Positions 1-64,000 of a stretch of 64,000 nt of DNA are shown here, piece by piece. Every line of letters starts with the position of its first letter. Position 1 is the first letter of the stretch. Position numbers and translations under genes: made by a program. Source of the DNA: Paludisphaera borealis (GTDB taxonomy: Bacteria; Planctomycetota; Planctomycetia; Isosphaerales; Isosphaeraceae); assembly GCF_001956985.1 (NCBI RefSeq), contig NZ_CP019082.1, forward strand, positions 4,030,001-4,094,000, in the 5' to 3' direction. The notes beneath the pieces were generated by a model. That model saw only the letters and a list, made by a program, of their open reading frames with translations, did no database searches and was not told the origin of the DNA.

Positions 1-54
1 GGACGCACCCATGGAAATCGGGCGGTTCGGGCCCCAGGGCGTAGCCCGAGACAT
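1..54 (-). pseudogene. Fragment of a second transglutaminase-like gene, runs off left edge
   Basis: Read on the minus strand from about position 54 to the edge, the DNA encodes NVSGYALGPEPPDFHGCV, which matches YVSGYALGLDPPDFHG around the catalytic His of the intact transglutaminase at 1605-2510. At DNA level, positions 13-49 match 1911-1947 with only a few differences. The codon just before the match is an in-frame TAG, so the N-terminal part of a complete gene is missing here. Whether more of it survives left of the window cannot be seen. Best read as a relic of a duplicated paralogue. Confidence 0.55.
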
Positions 55-86
55 TCTAACCGATCACCTCGGCGCAGGCCACGGCG

Positions 87-124
87 GGGCGGCTGTGGCG
101 GAATGCCCAATGCCACAGCCGCCC
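87..124 (-). terminator. Hairpin 3' of the phosphoesterase gene
   Basis: A perfect 13-bp inverted repeat (GGGCGGCTGTGGC at 87-99, its complement at 112-124) with a 12-nt loop lies 8 nt beyond the stop codon of the minus-strand gene at 132-1592. It has no T-tract, so it is either a hairpin that ends or stabilises the 3' end of the message or a Rho-assisted terminator. Confidence 0.5.
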
Positions 125-131
125 GTCTCGG

Positions 132-1592
132 TCAACGGCGTCTGGGAGGAGTCTGCTTGCGGTCGCCGGGTTCTTGGGTCGGGGGTTCCTGGTCGGCGCC
201 GGGGAGTTGGGGCTTGGGCAGGTGGTCGCCTTCGTAGAGGGCGCGGGTGAGGGTGTGGACGGTGTCGGGGAATTGCGGGGGGGTCGCCCGCTCGGAGCCG
301 AACCGGAAGGCGGCGGTCAGGTCGCCGAAGGTCCGGCGGCGCCAGTCGCTGATGTTGGGCTCGGCGACGCCGGTGAACTTCTCCAGGAACTGGAGCACCG
401 ACGTGTGGTCGAACGGCTGGCTGCACACCCAGCCGCCGGCGGTCCACGGCGAAATCACGATGCAAGGGACGCGGAACCCGCCGCCGATCGGCAGGCCGTC
501 CACGAACTCCCGCGGCGTGCCGGGGGGCGGGACCGGCGGCGCGACGTGGTCGAAGAGGCCGTCGTTCTCGTCGTAGTTGAGGATGAACGCCGTCTTCGCC
601 CAGACCTCGGGGTTGGCCGCGATCGCGTTCAGCTTGCCGGCGATGAACGCCGCTCCGGCCGCCGGGGTGAAGTCGGGGTGCTCGGACTGGCGGCTCGTCG
701 GGATGATCCACGACACCGCCGGCAGCTTGTCGTTGATCGCGTCGTGCTCGAACTTCCCCTCGGGCTCGCGCACCATCCCGCGTTTGTACAGCTCGGAATC
801 CTTGGGCGCCTCCTTGAACGCCTTGAAGTGCTCGAGCACGTTGCAGCCGTAGTTGTCGGTCTGCTGGTAGACCTTCCAGCTCACGCCGGCCTTCTGGAGC
901 CGCTCGGCGTAGGTGGTCCAGCGAAAGCCGCCGGGGGCCGCGTGGTTGTCGGTCAACGGCCCGCCCGCCTCGCCGTCGGGGTCGATCGTGCCGGTCATCC
1001 AGTACATCCGGTTGGGCCACGTCGGGCCCATGACCGAGCAATAGTAGTCGTCGCAGATCGTGAACGCCTCGGCCAGGGCGAAGTGGAACGGGATGTCGGC
1101 CCGCGTGTGGTAGCCCATCACGTAGGGGGCGACGGCGCCCTCGGCCTTGCGGTGGGCCGGCAGCCAGTTGTCCATCTTGCCGCCGTTCCACGAGGCGTGC
1201 TGAACCGCCCAGGCGTGGCTGGTCGACGGGATCTTCTGCGCGCTGGTGGCGCGGGTGTCGAGATGGAACGGCAGCAGGCGGCCGCTGGGGTTCTCGGGGT
1301 CGGGCTGGTGGAAAACCGACCGGCCGTCCGACAAGGTCAGGGCCGACGGGTCGCCGAAGCCGCGAACCCCCGCCATCGTCCCGAAGTAGTGATCGAACGA
1401 GCGGTTCTCCTGCATCAGCAGAACCACGTGCTTGACGTCGCTCCACGACCCCTGGGCGGGGGGAGTCCGCGCCAGGGCGCGCTGCACGTTCGGCGGCATC
1501 AACGACGTCGCGGCGGCCATCGCCGCGGCGGATCGCAGCAGACGGCGACGGTTCATTCTAAGCGCGCTGAGGACGTCCGCGTCCTGATTCAT
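132..1592 (-). CDS. Tat-exported phosphoesterase (phospholipase C / acid phosphatase family)
   Basis: 486-aa member of the phosphoesterase family that includes bacterial phospholipase C and AcpA-type acid phosphatases (PF04185). The N-terminus carries a twin-arginine signal (MNRRRLLR, residues 13-20, then an Ala-rich hydrophobic stretch), so it should be exported folded. The family hallmark HVVLLMQENRSFDHYFGT follows at about residue 55, giving the metal ligand Glu-Asn and the nearby Asp-His. Further conserved pieces are VMGPTWPNRMYWMTGT, NYDENDGLFDHVAPP and RVPCIVISPW plus FDHTSVLQFLE. The C-terminal 40 residues are Pro/Gln/Arg-rich with no clear role. The start at 1592 is preceded by GAGAGG. 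A transglutaminase gene lies 12 nt upstream, so both may share a transcript. Substrate (phospholipid or phosphomonoester) cannot be decided. Confidence 0.92.
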   Translation of the reverse strand: MNQDADVLSALRMNRRRLLRSAAAMAAATSLMPPNVQRALARTPPAQGSWSDVKHVVLLMQENRSFDHYFGTMAGVRGFGDPSALTLSDGRSVFHQPDPENPSGRLLPFHLDTRATSAQKIPSTSHAWAVQHASWNGGKMDNWLPAHRKAEGAVAPYVMGYHTRADIPFHFALAEAFTICDDYYCSVMGPTWPNRMYWMTGTIDPDGEAGGPLTDNHAAPGGFRWTTYAERLQKAGVSWKVYQQTDNYGCNVLEHFKAFKEAPKDSELYKRGMVREPEGKFEHDAINDKLPAVSWIIPTSRQSEHPDFTPAAGAAFIAGKLNAIAANPEVWAKTAFILNYDENDGLFDHVAPPVPPPGTPREFVDGLPIGGGFRVPCIVISPWTAGGWVCSQPFDHTSVLQFLEKFTGVAEPNISDWRRRTFGDLTAAFRFGSERATPPQFPDTVHTLTRALYEGDHLPKPQLPGADQEPPTQEPGDRKQTPPRRR

Positions 1593-1604
1593 GGGGGCCT
1601 CTCT

Positions 1605-2510
1605 TCACCATGATGGATGGGTCGTTCCCGGGTCGACGTCGTCCAGGACCACCCGTTCTCCCTGGGCTTGAGTGCCATACTGCGCCCTCGAACAGCCGCC
1701 CGCAACCACCCGCTTCCCCCGCCAACCCGCGACTTCCCGAACCTCGACGGACTGCTCGGTGAGCGTGTTGGGGACCCACGAGGTCGTCATCGCCACGTCG
1801 GCGGCGTCGCGGCCCATGGCGATCGGGATCAGCGCCGGGCGGATGCCTTCGAACGTCGCGTCGACGTTGTGCCAGGTCCCGCCCAGATAAACCTGGACGA
1901 AGCCGTGGAAGTCGGGCGGATCGAGCCCCAGGGCGTAGCCCGAGACGTAGCGGGCCGGGATGTTGAGCGCCCGGCAGAAGGCGATCACCAGGTGGGCGAA
2001 ATCGCGGCAGACGCCGACGCGCTCGGTGGCGGTGTCGAAGGCCGAGGTCATGGCGTCGGTCGTGCCGTAGCGATACTCGACGTGCCGACGGACCCAATCG
2101 GCGACGGCCAGCACCTTCTCGCCCCCCGTCCCGAACCGGCCGAACTCGTCGTAGGCCATCCGGGTGAGGAGGTCCGACTGGCAGTACCGGGAAGGCAGGG
2201 CGAAGTTCATCGCCTCGGCGGGCAGCTCTTGGGGCGGGTGCTCGAAGGCGTCGGAGGGCAGGGGGGCGTTCGGAGCGACCTCGATGGTCGCGTTGAACTC
2301 GTACGAGAACCACCCCGAGGGCGCGGTCAGGTGGCGCTGGGGATTGCCGTAGACGTCCCGACGCAGCTCGCAGAACGGCGTTGGACTGGTGGCGAGCCGC
2401 TCGTCCTTGACCCGATGGCCGGCCCCCTCAAGCGGCGGCTCGATCATCAAAATCATGAACGTCTCGGCCGTCAATTCGTAAGTGGCGACGGCGCGCACGG
2501 CCAGCAGCAT
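1605..2510 (-). CDS. Transglutaminase-like cysteine peptidase-fold protein
   Basis: 301-aa bacterial transglutaminase-like protein of the kind with an N-terminal beta domain and a C-terminal catalytic core. The triad is visible: Cys in GVCRDFAHL, His in DFHGFVQVYL and Asp in TWHNVDATF. No signal peptide or membrane segment is seen, so it is probably cytoplasmic. The ATG at 2510 is preferred over the one at 2531 because it has GGAGGGG seven bases upstream, while the earlier ATG has no ribosome site. In related operons such proteins sit with ATP-grasp/alpha-E proteins and are suspected amide-bond hydrolases or ligases; those partners are absent here. A broken copy of its active-site region lies at 1-54. 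Confidence 0.88.
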   Translation of the reverse strand: MLLAVRAVATYELTAETFMILMIEPPLEGAGHRVKDERLATSPTPFCELRRDVYGNPQRHLTAPSGWFSYEFNATIEVAPNAPLPSDAFEHPPQELPAEAMNFALPSRYCQSDLLTRMAYDEFGRFGTGGEKVLAVADWVRRHVEYRYGTTDAMTSAFDTATERVGVCRDFAHLVIAFCRALNIPARYVSGYALGLDPPDFHGFVQVYLGGTWHNVDATFEGIRPALIPIAMGRDAADVAMTTSWVPNTLTEQSVEVREVAGWRGKRVVAGGCSRAQYGTQAQGERVVLDDVDPGTTHPSW

Positions 2511-2792
2511 GGAAGACCCCTCCCCGAACATGATCTCTTTTCCGCGGACGCAAAGAGCGGAGAGACGCCCTACCCCTTAGGATCGGCCGCCGGGAGACCG
2601 AATCATCACGTCTTCCCGGCGGACGCTCCAACCCGATCGGCAATGTGAACATCAGACGACCGTAGTACGATCGCGTCCGATCGCTTATCCTGATGAAGAG
2701 TGGATCGGAACAAACCCGACGGATTCGCGAACCTGCCATGCCCCCATTCTCATCAGGATGAGCGCCGCCTCGGCGGCATGAACGATTGCCCT

Positions 2793-2936
2793 GAAAATTC
2801 CGGTCCGTGGTTTGCCGGTAGGGGCGCCCCTTGTGGGCGCCCGCGCCGAGCGGAAACGGTCGGTGTGAAACGAACCGGGCGCCCACAAGGGGCGCCCCTA
2901 CCAGACTTGGTCGCGACGCCATGCGAAAAGCCCCCA
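2793..2936. repeat. Dispersed palindromic repeat, family B (copy 1)
   Basis: About 145 bp centred on inverted arms TAGGGGCGCCCCTTGTGGG...CCCACAAGGGGCGCCCCTA (arms near 2819-2843 and 2876-2902). The same unit with the same flanks (GAAAATTCCGGTCC on the left, GCGAAAAGCCCCCA on the right) occurs at 59548-59692, so the mobile or duplicated unit is longer than the hairpin. This is a REP-like element with no coding capacity. The rest of the gap from 2511 to 3038 holds no gene I can support. Confidence 0.85.
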
Positions 2937-3038
2937 CGGCCTCGCGCCGCGTGCCATTCCGCGCCGGGAATCCGGGCGTCGTCGGGGGTTGTTTCGGATT
3001 GCGGCGAACCTTCGAGGCGCTTCCCGGCTCTTGGAATA

Positions 3039-3166
3039 CGGAGGGTGGTGCAGGTAAGGGTTCCTTAGAATCTGTCAGCATCGGTTCGAATCCGGTCGCC
3101 AGCTTCGGCTGGTGTAGTTCAACGGTAGAACAACAGAAAACACCTTTATCGATCTTCCCCCCTCCG
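3039..3166 (+). ncRNA. Y RNA 1 (YrlA-like, tRNA-mimicking Ro-binding RNA)
   Basis: Folds as a Y RNA. The ends pair (CGGAGGG 3039-3045 with CCCTCCG 3160-3166) and an inner stem pairs GGTAAGG (3053-3059) with CCTTTATC (3143-3150). Inside sits a circularly permuted tRNA-like module: anticodon-stem-like TCTGT/ACAGA (3071-3075/3133-3137), T arm with TTCGAAT loop (3080-3096), a 7-bp acceptor-like stem CGCCAGC/GCTGGTG (3097-3103/3108-3114) closed by a UUCG tetraloop instead of ends, then a D arm with AACGGTA loop (3117-3131). This is the layout known for bacterial YrlA RNAs, which gate substrate access to the Ro protein. The Ro homologue starts 300 bases downstream. No convincing promoter was found upstream. 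Confidence 0.86.
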
Positions 3167-3174
3167 CTTGAACC

Positions 3175-3315
3175 ATCGTGCGGTGGTGTAGGTAAGGGTT
3201 ACTTCGACTTCCAATCGCGAGGTCGCGGGTTCGAGTCCCGCCCGGCAGATCGACCTGCCGGTAGCTCAGTTGGTTAGAGCGCGTACGTTCCTTTATCGCC
3301 TCTTCCCCGCACGAT
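3175..3315 (+). ncRNA. Y RNA 2 (YrlA-like, tRNA-mimicking)
   Basis: Same architecture as the preceding unit with different bases. The closing stem is 9 bp (ATCGTGCGG 3175-3183 with CCGCACGAT 3307-3315), so the pairing is kept while the sequence has changed. The inner GGTAAGG/CCTTTATC stem is kept. The tRNA-like part is the clearest of the three: T arm GCGGG-TTCGAGT-CCCGC (3225-3241), perfect 7-bp acceptor-like stem CCGGCAG/CTGCCGG (3242-3248/3255-3261) capped by ATCGAC, and D arm GCTC-AGTTGGTTA-GAGC (3264-3280). The anticodon-stem equivalent is only about 3 bp. The closing stem is followed by TTTT (3315-3318), a possible short terminator tail. It is not a functional tRNA: the anticodon loop is opened into the Y stem and the acceptor ends are sealed. 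Confidence 0.88.
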
Positions 3316-3326
3316 TTTCCGCAACA

Positions 3327-3447
3327 GGGCGGTGGTGCAGGACAGGGATACTTATGGCAAGAGCGCCGGTTCGCCGGAGGTGTGGGTTCAAATCCCACCT
3401 GGGCCGCAGGGTTCAGAAGCTCATCCTTGTTCGCCTCTACCCCGCCC
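3327..3447 (+). ncRNA. Y RNA 3 (divergent YrlA-like RNA)
   Basis: Closing stem GGGCGG (3327-3332) with CCGCCC (3442-3447). The inner stem GGACAGG pairs with CCTTGTTC, keeping the geometry of units 1 and 2 with two compensatory changes (U-A to A-U, A-U to C-G). Inside: GAGC/GCTC stem (3361-3364/3417-3420), an added CCGG-UUCG-CCGG hairpin (3366-3377) where a long variable arm would sit, and a T arm GTGGG-TTCAAAT-CCCAC (3382-3398). The acceptor-like hairpin is reduced to CCTG/CAGG and no D arm can be recognised. It ends 22 nt before the Ro start codon, so it either lies in that gene's 5' leader and is cut out, or is made from a shared transcript. Confidence 0.75.
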
Positions 3448-3469
3448 GCTTTGAGTGACAGGGGTCGCC

Positions 3470-4780
3470 ATGGCCACGTTGAACCGAATCCAGAAGATCT
3501 TCACGCACGAAGGGGCTCCGGCCGCTCGCATCGACCCGCTGGCCCAGCTCGAACGCTCGGTCATGTCCTGCCTGCTCTGGGAGGACGAGTTCTATGAGGA
3601 CGGCCAGACCATCGGCGAGCGCATCGCCGGCCTGGTGAAGCAGGTCCCGGCCGAGGACGTCGCCCGCGTGGCGATCCAGGCCAAGGAGGACATGAAGCTG
3701 CGGCACGTCCCGCTCTTGCTCGCCCGCGAGCTGATGCGGACGAAGGAAGGGCGCGCCCTGGCGAAGGACCTGTTCCCCAAGGTCGTCCTGCGACCGGACG
3801 ACGTCACCGAGTTCCTGTCGATCTACTGGAAGGGCAAGCCGGACGAGCCGCTGGCCAAGCAGGTCAAGCGCCACGTCGGCGAGTCGTTACGCAAGTTCGA
3901 CGAGTACCAGCTTGCGAAGTACAACGGCGGCCAGAAGGCCGTCAAGCTGCGCGACGCCATCCGGATCACCCGCCCCAAGCCCCACGGCGACGAGCAGGCG
4001 GCGCTCTGGAAGCGGCTGGTCAAGGGCGAGCTGGCGACGCCGGACACCTGGGAAGTCGAACTGTCGAAGGGGGGCGACAAGAAGGAGTCGTGGACGCGGC
4101 TGCTGGCCGAGAACAGGCTCGGCGGCCTGGCCTTGCTCCGCAACCTCCGCAACATGACGAAGGCCGGCGTCGAAACCGAGTCGATCCGCCAGGGCCTCCG
4201 CGCCTTGAAGACCGGCAGGCTGCTGCCGATCAACTTCATCGCCGCGGCCCGGCACAACCCGGCCTTCGAGTCGGACCTGGAGGCCAAGTTCTTCGAGTGC
4301 TTCGCCGGCCGCGAGAAGCTGAAGGGCCAGACGATCATCCTCGTCGACGTGTCGGGGTCGATGGACGTCGCGCTCTCCGCCAGGTCGGAGATGAAGCGGA
4401 TGGACGCGGCCTGCTCGCTGGCGATGATCGGGCGGCAGATGTTCGAGGACCTGCGCGTGTTCACGTTCTCCAACAGCTTGATCGAAGTCCCGGGCCGACG
4501 CGGTTTCGCCCTGCGCGACGCCATCGTCGGCTCCCAGCCTCACGGCGGGACGGAGCTGGGAAAGGCGGTGACGTCCTTGCCCAAACGCGACCGACTGATC
4601 GTGATCACCGACGAGCAGAGCCACGACCCCGTGCCTCAGCTCAAGGGCTATCTGATCAACGTCGCCAGCAACAAGAACGGCGTGGGTTACGGCTCCTGGC
4701 TGCACATCGACGGATGGTCGGACAAGGTGCTCGACTACATCGCCAAATACGAAGCGAACGACGCCCCGCGCGCTTCGTGA
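3470..4780 (+). CDS. rsr: Ro60/Rsr protein (TROVE domain with C-terminal vWA)
   Basis: 436-aa bacterial orthologue of the Ro 60-kDa autoantigen. Residues 1 to about 275 form the TROVE HEAT-repeat ring, with typical stretches such as LLLARELMRTKEGR, LSIYWKG and LRNLRNMTKAGV. Residues 285-436 form a von Willebrand A domain with an intact MIDAS (DVSGSMD at 293-299, HGGTELG and VITDEQS further on). It is shorter than vertebrate Ro (about 540 aa). Ro proteins bind Y RNA on the outer face of the ring and misfolded RNA ends in the centre; bacterial Rsr works with PNPase in rRNA maturation and decay. ATG 3470 is chosen because AGGGG lies six bases upstream; a GTG five codons earlier has no such site. 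Three Y-RNA units lie immediately upstream. No RtcB or PNPase gene is adjacent. Confidence 0.93.
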   Translation: MATLNRIQKIFTHEGAPAARIDPLAQLERSVMSCLLWEDEFYEDGQTIGERIAGLVKQVPAEDVARVAIQAKEDMKLRHVPLLLARELMRTKEGRALAKDLFPKVVLRPDDVTEFLSIYWKGKPDEPLAKQVKRHVGESLRKFDEYQLAKYNGGQKAVKLRDAIRITRPKPHGDEQAALWKRLVKGELATPDTWEVELSKGGDKKESWTRLLAENRLGGLALLRNLRNMTKAGVETESIRQGLRALKTGRLLPINFIAAARHNPAFESDLEAKFFECFAGREKLKGQTIILVDVSGSMDVALSARSEMKRMDAACSLAMIGRQMFEDLRVFTFSNSLIEVPGRRGFALRDAIVGSQPHGGTELGKAVTSLPKRDRLIVITDEQSHDPVPQLKGYLINVASNKNGVGYGSWLHIDGWSDKVLDYIAKYEANDAPRAS

Positions 4781-4850
4781 AATCAAGGCTCGCCCGCGTG
4801 CCGAGACGGTCGGGGGCGCGGTGTCGGACCGAACCCGTGCCACCCGCCGA

Positions 4851-4929
4851 ATACAAGCTCGAAGCGCCAGCGAGTGAGTTTCCGATCGGCCGTTGGAAGC
4901 ATCCACTCGCTGGCGCTTCGAGCTTGTAT
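4851..4929. repeat. Dispersed palindromic repeat, family A (copy 1)
   Basis: Inverted arms ATACAAGCTCGAAGCGCCAG... and ...CTGGCGCTTCGAGCTTGTAT enclose a variable centre and form a long hairpin (arms about 25 bases). Other copies are at 5043-5113, 5153-5242, 20858-20932, 48866-48970 and 59397-59542. Upstream, 4790-4850 carries a partial family C sequence (CCGAACCCGTGCCACCCGCCG in part). The whole 4781-5360 gap is built of such repeats and has no supported gene. Confidence 0.9.
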
Positions 4930-5042
4930 CGGGGCAGGTTTTCGCGAGGCCATTTTCAGATCAAACCATCATGACGCCGTCGGGACACCCGGCCTCATGA
5001 AAATGAGCTGACGAGAAGTCATGCGGGCGGCCTACGAATGGA

Positions 5043-5113
5043 AGCCCGAAGCGCCAGCGAGTGAATTCCCCGCTGGCCAACCGGAAATTCACTCGCTGGG
5101 GCTTCGGGCTTTC
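5043..5113. repeat. Dispersed palindromic repeat, family A (copy 2)
   Basis: Arms GCCCGAAGCGCCAGCGAGTG and its complement, with one G for C change in the right arm (CTGGGGCTTC). Internal sequence differs from copy 1, showing that the arms, not the centre, are conserved. Confidence 0.88.
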
Positions 5114-5152
5114 ATTTCGCTCCCCGATCGTCCCACGGGCTGTTTTCAGGGC

Positions 5153-5242
5153 AGCCCGAAGCGCCAGCGAGTGCATTGTCTTGCGTTCGCTGACTCGGCC
5201 CCCGGCCGAGGGAATTCACTCGCTGGCGCTTCGGGCTTGTAT
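5153..5242. repeat. Dispersed palindromic repeat, family A (copy 3)
   Basis: Third copy within 400 bp. The left arm AGCCCGAAGCGCCAGCGAGT and right arm complement are intact, and the right end continues into GGGCTTGTATTTCACTCC. Confidence 0.88.
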
Positions 5243-5269
5243 TTCACTCCTCGATCGTCCCGCAGTCGG

Positions 5270-5359
5270 GCGGGTGGCACGGGTTCGGACTCGAACCCGT
5301 GGGCGCTGACTGCGGCTTGCACCACGGGTTCGGACGGACCGCCCCCGCGCCACCCGCCG
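5270..5359. repeat. Dispersed palindromic repeat, family C (copy 1)
   Basis: Outer arms GCGGGTGGC / GCCACCCGC enclose repeated CACGGGTTCGG / CCGAACCCGTG arms and the core GGGCGCTGACTGCGGCTT. A near copy is at 6206-6297 and a diverged one at 27587-27674. It abuts the stop codon of the membrane-protein gene at 5361. Confidence 0.85.
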
Positions 5360-5360
5360 C

Positions 5361-5858
5361 TCAAAGAGCTTTCTTCGCGGCGATCCCATGGTCCGCCGGG
5401 TTCAGCATACGGGTCAAACCCCGCGTCATCAGCCCCAGCACAGCGGCGAGGGCGATCAGGATGCCGCCGGTGACGAGGGTCGCCAGGAATCCGCCGAGAA
5501 CGGTGTTGATTGGGCCGAGGTCACCGCTGGCCGCCTGACCCGTCGCCTCAGCCACAGCGACGCCTATCAAACCAGCCATGACCTGGAGGAAGGGAACGAA
5601 CTGGAAAGCGGCGACGATCCACCCGCCATACGCCACCGTGAGTATCGCCTCGCGGTAGACGAAGCATGACCGATACCCGGTCAAAAACACGGCGAGGATG
5701 CCGAGCACCATTCCCATCCTGCCGCTGTCGGTGGTCAGTATCACCCCGCAAAAGAGCGGGTAGGGTAGGTTGGCGACGTAAACGCAGGCCCAGGCCAGCA
5801 CGGGCGCGGGTCCTTTGCCGCGATTGTCCAGGAAGGCGAAATCCGGGTAGTCGAGCAT
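5361..5858 (-). CDS. Hypothetical four-helix membrane protein
   Basis: 165 aa. A short polar N-terminus (MLDYPDFAFLDNRGKGP) is followed by about four hydrophobic segments (residues about 18-42, 48-68, 75-103, 120-147) and a Lys-ending tail. The start has a strong GAGGAG ribosome site eight bases upstream, which supports it as a real gene. I do not recognise a family. It stands alone among repeats, so no context suggests a role. Confidence 0.65.
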   Translation of the reverse strand: MLDYPDFAFLDNRGKGPAPVLAWACVYVANLPYPLFCGVILTTDSGRMGMVLGILAVFLTGYRSCFVYREAILTVAYGGWIVAAFQFVPFLQVMAGLIGVAVAEATGQAASGDLGPINTVLGGFLATLVTGGILIALAAVLGLMTRGLTRMLNPADHGIAAKKAL

Positions 5859-5957
5859 GGCCTCGTCTCCTCTGGGTCCGACAGCGGCTCCATCCTATGG
5901 GGCCGTCCAAAGAATCGCTTCCAACTCTGTCACAAGACGTTGGATATCGGGACGATT

Positions 5958-6092
5958 CACCACGGAGGACTCGGAGGAAATGCGGGGGGGGGGCTTACTT
6001 CTGAGCTTCAACATCGCCCGTTCGTGAGACGGTATTGCATCCGTGATCGATTGAATCGTTCGCCCTCCGTGTACTCCGAGTCCTCCGTGGTG
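5958..6092. repeat. Long-armed inverted repeat (CACCACGGAGGACTCGGAG)
   Basis: A perfect 19-bp inverted repeat (5958-5976 and 6074-6092) separated by 97 bp. It is a fourth repeat type (family D). The interval between the arms and the rest of 5859-6205 contains nothing I can call a gene. Confidence 0.7.
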
Positions 6093-6205
6093 GATTCCCT
6101 CGAACCAACCCGACACCTGGACGTTGGTCGCGGACAGCCGCCTGGTGGGCTTTCTGAGCTTTGGGCGGGGAGGATGCGCACCGTCGCCCCCTGCCGCTAC
6201 ACGTC

Positions 6206-6297
6206 GGCGGGTGGTACGGGTTCGGACTCGAACCCGTGGGCGCTGACTGCGGCTTTCACCACGGGGTCAGGACGGACCGAACCCGTGCGACCCGCCG
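6206..6297. repeat. Dispersed palindromic repeat, family C (copy 2)
   Basis: Matches 5270-5359 over its length (GGTTCGGACTCGAACCCGTG and GCGCTGACTGCGGCTTTC shared). It ends exactly where the PEP-mutase-family fragment begins, so the element may have inserted into or truncated that gene. Confidence 0.85.
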
Positions 6298-6498
6298 CTC
6301 AACGTCCTCGCGATCGACCCCAAGCTTGGCGGGGCCGAACTCGCGGAACTCGGCGTGCGGCGGATCAGCATCGGCGGCACCCTGGCGCGCATCGCCTGGC
6401 CCGCCATGCTGGCGGCCGCCGAATAGATCAAGATCGGCTTCTTCAACGGATTGGCCGGCGAGACCTCCGGCAACCATCTGAACGGCGACTTAGATTAG
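6298..6498 (+). pseudogene. C-terminal fragment of an isocitrate lyase / PEP mutase family gene
   Basis: Translation from 6298 gives LNVLAIDPKLGGAELAELGV, then RRISIGGTLARIAWPAMLAA, the C-terminal part of the PEP mutase / isocitrate lyase family, where an ELAxLGVRRISxGG stretch closes the barrel. An in-frame TAG at 6424-6426 is followed by further plausible sequence (IKIGFFNGLAGE) to a second stop at 6498. The N-terminal two thirds of the gene are absent; the left boundary coincides with a family C repeat. A dead remnant. Confidence 0.72.
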
Positions 6499-7019
6499 AG
6501 CGGTGGGCCACTCTCCCGCAATTTATCTCTCCACTGCGCCAACAGTGAAACCAAAGGTCGGAACGAGGCGGGGCTAGGATCGGCTAGCTTAGTGAGCATG
6601 CAACTCAGAGGGTAGCCTTGGTCCACCGGACACCCAATGGCCTCAAACAAATTGCGTACTGTTTTCTGTCGCTCCACTCCGTTGTCCAAGATCCACTCGT
6701 CGCGGTGCTTCCAGAAGTTCGCGGCGTGGTTAATGATCGCGACGATGGTTTGCCCTTCTCGATGACGCGGTCCCACGGACAATGCCGCCGTCTTCTTGAT
6801 CCCCAAGGATCCGTAGGTCGAGGTCAGGTACGCCTGGGAAGCTACGAAGCCGAGGCCAACCGCATGCTCAACGCGGTCGAAGTAACCGAGCTGGTCGGCC
6901 TCCTCAAAATCGTCACAGCCGCTCAGCACAACCTCAAGCTGGCGGTCGATGACCTCTAGAAGCTCCGACAAGAGATTAAGATCGAAATCGAACACGCTTC
7001 CTTCACTCAGGAGGAACAT
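6495..7019 (-). CDS. Hypothetical protein
   Basis: 174 aa, soluble, acidic N-terminal half (SVFDFDLNLLSELLEVIDRQ) and a central stretch with AIINHAANFWKHRDEW that looks conserved-domain-like (His and Trp residues in helices). Base composition is clearly less GC-rich than the neighbours, which fits recent acquisition. No ribosome site is evident before the ATG at 7019; a later start cannot be excluded. Family not recognised. The 3' end overlaps the relic at 6298-6498 by four bases on the opposite strand. Confidence 0.6.
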   Translation of the reverse strand: MFLLSEGSVFDFDLNLLSELLEVIDRQLEVVLSGCDDFEEADQLGYFDRVEHAVGLGFVASQAYLTSTYGSLGIKKTAALSVGPRHREGQTIVAIINHAANFWKHRDEWILDNGVERQKTVRNLFEAIGCPVDQGYPLSCMLTKLADPSPASFRPLVSLLAQWRDKLRESGPPL

Positions 7020-7346
7020 CTAGTACGTCGTCCAAATCGAGGTCGTAGTCGGCGTCACCCCGGACCCTACCTGGGCGGAGGGCTCACGTCAAGCTCCCAG
7101 GCATTCATGGACATAAGCAATCCTGGGCAAATCGGGCGGCGTCTCCCCCCGGTCTAGCTTCGGCATCGGTCGGGGGCGAGGCACGCCGCGGCTGGCGGCC
7201 CGGCGACAATCCGCCGGTCTTTCTTCGATCTCCCTATCCCGTCGTACATTAGGGTAGGGGCCTTCTCGACTCCGCTCGACTCTTTCTCAATCCGGCGATC
7301 GGACGAGGTCTCACCACGAAGTCGTCAGGCTTCGAAGACCCAAGAA

Positions 7347-8000
7347 ATCGGCGCGAACGAACCCAATCGCCCAGGCCGGCGGCAGCGAGGGGAAGGGACG
7401 AGCGAGGGGCCGAAGCGGCTCCGGAAATCTCGTTATTCGGCGCGAACGAAGCCAACGCCCCAAAACGACGCAACATCCTTGATCCATCCGCTTTTAAGCC
7501 GTCCCGAGGCGTCGCCCTCCGGCGACGAACGAACCCAATTTCCGGCGGCGCGGGCGAGAGACGCTGAGGGGAGGGCAGGCATCGCCATCGAAGCTCACTC
7601 CATCCCAGCGGGTCGATTTTCGGCGCGAACGAAGCCAATCACCCCGGCCGGCGATTCAGACGCCTGAGGAACAGGGCATCGGCCCCGGAACGCTGACGAC
7701 GATCGAAGAATCGGCGCGAACAAAGCCAATCGGCCGTGCTGGCGGTTCAGGCCGACGGGGGACGACGATCGGCCCCGGAACGGGCTCGAAGCCCCATGGT
7801 TTCAGCGAGAGCGAAGCCAATTTCCCGGATCGACGCAACCCCCTTATTCCATTATCCTTTAAGACGCCAGAACGGGAGATTCCCCGGCGACGAACGAAGC
7901 CAATTTCCGGAGCCCGCGGGCGGGGGGCTTGAAGCTCGCACGAGGCTCCCTCACGGCGTCCTGACGGGCCGAAATTCGGCGCGAACGAACCCAAATCGGC
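7347..8000. repeat. Array of eight degenerate repeats, period about 90 bp
   Basis: The core GGCGCGAACGAAGCCAAT recurs with small changes at about 7347, 7436, 7521, 7618, 7711, 7801, 7885 and 7975, so spacing is 84-97 bp. Between cores, pieces such as CGACGCAAC, GATCGGCCCCGGAACG and CTTTTAAG also recur, so it is a diverged tandem array with higher-order structure rather than scattered sites. All cores face the same way. It fills most of the 7020-8143 gap; 7020-7346 and 8001-8143 show nothing else apart from the ribosome site of the next gene. Confidence 0.8.
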
Positions 8001-8143
8001 CGGGCCTCCTGGGGGAGTTCGCCTGTCCTCAATCGGCGGGACGATTTACGATTCCGGGCGAGGGGGCCGAGGGGCCCAATGGAGTGGATCATGCTTCGCC
8101 CTCGTCCGGGGGCGCGGCTCGCAACGGTTTTAAGGATGATCCC

Positions 8144-8524
8144 ATGTCGCAAGAACCCGCTTCCAGTTCCCGCACGTTGGACCGGCTCCTGGAATCGGTC
8201 GTGTCCCGGTTCACGCCCGAGATGGCCCGGATGATCGCCGAGCACCAGCCGCCGGCCGACGTCCAGGCCCGGCTCGACGAGCTGGCCGTGAAGAACTTTC
8301 AGGACGAGATGACGCCCGAGGAGAAGGACGAGTACGAGGGGATCGTGCAGATCGTCCATGCCCTCGCCATGCTCCGGGCCAAGATCCTCACCCGGCCCCA
8401 GGGCGCCGTCCTCCTCAAGGAGGCCACCCGCCACGCCCCCCGGATCGAGAAGGCCGTGACCCTCAACCCCGAAGCCCCCCGGCTCGACGGCCTCGAAGCC
8501 ATGCTCGACGACATGGACATTTGA
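8144..8524 (+). CDS. Conserved hypothetical helical protein
   Basis: 126 aa starting MSQEPASSSRTL, mostly helical and charged (VVSRFTPEMARMIAEHQPP, DEMTPEEKDEYEGIVQ), with no signal peptide or membrane segment. ATG 8144 has TAAGGA seven bases upstream. The frame stays open far upstream through the repeat array, but that part has repeat-like sequence and should not be included. Family not recognised. It converges with selA. Confidence 0.65.
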   Translation: MSQEPASSSRTLDRLLESVVSRFTPEMARMIAEHQPPADVQARLDELAVKNFQDEMTPEEKDEYEGIVQIVHALAMLRAKILTRPQGAVLLKEATRHAPRIEKAVTLNPEAPRLDGLEAMLDDMDI

Positions 8525-8529
8525 TCAGA

Positions 8530-9909
8530 TCAATCGATTTTGCCGATTATCCGGACGGCCTCGATGAGAGGGGGTTCGTCGGTGACGGCGAGGGTGCGGG
8601 GGTCGAAGAGGACGGCCCCGGCCTGGATGCGGGCGACGACGGGGGGACCGCCGAGGCGGAGGGCGCGGGCCCAGGCGCGTTCGGTTTCGTGGGGGGGCGG
8701 GAACGGCGGGTCGACCCGGACGGCCCGGGTGGGGATCGGCCGGACCGGGGCGCTGCCGCCGCCGATCTGGGATTCGGCGGCGACCACCGAGGCGTTCAGG
8801 CCGAGGTCGCGGAACGCCCGGGCCAGCCCTTCGGCCCGGGCGGCCAGCTCCTCCAGCGGGGCGGCGATCATCCGCCAGACGGGGAGGCGGTCGGGCCCTC
8901 GACCGTCTCGGACGAGCTGGAGCGTGGCTTCGAGGGCGGCGAGGGTCGTCTTGTCGACCCGCAAAGCCCGCATCATCGGATCGGCCTCGATCCGCCGGAT
9001 CGCCGGCGCGGCCCCGGCCAGGACGCCGCACTGGGGACCTCCCAGCAGCTTGTCGCCGGAGAACAGGACGACGTCGGCCCCGGCGGCGATCCCCTCGGCG
9101 GCGGTCGGCTCGCCGTCGACGCCCGAGGGCAGCCCGGGGGCGAGGGTGCCCGAGCCGATGTCGTCGATCATCCAGAGGCCGTGGTCGTGGGCCAGGCGGG
9201 CCAGGTCGGGCAGGGGGGCCTGCTCGGTGAAGCCGACGATCCGGTAGTTGCTGGGATGAACGCGCAAGAGCGCGGCGGTGTTGGGGCCGAGGGCCCGGCG
9301 GTAGTCGTCGAGCCGGGTCTTGTTGGTCGTGCCGACCTCGCGGAGCCGGGCGCCGGAGACCTCGAAAACTTCCGGCAGCCGGAACCCGCCGCCGATCTCG
9401 ATCAGCTCGCCACGCGAGACGACGACCTCGCGGCCGGCGGCCAGGGCGCGAAGGGCCAGCACGGTGGCCGCCGCGTTGTTGTTGACCACCGTCGCCGCCT
9501 CGGCCCCGGTCAGCTCGCGGATCAAGGGGACGACGCCCGACGTCCTCCTCCCGCGCTCGCCTTCCTCCAGCTCGAACTCCAGGTTGCAGAACCCCCGGGC
9601 GACGGCCGACGCCCGCTCGACGGCCTCCTCGGCCCACGGCGCCCGACCCAGCCCAGTGTGGAGGACGATTCCAGTGGCGTTGAGCACCGGCCGGAGCCGG
9701 CCGGGGTCAGACTCGCGACGGTCGATGAGAACGAGGGCGCGGCGGGCCAGGGCGTCAGGGTCGGTCGCGGCGCCCCGGCCCTCCAGCAAGGCCGCGCGAG
9801 CCTCGGCCAGGGCCGCCCGCACGGCGTCCAGCACGGCGTTGACGGGGGGAAGAGATCGCGGACCTTTTATCAATCTGGATTCATCACATAACGCATCATT
9901 CATTTGCAT
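8530..9909 (-). CDS. selA: L-seryl-tRNA(Sec) selenium transferase
   Basis: 459-aa PLP enzyme that converts seryl-tRNA(Sec) to selenocysteinyl-tRNA(Sec) using selenophosphate. Family marks: SLPPVNAVLDAVR at the N-terminus, VLNATGIVLHTGLGRAPW, VNNNAAATVLAL, SRGELIEIGGGFR and the PLP-lysine segment LFSGDKLLGGPQCG. Length is normal. The start (ATG CAA ATG) lies inside the 3' end of selB, so translation is probably coupled. Last gene of the five-gene minus-strand operon. Confidence 0.96.
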   Translation of the reverse strand: MQMNDALCDESRLIKGPRSLPPVNAVLDAVRAALAEARAALLEGRGAATDPDALARRALVLIDRRESDPGRLRPVLNATGIVLHTGLGRAPWAEEAVERASAVARGFCNLEFELEEGERGRRTSGVVPLIRELTGAEAATVVNNNAAATVLALRALAAGREVVVSRGELIEIGGGFRLPEVFEVSGARLREVGTTNKTRLDDYRRALGPNTAALLRVHPSNYRIVGFTEQAPLPDLARLAHDHGLWMIDDIGSGTLAPGLPSGVDGEPTAAEGIAAGADVVLFSGDKLLGGPQCGVLAGAAPAIRRIEADPMMRALRVDKTTLAALEATLQLVRDGRGPDRLPVWRMIAAPLEELAARAEGLARAFRDLGLNASVVAAESQIGGGSAPVRPIPTRAVRVDPPFPPPHETERAWARALRLGGPPVVARIQAGAVLFDPRTLAVTDEPPLIEAVRIIGKID

Positions 9910-11834
9910 ATGCCCGAATTCTTGAGTCGGCGGACGTCGCCCTCGCGGACGGTCAGGCCGATGCGGTCGAGGTGCTCGCCCAGGGGGACGGCGTACTTCC
10001 GGGTCGTGCCGACGAGGTCGCGGAGGTCGCCCATGGCGAGGGCGGAGCCGTCGGCCAGGCGGTCGGCGACCTTCCGCCGCAGGTCGGCCTCGACGTCGGC
10101 GTCGAGGTACAGCCCCGGACCGACCTCGACCACCCGCTGCTCGTCGCGGAGCAGGGCCAGCAGCTCGGGGACGACGGCCGCCCGGGTGCCCCCCATCGCC
10201 GCAAGCTCGGCCGCGTCGGGAGGGCTCGCGCCGCCGTCGCGGATCGCATCAGCCAATTCCGATTTCAGCCGACGTTCCCCCTGGCTGAGCCGGGGCTCGA
10301 AGCCCGCGAGGGCCGCCGCGCGGGCGTCGGCGACGACGGCTCCGCGAGCCTTGAGGCGGTCGACCAGGCCGGCCGCGAGGGCCTCGCCCGGCAGGTCGGG
10401 CAGCTCGGCCGCGATCCGGGCGCGGGGGATCGCCGACTGCCTGGGCCGGGCCTCGTGCAGCCGCTTCAGGGCCCGGAGCACGCGGTCCTCCAGGTCGGCG
10501 GCCAGCTCGGCCGGGATGCGGATCGATCGCCTCGGGCCGACGGGGACCTCCACCAGCTCGCCCGCCGCCGCCAGCCGATCGAGGATCGGCCCGACCTCCC
10601 CAACGGCCACGCCGGTCCGGGCGCAAAGGGCCCGGTCGGTCGCCGGTTCGAGCCCCTGGAACGCCAGCGCGACCCGCATCCGCTCGACCGGGTCGGGCGA
10701 CCGCAGCCGGCCCAGCCGGGCGACCGTCGCGAGGTCGCGGCGGCGGATGCGGCGGGCCACGGGCTGGAGCACCCGGCCGCCGCCGAGGGTCGCCGGCGGG
10801 CTCTCCTCGCGGACCACGAACGGCTGGCCGTAGACCGCGACCACCGGCTCGGCCAGCACGAGCTGGGCCAGCCGGGGCGAGCCGTCCGCCGGGCGATCCT
10901 CCAGCAGGGCCAGGGTCGCCGCGACCTCGGCCGTCCCCAGGTGGACCCGATACCGCCCCCGGTGCCGCAGCGGCCGGGGCGCCAGGCCCGATTCGCGAAC
11001 CTCGACCGACAGCACCCGGGTCGCCTGGAGGTACCCCGGAGCGGCCAATTCCTGACCCCGAGAGACCTCCTCATGATGGACCCCCGCCAGGTTGACCGCC
11101 GCCCGCGAGCCCCGGCCGACGTGCTCGACCGCCCGGCCGTGCCGGTGCAGGCCGCGGACCCGGACGGCCCGGCCCTCGGGGTGCCAGACCAGCTCGTCCC
11201 CCACGGCCGCCGAGCCCGAGGCCACCGTGCCCGTCGCCACCGCGCCATGCCCCGCCAACGTGAACGACCGGTCGACGGCCATCCGGAACAGGCCGGGGTC
11301 GCGGCGGTCGGGGGCCGTCGCGCAGAGCCGCGCCAGGGCGGCCTTCAGCTCGTCGATCCCCAGGCCGGACGTCGCCGAGGTCCGGACGACCTCGGCCGAT
11401 TCGAGGAACGTGCCGCGAACCAGCTCGCGGACCTCGTCCTCGACCAGGGCCAGCCACGATGGGTCGGCGAGGTCGCACTTGGTCAGCACGACGACGCCCC
11501 CGGACAGGTCGAGCAGCGAAAGGATCTCCAGGTGTTCACGCGTCTGCGGCATCACCGAGTCGTCGGCGGCGGCGACCAGCAGCGCCAGGTCGAGGCCCGA
11601 AGCGCCCGCGAGCATGTTGCGGATGAACCGCTCGTGGCCGGGGACGTCGACCAGGGCCAGGCGGTGGGGCCCCAGGTCGAGCGCCGCGAAGCCGAGGTCG
11701 ATGGTGATCCCCCGGGCCTTCTCCTCGGGCAGACGGTCGGCGTCGACGCCGGTCAGGGCGCGGACGAGGGCGGTCTTGCCGTGGTCGATGTGGCCGGCCG
11801 TGCCGAGGACCAGGTCGCGCTCGTCGCCCGCCAT
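9900..11834 (-). CDS. selB: Selenocysteine-specific elongation factor SelB
   Basis: 644 aa. The N-terminal GTPase has GTAGHIDHGKTALVRALTG (G1), GITIDLGF (G2), DVPGHERFI (G3) and TKCDL (G4), followed by EF-Tu-like domains and a C-terminal run of winged-helix domains that bind the SECIS hairpin. It delivers Sec-tRNA to UGA codons. selB precedes selA here, with a 10-nt overlap, and follows the sugar kinase by 15 nt. Neither selC (tRNA-Sec) nor selD is in the window, and I saw no convincing in-frame TGA selenoprotein. Confidence 0.96.
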   Translation of the reverse strand: MAGDERDLVLGTAGHIDHGKTALVRALTGVDADRLPEEKARGITIDLGFAALDLGPHRLALVDVPGHERFIRNMLAGASGLDLALLVAAADDSVMPQTREHLEILSLLDLSGGVVVLTKCDLADPSWLALVEDEVRELVRGTFLESAEVVRTSATSGLGIDELKAALARLCATAPDRRDPGLFRMAVDRSFTLAGHGAVATGTVASGSAAVGDELVWHPEGRAVRVRGLHRHGRAVEHVGRGSRAAVNLAGVHHEEVSRGQELAAPGYLQATRVLSVEVRESGLAPRPLRHRGRYRVHLGTAEVAATLALLEDRPADGSPRLAQLVLAEPVVAVYGQPFVVREESPPATLGGGRVLQPVARRIRRRDLATVARLGRLRSPDPVERMRVALAFQGLEPATDRALCARTGVAVGEVGPILDRLAAAGELVEVPVGPRRSIRIPAELAADLEDRVLRALKRLHEARPRQSAIPRARIAAELPDLPGEALAAGLVDRLKARGAVVADARAAALAGFEPRLSQGERRLKSELADAIRDGGASPPDAAELAAMGGTRAAVVPELLALLRDEQRVVEVGPGLYLDADVEADLRRKVADRLADGSALAMGDLRDLVGTTRKYAVPLGEHLDRIGLTVREGDVRRLKNSGICK

Positions 11835-11849
11835 CGCCGCCCCCCTGGG

Positions 11850-12800
11850 TCATTTCCCGCCGTCGTGGTCGCGGCGGGCGAGGATCAGGGCGCCCTCGGC
11901 GGGCTCGTTGACGCGGGTCGGCAGGGGGTTGTAGCCGCGTTCGCGAAGGCCGCCCAAGAGGGCCTCGGCGACGACCGGCGACGACAGCAGGAAACCTCCG
12001 GAGAGGCCCAGCGGCAGATCGCCGCCGGTCCAGCCAAGCGACCGGGCGGCGGCGGCGGCGGACTCGGCCAGCTCGCGGCCGGCGGGGCGGACGAGCAGGT
12101 CGTCGAGCGTCGAATCCTCGGCCGCCGCGGCGAGAATCGCCGGCGCGAGCGCGGCGATCCGGGTGCGGTCGCAGCCCGGCGCGTAGACCGCCGAGACCAG
12201 GCCGACGGGGCCGGAAACGCCCAGGGCGTCGCACAGCGATCGGGTCAACGGATCAGGACACAAGGGCGCGTTCTCGCGTCCGTCGGCCCGGCGGGCGACC
12301 AGCCGGAGGGCGGCGACGGCCAGCACGTAGGCGCTCCCCTCGTCGCCGAAGACGTGCCCCCAGCCCCCCGCGCGGGACTTGCGGCCGTCGGCCGCGCGGC
12401 CCACGGCGATCGAGCCGGTGCCGGCGATCACGCCGACGCCCCAGCCCTCGGGCGTGCCGGCCGCCACCACGAGGTCGCCGTCGTTGACCAGCACCAGGCG
12501 GTCGGCCCATTGCCCGGCCTCGGACCACTCGCCGAGCAGCCGACGGTCCTCGGGACGGTCGAAGCCGGCCAGGCCCAGGCAAGCCACGGCGACCGACCGC
12601 GGCCACTCGCCGGCCTCGACGAACGCCCCGGCGATCGCCTGCTCGAGCGCGGCCTTGGCCGCCTCGGTCCCCACGGCCTTGGCGTTCGACGGCCCCGATT
12701 CGCCCCGGCCGATCACCCGGCCGTCGGCCAGGCCGAGCAGGGCGGTCGTCGAGGTCCCGCCGCCGTCGACCCCCAGAAAGAGCGTCTCTTCAATCGTCAT
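11850..12800 (-). CDS. BadF/NagK-type N-acetylglucosamine kinase-like ATPase
   Basis: 316-aa ASKHA-fold sugar kinase of the BadF/BadG group (N-acetylglucosamine / N-acetylmuramate kinase-like). Phosphate loop 1 FLGVDGGGTSTTALL at residues 8-22, the GxGxSN-like SGPSNAKAVG, phosphate 2 VGVIAGTGSIAVG and the GGWGHVFGDEGSAYV segment are all present. Its ATG overlaps the TGA of murQ (ATGA), which strongly suggests a role with it: phosphorylating the amino sugar imported by the symporter so that MurQ can act on the 6-phosphate. AnmK is an alternative function but has a different fold family. Confidence 0.88.
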   Translation of the reverse strand: MTIEETLFLGVDGGGTSTTALLGLADGRVIGRGESGPSNAKAVGTEAAKAALEQAIAGAFVEAGEWPRSVAVACLGLAGFDRPEDRRLLGEWSEAGQWADRLVLVNDGDLVVAAGTPEGWGVGVIAGTGSIAVGRAADGRKSRAGGWGHVFGDEGSAYVLAVAALRLVARRADGRENAPLCPDPLTRSLCDALGVSGPVGLVSAVYAPGCDRTRIAALAPAILAAAAEDSTLDDLLVRPAGRELAESAAAAARSLGWTGGDLPLGLSGGFLLSSPVVAEALLGGLRERGYNPLPTRVNEPAEGALILARRDHDGGK

Positions 12801-13726
12801 GGACGACCGACTCCTTTCCCCTGGTTCTTGTGCGCGTCGACCGCCTGTCGGACCCGGCCTCCGTGGACCGCCAAGAGGGCGTCGGCCGCTTCGGCCTCGA
12901 CCCCCGCGAGGGCCGCGACCAGCGCGACCTTGAGCCGGCCGCCGCAGGCCGAAAGCAGCTCGACGGCCTGGTCGTCGTCGATCCCGGCCAGCTCGCGGAG
13001 CATCCGCCGCGCCCGTATCCGCAGCTTCTCGTTGACCGGCGTGAAGTCGATCATCCGGTTCCCCAGCGTCTTGCCGATCAGGACCATGGCCCCCGTCGTG
13101 ATCATATTCAGAACCATTTTCGTGGCGGTTCCGGCCTTCAGGCGAGTCGATCCGGCGATCACCTCGGGACCGACGAGCGGGGCGATTTCGAGGTCGACCT
13201 CGACGCCCAGCAGGCTCGGCCGGTTGCAGGCCAGGCCGACGGTCGCCGCGCCTCGAAGCCGGGCCTCGCGGACCGCCCCGAGCACGTACGGCGTGCGGCC
13301 GGAGGTCGCGACGCCGACCACCAGGTCGCGGTCGCCGACGTCGAGCGCGGCGAGGTCGGCGGCGCCCTGGTCGGGATCGTCCTCGGCGTTCTCGATCGAT
13401 CGGGTCAGCGCCCGGGGGCCGCCGGCGATCAGGCCGACGACCATCTCGGGGGGGGTGCTGAACGTGGGGGGGCATTCCGATGCGTCGAGCACGCCGAGCC
13501 GGCCCGAGGTCCCCGCGCCCACGTAGATCAGCCGGCCGCCGCGGCGGAACCGCTCGGCGGTCCACTCGACGGCCTTGGCGATCGCGTGGGTCTCGGCCCG
13601 CACCGCCTCGATCACGCCCGCGTCCTCGGCGTTCATCAGCTCGACCAGCTCCAGGGCGGTCGCCGAGTCGATCCCCGACGATCGCGGGTTGCGGGCCTCG
13701 GTCAGCAAGTGGTCTTCGAGAACCAT
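12797..13726 (-). CDS. murQ: N-acetylmuramic acid 6-phosphate etherase
   Basis: 309 aa, normal length. A SIS-domain lyase that removes lactate from MurNAc-6-phosphate to give GlcNAc-6-phosphate in cell-wall recycling or scavenging. Family signatures: TEARNPRSSGIDSATALELV near the N-terminus, RLIYVGAGTSGRLGVLDASE, VGLIAGGPRAL, AGSTRLKAGTATKMVLNM and the C-terminal helical part. Start at 13726 gives MVLEDHLL; the frame extends upstream but that would overlap the symporter. The symporter ends nine bases upstream. Confidence 0.95.
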   Translation of the reverse strand: MVLEDHLLTEARNPRSSGIDSATALELVELMNAEDAGVIEAVRAETHAIAKAVEWTAERFRRGGRLIYVGAGTSGRLGVLDASECPPTFSTPPEMVVGLIAGGPRALTRSIENAEDDPDQGAADLAALDVGDRDLVVGVATSGRTPYVLGAVREARLRGAATVGLACNRPSLLGVEVDLEIAPLVGPEVIAGSTRLKAGTATKMVLNMITTGAMVLIGKTLGNRMIDFTPVNEKLRIRARRMLRELAGIDDDQAVELLSACGGRLKVALVAALAGVEAEAADALLAVHGGRVRQAVDAHKNQGKGVGRP

Positions 13727-13734
13727 GGCTCGGC

Positions 13735-15207
13735 TCAACTCGTCGGTTGGAGGGACTCGGAAACGGGGGCGGACGCGAGGTCCGGCGCGGGGAGCAACAG
13801 GCTGGCGAACAGGCCGACGACGAAGACCGTCGACGAGCCGGTCAGGGCGAACCAGGGCCAGGCCAGGGGGGTGCCGAACTTGGCGAAGCTCACCGCCGCG
13901 ACCCCCGCCGCCATGCCGACCAACGCCGCCGGCTGGCCGACCCGACGCGTCAAGATCCCCAGGAGGAACAGACCCAGGAGGATGCCCGTCGCGAACGAGG
14001 CGATCGCCAGGGCGTTGCTCACCACGCTCTGCGTCAGGCCCGTCGCCCACCAGGCGACGCTCGCCTGAACGCATCCAAATACAATCGTCACCAGCTTCGA
14101 CAGCCGGACCAGCCGGCGCTCGTCGGCGTCGCCCGAGATCGGCCGGTAGAGGTCATTGACGAGGGTCGAGGCCGACGCGTTCAGCGAGCCCGACAGCACC
14201 CCCATCGCCGATGCGAAGATCGCCGCCACCACCAGCCCCTTCACCCCGACCGGCAGGAAGTCGACCACGAACCGGGCGAAGGCGTCGTCGGGCTTCAAGA
14301 TCGGCTCCGACGGCGGGTGGACCTGGAAGAAGACGAATAAGGAAGCGCCGATAAACAGAAAGAGGGCGAATTGAGCGAGGACCACGAAGCCGCTGGCGAT
14401 CAGGGCCCCGGCCGCCTGCCGCTGCGACCGGGCCGCGAGGTAGCGCTGGACCATCATCTGGTCGGCGCCGTGGGTGGCCGTGTTGAGGATCATGCCGCCG
14501 AACATCCCGGCCCAGAACGTATAAGGCTTCGTGAGATCGAGCGAGAAGTCGAACACTCGGAACTTGCCGGCGGCCGAGGCCGTCTCGATCAGTTGGTCCC
14601 AGCCGCCGGGCAGGCCGCCGACCAGGACGTAGAGGGCGACGAGCGCGCCCAGGATGTAGACGGTGAACTGGATCACGTCGGCCCAGATCACGGCTTTCAG
14701 CCCGCCGAGATACGTATAAACGATCGTCGCCGCCTCGACCGCGATGATGGCGTAGAGGATCGGCCAGCCGGAGACGAACTGGAGCACCTTGGCGGCGAGG
14801 AACAACCGCAGGCCGTCGGCCAGCGACCGAGTGAACAGGAACAGGACCGACGCCGTCCGCCGCGTCTCCTGGCCGAACCGGTTGCCGAGCACCTGATAGG
14901 CGGTCTCGATCCGCCCCCGGAAGTACGACGGCAGCAGCAAGACCGAGACGATCACCCGGCCGACCAGATACCCCATCGGCAGTTGGAGGAACAGAAAGTC
15001 CCCCTTGTACGCCTCGCCGGGAACGCTCAAAAACGTCACCGTGCTGGTCTCGGTCGCCACGATCGAGATCATGACGGCCCAGGCGGGCATGTTCCGCTCG
15101 CCCAGGAAGTACCCCTTGAGCCCCTGCTCCCCCTTGCCGATCCACCCCCCCAGCGCCGTGCAGCCGAGGATGTAGACCACGATCACCGCAACGTCGATCG
15201 GACTCAT
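13735..15207 (-). CDS. Solute:sodium symporter (SSS family)
   Basis: 490-aa polytopic protein with about 13 transmembrane helices starting MSPIDVAVIVVYILG. SSS family features are clear: GGWIGKGEQGLKGYFLGER, ATETSTVTFLSVPG, and the GADQMMVQRYLAARS segment. First gene of the operon; with murQ and the kinase downstream, N-acetylmuramate, GlcNAc or another amino sugar is the likely substrate. ATG 15207 is used because the 12 codons before it are polar and frameless with the family start. Confidence 0.92.
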   Translation of the reverse strand: MSPIDVAVIVVYILGCTALGGWIGKGEQGLKGYFLGERNMPAWAVMISIVATETSTVTFLSVPGEAYKGDFLFLQLPMGYLVGRVIVSVLLLPSYFRGRIETAYQVLGNRFGQETRRTASVLFLFTRSLADGLRLFLAAKVLQFVSGWPILYAIIAVEAATIVYTYLGGLKAVIWADVIQFTVYILGALVALYVLVGGLPGGWDQLIETASAAGKFRVFDFSLDLTKPYTFWAGMFGGMILNTATHGADQMMVQRYLAARSQRQAAGALIASGFVVLAQFALFLFIGASLFVFFQVHPPSEPILKPDDAFARFVVDFLPVGVKGLVVAAIFASAMGVLSGSLNASASTLVNDLYRPISGDADERRLVRLSKLVTIVFGCVQASVAWWATGLTQSVVSNALAIASFATGILLGLFLLGILTRRVGQPAALVGMAAGVAAVSFAKFGTPLAWPWFALTGSSTVFVVGLFASLLLPAPDLASAPVSESLQPTS

Positions 15208-15325
15208 CGGCCTCCCCAAGTGATCTGGAACGCGACGAAGCACTACGCCCTACAAGGCGATCGGGAGAGAGGATTTCATCCTAGCACAAGTCGCCGCGAC
15301 GTTGCAGATGAAGCCGCGCCGGACC

Positions 15326-15418
15326 TCAGGGGAGCAGGTCGGCCGCGTCGATCCGGCCGGGTTCGCGGCCGTCGACGACGACCGGAGTCGAGTCGCCGGG
15401 TCGATAGAATGTAATCGG
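15326..15418 (-). pseudogene. Possible C-terminal relic of a Uma2-family endonuclease
   Basis: Minus-strand translation gives PITFYRPGDSTPVVVDGREP then GRIDAADLLP and a stop. This resembles the tail of Uma2 (DUF820) proteins, which end with a YRxG...VL...DLLPG pattern. No start codon or upstream catalytic part precedes it: the next intact gene (15457-15783) overlaps that direction. A short relic is the best reading; chance similarity is possible. Confidence 0.35.
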
Positions 15419-15456
15419 CCTACGGCTCGCCAGCCTTGACCGTTGTCGGCGTCGAC

Positions 15457-15783
15457 TCAGTAGATGAGGCTCCACTCGATCGCTTTGACTCCGGAAATGC
15501 TTGGCTTAATCGACCAGCCGCTCGGGTCATCGCGAACGTCGCCGCTGAGGATCCACTCATGGCCCACTCGCTGTCCCAACTCGATCACTTCCACCACGCA
15601 GTCGTTCCAAGCCTCGCTTCCGAGTTCCACCTCGAAGGACACAAGGAAGCCCGACGTCTTCGGGTAAGGCTCGATCCTCTGATCCACCGCCTCCCCACCG
15701 AGGGCATCGCGGACCCGCTCGGAGACTCGCAGTGCGTTCCTTTCTGCTTTCGCCTCGATCCATGTTTTCCAGAGAGAACGCAT
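15457..15783 (-). CDS. Hypothetical protein (small, soluble)
   Basis: 108 aa with a helical N-terminus (SLWKTWIEAKAERNALRVSE) and a beta-rich remainder (SGFLVSFEVELGSEAWNDCV, KAIEWSLIY). Normal-looking protein, no signal peptide. Slightly lower GC than neighbours. Such small orphan genes beside toxin-antitoxin and Uma2 remnants are often immunity-like, but nothing in the sequence proves that. Family not recognised. Confidence 0.55.
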   Translation of the reverse strand: MRSLWKTWIEAKAERNALRVSERVRDALGGEAVDQRIEPYPKTSGFLVSFEVELGSEAWNDCVVEVIELGQRVGHEWILSGDVRDDPSGWSIKPSISGVKAIEWSLIY

Positions 15784-15830
15784 AGGGCTGAGTTGATAGT
15801 TCGGCCTGAATCGGAGTATGATGAACGTTT

Positions 15831-16238
15831 ATGGAGCATACCACGAAACACAGCCACATGACATCGCCGGGCGCCTCGCACGCGCCGGCCGTCGAACACC
15901 CGGCCGATCGTATCCGCATCGTGAGCACGCCGGGGGTCTGCGGCGGTCGTCCGCGCATCGACGGCCATCGGATCCAGGTCGAAGACGTCGCGGTCTGGCA
16001 CGAGCGGCAGGGCATGAGCCCCGATCAGATCCTCTCGGAACACCCGTCCCTCACGCTCGCCGAGGTCCATGCGGCGCTCGCCTACTACTACGAGAATCGC
16101 GATCGCATCGACGCCGACCTCGACGAAGCCAAGCGCTACGCGGCGGAGATGAAAGCGAAAGCGGGACCGTCGCTGCTCGAACTGAGGATTCGCTCAAGGA
16201 CGAACGATGCCCAGGACGATCCGCTTTCACCTCGATGA
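15831..16238 (+). CDS. DUF433 domain protein, probable antitoxin
   Basis: 135 aa. Residues about 28-90 are a DUF433 domain (RIRIVSTPGVCGGRPRIDGH, then GMSPDQILSEHPSLTLAEVHAALAYYYEN), the winged-helix antitoxin-like fold commonly paired with PIN-like toxins. The C-terminal tail is charged. The 3' end overlaps the next gene by 32 bases in another frame, typical of co-translated toxin-antitoxin pairs. Likely binds DNA and its partner. Confidence 0.85.
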   Translation: MEHTTKHSHMTSPGASHAPAVEHPADRIRIVSTPGVCGGRPRIDGHRIQVEDVAVWHERQGMSPDQILSEHPSLTLAEVHAALAYYYENRDRIDADLDEAKRYAAEMKAKAGPSLLELRIRSRTNDAQDDPLSPR

Positions 16239-16542
16239 GAACTGCTCCAAGTCCATCTGCGAGGGTTTGCGACGGCGCGGCGTCGACGTCTCCACGACGC
16301 CCGAGGCGGGTCTCGCGGGTTCCGGCGACGAACAACAACTCGCTCATTGCCTTGCCAACGGCCGGGTCCTGTTCACTCAGGATCGCGACTTCCTACGCCT
16401 CGACGCGCAAGGCGTCCCGCATGCAGGGGTCGTCTACTGCGTGAAAGACACGAAGTCCGTGGGCGAACTCATCCAGTGTCTCGTCCTCATCTGGGAGATC
16501 TATGAGCCGGCGGACTTGGCGGGCCGGGTCGAGTACCCCTAG
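16207..16542 (+). CDS. DUF5615 PIN-like protein, probable toxin
   Basis: 111 aa, Mut7-C/DUF5615 PIN-like fold: FHLDENCSKSICEGLRRRGV supplies the first acidic residues, GSGDEQQLAHCLANGRVLFT and QDRDFLRL the remaining Asp/Asp cluster of PIN RNases. Together with the DUF433 gene in front it forms a type II toxin-antitoxin-like module. Acidic active-site positions appear intact. Confidence 0.85.
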   Translation: MPRTIRFHLDENCSKSICEGLRRRGVDVSTTPEAGLAGSGDEQQLAHCLANGRVLFTQDRDFLRLDAQGVPHAGVVYCVKDTKSVGELIQCLVLIWEIYEPADLAGRVEYP

Positions 16543-16614
16543 CACCGTGTCCGTCTTCCAGTCCGCATTGCGGAGAACGGGCGAATGCGTTAGGATTCGC
16601 TCCCGACTTGCAGA

Positions 16615-18219
16615 ATGCGCCGACTCCTATGGATGGGGATCATGAGTATGCAACGGCACGGACGTCGACCGTCGGGCTTCGCGCTTGCGCTCGCCCTGAG
16701 CCTCTTCTTGATTCCGGCCACGGCCTCGCTGGCGGTGCTCGCCGTGCGATTCGCCACCGTCTGGGGGCCTTCGGGCCCGCTCCACATGACGACGGGGGGC
16801 GAGTCGGTCTCGCTGCTCAACGTCATGAAGATCCAGCACGGGCTGCCTCTTTATGAGGAGCCGATCGAGCCCCCGTTCTACCCGACGACGCTGTACAACG
16901 CGGGGTTCTATCACCTGTACGCGGCGGCGACCTCGGGCCTCGCGCCCGACGGGCCGGGGGTTGCGCGCGGGGGGCGCGTGCTGACGCTCGGGCTGGCGTG
17001 CCTGGGCCTGGCGGCGACGCTGGCTTATGGTTTTATGGGTCTCTTTCGCCGCGAGTCGGGAGCGGCGTCGCGGTCGCGATGGGTCGGACCGGCGATGGCG
17101 GTCGCGGCGGTCGCGGTGGTGCTGGGCGGCTTGCCGGGCTGGTGGCTCCTGTCGATCCGGCCGGACGTCGGCGGGGCGGCTTGCGGCGCGGTCGCCCTGG
17201 CGATCGCTCTGGGGATGGGGACGAAGCGGGAGTTCGCGGCCGGCGCATCGGCGGGCCTCGTCCTGGCGGCGGCCTGGTCGTTCAAGCAGTCGTGCGTCTT
17301 GATCCTCGGCGGCCTGATCCTCTCGGCCCTGATTCAGCGGCGATGGCGGTTCCTGGCCGCGCTGATCGCGCCGGTGGCGGCGACGGTCGCGGCGTTCACG
17401 CTCTTGCTCGGCCCCGAGTACCGCTACAACACGGTCTTCGCCACGTCGCTGGCCGGGTTCGACTTCAAGAACGTCGTGGTGCTCGCGGCCCACTTCGCGA
17501 TCAAGGGGATCTTTCCGCTGGCGGTCTCGATCCTCGGCCTCGTGGTCTTGCCACGCGCGGGCTGGCTGCGCCGCGACGAGCGCGTCGCGCTGGCCGCGTG
17601 CTGGGCGACGACCCTGTTCGGCGGCTGGGCCGCGTGCTACCGCAACGGCAGCGCGATGAACTACTTCTTCGAGTTCAGCGCCGTCGCGGGGTTCCTGGCG
17701 CTGATCCTGGCGAGGCGCCTGATCGAGGCGGTCGAGGCGCGGGAGGGGCTCGCGGCGCCGCTGCTCGGCGGCCTCGCGGTCGCGGCCTTGGCATGCTCAC
17801 TTCAGGACGTCGGCCGGCTGGCGAGCCCGGGCCGATTCGACCTGGTCCAGCATCGGTTCACCGCCGCCCGCAACCCCGAGATGGAGCGCGCCAGGGATCT
17901 CGTCCGGGCGGCCGACGGTCCGGTCTACTGCCAGCCGGGGCTGTCCGGCCTGGCCTGGAACCTGCCGTTCCCGGTCTACACGTTCGACGACGAGCCGTTC
18001 TTCCACCGGCCGGCGAAGCGCCGGGGGCTCTTGCGCGGCCCGGGCATGATGGGCCAGATCGCCGAACGTCACTTCCGCCTGGTCGTCCTCGAATCGGAAG
18101 CCGTCGATTTGGTGGAACCCATGAAGCGGGCCGGCTACATTCAGCAGCCGGACTGGCCGACGCTCCTGGTCTTCACCGCCCCGAGCGAGGACGCCCAACG
18201 GCTGACGGTGAACCGATGA
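16615..18219 (+). CDS. Integral membrane glycosyltransferase-like protein (GT-C fold)
   Basis: About 534 aa with 10-12 predicted membrane helices (for example FALALALSLFLIPATASLAV, WVGPAMAVAAVAVVLGGLPG), a large first outer loop containing the acidic EEPIEPPFYP and a soluble C-terminal region. This matches the GT39/ArnT-like GT-C layout, which uses polyprenyl-linked sugar donors. Several in-frame ATGs lie at 16615, 16633, 16642 and 16648; GGGG just before 16642 makes that a good alternative start. No partner genes are adjacent apart from the unrelated PEP-CTERM gene. Confidence 0.7.
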   Translation: MRRLLWMGIMSMQRHGRRPSGFALALALSLFLIPATASLAVLAVRFATVWGPSGPLHMTTGGESVSLLNVMKIQHGLPLYEEPIEPPFYPTTLYNAGFYHLYAAATSGLAPDGPGVARGGRVLTLGLACLGLAATLAYGFMGLFRRESGAASRSRWVGPAMAVAAVAVVLGGLPGWWLLSIRPDVGGAACGAVALAIALGMGTKREFAAGASAGLVLAAAWSFKQSCVLILGGLILSALIQRRWRFLAALIAPVAATVAAFTLLLGPEYRYNTVFATSLAGFDFKNVVVLAAHFAIKGIFPLAVSILGLVVLPRAGWLRRDERVALAACWATTLFGGWAACYRNGSAMNYFFEFSAVAGFLALILARRLIEAVEAREGLAAPLLGGLAVAALACSLQDVGRLASPGRFDLVQHRFTAARNPEMERARDLVRAADGPVYCQPGLSGLAWNLPFPVYTFDDEPFFHRPAKRRGLLRGPGMMGQIAERHFRLVVLESEAVDLVEPMKRAGYIQQPDWPTLLVFTAPSEDAQRLTVNR

Positions 18220-18247
18220 CCGAGACGACCTCCCTCATCCACGAGCC

Positions 18248-18279
18248 AAGCCCGCCGGACGTCATCATCCAGCGGGCTT
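18248..18279. terminator. Hairpin between convergent genes
   Basis: Arms AAGCCCGC (18248-18255) and GCGGGCTT (18272-18279) lie between the stop of the membrane gene (18219) and that of the PEP-CTERM gene (18312). No long T-tract, so a weak or bidirectional terminator. Confidence 0.45.
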
Positions 18280-18311
18280 CAACACCCGGCCAAGGCGGGG
18301 ACTCGACATCG

Positions 18312-18986
18312 TCAGGCGGCCCGGCGGCGACGACGCGCGCCGTAGCCGAGGCCGGCGGCGACCGCCGCCGCGGCGGAGATCAGGCTCGACGGCTCGGGCA
18401 CGGCGCCGACGGTGCCAGGCGTGAACGTGAAGTCGTCCATGACGAAGTGGTAGCCAGCGCCGGCGAAGCCGTTGTGATGCGACCCGCCGGACGAAGTGAA
18501 CGTCAGCGAGTCGATGCCCGCGAAGTTGAAGATGGTCGGGGCGGTCGGGTGGCTGGTGTCCACGATCACGGTCTGCGAATAGAGCAGGGTCGTCCCCAGA
18601 TAGCCGTCGACCACGACGCTGAGGCCGTCATTCCAGGCCGCCGTCAGGTAGACCGAGTTGAACGTGAACACGCCGGGGCTGGAGACCGACAGGGATGCGC
18701 CGTCGCCCCCCGCGTTGTAGGCCACGTTCTTGCCCGACACGAGCCCGTTGCCATAGCCGGAAGGGTTCCCGATGTAGGCCGACGCATCCAGGTAGTAGAA
18801 ATTGTTCCAATTGAGGCCGCCGTAGCCGTTCGGAATCGAGGCTCCGTTGGTGTTGCCGGGATCGGGAAGGCCGACTTGGTTCTCGAACGTCAGGGTCTGA
18901 CTCGCCGCCTGAGCCGGGACCGATGCGCCGAGAGCGACGCCGACCACAAGAGCCATAACGCCGAACCATGTTTTCAAGCGAAGCAT
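18312..18986 (-). CDS. PEP-CTERM sorting domain protein
   Basis: 224 aa. Signal peptide at residues 1-27 (MLRLKTWFGVMALVVGVALG then cleavage after AQA). The mature part is a beta-rich, Asn/Gly/Ser-rich domain (SQTLTFENQVGLPDPGNTNG and following). The C-terminus is a textbook PEP-CTERM tail: VPEPSSL, a hydrophobic AAAAVAAGLGYG stretch, then RRRRR. Such proteins are cleaved and probably anchored or released by an exosortase; one with its EpsI partner lies at 36.7-38.4 kb. AAAGGAT precedes the start. Confidence 0.92.
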   Translation of the reverse strand: MLRLKTWFGVMALVVGVALGASVPAQAASQTLTFENQVGLPDPGNTNGASIPNGYGGLNWNNFYYLDASAYIGNPSGYGNGLVSGKNVAYNAGGDGASLSVSSPGVFTFNSVYLTAAWNDGLSVVVDGYLGTTLLYSQTVIVDTSHPTAPTIFNFAGIDSLTFTSSGGSHHNGFAGAGYHFVMDDFTFTPGTVGAVPEPSSLISAAAAVAAGLGYGARRRRRAA

Positions 18987-19318
18987 AACTTATCCTTTCA
19001 CGAGTGAGTAACACCGAGCGCAGCCGCCCCCGCGCCGCCTCGCGGACCACGGCGGCCCAGCGGCATCAATGAATTAAACGGTCGCAGGCATGCAGCACTC
19101 ATCACACGAAGACATCGTTGTCGGCCACCAATGTGGCGGGATGAGCCGTCGCATTCAACGCGACTTCGACGGCTTGCGGCGTCGGCTCAACACCTAAACG
19201 ACTCGTGGTGCGGACGGGCATCATCATGATGTGCAAAGCAATGCGAACGACGATTTTCGACGCGTCCTCGCCACACTTAGCAGCGGACCTTTGTGAGGTC
19301 AGTCCCACGGCGAGCGTA

Positions 19319-19337
19319 CCGGGGTCACTGACCCCGG
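19319..19337. repeat. Perfect 19-bp palindrome in an intergenic gap
   Basis: CCGGGGTCA-C-TGACCCCGG. It could be an operator or a short hairpin. The surrounding gap 18987-19440 has otherwise no supported gene; a GAGGAG ribosome site at 19428 belongs to the next gene. Confidence 0.6.
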
Positions 19338-19440
19338 CCACAATAAAGAGAAGGCGGTCCCGCACCGCCGTCGATCACGAGCCGGCGGATGGCTTTTCGA
19401 CCCAGTCGCGACACCCTTTTGATTTTTGAGGAGCAACGGA

Positions 19441-20757
19441 ATGCGACCAACGACTTCTGAAGGGTCGGTGGACCTGAGCGTCACGTTTCCGTCCATCGCG
19501 GGCGCGCGGGGCGGGGCGGTGGGGCGATTGCGGTTCGACGTGATCTGCCTGGTCGGGTTGTCGGCGTGGGTGGTCGCCAGCCGCGCGCCGTATTTGAACA
19601 CGTTCGACCTGATGGGCAAGGACGGGCCGTTGTACGTCAACGCGCTGAAGCTCGACGCCTCGTACGACGTGCCGATGCCGGGGAACATCGGCTACGTGGT
19701 GCTGGGCAAGCTGGCGAATCTGGTGCTCCCCAATCCGGTGACGGCCTTCCTGGCGGTGAACATCGGTTTGACGGCGGTCGGGACGATGTTCGCCTACCTG
19801 TTCGCGGCGCTGATCGTGTCGCGTCCGCTGGCGGCGGCGGCGGCCTTCGCGATGAGCTGCAACGCGATGATCTGGTGGCACGGCGGGGTGATCGCCAGCT
19901 ATCCGGTCTGGCTGGCGGTCTTGCCGGCGATCGGCTGGTTCGGCCTGCGGTATCAGCGCGACCGACGCCTCGGCGACATGATCGGCGCGAGCGTCGCGCT
20001 CGGCCTGGGGATGATGCTCCGGCCCGATCTGCTCGCCTTCGGCACGCCGCTGTGGCTGGGCTCGATGCTCCTCGGCCGCGCGCCGGTCAAGCACTGGCTG
20101 ATCGGCGGGGCGATCCTGGCGGCGGCCTGCGTCTGCTGGTTCTTCGGCACGGCCTGGGTGCTGGGGGGGATCGACGTCTATCTCGAACGGGTGCGGCTCA
20201 AGCACGAGGGGGACAAGGCGGGGTTCTCGGTCTCGGCCCGGGGGCTTTTCGAGGGCCTGCTGCGCAACGGCGTGAAGTACGTCCTGTTCCTCGCCTGGGG
20301 GTCGCTGCTGGTGATCCCGCCGTTCGTCTGGGGGTTCGCGAAATCGTTCCGGCTGGCGAACTGGCGCGAGCTGGCGCTGGCGGCGTTGTGGGTCGGGCCA
20401 TCGTGGTACTTCTCGTTCCTGATCTTCGCCGGCAACGCGGGACTGATCTTCCCGTTCCTGCCGCTCTTGTATCTCGGCGCGGCGATCGGCCTGCAACAGC
20501 TCGCCGGCGAACGGCGGGCGGTCGTCGGCCTGGCCGTCCTGGCGCTCCTGGGCGCGCTCCAGTTCACGCTCACGCCGCTGTTGCCCCAGCGCGACCAGCG
20601 CGACGTGATCCTGAACGTGACCTTCCTGCGGTACAGCGGCGCGGGCCTGACCGAGCGGTACAACCACAACCTCGACGACTTCGGCGTGTCGCCGGCCCTC
20701 GCCGACGTCCGCCGGCAGATGGAGCGTCCCGAGCCGATCCCCGTCAACCCGCACTGA
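19441..20757 (+). CDS. Hypothetical polytopic membrane protein, glycosyltransferase-like
   Basis: 438 aa with about 9-10 membrane helices. The first loop contains RAPYLNTFDLMGKDGPLYVN, with the Asp residues typical of GT-C dolichyl/polyprenyl-phosphate mannosyltransferase-like proteins. Middle helices include FAMSCNAMIWWHGGVIASYP and GNAGLIFPFLPLLYLGAAIG. No strict family match can be claimed. GAGGAG lies seven bases before ATG 19441. It resembles the protein at 16615-18219 in general layout only. Confidence 0.68.
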   Translation: MRPTTSEGSVDLSVTFPSIAGARGGAVGRLRFDVICLVGLSAWVVASRAPYLNTFDLMGKDGPLYVNALKLDASYDVPMPGNIGYVVLGKLANLVLPNPVTAFLAVNIGLTAVGTMFAYLFAALIVSRPLAAAAAFAMSCNAMIWWHGGVIASYPVWLAVLPAIGWFGLRYQRDRRLGDMIGASVALGLGMMLRPDLLAFGTPLWLGSMLLGRAPVKHWLIGGAILAAACVCWFFGTAWVLGGIDVYLERVRLKHEGDKAGFSVSARGLFEGLLRNGVKYVLFLAWGSLLVIPPFVWGFAKSFRLANWRELALAALWVGPSWYFSFLIFAGNAGLIFPFLPLLYLGAAIGLQQLAGERRAVVGLAVLALLGALQFTLTPLLPQRDQRDVILNVTFLRYSGAGLTERYNHNLDDFGVSPALADVRRQMERPEPIPVNPH

Positions 20758-20857
20758 CCGGCTCAACGCCCATCTCGAGCCGTTCGATACAAGCCGTCGT
20801 GACGCCCAGCGTCATGGAAATGGGGCGAGGAGGAGTCACGCGGGCCATTTTCATGGC

Positions 20858-20932
20858 AGCCCGAAGCGCCAGCGAGTGCATCTCTCGATGGCGTACGGGA
20901 CGGGATGCACTCGCTGGCGCTTCGGGCTTGTA
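20858..20932. repeat. Dispersed palindromic repeat, family A (copy 4)
   Basis: Left arm AGCCCGAAGCGCCAGCGAGT and right arm ACTCGCTGGCGCTTCGGGCT around a short centre (GCATCTCTCGATGGCGTACG...). It lies in the 260-bp gap between the convergent genes ending at 20757 and 21018 and could act as a bidirectional terminator. Confidence 0.9.
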
Positions 20933-21017
20933 ACGCGCCTCGCCCTCTCTTCCGCTTCTTCGATTGGAGAAGACGGGCGCGATCGAACCCTCAGCGTATC
21001 TCGACCTGGGCCTCCGG

Positions 21018-22049
<1,032 letters not shown>

Positions 22050-22202
22050 GTGATGCGATGTCCTGTGAAGTCGAAAAACGGGCCCCGATCCCTGCGCCGC
22101 GGCCCTCTCGAACCATCATACGGGCGGGTGGAAGCGGGGGACCGTCGAGCGAGCCTCGAAAGTAGCCGTGATCTGTTGAATTCACAGAGATTTAGAGCGC
22201 AC

Positions 22203-23132
22203 TCATCCCGAGGTCGGATCGCCGTCGATCCGACCTCCGATCGTCTTCTTCACGCCCGAGCGAAACCACGCGACGCAGGTCTCGAAATCATCCGTCCAGT
22301 CGTCGTCGGGGACGATCGCCACGGGCTGAAATTTAAGCAACTGGCCTGGGCTCTCCGTCCTCGGAATCAGCCAGTCGGCGACCGTGTACATGAACGAGTC
22401 CCATCGCCGCGTCGAGGGCTCGGTCGCCACGGCCAGGATGTCGAACTCGCCGAACCGATACGGTCGGGTGTCGCCGCCACTCGAATCCTTCCCGCCTCGC
22501 GTCCGTTGGGTCTCGACCACGAGCCGGTCTGGAGAAAAGCGGCGATACCCCTCCCACGCGGTCATCGGACGCCCCGCCTTCATCCTCTGCAATTTCACCT
22601 GGACCTTGACGGGCCCTGTTACGTCTTCAAGCAGATAATCGTAAGGCGGGTCGCCCAATGCAGCGTGGCTGCTCCAGCCCTCCAGCTCCTTGACGATGTA
22701 GACTTCGAACGCTGATTCCGCCAGGACCCCTCGAATCCCCCGCAAGGTCAGCGGCCCCGCCCTGGCGATCGCCTCCAGGACGACTTCGGCGGGCGTCCCG
22801 AGCTGGGCTTCCAGCGGATGGATCGGAAACTCACTCCGGAGCCTCTGGAAGACCTGGAGCCGCGTCTCGGGAGGGCTGGCATCCAGCAGCCGAACAATCC
22901 GCTCCAGCGCCCGGTCCTCGCCCAGTTCGGGCCTTCCGGCCGCGCCTCCGCGAAAGTCGAGAATCTCGGATCTGCTGACCAACACATGCCCGCCAATCTC
23001 GAAAGTCCGCAGACGCCCCTGCCGAATCAACTTGGAGATGGCCTGGCGAGTGACCCCTCGCAACTTCGCGGCCTCGGACTGCGAAATCCAATCCGTAGAC
23101 TCGGGAGACCCTTCAGGAAAATTGGTTGACAA
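22203..23132 (-). CDS. Putative restriction endonuclease with N-terminal helix-turn-helix
   Basis: 309 aa. Residues 14-62 form a MerR/excisionase-type helix-turn-helix ([20 protein letters not shown], then [14 protein letters not shown]). The C-terminal half has a PD-(D/E)XK-like core: Glu143 in [12 protein letters not shown], Asp165 in [11 protein letters not shown] and the QVK triad at 178-180 (KVQVKLQR). It starts with TTG at 23132 and lies divergent to a cytosine/adenine methyltransferase 100 bp away, so it is most simply the endonuclease of a type II pair. The HTH may let the enzyme control the shared promoter region, a job normally done by a separate C protein. Confidence 0.7.
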
Positions 23133-23154
23133 TGTAAACCGCCCTGCGTATCGT
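23126..23154 (+). promoter_or_regulatory. Sigma-70-type promoter for the methyltransferase
   Basis: TTGACA at 23126-23131, a 17-bp spacer and TATCGT at 23149-23154 point toward the methyltransferase. The -35 box overlaps the TTG start codon of the divergent endonuclease gene, so binding of regulator there would affect both genes. Confidence 0.5.
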
Positions 23155-23233
23155 CAATTTGGCCGACTTGCGTGATCACTGGAACCGAGATACTCTGAAT
23201 GAGTCGACATCCGTCCACAAACCGGGGCCTTTC

Positions 23234-24208
23234 ATGAGCACGCCCGCGATCAACGGGGTCTTGCAGAACCAGTTGTCGTTCGACGGTCGGGAAAAGCTGG
23301 TCGCGCCGGGTTTCGAGCCATTGTACAGCACCGGTCTGGGCGATGCGTACGTCGCGGATTCGCTTTCGCTGCTCCAGGCGTTGCCCGACGATTCGGTGAA
23401 CGTCGTCCTGACGTCGCCGCCGTACGCGCTTCATTTCAAGAAGGAGTACGGCAACGCGGACAAGGCTGATTACGTCGAGTGGTTCCTGAACTTCGGCCGC
23501 GAGATGTTCCGGGTGCTGAAGCCCGACGGCAGCCTCGTGTTGAATATCGGCGGCAGCTACAACCCGGGTTCGCCCACGCGCTCGCTCTATCATTTCAAGC
23601 TGCTGATCGAGCTGGTCGAATCGGTGGGCTTTCATCTGGCCCAGGAGTGTTTCTGGTTCAACCCCGCCAAGATGCCGATGCCGGCGGAATGGGTGACGGT
23701 GAGGCGGATTCGCGTGCGCGACTCCGTGGAGTACGTCTGGTGGCTTTCCAAGACGCCCTGGCCCAAGGCGAACAACCGCCGGGTCTTGAAGCCGTACAGC
23801 AAGGACATGGAGAGGCTCAACAAGAAGGGGCTGACGAAGACGGTCCGACCGTCCGGCCACAACATCAAGTCGAGCTTCAGCGACGTGGGGGCGGGGGGCT
23901 CGATCCCGGCCAACGTCATCGAGGACGAGCTACCGCTCGACCTCCTCAAGTTCGGCAACAACGCGGCGAACGACCCGTACACGAGGCGCTGCAAGGAAGC
24001 CGGCCTGAAGATTCATCCCGCCCGGTTCCCCGCCGCCCTGCCTGAGTTCTTCCTCAAGCTGCTGGGAGAGGACGGCGACGTCGTCGTCGATCCGTTCGCG
24101 GGCTCCAACACGACGGGCGCCGTGGCCGAATCGCTCGGCATGCGGTGGATCGCCGTCGATAGGGTCGCCGACTATTTGGAAGCCAGTCGGTTTCGGTTCT
24201 ATTCGTGA
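23234..24208 (+). CDS. DNA methyltransferase (N4-cytosine / N6-adenine, beta-type order)
   Basis: 324 aa from ATG 23234 (a TTG 25 codons earlier is possible). Catalytic motif IV TSPPY at residues 60-64 precedes the AdoMet motif [11 protein letters not shown] near the C-terminus, the order of beta-class amino-methyltransferases; the SPPY form favours N4-cytosine. The segment ending in [20 protein letters not shown] is the usual lead into motif I. With the divergent nuclease at 22203-23132 it makes a type II restriction-modification system. The recognition site cannot be deduced. Confidence 0.92.
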
Positions 24209-24212
24209 CCTT

Positions 24213-25826
24213 TTACGGCATGAGGCGGACGCCGACGGCGGTGTTGATGTCGAGCATGCTTCGGCGGTAGCGGAAGACGGCGTCGCGGTAAAGGCGGGCG
24301 GAGTCGGCGTCGTCCTCCAGCTCATCGAGGTAGTCGCCGACTTCGAGATCGCCGGCCAGGAACCGCGACACCGCCTGGTCGAGGGCGAACCGGGCGCGGG
24401 GGAGGACCGAGCGCTCGACGAGGATCAATGACTCGCGCGCGGCGACGAACTCGCGATAAGCCTGGCGGACCTCGGACGCCAGCCGGCGCTCGAGCGCGGT
24501 CACCTCGGCGTGGGACTGACCGAGATTGCTCTGGGCCTTGGAGATGTTCCCCTGGTTGCGGTTGAACAGCGGCACGGGGAACGTCACGCCGAGCGCCCAC
24601 GACCGGGCGCTGGCGGCCTGGAACGGATGGTTGTCCTGGTACGTGAACGGGTCGTAGAACAAATAGACGTCGTCGAGCCGGTTGGCCCGCGCCAGGCGGA
24701 CTTCCGAATCCGCGCGGCGAATCCCGAGCCGGGCGGCGGCGAGGTCGGGGCGGTTCGCCTGGGCCGCGCGGATCATGTCGTCCCGCGACGGCAAGGGGGG
24801 ATGGAGCGCGCGGAGGCGTCCGCGCGGTTCGAGCCGCTCGGTCTCGTCGGGAGGCAGGGCCAGCAGCAGGCCGAGGGCCTCCTGGGCGTCGGCCAGGCTG
24901 TCGCGCGCGTCGTTCAGGCCGGCCCGGCTCTTGGCGAGTTCGATCTCCAGCTTCTCGGCCTCGAGCGCCGACTTCTTCTTGGGCCCGGCCCCGCGGCGCA
25001 CCTGCTTGAGAACGTCCTCCTGCTGCTGGATCAACGTCTCCAGCGCCCGCAGGCCGATCCGAGCCGATTGGAGGTCGACGAACGACCGGTAGACGTTGGC
25101 GATCTGCCGCCGCGCGACATCCGCGAACTGGGCCTCGAGCACGCGCTTGGCCGCGCAGGCGACGGCGACGCGCGCCTGCCGCTTGTGCGAGACGTCGAGC
25201 GGATAGGTGATGTTCACGTCGTACTGCGTGGGGCCGCCGGGCAGGCGGGTGTTGAACGTGCCGTAGGGGATGAACTGGGTGTCGAAATAGAGCAGGGGGT
25301 TGGCGCGAAGGCCGGCGGTGAGGATGTCGGCCTGGGCCTGGGGAAGCTCGTACTTCAGGGCCAGCACGTCGAGGTTCGCGGTCTTGAGCCGATCGAGGGC
25401 CGCGTCGAGGGTGAGGCCGTCGGCCGGGCCGTCCTGGTTCACCAGGTCGCTGATGTCGCCGACCGGAGGGCCGTCGCTCGGCTCGGGCGGCGCGACGCCG
25501 GGCAGCGGGTCGGGCAGCGCGGGGGGACCTCCCACGTTCGACTCGGAAAACCCCCGGGCGCCCGGACGGGGAATCCGGCCCGAGCGGCGCCGACCGCCGA
25601 TGATCCCCGGGTCGATCGAGAACGGATTCGGCTGGAGCGACCCCGACGGCGGCAGGTTCGAATCGAGCGAGCCGGGCGCGATCGGCCCGAGGTTGGGACG
25701 CTCGATCAGCTTGCCCGAGCCCGACGACGCATCCTGCGCCGAGGCCGTCGCGACGATCGACCAGGCGACCAGCGGCCCCAACACGCGGAACCAGGTCGAT
25801 CGAAGGTCCGGAATCCGTCGTTTCAC
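24213..25826 (-). CDS. TolC-family outer membrane efflux protein
   Basis: 537 aa with a signal peptide (RVLGPLVAWSIVATASAQDA). A Pro/Gly/Ser-rich linker (to about residue 130) precedes two outer-membrane-efflux repeats: a first with LKYELPQAQADILTAGLRAN and long helices, a second starting ANRPDLAAARLGIRRADSEV, and the ending SMLDINTAVGV. Such proteins form the trimeric exit duct of RND, ABC or heavy-metal pumps. No inner-membrane or adaptor partner is adjacent. GTG start. It converges with the methyltransferase, only four bases apart. Confidence 0.93.
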   Translation of the reverse strand: MKRRIPDLRSTWFRVLGPLVAWSIVATASAQDASSGSGKLIERPNLGPIAPGSLDSNLPPSGSLQPNPFSIDPGIIGGRRRSGRIPRPGARGFSESNVGGPPALPDPLPGVAPPEPSDGPPVGDISDLVNQDGPADGLTLDAALDRLKTANLDVLALKYELPQAQADILTAGLRANPLLYFDTQFIPYGTFNTRLPGGPTQYDVNITYPLDVSHKRQARVAVACAAKRVLEAQFADVARRQIANVYRSFVDLQSARIGLRALETLIQQQEDVLKQVRRGAGPKKKSALEAEKLEIELAKSRAGLNDARDSLADAQEALGLLLALPPDETERLEPRGRLRALHPPLPSRDDMIRAAQANRPDLAAARLGIRRADSEVRLARANRLDDVYLFYDPFTYQDNHPFQAASARSWALGVTFPVPLFNRNQGNISKAQSNLGQSHAEVTALERRLASEVRQAYREFVAARESLILVERSVLPRARFALDQAVSRFLAGDLEVGDYLDELEDDADSARLYRDAVFRYRRSMLDINTAVGVRLMP

Positions 25827-25952
25827 GCCGCCCTCGCCATCCTCGTCGTCTGCATGAGAGGGGACGAAAGGCCGCCGCCTCGCCGTTCGCGCAACGCCGC
25901 TTGAACGAAGATCGGCTCATGCCCCCCCGCATATCCAATGCAATCGCCATCA

Positions 25953-25987
25953 GCCGACCGCCGACCGCCGACCGCCGACCGCCGACC
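25953..25987. repeat. Heptamer microsatellite (GCCGACC)x5
   Basis: Five perfect copies of GCCGACC in the gap 25827-26278 between divergent genes. The copy number may vary between strains. Nothing else in that gap can be supported except the ribosome site GGAAGG before 26279. Confidence 0.9.
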
Positions 25988-26278
25988 GGGGCGTCCTACG
26001 GCGTCTCGGACTCGGAGACCAGGCCGCCCTCGATGCCGTAGGGGGGGCGACGTCATTCAGACGCCGCCGTTCCCGTCATCACATTTTTTCAGGTCCCACG
26101 CATACGGCGGCGCGGCAACGGGTTCCTCAAGGGCACCCGAGGCATAGTCGTCTGGCAACGGTGGCACCATGGAATTCGGAGCGGGGACGGTTGGTCAAAA
26201 TGCGTGCTATGCTCCACTTGTTTGGTCTCAAAACCTCCGCTCCATTCCATGCGGTATTTTTCGTGGGAAGGTTTGACG

Positions 26279-27568
26279 ATGACGAACCGACAGAAGGGCG
26301 TCGGTCGCCGATGCCCGCAGCTCGAGTCGCTGGAGCGTCGCCAACTGTTGAGCACGACCCGTTTCGCCATGACCGCGTCGGCTCCGGCTCATCGGAGTCG
26401 CCTCGCCGCCGAGGTTGACGCCCTTTCGAGACCGCATCCGTCGGTCACGGCCAGCCATCCGGTCACGAAGGCCGCCGACAGCCCATCCACGGCCACGTTC
26501 ATCGACCCGACCGCCGTCATCCACAATGCCCGAGCGACGACCATTGGAGGCCAGGTCTACATCGGTCCGTTCGCGACTGTAAGCGCCCGGCGCGGGGCGC
26601 CGATCTCGATCGGCAACTCGAGCAATGTCCAGGACAACGTGGAGATCCGGTCCACCGGCCGTCATGGAGGTGTGGTGATCGGCGACAACGTGATCCTGGC
26701 GCATAACGCGAGCGTCATCGGCCCCGCAACGATCGGGGCGCCAGGCGGCGCTGCGGCGTTCGTCGGGTTCAACGCCGTCGTCGATGGAGCGACAGTCCAG
26801 CCTGGCGCGATGGTGAGCGGTCTCGCCAAGGTCGCGCCGGGGATCGTGATACCTACCGGGATGAAGGTCAAGCCGGGCATGTATATCACGACTCAGGCAG
26901 AGGCGGAGCAAGAGAGCCTGGGCAAGGTCGAGAAGGTTACAAGCAATGACATTCAATTCATGAACGATGTGATTCACGTCAACGAGACTCTTGCCGCGGG
27001 TTACTCGACGCAGGCGATCGAATCACCCAGCTCAGTGCGGGGCATTGGCGCCAATCCGCCCGCCCCTCCATTCAACCCGATTTCGTACACGCCGACCCTC
27101 GCCGGAACGCCGACGACGGCACCGAGGTTCCGCAACCGGATCATCGGCGACGTGCGGATGACCAACTCGCTCGCGCAACTTCACAAGGTCATGGGCCGTG
27201 GCGATTCGATCCGCGCCGACGAGGCCAGCCCGTTCCTCATCGGATCGCTCGACCATGTGTCCAATCGAGTCACCGTTCACGGCCTCGAGCACAGCAGCCT
27301 CGTCTTGGGCCGTGGCGACGCCTTCGGTTTCCATAGCGTGATCCACGGCGGTTCGGACTCGGGCCAGAGCCCGGAAGAGACGACCGTCGTCGGCGACCGC
27401 GTGGTGATCAAAGCCTGGGCCGTCGTGTTCAAGTCGACGATCGGCGACGGGAGCACGATCGGCAATCACGCCTATATCGAAGGTTCCACGCTCGCCCCGG
27501 GCACCGTCGTGCCGCCACGCTCGATCATCGTCAATAATCAATATCTGGGCAGGGTTCAGTGGGTTTGA
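26279..27568 (+). CDS. LEPR-XLL protein with two gamma-carbonic-anhydrase modules
   Basis: 429 aa. The N-terminus carries the planctomycete motif QLESLERRQLLS (residues 14-25). Residues about 72-245 and 283-429 are two copies of a left-handed beta-helix resembling the gamma-class carbonic anhydrase Cam. Copy 1 keeps Cam-like sequence (SNVQDNVEI, IPTGMKVKPGMYITTQAEAE) but two of three zinc ligands are gone: the first His position is Arg124 and the third is Ile147, only His142 remains. Copy 2 keeps the complete set: His334 (TVHGLE), His352 and His357 (GFHSVIHGG), plus Arg312, Asp314, Glu315 and Glu337. So copy 2 should be the catalytic domain hydrating CO2, copy 1 structural. The LEPR-XLL motif implies export. 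ATG 26279 follows GGAAGG; upstream ATGs lack a site. Confidence 0.85.
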   Translation: MTNRQKGVGRRCPQLESLERRQLLSTTRFAMTASAPAHRSRLAAEVDALSRPHPSVTASHPVTKAADSPSTATFIDPTAVIHNARATTIGGQVYIGPFATVSARRGAPISIGNSSNVQDNVEIRSTGRHGGVVIGDNVILAHNASVIGPATIGAPGGAAAFVGFNAVVDGATVQPGAMVSGLAKVAPGIVIPTGMKVKPGMYITTQAEAEQESLGKVEKVTSNDIQFMNDVIHVNETLAAGYSTQAIESPSSVRGIGANPPAPPFNPISYTPTLAGTPTTAPRFRNRIIGDVRMTNSLAQLHKVMGRGDSIRADEASPFLIGSLDHVSNRVTVHGLEHSSLVLGRGDAFGFHSVIHGGSDSGQSPEETTVVGDRVVIKAWAVVFKSTIGDGSTIGNHAYIEGSTLAPGTVVPPRSIIVNNQYLGRVQWV

Positions 27569-27586
27569 CAATCCCCGCATCGGCCC

Positions 27587-27674
27587 CGGGCGCCACGGGT
27601 TCCGTCGTCGAACCCCGTGGACGAGAGCCGCGGCTTGCGCCACGGGTTCGGCCGATCCGAACCCGTGGCGCCCG
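27587..27674. repeat. Palindromic repeat related to family C
   Basis: Outer arms CGGGCGCCACGGGTTC / GAACCCGTGGCGCCCG with inner GAACCCCGTGG and CCACGGGTTCGG. Placed 19 bp after the carbonic-anhydrase stop, where it may serve as its terminator. The remainder of the gap to 28178, about 500 bp, shows no recognisable gene or RNA; its end carries the ribosome site GGAGGAG of the next gene. Confidence 0.78.
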
Positions 27675-28178
27675 ACTCGTATCGCGATGGGCCCGAGGCG
27701 TTGATTCGCGGCGAATAGGCCCTGCCTCGGCCGGGAATCGCGCTTGACTCGGGTTGAGGGAAAGGGGATACTCCGGCCTCCCAAGAGTATCGGCCCCAGG
27801 ACGGAAGCTTGGGGCTGAGTTGCACCCGCACGAGTCAAGGACGACGAGACACCCCGTGCTTTGCTACACCCTGTCCGTCTATCGCCGCTTCAATAGCTGC
27901 GTGGGATCGCTCGATCCCGGGCGGCTCCGCTCCATCCCGCCGCGGGTGGCGAATTGGGCGAGGGCTTTCAAGACCGCCCTGAGTTCGCTTGCCCCCCGCC
28001 TTGACGCCGGACGTCTCGAATCGATGCGCCGGCCGATTTTGCTCCTCGCATCTTGGCGGGGAGATCGACCGGGTTTCGACTTCCTGCCACAGCCACGGAA
28101 CGGCCGACGGCCCGGACTCGCGGCACGAGCGGCGACGCTCGGCTCGATCCAACCACGACGCGCGGAGGAGCCCGGTTC

Positions 28179-29879
28179 ATGGTGATCTCCAACGGCTACC
28201 TGATGATCTTCGCGTTTGCGATGATGGGGTGCGTGCTGACCACGCCCCTGGTCACGCATTTCGCGGGCTGGGTCGGCGCCATCGACAAGCCGGACCAGTT
28301 CCGGCGGATCCACCTCGGCGCCATCCCCCGGCTGGGCGGACTCGGGCTGGCGATGGGGATCGGGGCAGGGGTGCTGCTGCCCCACATCTCGGGCTGGTCG
28401 ACCCGGATCAACCTGAACCTTCCCGACCTGACGCACGAGTGGTCGATCCTGATCGCCGCGCTGATCGTCCTGACGGTCGGGTTCATCGACGACACCCGAT
28501 CGCTCGGCCCCCGCGTCAAACTGCTCGGCCAGGCGGCGGCCGTCATGGCCCTGTACGTGGGGGGCATCCGGATTGATCGGATCGACGTGCTGGGCCTGGC
28601 CCTGGACCTCGGCCACCCGAGCTTCCAGTTCACGGCGCTCGGCCTGCCGATCGACCTGGCGCCGGCGAGCCTGGCGGTCACGATGTTCTGGTTCCTCGGC
28701 TGCATGAACGTATGGAATCTGATCGACGGCATGGACGGCCTGGCGTCGGGCGTCGGCCTCCTGGTCAGCGGCACGCTGACCCTCGTCGCGATCCACAACG
28801 AAAACGTCGAGGTCGCCATCCTGGCGGTCTCGCTGGCCGGCAGCCTGGCCGGCTTCTTGCTCTACAACTGGCACCCCGCCTGCATCTTCCTGGGCGACAG
28901 CGGCGCGCTGTTGATCGGACTCTTGATCGGCGTCGTCGGGGTGCAAGGGTCGCTCAAGGGGCCGTCGGCGATTTCGATCCTGTTCCCGATCCTGGCGATG
29001 GGGCTGCCGATCTCCGACACCGCCATGGCCATCTTCCGGCGCTGGGTGCGGAACCTGCCGATGAGCGCCGCCGACCGCCGCCACGTGCATCACCTGCTGA
29101 TCGGCCTGGGGCTCAACCCCCGGCAGGCGGCGCTTTTGCTCTACTGCTTCTCAAGCTTCCTGTGCGGGGCCGTGCTCCTGGGCGTCGCCCTGCGGAGCGA
29201 GTTCCTGGCGCTGGCGATGGGGCTCTCGGGATGCCTGGCGTTTCTGGTCGTCGTGACCAGCCGGCGCGACGAGCTGGCCAACCTGCGGGGCGACTTCAAC
29301 GAGCGGATCGCCCGCGGCCGACAAGAGCGGCAGGCGGCCAAGCTGACGTGGGAAGCGATCCAGCGGATGGAACTTTGCGATTCGCCCACGGCCGCGTTCG
29401 CGATCATGGAGCGGACGGCCGAGGATCTGGGCTGCGACCGGATCCGGATCGAATGCGCCGACGCGGCCTGGGGCGAGACCCGCGTGCTGAACGACGCGGC
29501 CGACGGCGACCTCTCGGGCTGCGGCGCCGTCTTCCGGCTGTCCTGCGCCAAGGGGTTGTCGATCACCGTCGGCGTCGACCTCGGCCACGACATGGTCCTC
29601 GCGACCGACATCGTCTTCCGCTATCTGCAACGCCTGGGCCAGAGCCTCGGCGAGCGTCTGGACGAGCTGGCGGCCGACGACGAGCCCGAGCCAGAAGAAA
29701 CCGCCGAGCCCTGGCGGGCCGACGCCGCGACCGCCCTGGCCGAAATAGAGACCGCGTCCGCCAACCGGCCGCGCGTCGCTTTCCCGTTGACGTTCGCCCG
29801 CAACCTGGGCCGGCGACTGCGATTCGTGAAGCGGGTCGCCCCGCCGATCGCCGGTCCCGCCGGCCTGGCTCGTAGATGA
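28179..29879 (+). CDS. MraY/WecA-like phosphoglycosyl transferase with C-terminal extension
   Basis: 566 aa. Residues 1 to about 355 are a polytopic polyprenyl-phosphate sugar-1-phosphate transferase: GFIDDTRSLGPRVKLLGQ (metal-binding DD), VWNLIDGMDGLASG, FLGDSGALLIGLLIG and the RRHVHHLLIGLGL loop. It starts polysaccharide assembly by loading a sugar phosphate on undecaprenyl phosphate. Residues about 370-566 are a soluble tail; its centre (AFAIMERTAEDLGCDRIRIE...) looks like a GAF-type sensor domain. ATG 28179 has GGAGGAG nine bases before it. First gene of the exopolysaccharide locus; its TGA overlaps the next ATG. Confidence 0.92.
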   Translation: MVISNGYLMIFAFAMMGCVLTTPLVTHFAGWVGAIDKPDQFRRIHLGAIPRLGGLGLAMGIGAGVLLPHISGWSTRINLNLPDLTHEWSILIAALIVLTVGFIDDTRSLGPRVKLLGQAAAVMALYVGGIRIDRIDVLGLALDLGHPSFQFTALGLPIDLAPASLAVTMFWFLGCMNVWNLIDGMDGLASGVGLLVSGTLTLVAIHNENVEVAILAVSLAGSLAGFLLYNWHPACIFLGDSGALLIGLLIGVVGVQGSLKGPSAISILFPILAMGLPISDTAMAIFRRWVRNLPMSAADRRHVHHLLIGLGLNPRQAALLLYCFSSFLCGAVLLGVALRSEFLALAMGLSGCLAFLVVVTSRRDELANLRGDFNERIARGRQERQAAKLTWEAIQRMELCDSPTAAFAIMERTAEDLGCDRIRIECADAAWGETRVLNDAADGDLSGCGAVFRLSCAKGLSITVGVDLGHDMVLATDIVFRYLQRLGQSLGERLDELAADDEPEPEETAEPWRADAATALAEIETASANRPRVAFPLTFARNLGRRLRFVKRVAPPIAGPAGLARR

Positions 29880-32230
29880 CCATCCCAGGATTGGATACGG
29901 AGTCGACCATGGATGGAATCGCGCCTTATCGCGGACAATCGGCATCGATCAACCCGGCCCTGAACGCACAGGCGAACGGCGGCGGAGCAATCGCGCCCCC
30001 GCACCGCCCCGCGCCCTCCGGCTTCGCCGCGCCCCACGCGCCGGACCCCTCGGCGGTGAAGACGCCGGCCCATTACCTGGGCGCGGCGCGGCGGCGGATC
30101 TGGCTGATCCTGGCCGTCGCGGTGCCGCTGTCGATCGTCTCGTCGATCTTCGCGTTGCGCCAGCCGAAAATCTACCAGGCCCGCGCCGAGCTCATGATCG
30201 AGCCTCCCCAGCTCGACCCGATCCTCTCAACGCTGGTCTCGCAGGACGTGGGCCGCATCGACGCGGCGGCGCATGATAAGTACGCGCCCAACATGGTGGC
30301 GCGGCTCACGGGCAAGGCGCTCGCCGACCGCGTCGTCTCCAGCTCGCGACTCGCCCCCGAGTTGGCGGCGCTCGACGACCCGGCGCAAGAGCTGATCGTC
30401 AACAACATCCGAGTCGTGCCGATCGGCAAGACGAACATGTATTACTACGTGACGCTTGAAGGCAAAGACCCCGCGCTCACCAAGCGGCTGCTCGAAGGAC
30501 TGCTCGAAGAGCTGAAGTCCGTGGCCCACACCGAGAGCCACGACAAGCTCGAAGGCACCGTCGAGTACGCCGAGCAGAACCTCGATCAGCTCAAGAAGGA
30601 TGCGGCCGAGCTGCACGCGGCGATGCTCGCCAAGCTCAAGAGCGTGGGGACGATCGGTCCCGGCGGCAAGAACATCCTCGAAATGCGGTACGACAGCTTC
30701 GGCCAATCGCTGGCCCTCAAGCAGGCGCGGCTCGCCGAGATGAACCAGAAGATGATGTTCGCCCAGATCTGGCCCGGTGCCGAGGGGGGGGGCCCGGCCG
30801 CAAGCCCCCGCGACGAACGCATGGCCATGCTCCAGGCCGAGAAACATCGGCTGATGAAAAACCTCGCTCATCTCAAGTCCACGACGCGGAGGTTCAACGA
30901 CGACCCGGCCGCCAGGGAGACCTCGGAGCAACTCGACGACGTGATGAACGAGATCGAGGAGATCGGCCGGATGGGGTCGTTCAAGACCCGGATGGCCAAG
31001 AACCCCGCCGAGATGATCTTCGAAAAGCAGATGCGCGAGATCGAGGACGATCAGGCCGAGCAACAGGCGATGCTCTCCGAGATCCATGAGGTAATGCCCA
31101 AGCACCAGGAGTTCATGAGCCTGATGGAGGACCGCCAGCAGGCGCGGTTGAAGATCGCCGCGGCGGAGAGCGAGATCAAATCGTTCAAGACCCTGATGAA
31201 GTCGCAGAAGGAGCCGGTTCGGGTCCCCGACAACGTGGTCGAGCCGACCGTGCCGATCAAGCCCAACCGGCTGCTGACGATCGCCATGGGCCTGATCGTC
31301 AGCTTCGGCCTGGGGTTCGCGCTGGTGTTCGTGCTGGAACACTTCGACCACTCGGTTCGGGTGCCCGAGCACGTCAGCCACGGTCTGGCGACGCCGCTTC
31401 TGGGCGTGGTGCCGCGGATCACCCGATCGGCGCTGACGCACCGCGGCGGCCACTTGTGGACCTCGGCCGCGCCCGACTCATTGGCGGCCGACGCCTTCCG
31501 CAACGTCCGGGCCAGCCTGCTGGGGGTCGCCGACCGCCACGGGCCGATCGTCAGCCTGCTGGTGACGAGCGCCAAGGCTGGCGACGGCAAGAGCACCGCC
31601 GCGCTCAATCTGGCCGCCACCTGCGCCCGGGCCGGCGAACGGACCTTGCTGCTGGACGTCGACCTCCGCCGCCCCAGCCTCAACGACGTCTTCCCGGCCG
31701 ACGACGATGACGACGACGCGCGGCTGGGCCTGGTCGACGTCCTCCGCGGCGCGGTCCCCTGGCAGCAGACGCTCCGCCGCACAGACCTCCACAACCTCGA
31801 CTTCATCCCCACCGGCGACCCCCGCGACGTGCCGATCGAGATCCTCGGCACGCTCGAACTTCGCCAGTTGCTCTCGGCCTTGTCGCACCATTACGACCGG
31901 GTGATCCTCGACGGCCCGGCGGTGCTCGGCATGGCCGACTGCCGCGTGCTCGGCCGGATGGTCGACGCCTCGGTCCTGGTCGTCCGCGCCGGAGTCCACC
32001 AGATCGTGACGTTGCAGCGGGCCAAGGCCGTGCTCGAACAGTCGCAGGTCGAGATCGCCGGGGTGATCGTCAACAGCCTGAGCGAAGGCGTGCAGAACTG
32101 GTCGAGCTACGGATATCCCTCGACGCCCGTCGGCTTCCCTCCGCGCCGTGATCGGGCGCTGCCGGCCGCGTCGACGACGAACCAACCTGACGACGAGGCG
32201 CTGCTTGTGGCCGCGTCGGCCGGACGCTGA
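29876..32230 (+). CDS. Wzz-type chain-length regulator fused to BY-kinase-like ATPase
   Basis: 784 aa. A Wzz domain with N-terminal membrane helix (RRIWLILAVAVPLSIVSSIF), a long periplasmic coiled-coil region (residues about 190-430, e.g. LDQLKKDAAELHAAMLAKLK) and a second helix (LLTIAMGLIVSFGLGFALVF) is followed by a cytoplasmic tyrosine-autokinase-like domain: Walker A SAKAGDGKSTAALNLA (about 566-581), Walker A' LLLDVDLRRPSLNDV, Walker B RVILDGPAV. The usual C-terminal Tyr cluster is almost missing (only YGYP near the end), so regulation by autophosphorylation may differ. Controls length and export of the polymer. Confidence 0.93.
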   Translation: MTIPGLDTESTMDGIAPYRGQSASINPALNAQANGGGAIAPPHRPAPSGFAAPHAPDPSAVKTPAHYLGAARRRIWLILAVAVPLSIVSSIFALRQPKIYQARAELMIEPPQLDPILSTLVSQDVGRIDAAAHDKYAPNMVARLTGKALADRVVSSSRLAPELAALDDPAQELIVNNIRVVPIGKTNMYYYVTLEGKDPALTKRLLEGLLEELKSVAHTESHDKLEGTVEYAEQNLDQLKKDAAELHAAMLAKLKSVGTIGPGGKNILEMRYDSFGQSLALKQARLAEMNQKMMFAQIWPGAEGGGPAASPRDERMAMLQAEKHRLMKNLAHLKSTTRRFNDDPAARETSEQLDDVMNEIEEIGRMGSFKTRMAKNPAEMIFEKQMREIEDDQAEQQAMLSEIHEVMPKHQEFMSLMEDRQQARLKIAAAESEIKSFKTLMKSQKEPVRVPDNVVEPTVPIKPNRLLTIAMGLIVSFGLGFALVFVLEHFDHSVRVPEHVSHGLATPLLGVVPRITRSALTHRGGHLWTSAAPDSLAADAFRNVRASLLGVADRHGPIVSLLVTSAKAGDGKSTAALNLAATCARAGERTLLLDVDLRRPSLNDVFPADDDDDDARLGLVDVLRGAVPWQQTLRRTDLHNLDFIPTGDPRDVPIEILGTLELRQLLSALSHHYDRVILDGPAVLGMADCRVLGRMVDASVLVVRAGVHQIVTLQRAKAVLEQSQVEIAGVIVNSLSEGVQNWSSYGYPSTPVGFPPRRDRALPAASTTNQPDDEALLVAASAGR

Positions 32231-32250
32231 GACGAGTCGGAGCAACCACC

Positions 32251-33828
32251 TTGAACGCGCGACAAAAAATACTGGCGGTGTGCGACCGGCTCCTCGGCTG
32301 GCTGCTCGCGGCCGTGATCCTGGGCGCCACGCTCGGCTTCGGCGGAACCGCCTGGTGGTTCCGCCCCTGGCTCGTGGCCGGGGTCACGGTCCTGGTGCTG
32401 CTGAAGCTGTTGCAAGACCTGCTCGTGGGCCGGACGCCGATCCTCAAGACGCCGCTGGGCCTGCTCGGCCTCGCGGCGCTGGCCCTCGCCGTGGTGCAAC
32501 TGGCGCCGCTGCCCGGCCGGCTGGCCGAGCGGCTGTCGCCGACGGCCCGCGCCGCGTACGCCCAGGGCGCCTTGCCCGACCTGGTCCACGCCGACGACGC
32601 CGAGGCCGCGCCGGCCGAGGCCCTGCCGATCCGGTCGCCGGCCAGCCTCGACCGCTCGGCGACCTTGCACTGGCTGGTGCTGGCCACGGCCTGCCTGGGG
32701 GTCTTCTGGTGCACGTCGCACTTCACCGACCGGCTGGGGAAGCTCTACCTGGTCTGGGGCGCGGTGATCGCGGGGTTCATGCTCAACTCGGCCCTGGCGC
32801 TGGTGCAGGTCAGCACCCGAACCGAAGGGCTGTACGGCTTCTGCACTCCCGGCGCGGGCGCCCCGTGGTGGGCGCCGAACGACAACGACCTGATCGACGC
32901 CCCGGCGACCACCGCCTTGCGGAACCTTCCCGATCCGATCTCCGGCAAGGCGATCGCGCCGGCCGCCGGAGCGCACCTCGCGGTCTCCCATCCGTTCGTC
33001 TTCGGGACGCTTCCCGGCGGCGTCGGCGGCTTCCTCGCGATGGGCGCCTTGGCTCTCCCCTTGGCCCTGGCGATCGTCGTGCATCTGGGCGCGCCGCGCG
33101 GCAGTCGCGAGAGCTGGGCCGATCGGCTCGGTCATTCCAGCCAGGGAGCGCTCGTGGTCTTGCTGTCGGTCCTGCTGGTGCTGAGTTGCGGGCTGGTCGG
33201 GCTGGCTTCGGGCCCGTGGTTCTGCCTGCCGTTCGCCTTCGGGCTGACGATGGTCGGGCTGCCGGCGACGATCGTTCCGGGCGCCCGCCGGCTGGCCTTC
33301 GGCCTGACCATGCTGTCGCTGCTCGCGCTGGGGACGGGCGTCGGCCTCGAAGTCTACTGGGCGGACCTGCTGGGGACCTCGGCCCCGCTTCAGGCCCCCG
33401 ACTTGCGGACCAGCCGCGAGGTCTGGACCGAGGCCGCGCGGATCTTCAAGGCGTTCCCGATCGTCGGCGTCGGCCTGGGCGGCTTCGGCGCCGCCCACCC
33501 GTACTTCAAGGGGCACGACCTCGCCTCGACCACCGCGATGAGCAGCCTGCTCCAGTGGGGCGTCGAGGCCGGCGCGGTGGGCCTGGGACTTCTCGCCCTC
33601 GCGGGCTTGTGGTGCCTGGCCCGACTGCCGGGAGGGGTGATGCGGCTTGGATCAATGGACCGATTTCTCGCCTTTGGGTTGATCGGCGCGGTCGCGGGCT
33701 TTAGTCTATTAGCCGTCATCCACTGGACGGTCGAGCTGACCGCCGTGGCCGTATCCGCCAGCGCACTGGGTGGGACCTGGAATCGCTGGCTGGCTGGCGG
33801 CACGGATTTGTTCGTCGAGCGCGGCTGA
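32251..33828 (+). CDS. O-antigen ligase / Wzy-C family membrane protein
   Basis: 525 aa, 11-12 membrane helices. The large loop and the GVGLGGFGAAHPYFKGHDLA segment preceded by EVWTEAARIFKAFPIVGVGL are typical of the O-antigen ligase/polymerase (Wzy_C) superfamily, where an Arg and the conserved G-x-G-x-x-F...H are needed. It joins or polymerises lipid-linked glycan. A second polymerase-like gene is at 42467, so one may be the ligase and one the polymerase. Placed 20 nt after the Wzz/BY-kinase gene. Confidence 0.82.
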   Translation: MNARQKILAVCDRLLGWLLAAVILGATLGFGGTAWWFRPWLVAGVTVLVLLKLLQDLLVGRTPILKTPLGLLGLAALALAVVQLAPLPGRLAERLSPTARAAYAQGALPDLVHADDAEAAPAEALPIRSPASLDRSATLHWLVLATACLGVFWCTSHFTDRLGKLYLVWGAVIAGFMLNSALALVQVSTRTEGLYGFCTPGAGAPWWAPNDNDLIDAPATTALRNLPDPISGKAIAPAAGAHLAVSHPFVFGTLPGGVGGFLAMGALALPLALAIVVHLGAPRGSRESWADRLGHSSQGALVVLLSVLLVLSCGLVGLASGPWFCLPFAFGLTMVGLPATIVPGARRLAFGLTMLSLLALGTGVGLEVYWADLLGTSAPLQAPDLRTSREVWTEAARIFKAFPIVGVGLGGFGAAHPYFKGHDLASTTAMSSLLQWGVEAGAVGLGLLALAGLWCLARLPGGVMRLGSMDRFLAFGLIGAVAGFSLLAVIHWTVELTAVAVSASALGGTWNRWLAGGTDLFVERG

Positions 33829-33879
33829 TCGCATCTTTGCAACGTCCGGGGTGTCGCTCAAGGAGGAGTCGATTCCACG

Positions 33880-36630
33880 ATGGCCGAATCCACCTGTCTC
33901 CATATTCAGGACCGAGAGTCCGGGCCGATCCGAATCGTGGAGATTCCGTGGATTTCGGTCCGGATCGGCCGCGCGGCGTTCTGCGAGGTCCGGCTGACCG
34001 ACCCCGGACTCGCCGACGAGGCCTGCCGGCTGCATCGTCGCGGTCGGACCTGGTATCTGACGCCGGTCGCCGCCGGCGCGGCGGTCGTCGACGGTCAACT
34101 GATCGACGCGGCCCGGCCGCTGCCGTACGACACGCCGTTCCGCGTCGGGCCGTACTGCCTGGCCCTCAAGCGCAACAAGTTCGCCGAGCCCGACTGGCGG
34201 CCCCCCCGCGCCGCGCCGAGCGTCGAGGCCAAGTCCCCGACCCGCAAGGTCCATCGGCCCGAACCCCAGCCTCGCAAGCGGACCGAGGATTTCACGCCCC
34301 GGCCGCGTCCCGAGCACCCGGTGGCCGAGCCGGCCGCGAGCAACCCGTGGGAAGCGCGCTGGAAGGCCGCCGGCGATCGGCTCAAGGCCGGCAAGACCGC
34401 CGGCGCGCCGACCTCGGCCGTCCCCCCCAGGGTTGAGAGCTACGCCCAGCCGCGCCCCGCGCCGGCGGCCGCCCCCAGCTACCCGCCGGCCTCGGGGCCG
34501 GCGTCGCGGTTCGAGCCCACCGGCTTCACGCCCCGGCCCGTCCCCTCGCCGACGCCCGCCGCCGCGTTCCTCCGGACGACCCCCGTCGCGCCCCCCGAGT
34601 CCCGGGCCGTCCCCGAATCGCCCGCGATCGACCACGACGAGCCGATCGCGAACGTCGAGATCCCGGAAGCCCCGGTCGCGAACGAGATCGAAGATCGGGC
34701 CGAAGTCCTCATCGAAGCCCCGGCTGAAGTGGAAAGCGAAGCCGAGGCCGCGCCGTCGTTCTTCGACTCGATGAGCGATCCGGTCGCCTGGGCGGCCGAA
34801 GCCCCGGCCGAGGCGGCGACCGTCGCCGCGGACGTCGAAGCCGCCTCGTTCGACGACGAAGAGATCGACGACGCGGTCGAGATCGCGCCGTTCGACGACG
34901 AGGACGAAGACGAAGAGCAAGTGAAAGAGGTCGAGATCGTCCTGTGCGACGACGCGGCCTCGATGTACGAAATCGCCCCGTGCGACGACGACCCGTCGCT
35001 GTACGAGGCGTCGCCGATCCTGGGCGATCCGGCCCCGACTGAGTGGACGTTCTCGCCGGTCGTCGCACACGACCGCGAGGCGGACGACGGCTCGTCGCGG
35101 TTCATGGCCGACACGAGCCCTCCTCGCGACGAGACCGACCGGGTCCGGAACTGGGCCAAGGACGAGGCCGAACGCCAGGAACGCCAGGAACGCCAGGAAC
35201 GCGAGCAACGCCAGCAACCGCAAGAACGCCAGTCGGCGCCGACCGCGGCCACAACCGCGACCGACGGGCCGAGCGAGGCGGCGAGGGGCTCGGCCTTGCG
35301 GATCGACCGGGCGCATCGGGACGACGACGATTATCGCGAGCGGTTCGACCCCACGCGGTCGTCTCGATCGCGCGACGACCGGCCCGCCGAGCCGACGCTC
35401 CCCTCGGTTCAAGACGTGTTGACGGCGAGCCAATGGACCCGTCGAGCGCCGACCACGATCGCCTCGACCACGCCCCGCCCGAGGCCGAAGGCGGCGCCCG
35501 CGCCGACGACGGCCGTGGCGCCGGCACAGTGGACGCTGCCGTCGTGGCTGACCTGGCCGCCGACGATGTTCTTGACGCTGACGATCGGCGCGGTGTTCAC
35601 GCTGTGCTCGTGGTGGTGGGCCGTCGATTCCAAGAACGCCGCGATCGCCGATCAAACGGCCGTCGCGCTGCGGCAGGGGACGATCAAGGACCGGCCGCTC
35701 CCCACGGGCGTGGTTCCTCCGCCGACCTCGTGGTGGCGGACCACGTCGCTCCACCTCGCGCAGTGGGGCATTTACCTGAGCGCCACCAAGACCGATCAGG
35801 GCTGGACCGAGACCCCCGCCGACCTGATCGCCGACGCCGCGGCGATGGCGCCGTTGAACCCCGTCGCCCGGCTCACGAAAGCGCGGATGGACCAGGCTGA
35901 AGGCAAGTCTGAGAACCTGGGCTTCAGCCGCGACGCCGTCAGCCTGGCCTGGAGCGCGCAACGGCTCCACAAGGCGGGCAAGAACGAAGCCGCGATCCGG
36001 GCCTATCGCCGGGCGATCGAGATCGCCGAGCGAGCGGGCTCCGAACACGACGAGCCGCTGGTCTTCAGCACCGATCCCAACACGCCGCGCTACCTCTTGC
36101 CCGGCGAGGAGCTGGTCGGCGTGATCGTCGGCGAGCTGATAGCCGACCCGTCGTGGACCTACCGCGAATGGTCGACGGCGATCCCCAAGGGGACCGTCGC
36201 GGCGCTCGTCGCGGCGAAGGGATTGAAAGAGCAGGGCCGCTCCGAAGCCGACCTCGCGCTGTCGAATCTCGTCGAGGCCCTCCGGCTCGAAGGGGATGGC
36301 GACGGCGACGGCGATCGGACCGCGTCGGCCCGGGCCGTCGACCACGCGGTGGCCGCCGAGGCGCTGACGATGCGGGCGGCCTGGAAAGACGCGCAGCAGC
36401 AGTACAAGGCGGCCATCGGCCTGATGGCCGACGCCAAGGTCAAACGGTCGTGGTGGTTCAACCTGGCCGACGTGGCGACCCATCTCAACGACGAGAAACA
36501 GCGCCGCGACGCGCTCGACGCCGTGCTCGCCGCGGTCGACAGCGACGACGTCAGCCGCCGAGCCCTGAAGGTCCAGCGGGCGGACCGGCCGCGCGGACCG
36601 CTGCGTTCGAGTGGCCCCAAGGCGAATTAA
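33880..36630 (+). CDS. FHA-like, transmembrane, TPR-like protein of the EPS locus
   Basis: 916 aa in four parts. Residues 1-105 are an FHA-like fold (ISVRIGRAAFCEVRLTDPGL, with Gly-Arg but CRLH in place of the usual Ser-x-x-His). Residues 105-500 are low-complexity: Pro/Ala-rich, then a strongly acidic block (DDEDEDEEQ) and an ERQERQ repeat. A single membrane helix lies near 565-580 (MFLTLTIGAVFTLCSWWW). The rest, about 620-890, is helical and TPR-like (AIRAYRRAIEIAERAGSEHD). It could read phospho-Thr/Tyr signals, for example from the BY-kinase, and scaffold the machine across the membrane. No known gene name. Confidence 0.72.
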   Translation: MAESTCLHIQDRESGPIRIVEIPWISVRIGRAAFCEVRLTDPGLADEACRLHRRGRTWYLTPVAAGAAVVDGQLIDAARPLPYDTPFRVGPYCLALKRNKFAEPDWRPPRAAPSVEAKSPTRKVHRPEPQPRKRTEDFTPRPRPEHPVAEPAASNPWEARWKAAGDRLKAGKTAGAPTSAVPPRVESYAQPRPAPAAAPSYPPASGPASRFEPTGFTPRPVPSPTPAAAFLRTTPVAPPESRAVPESPAIDHDEPIANVEIPEAPVANEIEDRAEVLIEAPAEVESEAEAAPSFFDSMSDPVAWAAEAPAEAATVAADVEAASFDDEEIDDAVEIAPFDDEDEDEEQVKEVEIVLCDDAASMYEIAPCDDDPSLYEASPILGDPAPTEWTFSPVVAHDREADDGSSRFMADTSPPRDETDRVRNWAKDEAERQERQERQEREQRQQPQERQSAPTAATTATDGPSEAARGSALRIDRAHRDDDDYRERFDPTRSSRSRDDRPAEPTLPSVQDVLTASQWTRRAPTTIASTTPRPRPKAAPAPTTAVAPAQWTLPSWLTWPPTMFLTLTIGAVFTLCSWWWAVDSKNAAIADQTAVALRQGTIKDRPLPTGVVPPPTSWWRTTSLHLAQWGIYLSATKTDQGWTETPADLIADAAAMAPLNPVARLTKARMDQAEGKSENLGFSRDAVSLAWSAQRLHKAGKNEAAIRAYRRAIEIAERAGSEHDEPLVFSTDPNTPRYLLPGEELVGVIVGELIADPSWTYREWSTAIPKGTVAALVAAKGLKEQGRSEADLALSNLVEALRLEGDGDGDGDRTASARAVDHAVAAEALTMRAAWKDAQQQYKAAIGLMADAKVKRSWWFNLADVATHLNDEKQRRDALDAVLAAVDSDDVSRRALKVQRADRPRGPLRSSGPKAN

Positions 36631-36681
36631 GGAACAACCGGGCGTGAACTCTCCCACAACCCTGCCGAAGGGACGACAGCC

Positions 36682-37773
36682 ATGGCGGTGAATCACGACG
36701 TGTTGGGCTCTCACTCCGCGGCCCCGCCTCACGCGGATCGCTCGGACGCGAAAATCAGCGACCTCGTCACGGCGAGCCTGACCGACCCGGCCAATCGCCC
36801 GCTGCTGATCGGCGGCGCGGTCTGCCTGGCGCTCTTCGGCCTGCTCTTTCGCGAGAGCCTGTGGCACTTTTATTACGCCTGGACGACCGACGACAACTAC
36901 AGCCACGGCTTCCTCGTGCCGTTCATCAGCCTGTACTTCGCGGCCCAGATCTTCAAGCGCGGGCCCGTCGCGGCGCGATCGGGCGTCGCCCTCGGCAGCC
37001 TGCTGCTGACCCTGGCCCTGCTCGTGCATCTGGTCACCATCCCACTGCCGATCCCGTTCCTCGGCGACCTCGCGCTGCTGGTCGCGCTCGCCGGCGCGTT
37101 CACGCTGCTGGCCGGTTCCGCGGCCCTCAAGCGGTACTGGTTCGTGTTCTTCTTCCTGATCTTCATGGTGCCGCTGCCGGTCGCGCTGTACGCGCGGATC
37201 GCGTCGCCGCTCCAGCTTCTGGCGAGCCGGGTGGCTTCGGCGTTCATGAACGCGACGGGCGTGCCGGTGCTCTGCGAGGGGAACCGGATGACCCTCCCCG
37301 GGGGCGTCCAGATGTTCGTGGCCGAGGCGTGCAGCGGGATGCGGCAGCTCACCGGCTTTCTCGCCCTGTCGGCGGCGGTGGCTTATCTGTGCATGCGTCC
37401 CGTGTGGTACCGCGTGATCCTGGTCGCCGCGGCGCTGCCGATCGCCCTGTTCGCGAACATCGCCCGCGTGGTCGTGACCGGCTACATCATGCACTTCGTC
37501 AATCCGGCGTATGCGTCGGGCGCCTACCACACGTTGGAGGGCGTCTTGCTCATGGGCTTCGGCCTGTTCCTGCTCAACTCGGTCTGCATGCTGATGGACC
37601 TCTTCTGCGTGACGCCCCCCGAGACCGGCGCGGAAGCGGAAGCCGATCCTGACGCCGACGCCGACGCCGGATCGTCCCGGGGCGGGCGGTCGATCCTTCA
37701 GGGCGCCGACGGCTGGGCGGGCGGGCGGATCACCGGCAAACTCTCCCTGAGCACTCCCGAGGAGCTACCATGA
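36682..37773 (+). CDS. Exosortase/archaeosortase family protein
   Basis: 363 aa, about eight membrane helices. Catalytic residues of the exosortase family are all visible: Cys in VAEACSGMRQLTGF, Arg in ALFANIARVVVTGY and His in YASGAYHTLEGVLL. The N-terminal SHGFLVPFISLY segment is also typical. It cleaves PEP-CTERM proteins at the membrane. The C-terminus is acidic (EAEADPDADADAG). Coupled by ATGA to the EpsI gene, and embedded in a polysaccharide locus as most exosortases are. A candidate substrate is encoded at 18312-18986. Confidence 0.94.
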   Translation: MAVNHDVLGSHSAAPPHADRSDAKISDLVTASLTDPANRPLLIGGAVCLALFGLLFRESLWHFYYAWTTDDNYSHGFLVPFISLYFAAQIFKRGPVAARSGVALGSLLLTLALLVHLVTIPLPIPFLGDLALLVALAGAFTLLAGSAALKRYWFVFFFLIFMVPLPVALYARIASPLQLLASRVASAFMNATGVPVLCEGNRMTLPGGVQMFVAEACSGMRQLTGFLALSAAVAYLCMRPVWYRVILVAAALPIALFANIARVVVTGYIMHFVNPAYASGAYHTLEGVLLMGFGLFLLNSVCMLMDLFCVTPPETGAEAEADPDADADAGSSRGGRSILQGADGWAGGRITGKLSLSTPEELP

Positions 37774-38444
37774 CGCCGATCAAGCGTTGCGTCCTGTGCG
37801 CCGGGTTCTTGACCTTCGGGCTCGCCGCGCAGGCGGGACTCGAACATATGAACGGCACCGAGCGGCCGCTGCTGCGGCAGTCGCTCGCCACGATCCCGAT
37901 GGAGCTGAACGGCTGGATCGGGCGCGACGAGACGATGGACCCCGAGATCGTCAAACGCGCCCAGACCACCGAATACGTCAACCGAGTGTACGAGAGCCGA
38001 GCACATCCCGGCGTCAAGTTCTGGCTCTGGATCAACTACTCGACCGAGGGCACCAACCTCCGCCACACGCCCGAGATCTGCCTCCCCTCGGGCGGCTGGG
38101 AGAAGATCGAGTCGCAGACCCGCGAGCTGTCGCTGCCGACCGGCGGCGGCAAGGAGCTGACGTGCACGCGGCTGGGCTATGCGCAAGGCGATCTGGTGAA
38201 ACACGTCGGATTCTGGTATTACATTTTCGGCGAGGGAAGGCTGGAGAACATGGTCCGCCGCCTCCCCATCACCAGCCGCAGCAGTCACGGACGGACCACG
38301 CGCGGGTCGTCGATGACCGTCGAAGTCTTCTACCCCGGCGAGTCCGACCCCGACGCCTTGGCCCTCGGCGCGTTCTCCCGCGAGCTGCTCGTCGCGCTCG
38401 AGCCGATCCTGCCGACCGACCGCGCGGAATACTACGTCCCCTGA
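37770..38444 (+). CDS. Exosortase-associated EpsI-like protein
   Basis: 224 aa with one N-terminal hydrophobic segment. The DUF3485/EpsI core shows [18 protein letters not shown], the conserved His-x-Pro-x-x-Cys-x-Pro-x-x-Gly-Trp pattern, and [14 protein letters not shown]. In many genomes this domain is fused to the exosortase; here it is separate and its ATG overlaps the exosortase stop. Precise function unknown, but it always travels with EPS/PEP-CTERM systems. Confidence 0.92.
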
Positions 38445-38523
38445 TCGAATCATAAGATCAACTCCACATACGAACACCAGGATGGCTCGGCGCAGGCGAC
38501 CGACGCTCGGAGGCGACCGCGAG

Positions 38524-39540
38524 ATGAAGCGTGCACTGATCACCGGGATCACCGGTCAAGACGGCTCGTACCTGGCCGAATTCCTGCTGGGCAAGCCGAA
38601 CTACGAGGTCCACGGCCTGGTGCGGCGGTCGAGCAGCCTGAACCGCCAGCGGATCGACCACCTGTTCGGCCCCGACGCGCCGGGCCGCGACCGCCTGTTC
38701 CTCCACTACGCCGACCTCGCCGACGCATCGAGCCTGGCGGCGATCATGGAACTGATCCGGCCCGACGAAGTCTACAACCTCGGCGCGCAGAGCCACGTCC
38801 GGGTGTCGTTCGACCAGCCGCTCTACACGGCCGACGTCGTCGGCCTGGGGACGCTCCGCCTGCTTGAAGCGGTCCGCCACCTCAACCGCAACCACCCCGT
38901 GCGGTTCTACCAGGCGTCCAGCTCCGAGATGTACGGTTCCGCCCCCGCGCCGCAAGGGCCGAACACGCCGTTCCACCCTCGCAGCCCGTACGCCTGCGCC
39001 AAGCTCTACGCCCACTGGCAGACGATCAACTACCGCGAGGCGTACAACCTGTTCGCCTGCTCGGGCATCCTGTTCAACCACGAGAGCCCCCGCCGCGGCG
39101 AGTCGTTCGTCACCCGCAAGGTGACCCTGGGCGCGACCCGGATCAAAGAGGGGCTCCAGAAGCGCCTGGTGATGGGCAACCTGGAATCGAAGCGCGACTG
39201 GGGCTTCGCCGGCGACTACGTCCGCGCCATGTGGCTGATGCTCCAGCAAGACAAGCCCGACGACTACGTGGTGGCGACCGGCGAGACCTACTCGATCCAC
39301 GATCTACTCGATAAAGCCTTCGGCCTCGTCGACCTCGACTACCGCGATTACGTCGACTTCGACGAGCGTTACATGAGGCCCTCCGAGGTAGACGTCCTCC
39401 TGGGCGACGCCACCAAGGCCCGCGAGGTCCTCGGCTGGAAGCCCGAGGTCGACTTCCACGGCCTCATCAAGATGATGGTCGACAACGACCTCGAACTCGC
39501 CCGCCGCGAGAAGCACGCCCGCACCTTCCCGGGAAGCTGA
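38524..39540 (+). CDS. gmd: GDP-mannose 4,6-dehydratase
   Basis: 338 aa short-chain dehydrogenase. N-terminal NAD(P) site [20 protein letters not shown], then [19 protein letters not shown] typical of GMD, the catalytic YxxxK in [30 protein letters not shown] and a C-terminal [20 protein letters not shown]. It makes GDP-4-keto-6-deoxymannose, the precursor of fucose, rhamnose or perosamine for the polymer. ATG 38524 follows GGAGG; a start at 38482 lacks a site. No fcl/rmd reductase is adjacent. Confidence 0.96.
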
Positions 39541-39541
39541 C

Positions 39542-40276
39542 GTGATCGGGGACGGGACGACCGCGCTCACCCTGGCGGTTCTGTTCCTGGCGACGTTCAT
39601 CCGATCGGCGTTCGGCTTCGGCGAGGCCCTCGTGGCGGTGCCGTTGCTCGCGCTCTTGATGCCCGTGGAAGTGGCGGCGCCGGTGGCGGTGCTGGTCTCG
39701 ATCACGGTCGCGGGGGTGATCGTCGCGCAGGACTGGCGTCACGTCCACGTGCGCAGCGCATGGTGGCTGGTCGTCTCGACGATGTTCGGCATTCCCCTGG
39801 GCCTCTGGCTGCTGATCGCGGTCGCGGAATCGGTCGTCAAGGCGATCCTCGCGGTCGTCATCATCGCCTTCTCGACGTACTGCCTGGCCCGACGCCGGCC
39901 GTTCGAACTCAGGGACGACCGGCTGGCGTGGCTGTTCGGCTTCGGCGCGGGGATTCTGGGCGGCGCGTACGGCATGAACGGGCCGCCGCTGGTCGTCTAT
40001 GGAGCGCTACGCGGTTGGTCTCCCCAGCACTTCCGGGCGACCTTGCAAGGCTACTTCCTGCCGGCCAGCCTGGTGGGCATGATCGGCTACTGGCTGGCGG
40101 GCCTGTGGGTCCCGGCCGTGACCCGCTACTACCTCCTGTCGCTGCCCGTGGTCGCCGGGGCGATCGTCCTGGGCCGAATGGCCAACCACCGCATGAGCGG
40201 GCGGCGTTTCCTGATTTACGTCCACATCGGCCTGTTGGCGATCGGGGCGCTGCTGCTGGCTCAGTCCGCACGATAG
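39542..40276 (+). CDS. TauE/SafE (TSUP) family anion permease
   Basis: 244 aa, about eight helices in two repeats. Family marks: FIRSAFGFGEALVAVPLLAL at the start of repeat one and GAGILGGAYGMNGPPLVVYG at the start of repeat two. TSUP members export sulfite, sulfoacetate or similar organic anions. GTG start one base after the gmd stop, so it is co-transcribed, but a role in polysaccharide synthesis (perhaps sulfate or acyl-anion supply) is only a guess. Confidence 0.88.
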   Translation: MIGDGTTALTLAVLFLATFIRSAFGFGEALVAVPLLALLMPVEVAAPVAVLVSITVAGVIVAQDWRHVHVRSAWWLVVSTMFGIPLGLWLLIAVAESVVKAILAVVIIAFSTYCLARRRPFELRDDRLAWLFGFGAGILGGAYGMNGPPLVVYGALRGWSPQHFRATLQGYFLPASLVGMIGYWLAGLWVPAVTRYYLLSLPVVAGAIVLGRMANHRMSGRRFLIYVHIGLLAIGALLLAQSAR

Positions 40277-40311
40277 GCCGCCGACGCCGTTCCTCGGAGC
40301 GCGACGCAGGT

Positions 40312-40803
40312 TCAGCCGCCGGCTCGCTGCTTGGCCATCGCGACCTGGACCGCTCGACGGAAGGTGGGTGAGGGGGCGTCGTCTTTGGGGCCGCTCAATC
40401 CCACGAGGCCGGTGAAGTTCCGCGTCAACTGGACCGGAGTGAGGAGGAAGCCGAACGGGAACCCCCACCAGCCGAGGGCCAGCGAGAACGCGCCGTGCTT
40501 CAACTGCTTCCACCGCCCGCACGACCGGCAGCAGATCTCGGGGTGGCTGCTCCACGCCGTGAACGCCAGCGCCGAATAGACGCGGTGCGAGGTGTGGACG
40601 TCGACCGGACCGGGCCCGGCGCACCTGGGACACTGGCCCTGATGAAGGCTGCGGAGCCGCTCCTGGACCTCGCCCTCCGGGATCGCATCCCCCCTCTGGA
40701 TCCAGTAGCCTTGCTCCGCGCATTTCGCGTTGCAAAAGCGGAGGTCGTCCAGCTTCACGCCTCCGAAAAGGATTCGTGTACCGCAGCAGTCGCACGACGC
40801 CAT
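40312..40803 (-). CDS. Hypothetical zinc-ribbon protein
   Basis: 163 aa. Cysteine pairs suggest metal binding: CDCCGTRILFGG at the N-terminus, FCNAKCAEQGYW (residues about 24-35, a treble-clef-like patch), CPRCAGPGPVDVH and CCRSCGRWKQL. A hydrophobic stretch near 110-128 (FSLALGWWGFPFGFLLTPVQ) may be one membrane hairpin. ATG 40803 follows GGGAGCG; upstream ATGs are less well placed. Only minus-strand gene inside the EPS locus, so it is probably independent. Function unknown. Confidence 0.75.
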   Translation of the reverse strand: MASCDCCGTRILFGGVKLDDLRFCNAKCAEQGYWIQRGDAIPEGEVQERLRSLHQGQCPRCAGPGPVDVHTSHRVYSALAFTAWSSHPEICCRSCGRWKQLKHGAFSLALGWWGFPFGFLLTPVQLTRNFTGLVGLSGPKDDAPSPTFRRAVQVAMAKQRAGG

Positions 40804-41009
40804 GATCGACGCTCCCATGCCTCCAACCGATTTCTCGCCCCGAAAAGAGTAGTACACGGACTGTAGCGCCGCAAGAACTCGGAACGTCGATGAGTTCGCG
40901 GCCGGTGGGAACGCGACGGAATCCCCGACCAGGCTTGCCGTCGGGGGCGACTTCTGGTTTACTTCGATGAGACCTCAATGAGAATTCACCAGGGAAGGGC
41001 GATGCTGCA

Positions 41010-42383
41010 ATGGACATGCAAGCGCGAACGAGCCGGGAATCGGTGGTCGTGGCCTGCCCGGACGCCCGCCCGCCCGCTTATCAGGCGGCCATCGGACTGG
41101 GCCGCGCGGGGATGCTCAAGCGGTTCGTGACCTCGTACTATCACGACCCGGAGAGCCTGGCGTCGAGCCTCGCCCGCCGCATCAGCCCGCGCGCGTTCGC
41201 TCGGTGGCAGCGAGTGCTGGTCCGCCGCCACGACGTCGAGATCCCCGCCGCCCGCGTGTCGTCGGTGCCGAGCGTCGACGTCGCCTTGAAGCTCGAATCG
41301 CGGCTCGCCGGCAAGCGGCCCCGGCTCAAGCGCGCGGTGGCGAAGGCGCGGACGCACTGGTTCGACCGCCATCTGGCGCGCCGACTGGCCGCCGACCCGC
41401 CCGAGACCTTGCTCGTGTTCAGCGACGTCGGCGCGGGGGTCTCGCTGCCGCTCTGCCGCCGCCTGGGGATCGGCACGGTCCTCAGCATGGTCCACGGCGA
41501 CGTTCGCGAGGAGGCCGAGGTTCTTGAAACCGAGGCGGCCCTCGCGCCCGACTTCTTCCCGATGTACCTGGGCGACGGCGCGCTCGACCAGGTGGAGCTG
41601 TCGTGGCTGCACGAGCGCCGGCTCCGCGATCTGGCGCTGGCCGATCTCGTGCTGGTCCCCTCGGATCACATCGCCGACGAGCTGGCGTCGCACGGCCTGC
41701 CGCGCGAGCGAGTCCGGGTGATCCCCTACGCGGCCGACTGCCGGCGGTTCCGGCCGCTGTCGGGCAAGCGGCACGAGGCGTCGTGTACGTTCCTGTTCGC
41801 CGGCGGGATCAGCCAGCGCAAGGGGATCAAGTACCTGCTCGAAGCCTGGGCGCAGGTCCGCCGGCCGGGCTGGAAGCTCCAGCTCCTCGGCGCCGCGCCC
41901 AAGAACCTCGGGCCGATGGCGGGCCTGCTCGACGGGGTCGAACTCCTGGGCCGGGTGGGCCATCCCGAAGTCCCGGCGCACATGGCGGCGGCCGACGTCT
42001 TCGTCTTCCCGTCGCTGTTCGAGGGCTCGGCGGTCGTCACCTACGAGGCGCTCGCCTGCGGGCTCCCCAGCATCGTGACGGCCGCGGCCGGTTCGGTGGT
42101 GCGCCACGGCGCCGAAGGCTTCCACGTGCCGGCGCGGAACGTCGCGGCCCTGGCGGCCGAGATGGAACGGCTGGGCGACGACCCTCGGCTCCGAGCCCGG
42201 ATGTCGGCCGCCGCGCGGAGCCGGGCGCTCGACTTCGACTGGCCGCGGTACCACGTCGCCGTGGCCGACGCCGTCTCCGACTTGAGCCGGAGCCAAAGCC
42301 TGATCCGAACCGAAGCCGACCGCCGGGCCCCCTCGCATCGGCGAGCGGAGGCCGCCGCGAAACCCAACACTCGCATACGTTGA
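41010..42383 (+). CDS. Glycosyltransferase family 4 (GT-B)
   Basis: 457 aa. The C-terminal half is a classic GT4 donor domain: LFAGGISQRKGIKYLLEAW, LLGRVGHPEVPAHMAAADV and the EX7E region FPSLFEGSAVVTYEALACGL (Glu...Glu). The N-terminal half is less typical (acceptor side). Arg/Ala-rich tail. Transfers a nucleotide sugar to the growing lipid-linked oligosaccharide. It starts a new gene run after the reversed zinc-ribbon gene. Confidence 0.92.
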   Translation: MDMQARTSRESVVVACPDARPPAYQAAIGLGRAGMLKRFVTSYYHDPESLASSLARRISPRAFARWQRVLVRRHDVEIPAARVSSVPSVDVALKLESRLAGKRPRLKRAVAKARTHWFDRHLARRLAADPPETLLVFSDVGAGVSLPLCRRLGIGTVLSMVHGDVREEAEVLETEAALAPDFFPMYLGDGALDQVELSWLHERRLRDLALADLVLVPSDHIADELASHGLPRERVRVIPYAADCRRFRPLSGKRHEASCTFLFAGGISQRKGIKYLLEAWAQVRRPGWKLQLLGAAPKNLGPMAGLLDGVELLGRVGHPEVPAHMAAADVFVFPSLFEGSAVVTYEALACGLPSIVTAAAGSVVRHGAEGFHVPARNVAALAAEMERLGDDPRLRARMSAAARSRALDFDWPRYHVAVADAVSDLSRSQSLIRTEADRRAPSHRRAEAAAKPNTRIR

Positions 42384-42466
42384 TCTTGCAGCCCCGGACG
42401 GCGGGCGGCGCCCGCCTCACCAGACGAGACTTTGCACCACGGTTGGTACAAGGATCGAGCGACGTC

Positions 42467-43831
42467 ATGGACGACCGACAGTACGTGCACGCGACGGCCG
42501 CGCTGATCGCGGCCTACTTCCTGGCAAGCGTCGTCTCGCGGCGGTTCGACCCGTTCGCGCCGGTCTGGCTGTTCCTGGTCGGCTACATCCAGGTTTACGT
42601 GCTTCAGGCGTACTCGTACCGCGAGTGGGCGATCTCGGTGCGCGGGGTCGACCTGGTGACGACGGCCAACCAGCGGGCACTCTGGGCGCTCGCCTGGTTC
42701 CTCGCGGTCTACCACCTGGGGGGGGGCCGACTCGTCGCACGACGGCTGCCGACTCCGCCGCGGAAGTGGTCGAACCTGGCGGTGGGGCTGCTCAGCCCCG
42801 TGCTGATCGTCTGGGGGCTTTATTGCACGGGGATTCTCGGCGGGGGGAGCGCCTCGGGGGAGCTGGGCTCGCCCGAGGACGCCTTGCTGCGGTCGTTCCC
42901 CTACGTCCTGATGGTCGGCGCGGTGATGTTGATCGTCACCGGCCGGCGGATCTCGGCGCCGCAGCCGATCTACCTGGCCGCCGGCCTGTTCTTCGCGTTC
43001 TCCTACATGGCGATCTGGATGTTCAACGGCAAGCGGTCGCCCGCCCTGATCGGCGTGCTGGCGACGGTCTGCGCGTACTATTCGACCCACATGAAGCGGC
43101 CCTCCTGGGGGGTGCTGACCGCCACGGCGTTCGTGGGCGCGCTCGTCGTCGCGGTGGCGATCGGCTGGCGCATCGACGTCACGCACGACCGGTCGTTCAT
43201 CGGCTTCATCGAGTTCATGGGCGATTTCGACGTCTCGAAGATCCTCGACAGCCTGGACATCACTGACACCGCCGAGCAGACGTCTTACGAAATCATTTCG
43301 TACGAGACCAAGGAGTACGGCGGCTACCTCTTGATGCTCGACACCGTGCCGATGAAGTCCGACTACGACGGCGGCGCCAACTACCTCCGGATGTTCTCCA
43401 CGTTCATCCCCCGGATACTTTGGCCCACCAAGCCGCTGTACGGCCGCAAGCAGTGGGTCGACGCCTGGATCGCCGGCTCGGAACTCGAGCGCGATGAGGA
43501 TTTCACCAGTCCGGCGATCGGCATCCTGGGGGCGACGCAGCTTAACGGAGGGGCCCCCGCGACGGTGCTCGTGCTGGCGGTCCTCGCACTCTTGCTGCGG
43601 TCGTCGTACGAGTATTTCCGGCTCCACGCCGACTCGCCCTGGGTCCAATTCTTCTGGTCGATCACGTTCTTCAACGCCTGGTTCATGATCGTCGGCGACG
43701 ATCCGATGACTTGGTTCTACTTCAACTGGAGCTTCGCGTCGTTGCCGGCCATCGTCATCCTCTGGTTCGTCAACAAAGGGCCGGACGTCGCCTGGAGCCC
43801 GTCGGCCGCAACAACCGCGGCAGCCGGATGA
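42467..43831 (+). CDS. Wzy-like oligosaccharide repeat-unit polymerase
   Basis: 454 aa, about 10-11 membrane helices (YVHATAALIAAYFLASVVSR, LLSPVLIVWGLYCTGILGGG). A large outer loop of 130 residues contains KSDYDGGANYLRMFSTFIPR and PRILWPTKP, reminiscent of the oligosaccharide repeat unit polymerase family. Length and position between glycosyltransferase and acyltransferase genes support the call. Sequence similarity to Wzy proteins is always weak, so this is partly inference. Confidence 0.75.
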   Translation: MDDRQYVHATAALIAAYFLASVVSRRFDPFAPVWLFLVGYIQVYVLQAYSYREWAISVRGVDLVTTANQRALWALAWFLAVYHLGGGRLVARRLPTPPRKWSNLAVGLLSPVLIVWGLYCTGILGGGSASGELGSPEDALLRSFPYVLMVGAVMLIVTGRRISAPQPIYLAAGLFFAFSYMAIWMFNGKRSPALIGVLATVCAYYSTHMKRPSWGVLTATAFVGALVVAVAIGWRIDVTHDRSFIGFIEFMGDFDVSKILDSLDITDTAEQTSYEIISYETKEYGGYLLMLDTVPMKSDYDGGANYLRMFSTFIPRILWPTKPLYGRKQWVDAWIAGSELERDEDFTSPAIGILGATQLNGGAPATVLVLAVLALLLRSSYEYFRLHADSPWVQFFWSITFFNAWFMIVGDDPMTWFYFNWSFASLPAIVILWFVNKGPDVAWSPSAATTAAAG

Positions 43832-43935
43832 GCCCCCACACGACCCGCCGGCCGATCGACGGAACGTCGGCCGGGCCTCGATGCAACCGAACCGGGGACC
43901 GCCCCGGCCTTGATCCCGGAAGGAGCCTCACGGAC

Positions 43936-45138
43936 ATGAGCAAAAGCGCGACGCCCCTGACCTCGCACGAGAAGATCGACGTCTGTCGCGGCCTCTTCGC
44001 CTTCCTGGTGGTGATCGCCCACGGCGTCGACATCGCCTGGACCATCCATCCCCACGCGCCGACGGTGATGCCGATCTGGGTCCACGACCTCTGGCTTTAC
44101 GTCGTCGCCGCGGGCGCCTACTGGGTGATCGGCTTCTTCGTCATCAGCGGCTACTGCATCCAGCTCTCTGTCGAGCGTCAGGTCCGCGACGGCCGGTTCC
44201 CGCTCAAGACCTATCTCGCCGCTCGACTGACCCGCATCCTGCCGCTGTATTACGTCGCGCTGGCGTCGGCAGTGGTCTTCGAGTTCCTGATGGCGCCGGC
44301 GCGGCCGGGCTGCTGGCCCAACGGGCTCGACCTCAACACGCTGACGGCCCAGCTCATCGTGGTCCAGAACCTGTCGCAGACGTACGGCTCGTTCGCGCCG
44401 TCGTGGAGCATCACCAATGAGATGTTCTACTACCTGTTCTACGGCGTCGTCGTGGTCGTCGCGCTCAAGCGGGGCGTCCGGCCCACGACCCTGGGGATGC
44501 TTATCTGCCTGACGGCGGCGCTGAGCCTGGAGTGGGCCTATTTCCTCCACTTCCGCTCCAACGCCTACATCCGCGTCCCCGGGCTCCTGTTCGGGCTGGG
44601 GGTCGTCTGGTTCCAAGGGGCGATGGTCGCCGAGAACCGCGACCGGCTCCGGGACAGCAAGATCGCCCGCATCGCGTCGAGCCTCTGGCCGATGGTCCTC
44701 GTGCTGGCCATGGTGCTCTGGTATTTCCATACGATCCACATCCAGATCCTCTACTTGATCCTGGGCGCGGCGTTTACGCTGATGTTGATGCGGTTCGCGG
44801 TCGTCGACCGGCCGGGGGCCGTCGCGCCCGACCGGGGCGCCCTGGGGACGCTGATCCGCGCGATCGGCATGGCGAGCTATCCGACGTACCTGTTCCACGG
44901 CCCGTTCGTGATGTGGCTCGGCTCGATGATGATCCGCCTGAATCTGGTCGGCGACGATTGGCGGGTGACGTGGGTGGTGCTGAGCGCCGCCGGGATCGGC
45001 TCAGGCTTGATCCTCGGCTACGTCGCCGAGCGCCCGCTGATGGCCTGGCGCGCCGGCTTCTTGAAGCGTCTGAAGTCCGAACCGCCCGCCCCCCTCGCGG
45101 CCGGTTCGCCCTCGCCGATCCTCGGAATCCAACAGTAA
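43936..45138 (+). CDS. Acyltransferase family 3 protein (first of tandem pair)
   Basis: 400 aa, about ten helices. AT3 (OafA-type) hallmarks: EKIDVCRGLFAFLVVIAHGV with the catalytic His, VIGFFVISGYCIQLS, RLTRILPLYYVALA (RxxR), PSWSITNEMFYYLFYGVVVV. Such enzymes O-acetylate or otherwise acylate polysaccharide sugars. The following gene is a paralogue with the same C-terminal ERPLxAWRAGxLKRL ending, so they come from a tandem duplication. AGGAG ten bases upstream of the ATG. Confidence 0.92.
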   Translation: MSKSATPLTSHEKIDVCRGLFAFLVVIAHGVDIAWTIHPHAPTVMPIWVHDLWLYVVAAGAYWVIGFFVISGYCIQLSVERQVRDGRFPLKTYLAARLTRILPLYYVALASAVVFEFLMAPARPGCWPNGLDLNTLTAQLIVVQNLSQTYGSFAPSWSITNEMFYYLFYGVVVVVALKRGVRPTTLGMLICLTAALSLEWAYFLHFRSNAYIRVPGLLFGLGVVWFQGAMVAENRDRLRDSKIARIASSLWPMVLVLAMVLWYFHTIHIQILYLILGAAFTLMLMRFAVVDRPGAVAPDRGALGTLIRAIGMASYPTYLFHGPFVMWLGSMMIRLNLVGDDWRVTWVVLSAAGIGSGLILGYVAERPLMAWRAGFLKRLKSEPPAPLAAGSPSPILGIQQ

Positions 45139-45185
45139 CCACGACGGAATGGAAGCCGTCCACGACGCCCGGGAAGGAGCCCGCC

Positions 45186-46421
45186 ATGAACTCACGAATC
45201 CTCCTCGACCGATCCGCCGCGGGCCGTGCGACCGCGTCGAACGCCCCGTACAGCCTGACCGAAAAGATCGACGTGTGCCGGGGCGTCCTCGCATTCCTCG
45301 TCGTCGCGTCGCACGCGTGGCTGATGGCCGAGGTCTTCGACCCCCATTGGGGCGACGGGCTGCCGGCTCCGATCCGCAACGTCGTCGGCTCGGTCGCGGG
45401 CGCGGGGCAGCACTACGTGATGGGCTTCTTCGTGCTGAGCGGCTACTGCATCCAGGGGTCGGTCCAACGGCTCGCGGCCCGGGACGGCCGGTTCCCGCTC
45501 AAGGCGTATCTCGTCGCCCGGCTCACGCGGGTCCTGCCGCTGTACTACCTGGCGCTGGCGTTCGCCGTGGCGGTCGAGATCGCCATCGCGCCGCATCGGC
45601 CGAACTACTGGAGGTTCGGCCTCGACTCGGGGACCTTCCTCCATCAACTGTTCCTGACCCAGGGCTTCACACAAACGCTGGGCGCGTTTTCGGCGTCGTG
45701 GAGCATCACCAATGAAGTCGTGTACTACCTGGTCTTCGGGCTCGTCGCGGCCGCCTTCGGCCCGGCTGGCAGCCGCCCGGCGACCATCGGCCTGGCGCTC
45801 ACGGTCGGCATCGGCCTGGCGTTCCAGGCGCTCGACCGGGCGGGCCTCCACCATCCCGTCGTCCCCAGATCGGCGATACTGTTCGGGCTCGGCTCGGTCT
45901 GGTTCCTCGGCGCCCTGACGGCCGTCCACGCCGACCGCCTGCCGACCGTCCCCGGCCTCCCGACCGTCGCCCGGCTCTGGCCGCTGGCGGTCGCGGCGAG
46001 CATGGCCATGCGGTGCGACGGGCGCATTCCACAGCGGAACATCTACCTGGCGGCAGGCGTTGCGTTTACATTGATGCTCATTCATTTCATGATCCAGGAC
46101 CAGGCCGCCGGCCGCCCCGCGTCGCGCGCGCCACGGCCGTACACGGCGTTCCTCGCCCTGGTCAGCTACCCCGTCTATCTGTTCCACGGGCCGGTCCTTC
46201 TGGCCTTCGGCGCGGCGGTCGAGTGGACCGACGCGGCGGCGCCGTTGTGGCTGCTCTATCCGGCGGGGACCGTGATCGGCGTCGGCTGCTGCCTGCCCCT
46301 GGGCCGCCTGGCCGAGCGGCCTCTCCTCGCCTGGCGAGCTGGCGTCCTGAAGCGGCTGAATTCGGCGCCCGCGCGGGAACCGGCCCCGATCGCCGTCCCC
46401 GCCCTGGGCGTCCCGAACTAA
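45186..46421 (+). CDS. Acyltransferase family 3 protein (second of tandem pair)
   Basis: 411 aa. Same signature order as its neighbour: EKIDVCRGVLAFLVVASHAW, VMGFFVLSGYCIQGSV, RLTRVLPLYYLALAFA, ASWSITNEVVYYLVFGLVAA and AERPLLAWRAGVLKRLNSAP. Loop sequences differ, so the two probably acylate different positions or use different acyl groups. It lies 47 nt after the first copy. Confidence 0.92.
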   Translation: MNSRILLDRSAAGRATASNAPYSLTEKIDVCRGVLAFLVVASHAWLMAEVFDPHWGDGLPAPIRNVVGSVAGAGQHYVMGFFVLSGYCIQGSVQRLAARDGRFPLKAYLVARLTRVLPLYYLALAFAVAVEIAIAPHRPNYWRFGLDSGTFLHQLFLTQGFTQTLGAFSASWSITNEVVYYLVFGLVAAAFGPAGSRPATIGLALTVGIGLAFQALDRAGLHHPVVPRSAILFGLGSVWFLGALTAVHADRLPTVPGLPTVARLWPLAVAASMAMRCDGRIPQRNIYLAAGVAFTLMLIHFMIQDQAAGRPASRAPRPYTAFLALVSYPVYLFHGPVLLAFGAAVEWTDAAAPLWLLYPAGTVIGVGCCLPLGRLAERPLLAWRAGVLKRLNSAPAREPAPIAVPALGVPN

Positions 46422-46446
46422 TCGAGTTCGACCGGAGAAACACCCT

Positions 46447-47637
46447 ATGCTCTTCGCCGTTTGCTTCACCAACTTCGGGCCGTACCATCTGGCCCGCCTG
46501 CGCGCGCTCGCCGCCCTCCTGGCCGGGCGCGGCGACCGGCTCATCGCCTACGAGACGGCGGGCGACGAGCGGACTTACCCGTGGGAGCGGCGGACCGAGG
46601 CCGAGGCCTTCGACCGCGTCGTCCTCTTCCCCAACCGGACCCTCGAAGAGATCCCCGCCGGCGCCTGCGCCGAGGCGATGACCGAGGCGCTCGACCGCGA
46701 CCGGCCCGACGCGTTGGGCGTGGTCGGCTACGCCCGGCCCGAGTCGATGGCCATGGCCCGATGGACCCGCCGCAACAGCCGGTCGTCGATCCTCATGTCC
46801 GAGAGCCAGTCCGTCGACCGCCCCCGCGTCTGGTACAAGGAAATGATCAAGAGTCGACGGATGAACCTGTTCGACGCCGCCCTCGTCGGCGGCCCGTACC
46901 ACCGCGACTACCTCGTCGACCTGGGGATGCCGGCCGACCGCGTCGCGTTCGGGTACAACGCCGTCGACAACGCCTTCTACGAGGCCCGCGCCGACCAGTG
47001 GCGGAATCAGCCCGAGGCCCGCGCCGGCCTGCCCGCCGCGCCCTATTTCTTGACGGTCTGCCGGTTCGCGCCCGAGAAGAATCTGATCCGTCTGATCGAG
47101 GCGTTCGCCCTCTACCGGGGCCAGGCCGAACCGGGCAAGGCGTGGGACCTCGTCGTCTGCGGCGGCGGTCCCCAGGCCGACGAGGTCGAGAAGGCCGTCG
47201 AGCGGTCGGGCTGCGGCTCGGCGATCCACCGGCCGGGGTTCCTCCAGGCCGACGCGCTGTCGCGGTGGTACGCGTTCGCCGGCGGGTTCGTGCTGGCGAG
47301 CGTGTCCGAGCCGTGGGGCCTGGTGGCCAACGAGGCCGCCGCCGCCGGCTTGCCGCTGTTGCTCTCGTCGCGAGCCGGCTGCGCCCGGACGCTCGTCCCC
47401 GATCCCGAAGGAATCACCGGCGCGCGGTTCGACCCGTTCGACGCGAGCCGGATGGCTGCCAAGCTGAGCTGGCTGGCCGAGCGGCCGGAAGCCGAACGGC
47501 TCGCCATCGGCCGAAGCGCCCGCGAGGTCGTCTCGGCCTGGGGGCCGGAGCGGTTCGCCCAGGGAGCCGTCGAAGCCTGGGAGATCGCCCGCCGATCGCC
47601 CCGCCGCCGCGCCTCGCTCTTGCGGAAAGGAAGCTGA
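46447..47637 (+). CDS. Glycosyltransferase family 4-like (GT-B)
   Basis: 396 aa. Starts MLFAVCFTNFGPYHLARLRA, the acceptor domain; the donor half has YFLTVCRFAPEKNLIRLIEA and GGFVLASVSEPWGLVANEAA (Glu...Glu) followed by AGLPLLLSSRAGC. Central motif SILMSESQSVDRPRVWYKEM resembles GT4 enzymes acting on lipid-linked intermediates. Four bases before the next glycosyltransferase. Confidence 0.9.
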   Translation: MLFAVCFTNFGPYHLARLRALAALLAGRGDRLIAYETAGDERTYPWERRTEAEAFDRVVLFPNRTLEEIPAGACAEAMTEALDRDRPDALGVVGYARPESMAMARWTRRNSRSSILMSESQSVDRPRVWYKEMIKSRRMNLFDAALVGGPYHRDYLVDLGMPADRVAFGYNAVDNAFYEARADQWRNQPEARAGLPAAPYFLTVCRFAPEKNLIRLIEAFALYRGQAEPGKAWDLVVCGGGPQADEVEKAVERSGCGSAIHRPGFLQADALSRWYAFAGGFVLASVSEPWGLVANEAAAAGLPLLLSSRAGCARTLVPDPEGITGARFDPFDASRMAAKLSWLAERPEAERLAIGRSAREVVSAWGPERFAQGAVEAWEIARRSPRRRASLLRKGS

Positions 47638-47641
47638 ACTG

Positions 47642-48829
47642 ATGACCGCGACGACTGTGACGGCGACGGCGAACACCCGGCCGACCCAGACCGCCCGCTC
47701 GGGCTGGCTGCACCTGTGCAACGGCCTCGACCCGGTCCGCGACGGCGGCATGGTTCCGAGCATCCTGGGCATGACCGGCGCCCTCCAGAGGGCAGGAGGG
47801 GACGTGCGGATCGTCACGTCGACCCCCTCGCGGCTCGACGCGGCGACCATCGCCGGAGGGGTCGCGATCGCCGGCCCCGAGACCAACGTCGCCGAGGCCG
47901 TCGGCTCGGCCGAGGTCGTCCACATGCACGGGCTCTGGCAGACCCACACTCGCCGGGGCGGCCGGTTCGCCCGCGAGGCGCGCGTGCCTTACGTCATGGC
48001 CACGCACGGCATGACCGACCCGTGGGCCTTGCGACACAAAGCCTGGAAGAAGAAGCTCTACCTGACCCTCGTCGAATCGCGCAACCTGCGGCGGGCGTCG
48101 TGCCTGCACGCGCTGTCGCGGCCCGAGATCGGCCACCTGCGCGGCCTTGCGCCCTGGGCGCCCGTCTGCTTCGTGCCCAACGGCGTCGACCTCGCCGCGT
48201 TCGACGACCTGCCGCCGAGGTCGGTGATCGAGGCCGAACATCCCGAGCTGAAGGGCAAGTTCGTGCTTCTGTTCTTCGGCCGGCTGCACGCCAAGAAGGG
48301 GATCAACCTGCTGGCCGAGGCGATGAGGACGCTCTGCCCGGCGTTCCCGGAGCTGCACGTCCTGATCGCCGGCAAGGACGACGGCGAGTGGCCGGCCTTC
48401 GCCGACCGGGTGGCGGACGCCGGCCTGACCGACCGCATGACCTACGTCGGGCACGTCGGCGGCGAGCGGGCGCGCCAGGTCTGGGCCGCGGCCGACGCCT
48501 TCACCCTGCCCAGCTACAGCGAAGGCTTCAGCATGGCGATCCTCGAAGCGCTCGCCTGCTCGCTCCCCTGCATGTTCACCACCGCATGCCACTTTTCCGA
48601 AGCCGCGCAGGCCGACGCGGCGCTCGTCGTCGAGCCTCGGGCCGACGCCGTGACTCAGGCCCTCCGCAACCTACTCGAACGCTCGCCCGCCGAACGAGCG
48701 AAGCTGGGCGCGAACGGCCGCCGGCTCGTCGAAAGCGACTACACCTGGGACCAGCAGGCCGACCGCCTCGCCTCAGTCTACCGCTGGCTCTCCGGCGGCG
48801 GACCGTCGCCCGATTGCGTGGTTTCCTGA
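47642..48829 (+). CDS. Glycosyltransferase family 4 (GT-B)
   Basis: 395 aa. The N-terminal domain has a GGMVPSILGMTGALQRAGGD loop and VVHMHGLWQTHTRRGGR. Donor domain: LLFFGRLHAKKGINLLAEAM, TYVGHVGGERARQVWAAADA and LPSYSEGFSMAILEALACSL. A close match to GT4 exopolysaccharide enzymes. Adjacent, nearly overlapping, with the preceding glycosyltransferase. Confidence 0.94.
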   Translation: MTATTVTATANTRPTQTARSGWLHLCNGLDPVRDGGMVPSILGMTGALQRAGGDVRIVTSTPSRLDAATIAGGVAIAGPETNVAEAVGSAEVVHMHGLWQTHTRRGGRFAREARVPYVMATHGMTDPWALRHKAWKKKLYLTLVESRNLRRASCLHALSRPEIGHLRGLAPWAPVCFVPNGVDLAAFDDLPPRSVIEAEHPELKGKFVLLFFGRLHAKKGINLLAEAMRTLCPAFPELHVLIAGKDDGEWPAFADRVADAGLTDRMTYVGHVGGERARQVWAAADAFTLPSYSEGFSMAILEALACSLPCMFTTACHFSEAAQADAALVVEPRADAVTQALRNLLERSPAERAKLGANGRRLVESDYTWDQQADRLASVYRWLSGGGPSPDCVVS

Positions 48830-48865
48830 AGTTGAAGACGCGGGCAATCGTTATTTGAACCGAAA

Positions 48866-48970
48866 TACAAGCCCGAAGCGCAAGCGAGTGCATCTCCTCG
48901 ACCCTCGTTGCGCAGCGTGTTGAGCAAGCAAATGCAAAACAACTCACTCGCTGGCGCTTCGGGCTTGTAT
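48866..48970. repeat. Dispersed palindromic repeat, family A (copy 5)
   Basis: Arms ATACAAGCCCGAAGCGCAAG.. and ..CTCGCTGGCGCTTCGGGCTTGTAT around a 55-bp centre. It interrupts the glycosyltransferase run between 48829 and 49012 and could attenuate transcription into the last gene. Confidence 0.88.
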
Positions 48971-49011
48971 TCGGAACCATGCACTCGCTGATCACGCACC
49001 GGAGACTAACC

Positions 49012-49941
49012 ATGAACACGCCTTGCCTTGACGAAACGACCGATCAGGACCGCGCCGCCCGACCGCGCACGGCCAGGGCCCCGGTGAGCGTGATCGTGCC
49101 GGTGAAGAATGAGGCCGAGAACCTGCGGCGGTGCCTGCCGGCGCTCGATTGGGCCGACGAGGTGATCGTCGTCGACAGCCAGAGCACCGACGACACCTGC
49201 GACGTCGCGGTCGAGCTGGGCGCGCAGGTCGTCCAGTTCCAGTTCAACGGCGTTTACCCGAAGAAGAAGAACTGGGCGCTCGAGAACCTGCCGTTCCGCA
49301 ATGAGTGGGTCTTGATCGTCGACGCCGACGAGGTGGTCGTCCCCGAGCTGGCCGAGGAGATCGCCACGCGGATCGAGTCGGGCGAGGCCGAGGGCTATTA
49401 CCTCAACTCGAAGTACTTCTTCCTGGGCCGTCGGATCAAGCACTGCGGCTATTCCGAGTGCTGGAACCTGCGGCTGTTCCGCCACCGCCTGGGGCGTTAC
49501 GAGCGGATGCCCGACCACACCGGGGGACGGTCCGGCGACAACGAGGCGCACGAGCACGTCGAGCTGGACGGCCGCGTCGCCCGGCTGACGCACGAGCTCG
49601 ACCACCACGCCTACCCGACGATCGCCGCCTGGGTCGAGAAGCACAACCGCTACGCCGTCTGGGAAGCCGCCATGTACGAGCGGTTCCTGAACGAGCCCGT
49701 CCCCGCGACCATCGGCCGCGGCAAGGCCCTCAAGCGCCGGCTCAAGAAGCTCTATCTCCGCCTCCCCATGCGGCCGTTCATCCGATTCGTCTATGCCTAC
49801 ATCTTCCGACTCGGATTCCTCGACGCCAAGCCGGGCCTGGTCTTCTGCACCCTGCTGTCGTTCTACGACTTCCTCGCCTGGGCCAACGTCTACGAGCAGA
49901 AGATCGCCCGGGCGAACGAGCTGAAGTCCTCCGGACGCTGA
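49012..49941 (+). CDS. Glycosyltransferase family 2 (WaaE/KdtX-like)
   Basis: 309 aa GT-A enzyme. VSVIVPVKNEAENLRRCLPA starts the fold; DEVIVVDSQSTDDTCDVA and LIVDADEVV give the DxD-type metal site. Later NSKYFFLGRRIKHCGYSECW and LRLFRHRLGRYE match the WaaE-type beta-glucosyltransferase branch. C-terminal helices (FIRFVYAYIFRLGFLDAKPG) probably hold it to the membrane. ATG 49012 follows GGAG; the in-frame ATG 48979 would begin within the repeat flank. Last gene of the EPS locus. Confidence 0.92.
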   Translation: MNTPCLDETTDQDRAARPRTARAPVSVIVPVKNEAENLRRCLPALDWADEVIVVDSQSTDDTCDVAVELGAQVVQFQFNGVYPKKKNWALENLPFRNEWVLIVDADEVVVPELAEEIATRIESGEAEGYYLNSKYFFLGRRIKHCGYSECWNLRLFRHRLGRYERMPDHTGGRSGDNEAHEHVELDGRVARLTHELDHHAYPTIAAWVEKHNRYAVWEAAMYERFLNEPVPATIGRGKALKRRLKKLYLRLPMRPFIRFVYAYIFRLGFLDAKPGLVFCTLLSFYDFLAWANVYEQKIARANELKSSGR

Positions 49942-49954
49942 CTCGTTCGCCGAT

Positions 49955-50149
49955 TCAGACCTTCAAGCCGGGCGGCTTGGGCGTCGGATCGGTCGGCGGC
50001 GCGGGGGTCGGGGCCGGTTCGGGGTGCGCGGGGTAGGGCGACTGGGGCCGATCCGGCTTGGGAATCTCCGGGAAGTCGGTCGGCGGCGGCGAGGGCATCT
50101 CCGGCTTTCCGGGGACCGGAATCGAATCGGGCGTTGGGCTGTCCGGCAT
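49955..50149 (-). CDS. Small proline-rich protein
   Basis: 64 aa, about 40 percent proline (MPDSPTPDSIPVPGKPEMPS and similar). Intrinsically disordered, no signal peptide or hydrophobic segment. AGGAGG eight bases before the ATG is one of the best ribosome sites in the window, which supports expression. Function unknown. It follows the DUF2171 gene on the same strand. Confidence 0.6.
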   Translation of the reverse strand: MPDSPTPDSIPVPGKPEMPSPPPTDFPEIPKPDRPQSPYPAHPEPAPTPAPPTDPTPKPPGLKV

Positions 50150-50242
50150 CGGGGCGTCCTCCTGAAATGACGAGGGCCGGAGGGGCGGTGCGCGCCTCCC
50201 CGGCTCACTCGCACGGGATGCGTCGGCTGCTCGACGGTGCGA

Positions 50243-50680
50243 CTACGCGGGCCGCCACTCGCTCTCGACTTCCTGCGAATTCTTGTTCAGGTGGATATGG
50301 TCGTGGACCTTCGCCACCCAGCTCGTCGGGATCAAATGGTGCTGACCGTCGGGGCTGTCGTTCTTGGTCAGCTTGATCAGGTTCCCCATGACATGGTCGA
50401 CCTTGCCCATGAACTTGCCGCACGACGCATAAACGCTCATATGGTCCTTGATATCGGCGACCGACCCGACCGGACCGGTGCTCTCCGACAGCCGCGCGTG
50501 ATCGGTGCTACAGGCGCCTCCGACGGCCTCCTCGATCCTGTGGCCGGCTTGATGGGCCTTCTCCTTCACCCAGTCGGTGGCTTCTTCCGCCTTCTCGCTC
50601 ACCTTGTGGCCGATCTCCGTGGCTTTGTTCGCGATCTTCTGGGCGACGTCCTCAGCCTGCTCTTTGTATGTTTCCGCCAT
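50243..50680 (-). CDS. DUF2171 domain stress-type protein
   Basis: 145 aa. Residues 1-55 form charged amphipathic helices (EQAEDVAQKIANKATEIGHK) like LEA or YtxH-type proteins. Residues 75-145 are a DUF2171 domain: VYASCGKFMGKVDHVMGNLI, DSPDGQHHLIPTSWV and HDHIHLNKNSQEVESEW. DUF2171 proteins are small PRC-barrel-like proteins often stress induced. GGGAGAAG precedes ATG 50680. Confidence 0.85.
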   Translation of the reverse strand: MAETYKEQAEDVAQKIANKATEIGHKVSEKAEEATDWVKEKAHQAGHRIEEAVGGACSTDHARLSESTGPVGSVADIKDHMSVYASCGKFMGKVDHVMGNLIKLTKNDSPDGQHHLIPTSWVAKVHDHIHLNKNSQEVESEWRPA

Positions 50681-50823
50681 GATCTTCTCCCTTGCTGATT
50701 CGAATCGAATGCGTCGCATGGAGCGATTTCCACTTTCGAAACAACCTTGCAAGGCCCGTGCCGCTCGCCGTAGTTCCGGTTGAGCGACGAATGGCCGGTC
50801 CGCCCTCCCGCAATCGAACGCGA

Positions 50824-50853
50824 AACGACCGCCCCAGGCTGGGGGCGGTCGTT
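50824..50853 (-). terminator. Strong hairpin 3' of the LEPR-XLL repeat protein gene
   Basis: Perfect 12-bp stem AACGACCGCCCC / GGGGCGGTCGTT with a 6-nt loop, 32 nt beyond the stop codon at 50885. On the minus strand the stem ends in TTTCG, giving a short T-run. Confidence 0.65.
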
Positions 50854-50884
50854 CGTGGTTTCATGAGCCGGAGGCCGAAGCCCG

Positions 50885-52531
50885 TCAGGCGGTCGCAGCC
50901 GGGTCGGGGGCCGTGGCTGACGGCGGGGGCGGGGTGTAGTCGCCGCCGCGGGGGATGTTGTTGAACTGGTCGGCGCCGATCGTGGTGATCTGGGCCTGGG
51001 TCAGGTTGATCGAGGTCGCCACGGGGGACGACACCCAGTGCCGCTGGCCGCCGCTGTACTGGTCGATCTCGCCGCTCTGGTTGTTCTGGAGGAACATCCC
51101 CTCGACGAAATAGTCGGGCCCCTTGTCGATCGCGTTGTACTGGGCGGACGACACCGAGATCAACTGCGGCGCGGTCAGGCCGATCTTCGATGCGACGGGG
51201 GCCGAGACCAGGTGGTTCTTGCCGCCGCTGTACTGGGCAATCTCGCCGGTCTCCTGATTCTGGAGATAGACGTTGTCCGGGAAGTAGTCCTTGCCCTGCG
51301 GGATGGCGTTGAACTGCGTCGGGCTGATCGGCGTCAGCACGTCGACCGTCAGGCTGATCCGAGCGGCCACGGCGACCGAGATCCAGTGCCGCTGGCCGCC
51401 TTGATAGATGTCGACCTCGCCGGTCTGCTGGTTCTGGAGCAGGATGCCCTCGGGGAAGTAGTCGGGCCCCTTGCCGACCCCCGCGTACTGCGCCGCGCTG
51501 ATGGTCGCCAGGCCGTTGACGTCGAGACCGAGTTTCGCGGCGATCGGCGGCGAGACGACGTGGAAGACGCCCCCCGAGTACTGGCTGATCTCGCCCGACT
51601 GCTGGTTGCGGACGAACATGCCGTCAGGGAAATAGTCGTTCCCCTTGGGCACGGCCTTGAAGACGGTCGCCGTGACCGACGTCGTCTGCGCCTGCGTGAT
51701 CCCCATCTTGGCCGCGACCGGCGGCGAGATCAGATGCCGGGCCGCGCCGCTGTACCATCCCAACTCGCCCGTCTGCTCGTTGCGGAGGATCGTGCCGTCC
51801 GGGAACGTCGGCGCGGGGGGCGGCGTGACCGGCGGAGGATTCGTCGGCGGCGGCGTCGTCGTGGTCGGCGGCGTGCTCGTGGCAGGCGGCGTGGTCGTCG
51901 GCGGCGTGGTCGTCGGCGGCGGTGTCGTCGTGGTCGGCGGCGTGCTCGTCGACGGCGGGGTGACGACGGGTGGGTTGTTGATTGAGGTCCACGTGCCGGA
52001 ACCCTGCTGGCCTGACGGATTCGCGGGAGTCTTCGCCGGCGGTGTGGTCGGCGGCGTCGTGGTGGTCGAGGTCGCCGGCGGCGTCGTGGTCGGCGGCGGC
52101 GTCGTGGTGGTCGCGGCTCCGGCCGTCCCCGGTGTGGTCGGGGGTGTGACGCCGGCCGTCGCCAGGGCGTCATGGTACGACGTGGTGTTGGTGGGGTTGG
52201 AAGTCGAGTTCGACGTCGAGTTCGCCGTCGCCGGCGCGACGTTGACCGTCGGATTGACGTTGACCGACTGCTGGATGTTGATCGTCGGATTGCGCATCCG
52301 CAAGGCGTTCATGGCCTGAAGCCGGCGCGGGATCTGAACCTGCGCGTGGGCCTTGACCTGGACCTTCGGCTTGGGCCGGCTCACCTGCCGGACCACGGCG
52401 TGGTTCGGCCTCACGTGGCGGACCGCCGACAAGAGGACGCGGCCCTCCAGGTCTTCGAGCGTCGTGACGAAGCTCACCTTGCGCCGTGCAACGCCACGGG
52501 CCTTACCGGCCGCCAGATCATCGTGCGACAT
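50885..52531 (-). CDS. LEPR-XLL protein with five-fold C-terminal repeats
   Basis: 548 aa. N-terminal LEPR-XLL motif TTLEDLEGRVLLSAVRHV (residues about 22-39). Residues 50-110 are basic and Asn-rich. A Thr/Pro-rich linker (TPPTTTTPPPTTTPPT type) spans about 130-250. Residues about 252-535 are five repeats of roughly 53 residues with the pattern PDG-LxNxQTGExxxYSGGxxHxxSxPVAxxxGL, e.g. PDGTILRNEQTGELGWYSGA. Repeats like this, with Trp/His-Ser turns, look like a surface-exposed beta-propeller or fibre. ATG 52531 is preferred: the extra 38 upstream codons overlap a hairpin and are not LEPR-XLL-like. A cell-surface adhesin or wall protein is likely. Confidence 0.82.
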   Translation of the reverse strand: MSHDDLAAGKARGVARRKVSFVTTLEDLEGRVLLSAVRHVRPNHAVVRQVSRPKPKVQVKAHAQVQIPRRLQAMNALRMRNPTINIQQSVNVNPTVNVAPATANSTSNSTSNPTNTTSYHDALATAGVTPPTTPGTAGAATTTTPPPTTTPPATSTTTTPPTTPPAKTPANPSGQQGSGTWTSINNPPVVTPPSTSTPPTTTTPPPTTTPPTTTPPATSTPPTTTTPPPTNPPPVTPPPAPTFPDGTILRNEQTGELGWYSGAARHLISPPVAAKMGITQAQTTSVTATVFKAVPKGNDYFPDGMFVRNQQSGEISQYSGGVFHVVSPPIAAKLGLDVNGLATISAAQYAGVGKGPDYFPEGILLQNQQTGEVDIYQGGQRHWISVAVAARISLTVDVLTPISPTQFNAIPQGKDYFPDNVYLQNQETGEIAQYSGGKNHLVSAPVASKIGLTAPQLISVSSAQYNAIDKGPDYFVEGMFLQNNQSGEIDQYSGGQRHWVSSPVATSINLTQAQITTIGADQFNNIPRGGDYTPPPPSATAPDPAATA

Positions 52532-52537
52532 GAGATT

Positions 52538-52556
52538 TTTAGCCCTCCCGGCTAAA
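52538..52556 (-). promoter_or_regulatory. Leader hairpin presenting the ribosome-binding site
   Basis: On the minus strand the sequence TTTAGCC-GGGAG-GGCTAAA forms a perfect 7-bp stem with GGGAG, the probable Shine-Dalgarno, in the loop, 13 nt before ATG 52531. It could modulate translation of the surface protein. Confidence 0.45.
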
Positions 52557-52741
52557 CAGCTCCCTGGCCGAACCACGCCGAGCGTTCTCACGCCCCTACA
52601 ATCATTCCCCTCGGCGCAATCCAACCCGAGCACTTCCAACCTCAATCGACGTTGCCGGACGGAATCTTGAGCCGAAATAAAATTCGCGCCCGCCGATTAC
52701 GCCGAAAGCGCAGGCCTCCATGCGAGGTGGGAACCGCCCCC

Positions 52742-55700
52742 TCACACCGGCTCGCCGACTCGGATCTTGACGTCGCGCGGACGGGCGCGGAGGCGGGCGC
52801 GGGAGGCGGCGGCTTTGGCGAGGAGGGTCGGTTCGTCGAGTGGGTTTCGGGGATGGCGTGAGAGGCAGAACGGGGCGACGATCTTCGTCGGGCGGGCGAT
52901 GTCGGCGTCGGCGTTGTGGACGTAGAACTGGCCGCTGGGGAGCGTTGAGAGGTCGGCGGCGGAGCCTCCCTTGGATTGGATCAGGGCTTTGACCGTCTCG
53001 ATCGCGGCGGGGGAATTCACCTTGCCGTAAACATGCGTCGAGCAATTCGCCACGATTCGGTTGTCGATATCCTTGGGATTCTGGGTGGCGAACACCACGC
53101 CCAGGTGGTACTTCCGCGCCTGGGCGACCAGCCGGTTCAGGCTGTCGCGGCAGACGGTCGCCTGCTGCGAGGGGACGAAGTCCCGGGCCTCGTCGATCAC
53201 CAGCAGCCCGCGCAACGGGCGGTCGCCGGGGTGCGGGTTCTTCTTGACCCACGAGAACAGCGTCATCGCGAGCTGGTTCAAGAAGTACCGCTGCGCCTCG
53301 CGGCCGGGGAGGCCGACGAAGCTGACGACCGAGATCCGCGCGGGGTCCGACGCGCGCTCCGAACCGAACAACACGGCCGGATCGAACGCGGTCCCACGCG
53401 ATCGGAGCAGCGGGTTCATCTCCATCTCGGCCCGTAACGCGTCGGCCATCTGCTCGGCGAGCTTCGGCTCGTTGGCGACGTCCAGGCCGGCCTCGGGCGG
53501 CAGCTCCTTCAGCAAGTCGATCAGCGCGTCGAGCCGGCCGCCGCCGTGCCGGGCGAGGTAGCGCAGCGACGCCTTGAGCACGGCGCGCTTCTGATTCGCC
53601 GTGTGGCTCTGGCCGGAGGCCAGCACCGGCGACAGCGTCTCCACCACCATCGACGCCGCGGTGTCCAGCTCCTCGTCGTCGCCGACCAGCGGCGCGAGAT
53701 CGGGCAGGGGCTCGAACGAGAGCGGATTGCCCGACTCCTTGCCCGGCGTCCAGACGACCACGTCGGCGTTGCGATGATAGCGCTCGGCCCTGTCGCGGTC
53801 GTCGTCGGTCCAGACCGGAGGAGGCTCGTCCCAGCGCTCGTCGAGGGCCGCCATGTCGTTCGCCACGTCGATCACGATCGACGGCACGCCCAAAAGCGCC
53901 GATTCCTCGATCAGCCGCTTGAGGAACACCGTCTTGCCCGACCCCGCCCCCGCGAGCACCAGCGCGTGCTTCTCCAGCAGACCGACCGGCATCCCGATCG
54001 ACTCGCCCGGCCTGCCGCCGATCAAACGACGCCCCAGCGGCAGCCGCCCGGCTTCGGTCGCGCCGGACTTCGGTTCAATCATCGATTCGATGATAGGTTC
54101 GTCGATCGTCTCGGGCTTCGTCTCGATCTCCCTCGCGTCGTTGATGAACAGGTCGCTCGCCACGATCTTCTGAACGAGTTCGAGGTTCGAGGCGGGCCGG
54201 CGGGCCTTCAGCCAGAGTTCGAATCCGGGGTCGTTCTTGGCCTTCAGTTCGTGGAGGGCGTGGAGCGTCCGGAGTTCATCGTCGGTCGGGTGGAGAAAGA
54301 GGCCGCCGAGCCGGGTGAACTCGTCGGTCAGCTTGCTCGTCAACGTTCCGCCGGGAATCGCCGTCGACCGCACCACGGCCAGGTGGCGGAACGGGAGGTT
54401 CCTATCGACGCCTGATTGCGTGAGCGCGCCTTTGAGCCGATTCTGGTACGCCCGGGCGTTGGTCTGCTGCAAGGCCCGGACGCAGTAATGCTCCTCGCGT
54501 TCGTTCTCCTTGTGGAAGATCAGGCTCAATCGCGCGTGCAGGGGGATCGTCGTCGCCGCGCCCGTCGCCTCGACATCGACGATCGCGTGGACGTCGGCGG
54601 GAAGGTCGACCTCGTGGATCAGGCATTTCAGGCCGGTTCGGAGCAGCGGGGCGAGCCGCTCGTCGTCGAACTTCTCCTCCAAGATCCAGCTCGGCTTCGC
54701 CGCCGCGCGGAGGGCGTCGAATTCCTGATCGAGCCGGTCCGTCCCGGTCGAGCGGGGAGCGACGGCCGGGGCCTCGGCCCTGGGCGCGACGGTCGCGAAC
54801 GAGGCCAGCTCGACGACCCGCTGATCCTCCAGGCACCGCCGCCGGTGGGCGTCGCACTTCTTGAGGATCTCACGCGGGCTATCGAGCGCCAGTGCGTCGA
54901 ACGCCTCGGGGCGGAACGGGTAGACGGGGTAGGGGGGCGCGAAGTTCGTCGCTTTATAGGCCGCTCCGAGCCGGTCGGCGACGATCGCGCGGGCGACGTC
55001 GGCGTCTCCCGGGGCCTTCAGCGTCTTGACCTCCTCGAACCGATCGAGGAACGTCCGGAGCACCGTCGAGCCGAGGATTCCCCAGGTGCTCTCGACGCAC
55101 GAGACGAGGGTCAGCGTGTTCCGCGTGAGGTCGCGGAGCGCGCCCAGGCCGCCGCCGATCTCGACGATGATCGACTCGGCGGTCGCCTGTTCGGCGAGCG
55201 ACGGCTGCTCCCCCTGCTTGCGATAATGGAGCTGGGTGACGATCGGGTCGAGCTGGTCGAAGGCGAGGACCGTCGGCCCGCTGAGGCTCATGAACCACGA
55301 CAGCGCCTCGACGATCTTGCTCGCCGGCTCCTGGTGGACCGTGAAACCCAGACGCAGCTTGTCGTCGTCCTCGAGGCGCTGGCCCTGAAGCCAGACGTGG
55401 CCGACGTTCAACGTCGTGAAGTCATCCGAATTCAAGCAGATGAGCGCCCGCACGACGTTCTGATACTTGATCGTCTCCCTCGGATACGACTTTCCGAGCG
55501 CGGTGAGCATGGCGTCGACGTCGGTCCGCAGGTCGCGGCTCCGGCGGCCGATCAGGGTCGCGAGCATCGAGGCGAACGACTTGCTCGGGCCGTACTTCTC
55601 GATGATGTGATCGAGGATCCATTTATGCTGGGCGACGTCGCCGTCGAACCGCTGCTGGAGCGAGTCCATGTAGCCCTGGAGGACCGATTCCCAGAAGTTC

Positions 55701-55987
55701 CGCACGTCGGTCAGATCGACCAGGATGAACGCGCACTTGCGGCGCGCGGCCTCGCGGCGGAACGCCCCGAGCAGATGCGTCTTGCCGGTCCCCCCGCCCC
55801 CCACGACGACCCAGCCCAACGGCGAGCCGGCGCCGGAGGTTTGCTCCATCGCGCCGAGCTTGCGCGCGAACTCGGCGCGATGGTTCGCGTGCAGGCGGGC
55901 GACGTCCGAAGGAGGCTGGTCCCAGACGTCGTTCAGCCGCACCGCCCAGTCGAAGTCGGCCGCTCGGATCGCGTCGAGCTCGGTCAT
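52742..55987 (-). CDS. Dual ATPase: N-terminal AAA/STAND-like plus C-terminal HerA/VirD4-like
   Basis: 1081 aa. First ATPase: Walker A GGGGTGKT at 63-70 within GWVVVGGGGTGKTHLLGAF, Walker B TVLAFDQLDPIV near 239-250, sensor VSCVES. Middle region, about 410-640, shows no clear domain. Second ATPase: Walker A LVLAGAGSGKTVFLKRL (GAGSGKT 680-686), Walker B GLLVIDEARDFVP near 927-938 and FATQNPKDIDNRIVANC, the HerA/DUF853 helicase pattern; HerA-type hexamers translocate DNA. It is the last gene of a tight operon (ATGA overlap with the gene before), with a DUF559-type nuclease. A motor plus sensor plus nuclease set is the usual layout of phage or plasmid defence. Two ATPase modules in one chain is unusual. 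Confidence 0.86.
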   Translation of the reverse strand: MTELDAIRAADFDWAVRLNDVWDQPPSDVARLHANHRAEFARKLGAMEQTSGAGSPLGWVVVGGGGTGKTHLLGAFRREAARRKCAFILVDLTDVRNFWESVLQGYMDSLQQRFDGDVAQHKWILDHIIEKYGPSKSFASMLATLIGRRSRDLRTDVDAMLTALGKSYPRETIKYQNVVRALICLNSDDFTTLNVGHVWLQGQRLEDDDKLRLGFTVHQEPASKIVEALSWFMSLSGPTVLAFDQLDPIVTQLHYRKQGEQPSLAEQATAESIIVEIGGGLGALRDLTRNTLTLVSCVESTWGILGSTVLRTFLDRFEEVKTLKAPGDADVARAIVADRLGAAYKATNFAPPYPVYPFRPEAFDALALDSPREILKKCDAHRRRCLEDQRVVELASFATVAPRAEAPAVAPRSTGTDRLDQEFDALRAAAKPSWILEEKFDDERLAPLLRTGLKCLIHEVDLPADVHAIVDVEATGAATTIPLHARLSLIFHKENEREEHYCVRALQQTNARAYQNRLKGALTQSGVDRNLPFRHLAVVRSTAIPGGTLTSKLTDEFTRLGGLFLHPTDDELRTLHALHELKAKNDPGFELWLKARRPASNLELVQKIVASDLFINDAREIETKPETIDEPIIESMIEPKSGATEAGRLPLGRRLIGGRPGESIGMPVGLLEKHALVLAGAGSGKTVFLKRLIEESALLGVPSIVIDVANDMAALDERWDEPPPVWTDDDRDRAERYHRNADVVVWTPGKESGNPLSFEPLPDLAPLVGDDEELDTAASMVVETLSPVLASGQSHTANQKRAVLKASLRYLARHGGGRLDALIDLLKELPPEAGLDVANEPKLAEQMADALRAEMEMNPLLRSRGTAFDPAVLFGSERASDPARISVVSFVGLPGREAQRYFLNQLAMTLFSWVKKNPHPGDRPLRGLLVIDEARDFVPSQQATVCRDSLNRLVAQARKYHLGVVFATQNPKDIDNRIVANCSTHVYGKVNSPAAIETVKALIQSKGGSAADLSTLPSGQFYVHNADADIARPTKIVAPFCLSRHPRNPLDEPTLLAKAAASRARLRARPRDVKIRVGEPV

Positions 55988-56637
55988 GATCCCCGCCCTC
56001 CCAGATAAACGATGTGCCGCTCCTCGCCGGAAGGGGTCCGCAGAACCGCGTCGCGATCCTCGGCCCGGATCTCGGCCGGATTGTCGAGCCGGTACAGCGA
56101 CGCCTCGCCGCTCGTCGCCAGGTCGAGCAGCGCCCCGTCGAGCACCGGCCGGGGGATCGCCGCCAGCTCGCGGCGGAGATCGGCGAGCCGCACCCGCGCG
56201 TTCGCCCGGCCGTCCGAAAGCGCGTAATAGGCGGTCGTCACGCAGGCCTTGGGGTCGTCGATCGCGGGCGGCCCGGCCGCCGACTCGCCAGGCGCCATGA
56301 AATCGCCGAGCGAGAGATTCTTGCGGTCGAGGAACGTCTTGAGCCGGGCGAGCAGGAGACGGAGGACGTCGGCGCCGGCGGTCGACTTGGTGTTCAGATC
56401 GGCGTCGAGATGCCCCCCCAGCCAGGCCCAGCCCTCGTCGGCGAGCGAAACATGAAGCGCCTGCGCGCGGCCGCCGGGAGGCTTCTGCTTGACCTGCGCG
56501 ATCAGGCCCGAGGCTTCGAGCCGCTTGCGGGCAGGCGCGCCGGGGTCGGGCTTGACGTCCTTGAGCCAGTCACCGCCGCCGGCCGCCGCCAGCCGCCACA
56601 GGAAGAGCAGTTCGAGAGGCTTGATCTCATGTTGCAT
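55984..56637 (-). CDS. Small probable winged-helix protein of the HerA operon
   Basis: 217 aa. Residues 1-60 read as a winged helix (LELLFLWRLAAAGGGDWLKD, ARKRLEASGLIAQVK), the rest is alternating helical and basic (DVLRLLLARLKTFLDRKNLS, RANARVRLADLRRELAAIPR). No enzyme motif. Overlaps the nuclease gene by 11 bases and the ATPase gene by 4, so all three are made together. It may link nuclease and motor or recognise DNA. Confidence 0.68.
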   Translation of the reverse strand: MQHEIKPLELLFLWRLAAAGGGDWLKDVKPDPGAPARKRLEASGLIAQVKQKPPGGRAQALHVSLADEGWAWLGGHLDADLNTKSTAGADVLRLLLARLKTFLDRKNLSLGDFMAPGESAAGPPAIDDPKACVTTAYYALSDGRANARVRLADLRRELAAIPRPVLDGALLDLATSGEASLYRLDNPAEIRAEDRDAVLRTPSGEERHIVYLGGRGS

Positions 56638-57751
56638 CGTTGATCCCCGTGCGACGGGCGGAGCGGTCCGACACCCGCCGAAACTCGACCAGGTCGCGAA
56701 CCTTCTCGACGGCCAGCTCGACGTCGCCGACGACTTCGTCCTCGGGCATCCGGAGCACGAGGTAGCCGCTGGTCGTCAGCTCGTAATCACGGCGGCGGTC
56801 GCGCGAAAACGCCGACGCGTCCGAGTGATAATAGAACCCGTCCACCTCGACGACGATTTTTCCCGATTCCCAGACCAGGTCGACCAGCGGCGACGTCCCC
56901 CGGCGGGTTTCGACGTGGACGTTGTACCGGAACAGGCCGGCGAGATTCTCGTCGCGCTCAAGCCGCCGCGCGAGCAGCAATTCGCCGCGGCTCGCGGGGT
57001 TCGGACGGCCGATCAACGGCGAGACCGAGAGCCGGGGTGCGGCGGTCGCGAACGCCGGCGCAATGACGTCGATCGACGTTTCTTCCGCCTCCCGCTCGCG
57101 GACGCGGACGGCCTCGAAGCTGACGCCGTCGAGTGCCGTCGACGCCTCGAGCGCGTCGGGGACGATCAGGACGACCCGGGCCCCGGCCTCGCGGGCGAGC
57201 CATTCCGAGGCCCTCGACAGGCCGTGGAGCGCCTCGACGGCCGGGCGGTCGTCGTCGAGCAGAAGCGCGATCAGCAGCGGCGACGGGTCGACGGCCCGGG
57301 CGAGCTGGGCCGCGTGGACCGAGGCCGGAAACCCGCGCGGGCGGGGAAGCCCGCCGCGCCGGCAGAGCCGCCGGGCGGCCTTCAGCCAGGGGACCGAAAC
57401 GCCCCGCCTCAAGAGGTCGAGTCGGTCCAGGCGGTCGGCCAGGATCGCGTCGAAATCGGCGGTCTGGGCGTCGACCGCCGCGAACCGGGCGTCGTCGCCG
57501 TACCAGTCCGGGAACAACCCGAGGGCCACGGCCGCAAGCTGATCGACCATGTCGTCGATCAGCGCTTTCAAGGGGGGAGGCCGGTCGAACCGGATCGCGA
57601 CCAGCCGAATCCCGCCCCCCGACGCGACCGCCCGCGCCTCCAGCCCGACGCCCACCGCGCCGACCAGCCCCCGCGCCGCGAACACCACTCGCGTCCGCGA
57701 AGCCGGCGGCAAGAGAAGACGATCGAGCTCGTCCGCATAGACGGTCGTCAT
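56627..57751 (-). CDS. DUF559-type (Vsr-like) nuclease of the HerA operon
   Basis: 374 aa. The N-terminal 270 residues are unclassified helical sequence. Residues about 275-374 form a DUF559/Vsr-like PD-(D/E)XK domain: NVHVETRRGTSPLVDLVWES (catalytic Asp), GKIVVEVDGFYYHSDASAF (Glu-x-Asp and His), DRRRDYELTTSGYLVLRMP and EDEVVGDVELAVEKV. Such domains cut DNA or nick it. First gene of the operon, placed to act as effector for the two downstream proteins. Confidence 0.82.
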   Translation of the reverse strand: MTTVYADELDRLLLPPASRTRVVFAARGLVGAVGVGLEARAVASGGGIRLVAIRFDRPPPLKALIDDMVDQLAAVALGLFPDWYGDDARFAAVDAQTADFDAILADRLDRLDLLRRGVSVPWLKAARRLCRRGGLPRPRGFPASVHAAQLARAVDPSPLLIALLLDDDRPAVEALHGLSRASEWLAREAGARVVLIVPDALEASTALDGVSFEAVRVREREAEETSIDVIAPAFATAAPRLSVSPLIGRPNPASRGELLLARRLERDENLAGLFRYNVHVETRRGTSPLVDLVWESGKIVVEVDGFYYHSDASAFSRDRRRDYELTTSGYLVLRMPEDEVVGDVELAVEKVRDLVEFRRVSDRSARRTGINDAT

Positions 57752-57858
57752 CCAGCTATCTCAAGTCGATGCGAAGGTCCTTTAAACGGCCAAATGGCCT
57801 TATGTTACCAGTCCCCAGGCACCGACGCCATTCACTCATTCGTCCAGCCACGGAATGA

Positions 57859-58833
57859 TCAGCCGCCGAGGACGATGGCGAAGATCAGCGGGGCGACGAT
57901 GGTGGCGTCGGAGTTGATGGCGAACTTCGGCGTGGTCTCGTCGAGCTTGCCCCAGGTGATCTTCTCGGTGGGGTTCGCGCCGGAGTACGAGCCGTACGAT
58001 TCGTTGGTGTCGGTGATCTGGCAGAAGTACGACCAGAACGGCACGTCGATCTCCATGTCTTGCTGGAGCATCGGCACGACGCAGATCGGGAAGTCGCCCG
58101 CGATCCCGCCGCCGATCTGGAAGAAGCCGACGCCGCGATCGGTGCAATGCTTCCGGTACCATTCGGTGACGTGCATCATCAGCTCGACGCCGCTCTTCAT
58201 CGTGGAGGGCTTGAGTTCGCCCTTCAGGCAGTAGCTCGTGAAGATGTTGCCGAGCGTCGAGTCTTCCCAGCCGGGGGTGAAGATCGGGATGTTCTTGTCG
58301 GCGGCGGCGAGGACCCACGAATCCTTCGGGTCGATCTGGTATTCGCTCTTGAGCACGCCCGATCGGACCAATTCATAGAAATATTCGTACGGGAGCTTGC
58401 GATCGCCCCGCTTCTCGGTCTCGCTCCAGATCTTGAAGATGTGCTTCTCGATCTTGCGGATCGCCTCGTGCTCGGGGATGCACGTGTCGGTCACGCGGTT
58501 GAGGTGCTGGTCGAGCAGCTTGCGCTCGTCCGCGGGGGTGAGGTCGCGGTAGTGGGGGATGCGGACGTAATGGTCGTGCGCGACGAGGTTGAAGATGTCT
58601 TCTTCGAGGTTGTTGGCCGAGCAGGAGACGGCGTGGACCTTGTCCTGACGGATCATCTCGGCGAGCGAGAGGCCGATCTCGGCGGTGCTCATCGCCCCCC
58701 CCATGGCCAGGAGCATCGGCATGCCCGACTCCAGATGCGCCCGGTAGGCTTCCGCGGCGTCGACCAGGGTGGCGGCGTTGAAGTGCCGGAAGTGGTGCTT
58801 GAGGAAGCCGGAGACGATGCCGTTGGTTTTCAT
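57859..58833 (-). CDS. Deoxyhypusine synthase-like protein
   Basis: 324 aa. Conserved throughout with the deoxyhypusine synthase superfamily: MPMLLAMGGAMSTAEIGLSL, VHAVSCSANNLEEDIFNLV, IPIFTPGWEDSTLGNIF, FFQIGGGIAGDFPICVVPML and the lysine segment GANPTEKITWGKLDETTPK, whose Lys would form the aminobutyl-enzyme intermediate. Bacteria lack eIF5A, so the enzyme probably makes a polyamine (homospermidine or similar) from spermidine. ATG 58833 is chosen; the TTG seven codons earlier has AAGGAA only inside its own codons. Confidence 0.92.
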   Translation of the reverse strand: MKTNGIVSGFLKHHFRHFNAATLVDAAEAYRAHLESGMPMLLAMGGAMSTAEIGLSLAEMIRQDKVHAVSCSANNLEEDIFNLVAHDHYVRIPHYRDLTPADERKLLDQHLNRVTDTCIPEHEAIRKIEKHIFKIWSETEKRGDRKLPYEYFYELVRSGVLKSEYQIDPKDSWVLAAADKNIPIFTPGWEDSTLGNIFTSYCLKGELKPSTMKSGVELMMHVTEWYRKHCTDRGVGFFQIGGGIAGDFPICVVPMLQQDMEIDVPFWSYFCQITDTNESYGSYSGANPTEKITWGKLDETTPKFAINSDATIVAPLIFAIVLGG

Positions 58834-58915
58834 GGCGTTTGTGTGTTCCTTCAATAAAGAAAAGAATAGGAGGAGGGCTTGACCATTCGATTCGACCCAG
58901 ACGTTCCGACATTCA

Positions 58916-59239
58916 TCAATGCGTCGTGAACTTGAGACCGACGATCGCGATCAAGAGCAGCGCGAGGAAGAACAGCCGTCCCGCGTTGGCGGGTTCGCCG
59001 AAGAGCACGATGCCGAGGATGACGGCGCCCGCCGCCCCGATCCCGACCCAGACCGCGTAAGCCGTCCCGATCGGCAGGCTGCGGGCCGCGACGGAGAGCA
59101 TGACCATGCTCACGACGATCCCGGCGATGGTCAGCACGCTCGGCCAGAATTTCGAGAACCCGTCGGTGTACTTCAACCCGACGGCCCAGCCGGTCTCCAC
59201 CAGGCCCGCGACGATGAGAATCAACCATGACCACGACAT
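58916..59239 (-). CDS. gdx: Guanidinium exporter Gdx (SugE-type SMR protein)
   Basis: 107 aa, four transmembrane helices. SMR family with conserved Glu in helix 1 (IVAGLVETGWAVGLKY, the Glu of EmrE/Gdx) and the Gdx-type AYAVWVGIGAAGAVILGIVL. Exports guanidinium in exchange for protons. A guanidine-III riboswitch lies 20 nt upstream, matching the known Gdx role. AGGGGG precedes the ATG. Confidence 0.95.
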   Translation of the reverse strand: MSWSWLILIVAGLVETGWAVGLKYTDGFSKFWPSVLTIAGIVVSMVMLSVAARSLPIGTAYAVWVGIGAAGAVILGIVLFGEPANAGRLFFLALLLIAIVGLKFTTH

Positions 59240-59259
59240 GACGAGATACCCCCTGTAGG

Positions 59260-59300
59260 GCGTCGTCTTGTCATGACCGGGTACGGCGCGTCTCGTCCGG
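59260..59300 (-). promoter_or_regulatory. Guanidine-III riboswitch (ykkC-III)
   Basis: Minus strand reads CCGGACGAGACGCGCCGTAC then CCGGTCATGACAAGACGACG C, nearly the consensus of the guanidine-III aptamer (CCGGACGAGG...CCGUACCCGGUCAGGACAAGACG). The pseudoknot halves CCGG...CCGG and CGCGCCG / CGACGC are kept. It precedes the Gdx start by 20 nt, so guanidinium should turn on translation of its exporter. Confidence 0.93.
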
Positions 59301-59396
59301 GGCCTGATCGGCCGATTCAGATTGTCTTAACAGCATGCCAGATGGCTATTGTACTCGATTTCCCCCGCACGGTAAGGCCTCTTTCGTCTCCGTACG

Positions 59397-59542
59397 AGCC
59401 CGAAGCGCCAGCGAGTGAATGTTCCCCGGCGCCGCCATGAAAATCGCCCCGCGAGCGCATGCCCCGATACAAGCCCGAAGCGCCAGCGAGTGAATTTCCG
59501 GTCGGCCAGCGGGGAATTCACTCGCTGGCGCTTCGGGCTGCT
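59397..59542. repeat. Dispersed palindromic repeats, family A (copy 6, plus a half copy)
   Basis: A half copy at about 59397-59420 (GCCCGAAGCGCCAGCGAGTG) is followed by a complete palindrome at 59466-59542. The right end abuts a family B element (59548), showing nested or stacked repeats. The gap 59301-59777 is made of such repeats and has no supported gene. Confidence 0.88.
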
Positions 59543-59547
59543 GCTCG

Positions 59548-59692
59548 GAAAATTCCGGTCCATGGTTTGCCGTAGGGGCGCCCCTTGTGGGCGCCCGATC
59601 GCCGAGCGTGGTCGGTGGGCGTGAAACGAACCGGGCGCCCACAAGGGGCGCCCCTACCGGATCTGGTCGTGACGCCTGGCGAAAAGCCCCCA
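59548..59692. repeat. Dispersed palindromic repeat, family B (copy 2)
   Basis: Near copy of 2793-2936 including both flanks (GAAAATTCCGGTCC and GCGAAAAGCCCCCA). The loop between arms has changed most. Confidence 0.85.
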
Positions 59693-59777
59693 TTTTCATG
59701 AGGCCGGCTGTCCCGAGGCGTCATGAGGGTTTGTATTCGGACCTGGCCGACGCCAGGCCCCCATTTTCATTCGGCTT

Positions 59778-60041
59778 CTACTTCCCGAGGTCGCGCATCC
59801 GGAGCGTCCCCAGGTCGAGCGGGCCGGGGGCTTTTGGAGCGGCGACGCCGAGCTTGACGGCGTCGTTGCCCCGCGTCGTGAAGACCTCATAGGTCCAGCC
59901 GACGAGCAGCGACGGCAGGGTGAACCGGCCTTCGTCGTCGATCCACGCGGTAATCTCGCCGGTCTCATTGATGACCACAGCCACCGCCCTCTTGACCGGC
60001 TTGCCGCCGGGTCCGAGCACCATGCCGGCGAACGTCCTCAT
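59778..60041 (-). CDS. Small carboxypeptidase-regulatory-like protein
   Basis: 87 aa, one carboxypeptidase-D regulatory-like beta sandwich: TFAGMVLGPGGKPVKRAVAV, WIDDEGRFTLPSLLVGWTYE. No signal peptide. Its ATG overlaps the stop of the fused sigma-factor gene (ATGA), and its fold is the same as the repeats in that protein, so it is probably a detached repeat of the same sensory module. Confidence 0.7.
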   Translation of the reverse strand: MRTFAGMVLGPGGKPVKRAVAVVINETGEITAWIDDEGRFTLPSLLVGWTYEVFTTRGNDAVKLGVAAPKAPGPLDLGTLRMRDLGK

Positions 60042-62341
60042 TTGCGGAAATCATGGACAAATTCGGCCTCGTTCGCGACGACGATCGACTCTCGTCGGCC
60101 CTGCATGGATCGAAGTCTTATCGAGTAAGTTCCGGGACCAACACGGACCGAATAACGCCCCTGGTCGTCGGTCCACGCAGTTGTCTGCGCACGGACCTTT
60201 CCTACGATGTCGTTCCCCTCCAGCAGGTCAACGGGGACGTCCATGCCGAACTCGTCGAGGAAGACGGTCTCCAGGACCGCAGGGCTTCCGACTCGATCCG
60301 TCACGGTGCCGCGAATGATCGTCCCTCGACCGAGGCGGAAATCGACGCCTTCGACCGGCTTGCCGTGGCGGACGACGACGTTGAGACGCGACGCCGCCGT
60401 CCAGGTCTTGTCCCGAATCAAGATGGCGTAGGCTTCGTCCGGGGGAACTCCCAACTCGTACGAGCCGTCGGCCTCCGTGCGGGTCCTTTCTTGGCCACGG
60501 TCGATCCCTCGGCCGGCCCCCTCGGCAACGACCTCCACGTCGCTCGCGGGTGAGCCGTCGGGCAAGTACACGCGGCCTCGGATCGTCTCGATTCGAGCCA
60601 ACCTCGCCACGACGGTCTCTTGGTCCGGATGGACGACCGCGCGCCGGATGGCGTAACCGGCGGTCGTCGGGAAGAAGCCGAGATCCTCACGCGACTGCGG
60701 CAGCCAGTCGAACGTGGCGACGCCCTCGGCGTCGGTCGTCGCGTGGTGCTGCCGGCTTGTGTAGTTAACCTCCCCGATTCGGTCGTCCCTGCGGAGTAGC
60801 CAGTCGTGGAAGTCAACGCCGGCAGCGGGCTTGTCGTCGGGGCCTAGCGCCTTGATCCGCACTGTGCGCGGGGCGTCGAGGATCAGGGCGACCACCGCAG
60901 GGACCTTCCCTGCGGGCGTGCCATGACGCGTGCCGTGCTCGTCGAGGCGGCCGAACTCGGCGTAATCGTAGCCCGTCGCCTTCTTCTGGGCGACGATCCA
61001 GCTCACCTCGGCGTCGGGCGGAACGAGCAGGCGAGCGGTGCCGTGAGCGTCGGTCGTCGCGTTGTCGAGGACCCCGAGATCGCCCGCGGCTTCGACCTCC
61101 GCACCGGCGATCGGCTCCAGGCTCGGCCTGGTCACGCGGACGTCGACCGGCCGGCCCGGCTTGACGACGATCCGGACCGGCGCGACGGCCTCGGCCCGGC
61201 TCAGGTTGTAGCCGTACTCGGTCGCCCCGAGCTTGCGGCCGTCGGACGTGCGGGCGAGCAGCGGACGGCCGTCGACGCGGCCCCCGGGGATCGGCAGGGC
61301 GAAGCCGCCATCCGGGCCGGTCACGCCGCGAACCTCAAGGATCGAATAGGCGGCGAACCGTACCTCGGCCCCCGCGACGGCCGCGCCCGACTCGTCGACC
61401 ACCAGACCGCGAGCCGCGATCGGCTCGGGCTTCGTTTCGGCCTCGGCGATCGCGGGGGCCGGCGGCGGATCGGGCGGCTGCGAGGCCAGGCCCGCCGACA
61501 GGCAGGCGGCGAGGCCCAGGGCGAGCGCAGCGGCGAGGACCGTCTTGAGCTTGAACGTGGCGACCATCGGCAGGACTCCTTCCGCCAGCGAGGCGAGGGC
61601 CGTCGGGACCGTCCCGGCGGCGGCGCCTCGGGCCGCGAAATTCAACGCGAGGCGGACCGTGGCGGCGACCGTCGGGCCGGCCGTCGCGGGTCCGTCGAGG
61701 CTCATCGCCAGCACCCCGGCGCCGAGGGCGACCCCGCGCCGGGCGAGGCGGTCGCGGAGCAGCGAGCGGCCGCGAGCGAGCCGGCTGGAGAGGGTCCCCT
61801 CGGGCAGGCCGAGCCGTCGGGCGGCGTCCTGGCGCGAGGCCCCTTCCAGCTCGCAGAGCAGCAGCGGCTCGCGGAACCGGCCGGGGAGCCGGTCGAGTTC
61901 CTCGTCGAGCAGGGCCCGCAGCTCGAACAGGTCAGGGTCGAGAGCCGGGCAGGGGGGCTCGTGATCCAGGCCGCCACCTTCGCGGACGCGGAGCCTGGCC
62001 GACCGCCGGCGCGACTCCCTGGCCGTCCGGACGGCCGCGCCGTAGAGCCAGGGCTTCAGGCGGTCGACCCGCCGGAGGCTGCCAGCCTTGCGGGCCAGGA
62101 CGAGGAAGACCGCCTGGAAGGCGTCGTCGGCGTCGGCCGGACTCGCGAGCATCCGGCGGCAGACGGCCAGAACCATCGGCCCGTGACGGTGGACCAGGGC
62201 CGAGAACGCGTCTTCCCGGTCGAGGCCGTCGCGGTCGAGGAACCGCTCGACGAGCTGGCCGTCGCTCAGCCCCCCGGCCGCCCCCGTCGCGTACAGCGTG
62301 CGGATCTGGCGGAGCGTCTCCCCCGCGGCGTCCCTCGGCAT
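60038..62341 (-). CDS. ECF sigma factor fused to membrane segment and regulatory-like repeats
   Basis: 767 aa. Residues about 45-90: sigma region 2 (HRHGPMVLAVCRRMLASPAD, ADDAFQAVFLVLARKAG). Residues 150-205: sigma region 4 with LDRLPGRFREPLLLCELEGA and RLGLPEGTLSSRLARGRSLL. A hydrophobic helix at about 264-286 (LKTVLAAALALGLAACLSAG) would place the rest outside the cytoplasm. Residues 310-767 hold carboxypeptidase-regulatory-like repeats (LVVDESGAAVAGAEVRF; GRVYLPDGSPASDVEVV; RGTVTDRVGSPAVLE). A one-chain sensor-transcription factor typical of planctomycetes. No separate anti-sigma gene is adjacent. Confidence 0.92.
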   Translation of the reverse strand: MPRDAAGETLRQIRTLYATGAAGGLSDGQLVERFLDRDGLDREDAFSALVHRHGPMVLAVCRRMLASPADADDAFQAVFLVLARKAGSLRRVDRLKPWLYGAAVRTARESRRRSARLRVREGGGLDHEPPCPALDPDLFELRALLDEELDRLPGRFREPLLLCELEGASRQDAARRLGLPEGTLSSRLARGRSLLRDRLARRGVALGAGVLAMSLDGPATAGPTVAATVRLALNFAARGAAAGTVPTALASLAEGVLPMVATFKLKTVLAAALALGLAACLSAGLASQPPDPPPAPAIAEAETKPEPIAARGLVVDESGAAVAGAEVRFAAYSILEVRGVTGPDGGFALPIPGGRVDGRPLLARTSDGRKLGATEYGYNLSRAEAVAPVRIVVKPGRPVDVRVTRPSLEPIAGAEVEAAGDLGVLDNATTDAHGTARLLVPPDAEVSWIVAQKKATGYDYAEFGRLDEHGTRHGTPAGKVPAVVALILDAPRTVRIKALGPDDKPAAGVDFHDWLLRRDDRIGEVNYTSRQHHATTDAEGVATFDWLPQSREDLGFFPTTAGYAIRRAVVHPDQETVVARLARIETIRGRVYLPDGSPASDVEVVAEGAGRGIDRGQERTRTEADGSYELGVPPDEAYAILIRDKTWTAASRLNVVVRHGKPVEGVDFRLGRGTIIRGTVTDRVGSPAVLETVFLDEFGMDVPVDLLEGNDIVGKVRAQTTAWTDDQGRYSVRVGPGTYSIRLRSMQGRRESIVVANEAEFVHDFRK

Positions 62342-62454
62342 CCGATCGCCCCCCGAACCACGTCGACCCCTCGTTTCACCAGTCTACTGGTCGCAAGCGG
62401 CCCGGCGCGTTCGGGAAAATCGAACATAAAGGGAGATTCATGCGTAAGCTGGGC

Positions 62455-64000
62455 TCAAGAGCCTATCAGGCCGTTGCGGACGCGGAGCAGGAGGCGTTCG
62501 AGCGGGTCGAGGTCGCGGATCTCGGTCAATCGGGCGCGGATGGCGGCGACGTCGTCGGTGATGATGTTGGCTACGCCATGGTCGATCAGAGGGGCGAGAT
62601 GGTCGGGGTTGTTGATGGTCCAGGCGTGGATCTTGACGTCGCGCTGGCTGGCCCGATCGACCAGGGCGCGGGTGGCGAGCCGCCGGTCGACCATCAGGAA
62701 ATCGACGTCGAGCCGGGTCGGGTCGCCGATCACCGCGCCGGTGATGAAGCCGACCTCCAGGCCGGTCTCGGCGCGTCTCGCCGTCTGGATCGCGCGGAAG
62801 GACTGAGAGCAGACGCGGTCGCGATCGAGCATGCCGGCCTTGCGGACCGCTTCCAGCACGCGGTCGGTCAATTCGACGGCCTCGGCTTCGTTCTTGGGCT
62901 TGAGCTCGATGTTGAGGCGGATGGCGGTTCCCGCCGCGTCGAGGAACTCTTCGAGCGTGGCGATTCGCTCACCGGCGAACGCCGGGCTGAACGGCGAGCC
63001 GAGATCGACCGCGCGGAGCTGGTCGAGAGTCGAGGTCGCCACCCGCAGCGGCGAACCGGCGACGCGGAGCAGGTCGGTGTCGTGGATGACGACCAGGCGC
63101 TTGTCGGCGGAGAACTGAACGTCGATCTCCGCCCAATCGGCGCCGGCCTCGATCGCGTGGCGGAGCGCCGCGAGGGTGTTCTCGGGCCCGTCGAAGGCGC
63201 CCGCGCGATGGGCGGTGACCTCGATCGTCTCCGACACGCGGGCGTCGGCGATCAGCTCCGTCGCCGAGACGACGGCGAGGGCCGCCGCGAGCCCGGACAG
63301 CACCAGCGCCGTCCCCGACCACAACCGCCCGTTCCAATCGCCGTGTTCGGACGCCTTGATCGTTCCGCCCCCCTTCTGGTAGCAGTCGAGGATGATCACG
63401 GCGAAGGCGACGCCGGCCAGGGCCGACAGCGAGGCGACCACCAGGCCGTCGATGAGGAGAAGCGCGGCGGTAACGGAGATCGCCAGCCCGGAGGCGTGGC
63501 CGATCCGGCTCAGAACCCAGCCGTTGATCCAGCCGAGCGACCACGTCACGGCCGCGTACGCCCCGAGCAAGACCGCCAGGAAGCCCAGCACCAGCACGGC
63601 CCGCGAGACGAGCCGCCCCTGAAGCCGCTCGGCGCTCGACCGCAGGGCGGCCTTCGGGTTGGTCACGTCCTCGAACAGCACGGCGGGCGGGGCCAGGAGC
63701 CATCGCAGGTACAGCCAGCCGGCCGCCGTCAGGTACAGCAGCGCCAGGACCCCGAAGGCCGCCGCGCCGCGCCAGAACTCCGGCGGGCGGACCACGACCA
63801 GTCGATTGACGTCGTGCGAGCCCCAGAACGCGAAGTACGCCGCGGCGCCCGCGATCGCGAACGGGACGGCCAGGAGCAGGTACGCGACCGATTCGAGCAG
63901 GCCGAGCCGGATCAGAGCCGGCAGCCGCCGCAACACGTCGAGGGCGTGCCACACCCCGGGGCCGTCGCCGGAGAGCACCGCCATCAGACCGGCGAGCCTC
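62455..64000 (-). CDS. Membrane-domain glycerophosphodiester phosphodiesterase (partial)
   Basis: The gene runs off the right edge: the frame stays open to position 64000, so the N-terminus is missing. An ATG at 63984 (MAVLSGDGPGV) is possible as start but full-length relatives are about 600 aa. The visible part has some six membrane helices (residues about 20-220) and a C-terminal GDPD domain: TAHRAGAFDGPENTLAALRH, WAEIDVQFSADKRLVVIHDT (HR, ENT, ExD, HD catalytic set) and RLNIELKPKNEAEAVELT. It cleaves glycerophosphodiesters at the membrane. Confidence 0.9.
   Translation of the reverse strand, partial: RLAGLMAVLSGDGPGVWHALDVLRRLPALIRLGLLESVAYLLLAVPFAIAGAAAYFAFWGSHDVNRLVVVRPPEFWRGAAAFGVLALLYLTAAGWLYLRWLLAPPAVLFEDVTNPKAALRSSAERLQGRLVSRAVLVLGFLAVLLGAYAAVTWSLGWINGWVLSRIGHASGLAISVTAALLLIDGLVVASLSALAGVAFAVIILDCYQKGGGTIKASEHGDWNGRLWSGTALVLSGLAAALAVVSATELIADARVSETIEVTAHRAGAFDGPENTLAALRHAIEAGADWAEIDVQFSADKRLVVIHDTDLLRVAGSPLRVATSTLDQLRAVDLGSPFSPAFAGERIATLEEFLDAAGTAIRLNIELKPKNEAEAVELTDRVLEAVRKAGMLDRDRVCSQSFRAIQTARRAETGLEVGFITGAVIGDPTRLDVDFLMVDRRLATRALVDRASQRDVKIHAWTINNPDHLAPLIDHGVANIITDDVAAIRARLTEIRDLDPLERLLLRVRNGLIGS

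Follow-up and report, generated by a model that had tools for sequence, protein, structure and literature searches.

Y RNAs reportedly occur near Ro60 in more than 250 species, a count attributed to Chen in 2014. YrlA, in the passages devoted to it in two papers, combines a basal stem with a circularly permuted tRNA-like body that has T, acceptor, and D arms (PMC8394870, PMC11472068), and the first presents it as a mimic of three tRNA arms: D, T, and acceptor (PMC8394870). The Salmonella rsr-yrlBA-rtcBA operon, according to a portion of one account, carries more than one Y RNA adjoining a Ro60 orthologue (PMC7790460). In Deinococcus (RYPER), according to two papers, a Y RNA tethers Ro60 to PNPase; for other bacteria Ro60 is reported to grip the basal stem, leaving the tRNA-like end to contact PNPase, with the Y RNA gating the ring (PMC8394870, PMC4726728).

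We analyzed a 64,000-nt stretch of the Paludisphaera borealis genome (the window) that contains three tandem units with the hallmarks of bacterial Y RNAs, namely, proximity to a Ro60 orthologue and a long basal stem formed by paired 5' and 3' ends. Units 1 and 2 resemble YrlA (Rfam RF02553; Salmonella YrlA, PDB 6CU1) in their order of T arm, sealed acceptor, and D arm and in a local match to its model, whereas in unit 3 the D arm is divided into two parts that enclose everything else, and there is an additional anticodon-like arm. Over positions 24-84 the RF02553 consensus has no anticodon loop, unlike many of the classic units described below. The locus is like rsr-yrlBA-rtcBA in having multiple Y RNAs beside Ro60, but here 2 to 5 units lie upstream and RtcB is encoded elsewhere. 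The Deinococcus system offers a functional model that may apply to this locus. We consider it likely that Ro60 is served by three Y RNAs encoded next to its gene, with tRNA bodies that the basal stem enters at three places.

The Ro60 locus and its three units

The features of the locus are as follows.

3004..3010, + strand: GCGAACC promoter-like element, 36 nt before GGAGGGTGG of unit 1
3039..3166, + strand: candidate Y RNA unit 1, apparently opened in the anticodon loop, with Ro60 stem, T arm 3080-3096, sealed acceptor 3097-3114, D arm 3117-3131, and cross stem 3071-3075/3133-3137
3175..3315, + strand: candidate Y RNA unit 2, with Ro60 stem, T arm 3225-3241, sealed acceptor 3242-3261, and D arm 3264-3280
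3208..3214, + strand: local anticodon-like loop CTTCCAA of unit 2, on CGA/TCG, preceding the T arm
3327..3447, + strand: candidate Y RNA unit 3, the putative D-loop-inserted form, with D 3' half 3361-3364, anticodon-like arm 3366-3377, T arm 3382-3398, sealed acceptor 3399-3416, and D 5' half 3419-3422
3470..4780, + strand: Ro60 gene with TROVE and vWA domains (Pfam and PDB matches)

At the 5' end of all three units a closing stem is joined by the motif GGTGGTG(C/T)AGG, and at the 3' end CCCC stands before or inside the matching strand; the motif copies lie at 3044, 3182, and 3331, the second and third being 88% and 77% like the first (repeat family D5). An earlier note on this DNA had proposed tRNA-mimicking, YrlA-like units adjoining a Ro60 gene, a proposal that our analysis supports. 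Its closing stems, said to differ in sequence yet stay paired, occur exactly as given: CGGAGGG/CCCTCCG in unit 1 (3039-3045/3160-3166), ATCGTGCGG/CCGCACGAT in unit 2 (3175-3183/3307-3315), and GGGCGG/CCGCCC in unit 3 (3327-3332/3442-3447). The inner helix covaries between units 1 and 3 at two positions (T-A to A-T and A-T to C-G) with pairing kept, as the note had claimed, and the sealed 7-bp acceptor-like stem and D arm that it saw in units 1 and 2 are both present. Unit 3, which it had taken to lack acceptor and D arms, possesses both in another circular order. The tRNA-like cores do differ, as it had said, and the difference lies in where the Ro60 stem enters the tRNA.

On the + strand the units fold more stably than 200 shuffles of each (minimum free energy [MFE] z-scores of -2.5, -4.0, and -2.9 for units 1, 2, and 3), against -0.25 for a neighboring control stretch (200 shuffles). 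For the - strand the z-score is low in unit 2 as well (-3.1) but not in units 1 and 3 (-1.4 and -0.6). Unit 1 has no local anticodon-like loop, and its TCTGT pairs across with ACAGA; in unit 2 the MFE structure favors a different hairpin where the anticodon-like loop is read. Together the units appear to show three entry points for the basal stem, with the assignment of unit 2 the least certain.

The Ro60 protein matches Pfam TROVE at 2.8e-16 (residues 188-260) and vWA_Ro60 at 3.7e-4, the latter below its cut-off, and aligns with the PDB TROVE proteins 9l5y/9kop over residues 12-429 (E 2.8e-29); residues D293, S295, and S297 are invariant in 13 aligned proteins. There is an in-frame GTG at 3455, and Ro60 of relatives begins at the ATG (3470 in the window), which leaves the 22 nt after unit 3 that had been noted before. 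The protein, previously recognized as the sole Ro homologue in the window, occurs once in the entire genome, which also encodes RtcB, away from the Ro60 locus, and a PNPase-domain protein. Palindromic repeats occur on both sides of the locus: before the Y RNAs lies a 27-nt inverted repeat with perfect arms (2817-2902), and after Ro60 a repeat family around AAGCCCGAAGCGCCAGCGAGTGAATT (4850-5243).

No Rfam family matched the Y RNA locus at gathering score. Below it, the YrlA model that the note had suggested searching with matches unit 2 (42.7 bits, E 4e-8) and unit 1 (24.0 bits, E 0.011) locally, both under the gathering score of 69, and fails to match unit 3 at E≤1; the only matches to unit 3 are tRNA (23.0 bits) and mascRNA-menRNA (21.8 bits), each sub-cut-off. 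In nine loci picked from those carrying the unit 3 form, YrlA (E≤0.1) matched the classic sibling in 8 and the D-loop unit in none.

Of 14 loci examined, 10 (the window among them) have the element GCGAACC at 36 to 39 nt ahead of their first unit, and these cover every one of the 8 Isosphaeraceae genomes whose Ro60 is near full length. The element is missing from L017, L019, L021, and L071 and present in L020 from the same family search, and GCGAACCTT is not rare by count in the window (2 matches, 0.6 expected). Inter-unit spacers measure 7 to 16 nt and are alike across the seven three-unit loci compared. The promoter-like element and the like spacers suggest a single transcript, and the shared transcript that the note had put forward is accordingly probable on this conserved arrangement; perhaps an alternative sigma factor drives it, since the GAAC in the element resembles ECF -35 boxes. 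Under this scheme transcription would start from the element at 3004, the units and the Ro60 mRNA would be made as one RNA, and trimming would follow; such processing might, as the note had conjectured, link Y-RNA supply to Ro synthesis.

Arrays and classic units in related genomes

In a phylum-wide sample of 392 genomes, Ro60 was found at E≤1e-30 in the window's genome alone, and breadth is therefore taken from family searches. Ro60 matches at E≤0.001 occur in 12 of 45 Isosphaeraceae genomes and are near full length in 8, the window's genome being one. A scan of genome contigs gave 62 loci, and the upstream DNA of 34 was read by eye. All 14 of a set of loci comprising 13 planctomycete near-full-length Ro60 loci (L001, L002, L003, L007, L014-L021, and L113) and the IMG/VR locus L206 carry 2 to 5 recognized units; the tandem trio singled out in the note is not unusual for the clade. 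Zavarzinella formosa carries Y RNA arrays at three Ro60 loci (L017, L066, and L071), two of them (L066 and L071) interrupted by N runs. No units were seen by eye at L042, a partial Ro60 match, and none were evident, again by eye only, in the 450 nt upstream at L032, L033, and L038 outside the phylum. The units found upstream of Ro60 are of several kinds: classic T-acceptor-D units, minimal hairpins, reduced bodies, and the unit 3 form.

We built a covariance model, R1, whose training rows include unit 3; its best matches in the whole genome are the three units (unit 3, 102 bits; unit 2, 68.3; unit 1, 48.0; next match, 39.7). Across the 45 Isosphaeraceae genomes it gives 17 matches above 45 bits, a line set after viewing the match list; all lie ≤1.2 kb upstream of Ro60 and are confined to the 8 genomes with near-full-length Ro60. 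Beneath that line are weaker matches away from Ro60 (G026, 44.9 bits; G010, 44.1 bits) together with some true units, and weak matches are common, with 43 of 45 genomes having one at E≤0.01. In the family of Granulicella (centre G435; 300 genomes) R1 finds matches at E≤1e-13 in 28 genomes, every one of which belongs to the 62 that have a Ro60 match at E≤1e-30; in G654 and G467 the match is some 1.5 and 3.8 kb away from Ro60, and many R1 matches are classic units. Upstream DNA was taken for 54 of these 62 Ro60-bearing genomes, one stretch ending at a contig end.

Of 76 classic units found, 5 were dropped for too short a 5' stretch and 71 were analyzed at fixed geometry. Among the 71, T33 occurs in 42 units and A37 in 48; a fully paired 5-bp local arm is present in 23 units picked by pairing only, and 22 of these 23 have T33 and 22 have A37, with varied triplets. 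We tried five distances from the local arm to the T arm with 1,000 swaps each: a distance of 5 alone beat every swap, 6 was equalled in 2 of 1,000, 4 in 84, and 3 and 7 gave no signal. Cross pairs 27-43, 28-42, and 29-41 hold in 63, 60, and 49 of 71 units (swap maxima 46, 47, and 41) and local pairs 29-41, 30-40, and 31-39 in 44, 43, and 46 (swap maxima 43, 41, and 39); these swap figures are not probabilities, because the units are related. The idea that every classic unit simply has a cross-paired anticodon stem proved insufficient: outer cross pairs and inner local pairs both beat the swap maxima, so both contribute. By this sequence comparison, many classic units keep an anticodon-loop signature (U33 and A37).

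A tRNA-like body apparently opened in the D loop

After its basal stem, unit 3 runs 5' to 3' through GGCAAGAGC, G, a CCGG-TTCG-CCGG hairpin, AGGT, and the T arm, then CTGGGCC-GCAG-GGTTCAG (3399-3416), AA, GCTC, and the basal stem again. The 7-bp acceptor-like stem includes G-U pairs, and the D stem halves GAGC (3361-3364) and GCTC (3419-3422) flank the rest, with no contiguous D arm following the acceptor. In tRNA terms the letters give the 3' half of the D stem, an anticodon arm closed by a tetraloop, variable bases, the T arm, the sealed acceptor, and the 5' half of the D stem, as if the Ro60 stem had been placed in the D loop of a complete tRNA.

The arm order of unit 3 recurs in 20 further units from Planctomycetota, Acidobacteriota, one Opitutia MAG, and two IMG/VR contigs. 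The D-loop class used for tests (n=15) was selected by arm signature and spacing and consists of unit 3, L003, L021, eleven Acidobacteriota units (8 from genomes in the family of Granulicella aggregans), and one Opitutia MAG unit; all 15 segmentations were verified against the DNA. Later finds in the same order were L088, L206, L247, L291, and L299, plus L090 with a collapsed T loop. The IMG/VR locus L206 looks chromosomal from its content: its Ro60 is 84% identical to the window's, and an RtcB-like ORF, named by sequence, follows Ro60. The L206 unit is a near twin of unit 3. On a 67-kb IMG/VR contig, L247 has a D-loop-type Y RNA beside Ro60 (2295-2418) with an acceptor-like stem of just 4 bp; a PD-(D/E)XK nuclease lies nearby.

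When 3' strands were swapped between the 15 members (2,000 swaps), no swap paired as well as the native acceptor (93/100 pairs; swap mean 0.577), anticodon-like arm (69/70; 0.763), or T arm (75/75; 0.898). The D stem (GAGC/GCTC) pairs in 56 of 60 and is nearly invariant; it yields no covariation information because one strand is invariant. In a MAFFT alignment (A1) the named structure has 89.3% of cells paired versus 75.1% when shuffled, with the closing helix of the D-loop class at 98.1% and the inner helix at 84.2%. Two-sided changes occur in 25 of 38 pairs and covariation is 0.385 versus 0.134 shuffled (0/500), against at most 0.095 for slid versions of the structure; these counts include rows put out of register by loop-length differences, namely, L087 and L091 at the acceptor and several at the anticodon-like arm. 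Compensatory changes, whose absence among homologous loci the note had named as grounds for refutation, are thus present.

These data bear on plain redundancy, in which the three units would be YrlA-type RNAs of equal function and both entry point and arm loss would be drift, the basal stem and a tRNA-like surface of some sort being all that counts. Ro60-proximal units do vary greatly, from full bodies to an anticodon-like arm plus T arm only (L002, L015, and L016) and to minimal hairpins (L007, L017, and L019), and the D stem is lost in the related units L030, L082, L106, and L141, yet these score 82 to 94 bits with R1 (L082, 93.7; L106, 90.4), so that an R1 score alone cannot separate intact from lost D stems. 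Redundancy nevertheless seems unlikely to us, given acceptor and anticodon-like arms that change with pairing preserved and a D-loop form with near-constant spacing in two phyla, though the members were picked by spacing.

A further alternative, quite unlikely in our estimate, is that the D stem of unit 3 never forms, leaving T and acceptor arms with an unrelated hairpin and D-like letters as relics. Such a reading gains from the lack of D-stem covariation and from single-sequence folding: the MFE structure of unit 3 omits both D and anticodon-like arms, the D stem is missing in 11 of 17 members folded (unit 3 included), and in 13 of 17 the mean probability of its pairs stays under 0.5. Against it, forcing both arms costs 0 to 2.2 kcal/mol in all 17 (1.6 kcal/mol for unit 3), and RNAalifold without guidance predicts the basal helices, split D stem, T arm, and acceptor; it misses the anticodon-like arm, the loops of which are out of alignment. 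All four arms are in the MFE structures of L021, L026, L092, and L104, and also, with three D pairs, of L087 and L110.

Unit 3 might instead be a cis-regulatory leader of the Ro60 mRNA, with Ro60 binding its own 5' UTR to stop translation and no separate Y RNA being made. Unit 3 stops 22 nt short of the ATG and the last unit is similarly near it in several relatives, but the L018/G008 array, found by R1, ends about 860 nt upstream of Ro60 and D-loop-type units are more distant in L104 and L136; we hold the leader reading to be very unlikely as a replacement for a Y RNA, and both roles could coexist.

ARAGORN finds no tRNA in the window. Rejoining at the D loop raises the score of a tRNA-HMM built from 53 host tRNAs in all 15 D-loop-class cores, and ARAGORN then calls a tRNA in 8 of 15 (six without an assignable anticodon) versus none in native order. 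For unit 3 the rise is negligible (20.7 versus 20.4) and ARAGORN makes no call, as is also true of the rejoined L206 unit; the window's unit 3 is a weak example of the D-loop form. That the units are permuted or decayed tRNA genes is scarcely credible despite this resemblance once rejoined, given their sealed acceptor ends, conserved basal stem, position beside Ro60, and, in the D-loop class, mostly shortened anticodon-like loops.

Recent capture from host tRNAs was considered and rejected: among 66 distinct host tRNA sequences, the best-scoring matches to the rejoined cores share only 49/67, 58/73, and 55/69 identical letters for units 1 to 3, and the best donors differ among units. Separately, seven tRNA genes in a row were seen upstream of the Y RNAs in Granulicella aggregans (L036, 249-906, - strand; classic unit at L036:1796). 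Genome contig C1 has a dense run of 17 tRNA matches on the - strand, several low-scoring (1528259-1530276; L177).

A possible set of tRNA faces for one Ro60

In the reading we prefer, of three Y RNAs entered at different places, each unit would comprise a Y-RNA-type basal stem and a circularly permuted tRNA body whose acceptor ends are sealed by a short loop. The stem would enter at the anticodon loop in unit 1, at the 5' strand of the anticodon stem in unit 2 (least certain), and at the D loop in unit 3. The Ro60 ring would grip the basal stem, and the tRNA body would act as an outward module that recruits or blocks tRNA-binding partners, e.g., PNPase. Because the handle enters at different points, the three RNAs should present different tRNA faces, and the D-loop form would expose a capped anticodon-like arm along with the acceptor end.

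About evenly poised, in our judgment, is the broader proposition that bacterial Y RNAs are whole tRNAs on a handle that evolution has moved, and that arrays are adapter sets for one Ro60. Handle positions would then include the anticodon loop, the anticodon stem (with a 7-nt loop and U33 and A37 kept), and the D loop (with a capped anticodon-like arm), and tandem arrays would show different tRNA faces to different partners.

The locus appears to be of a known kind, a bacterial Y RNA locus, and the D-loop insertion with its anticodon-like arm appears new, with comparative support across two phyla. Our searches of openly licensed literature turned up no paper on a D-loop form or on a planctomycete Y RNA array, and an earlier description may exist elsewhere. 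A second class of attachment, if true, is missed by the RNA-family model, and Y RNAs would be undercounted; it would also constitute a natural experiment on which tRNA face matters. Units 1 to 3, placed in one array, would let one ask directly whether the tRNA body of a Y RNA attracts partners or just bars access. The U33, A37, and varied triplets of classic units raise the question of why a non-decoding RNA would keep anticodon-loop signatures.

Elsewhere in the window, a Guanidine-III riboswitch match (59257-59318, - strand; 61.6 bits) lies ahead of an ORF with a deoxyhypusine synthase domain (57859-58854; Pfam PF01916, 1.2e-42).
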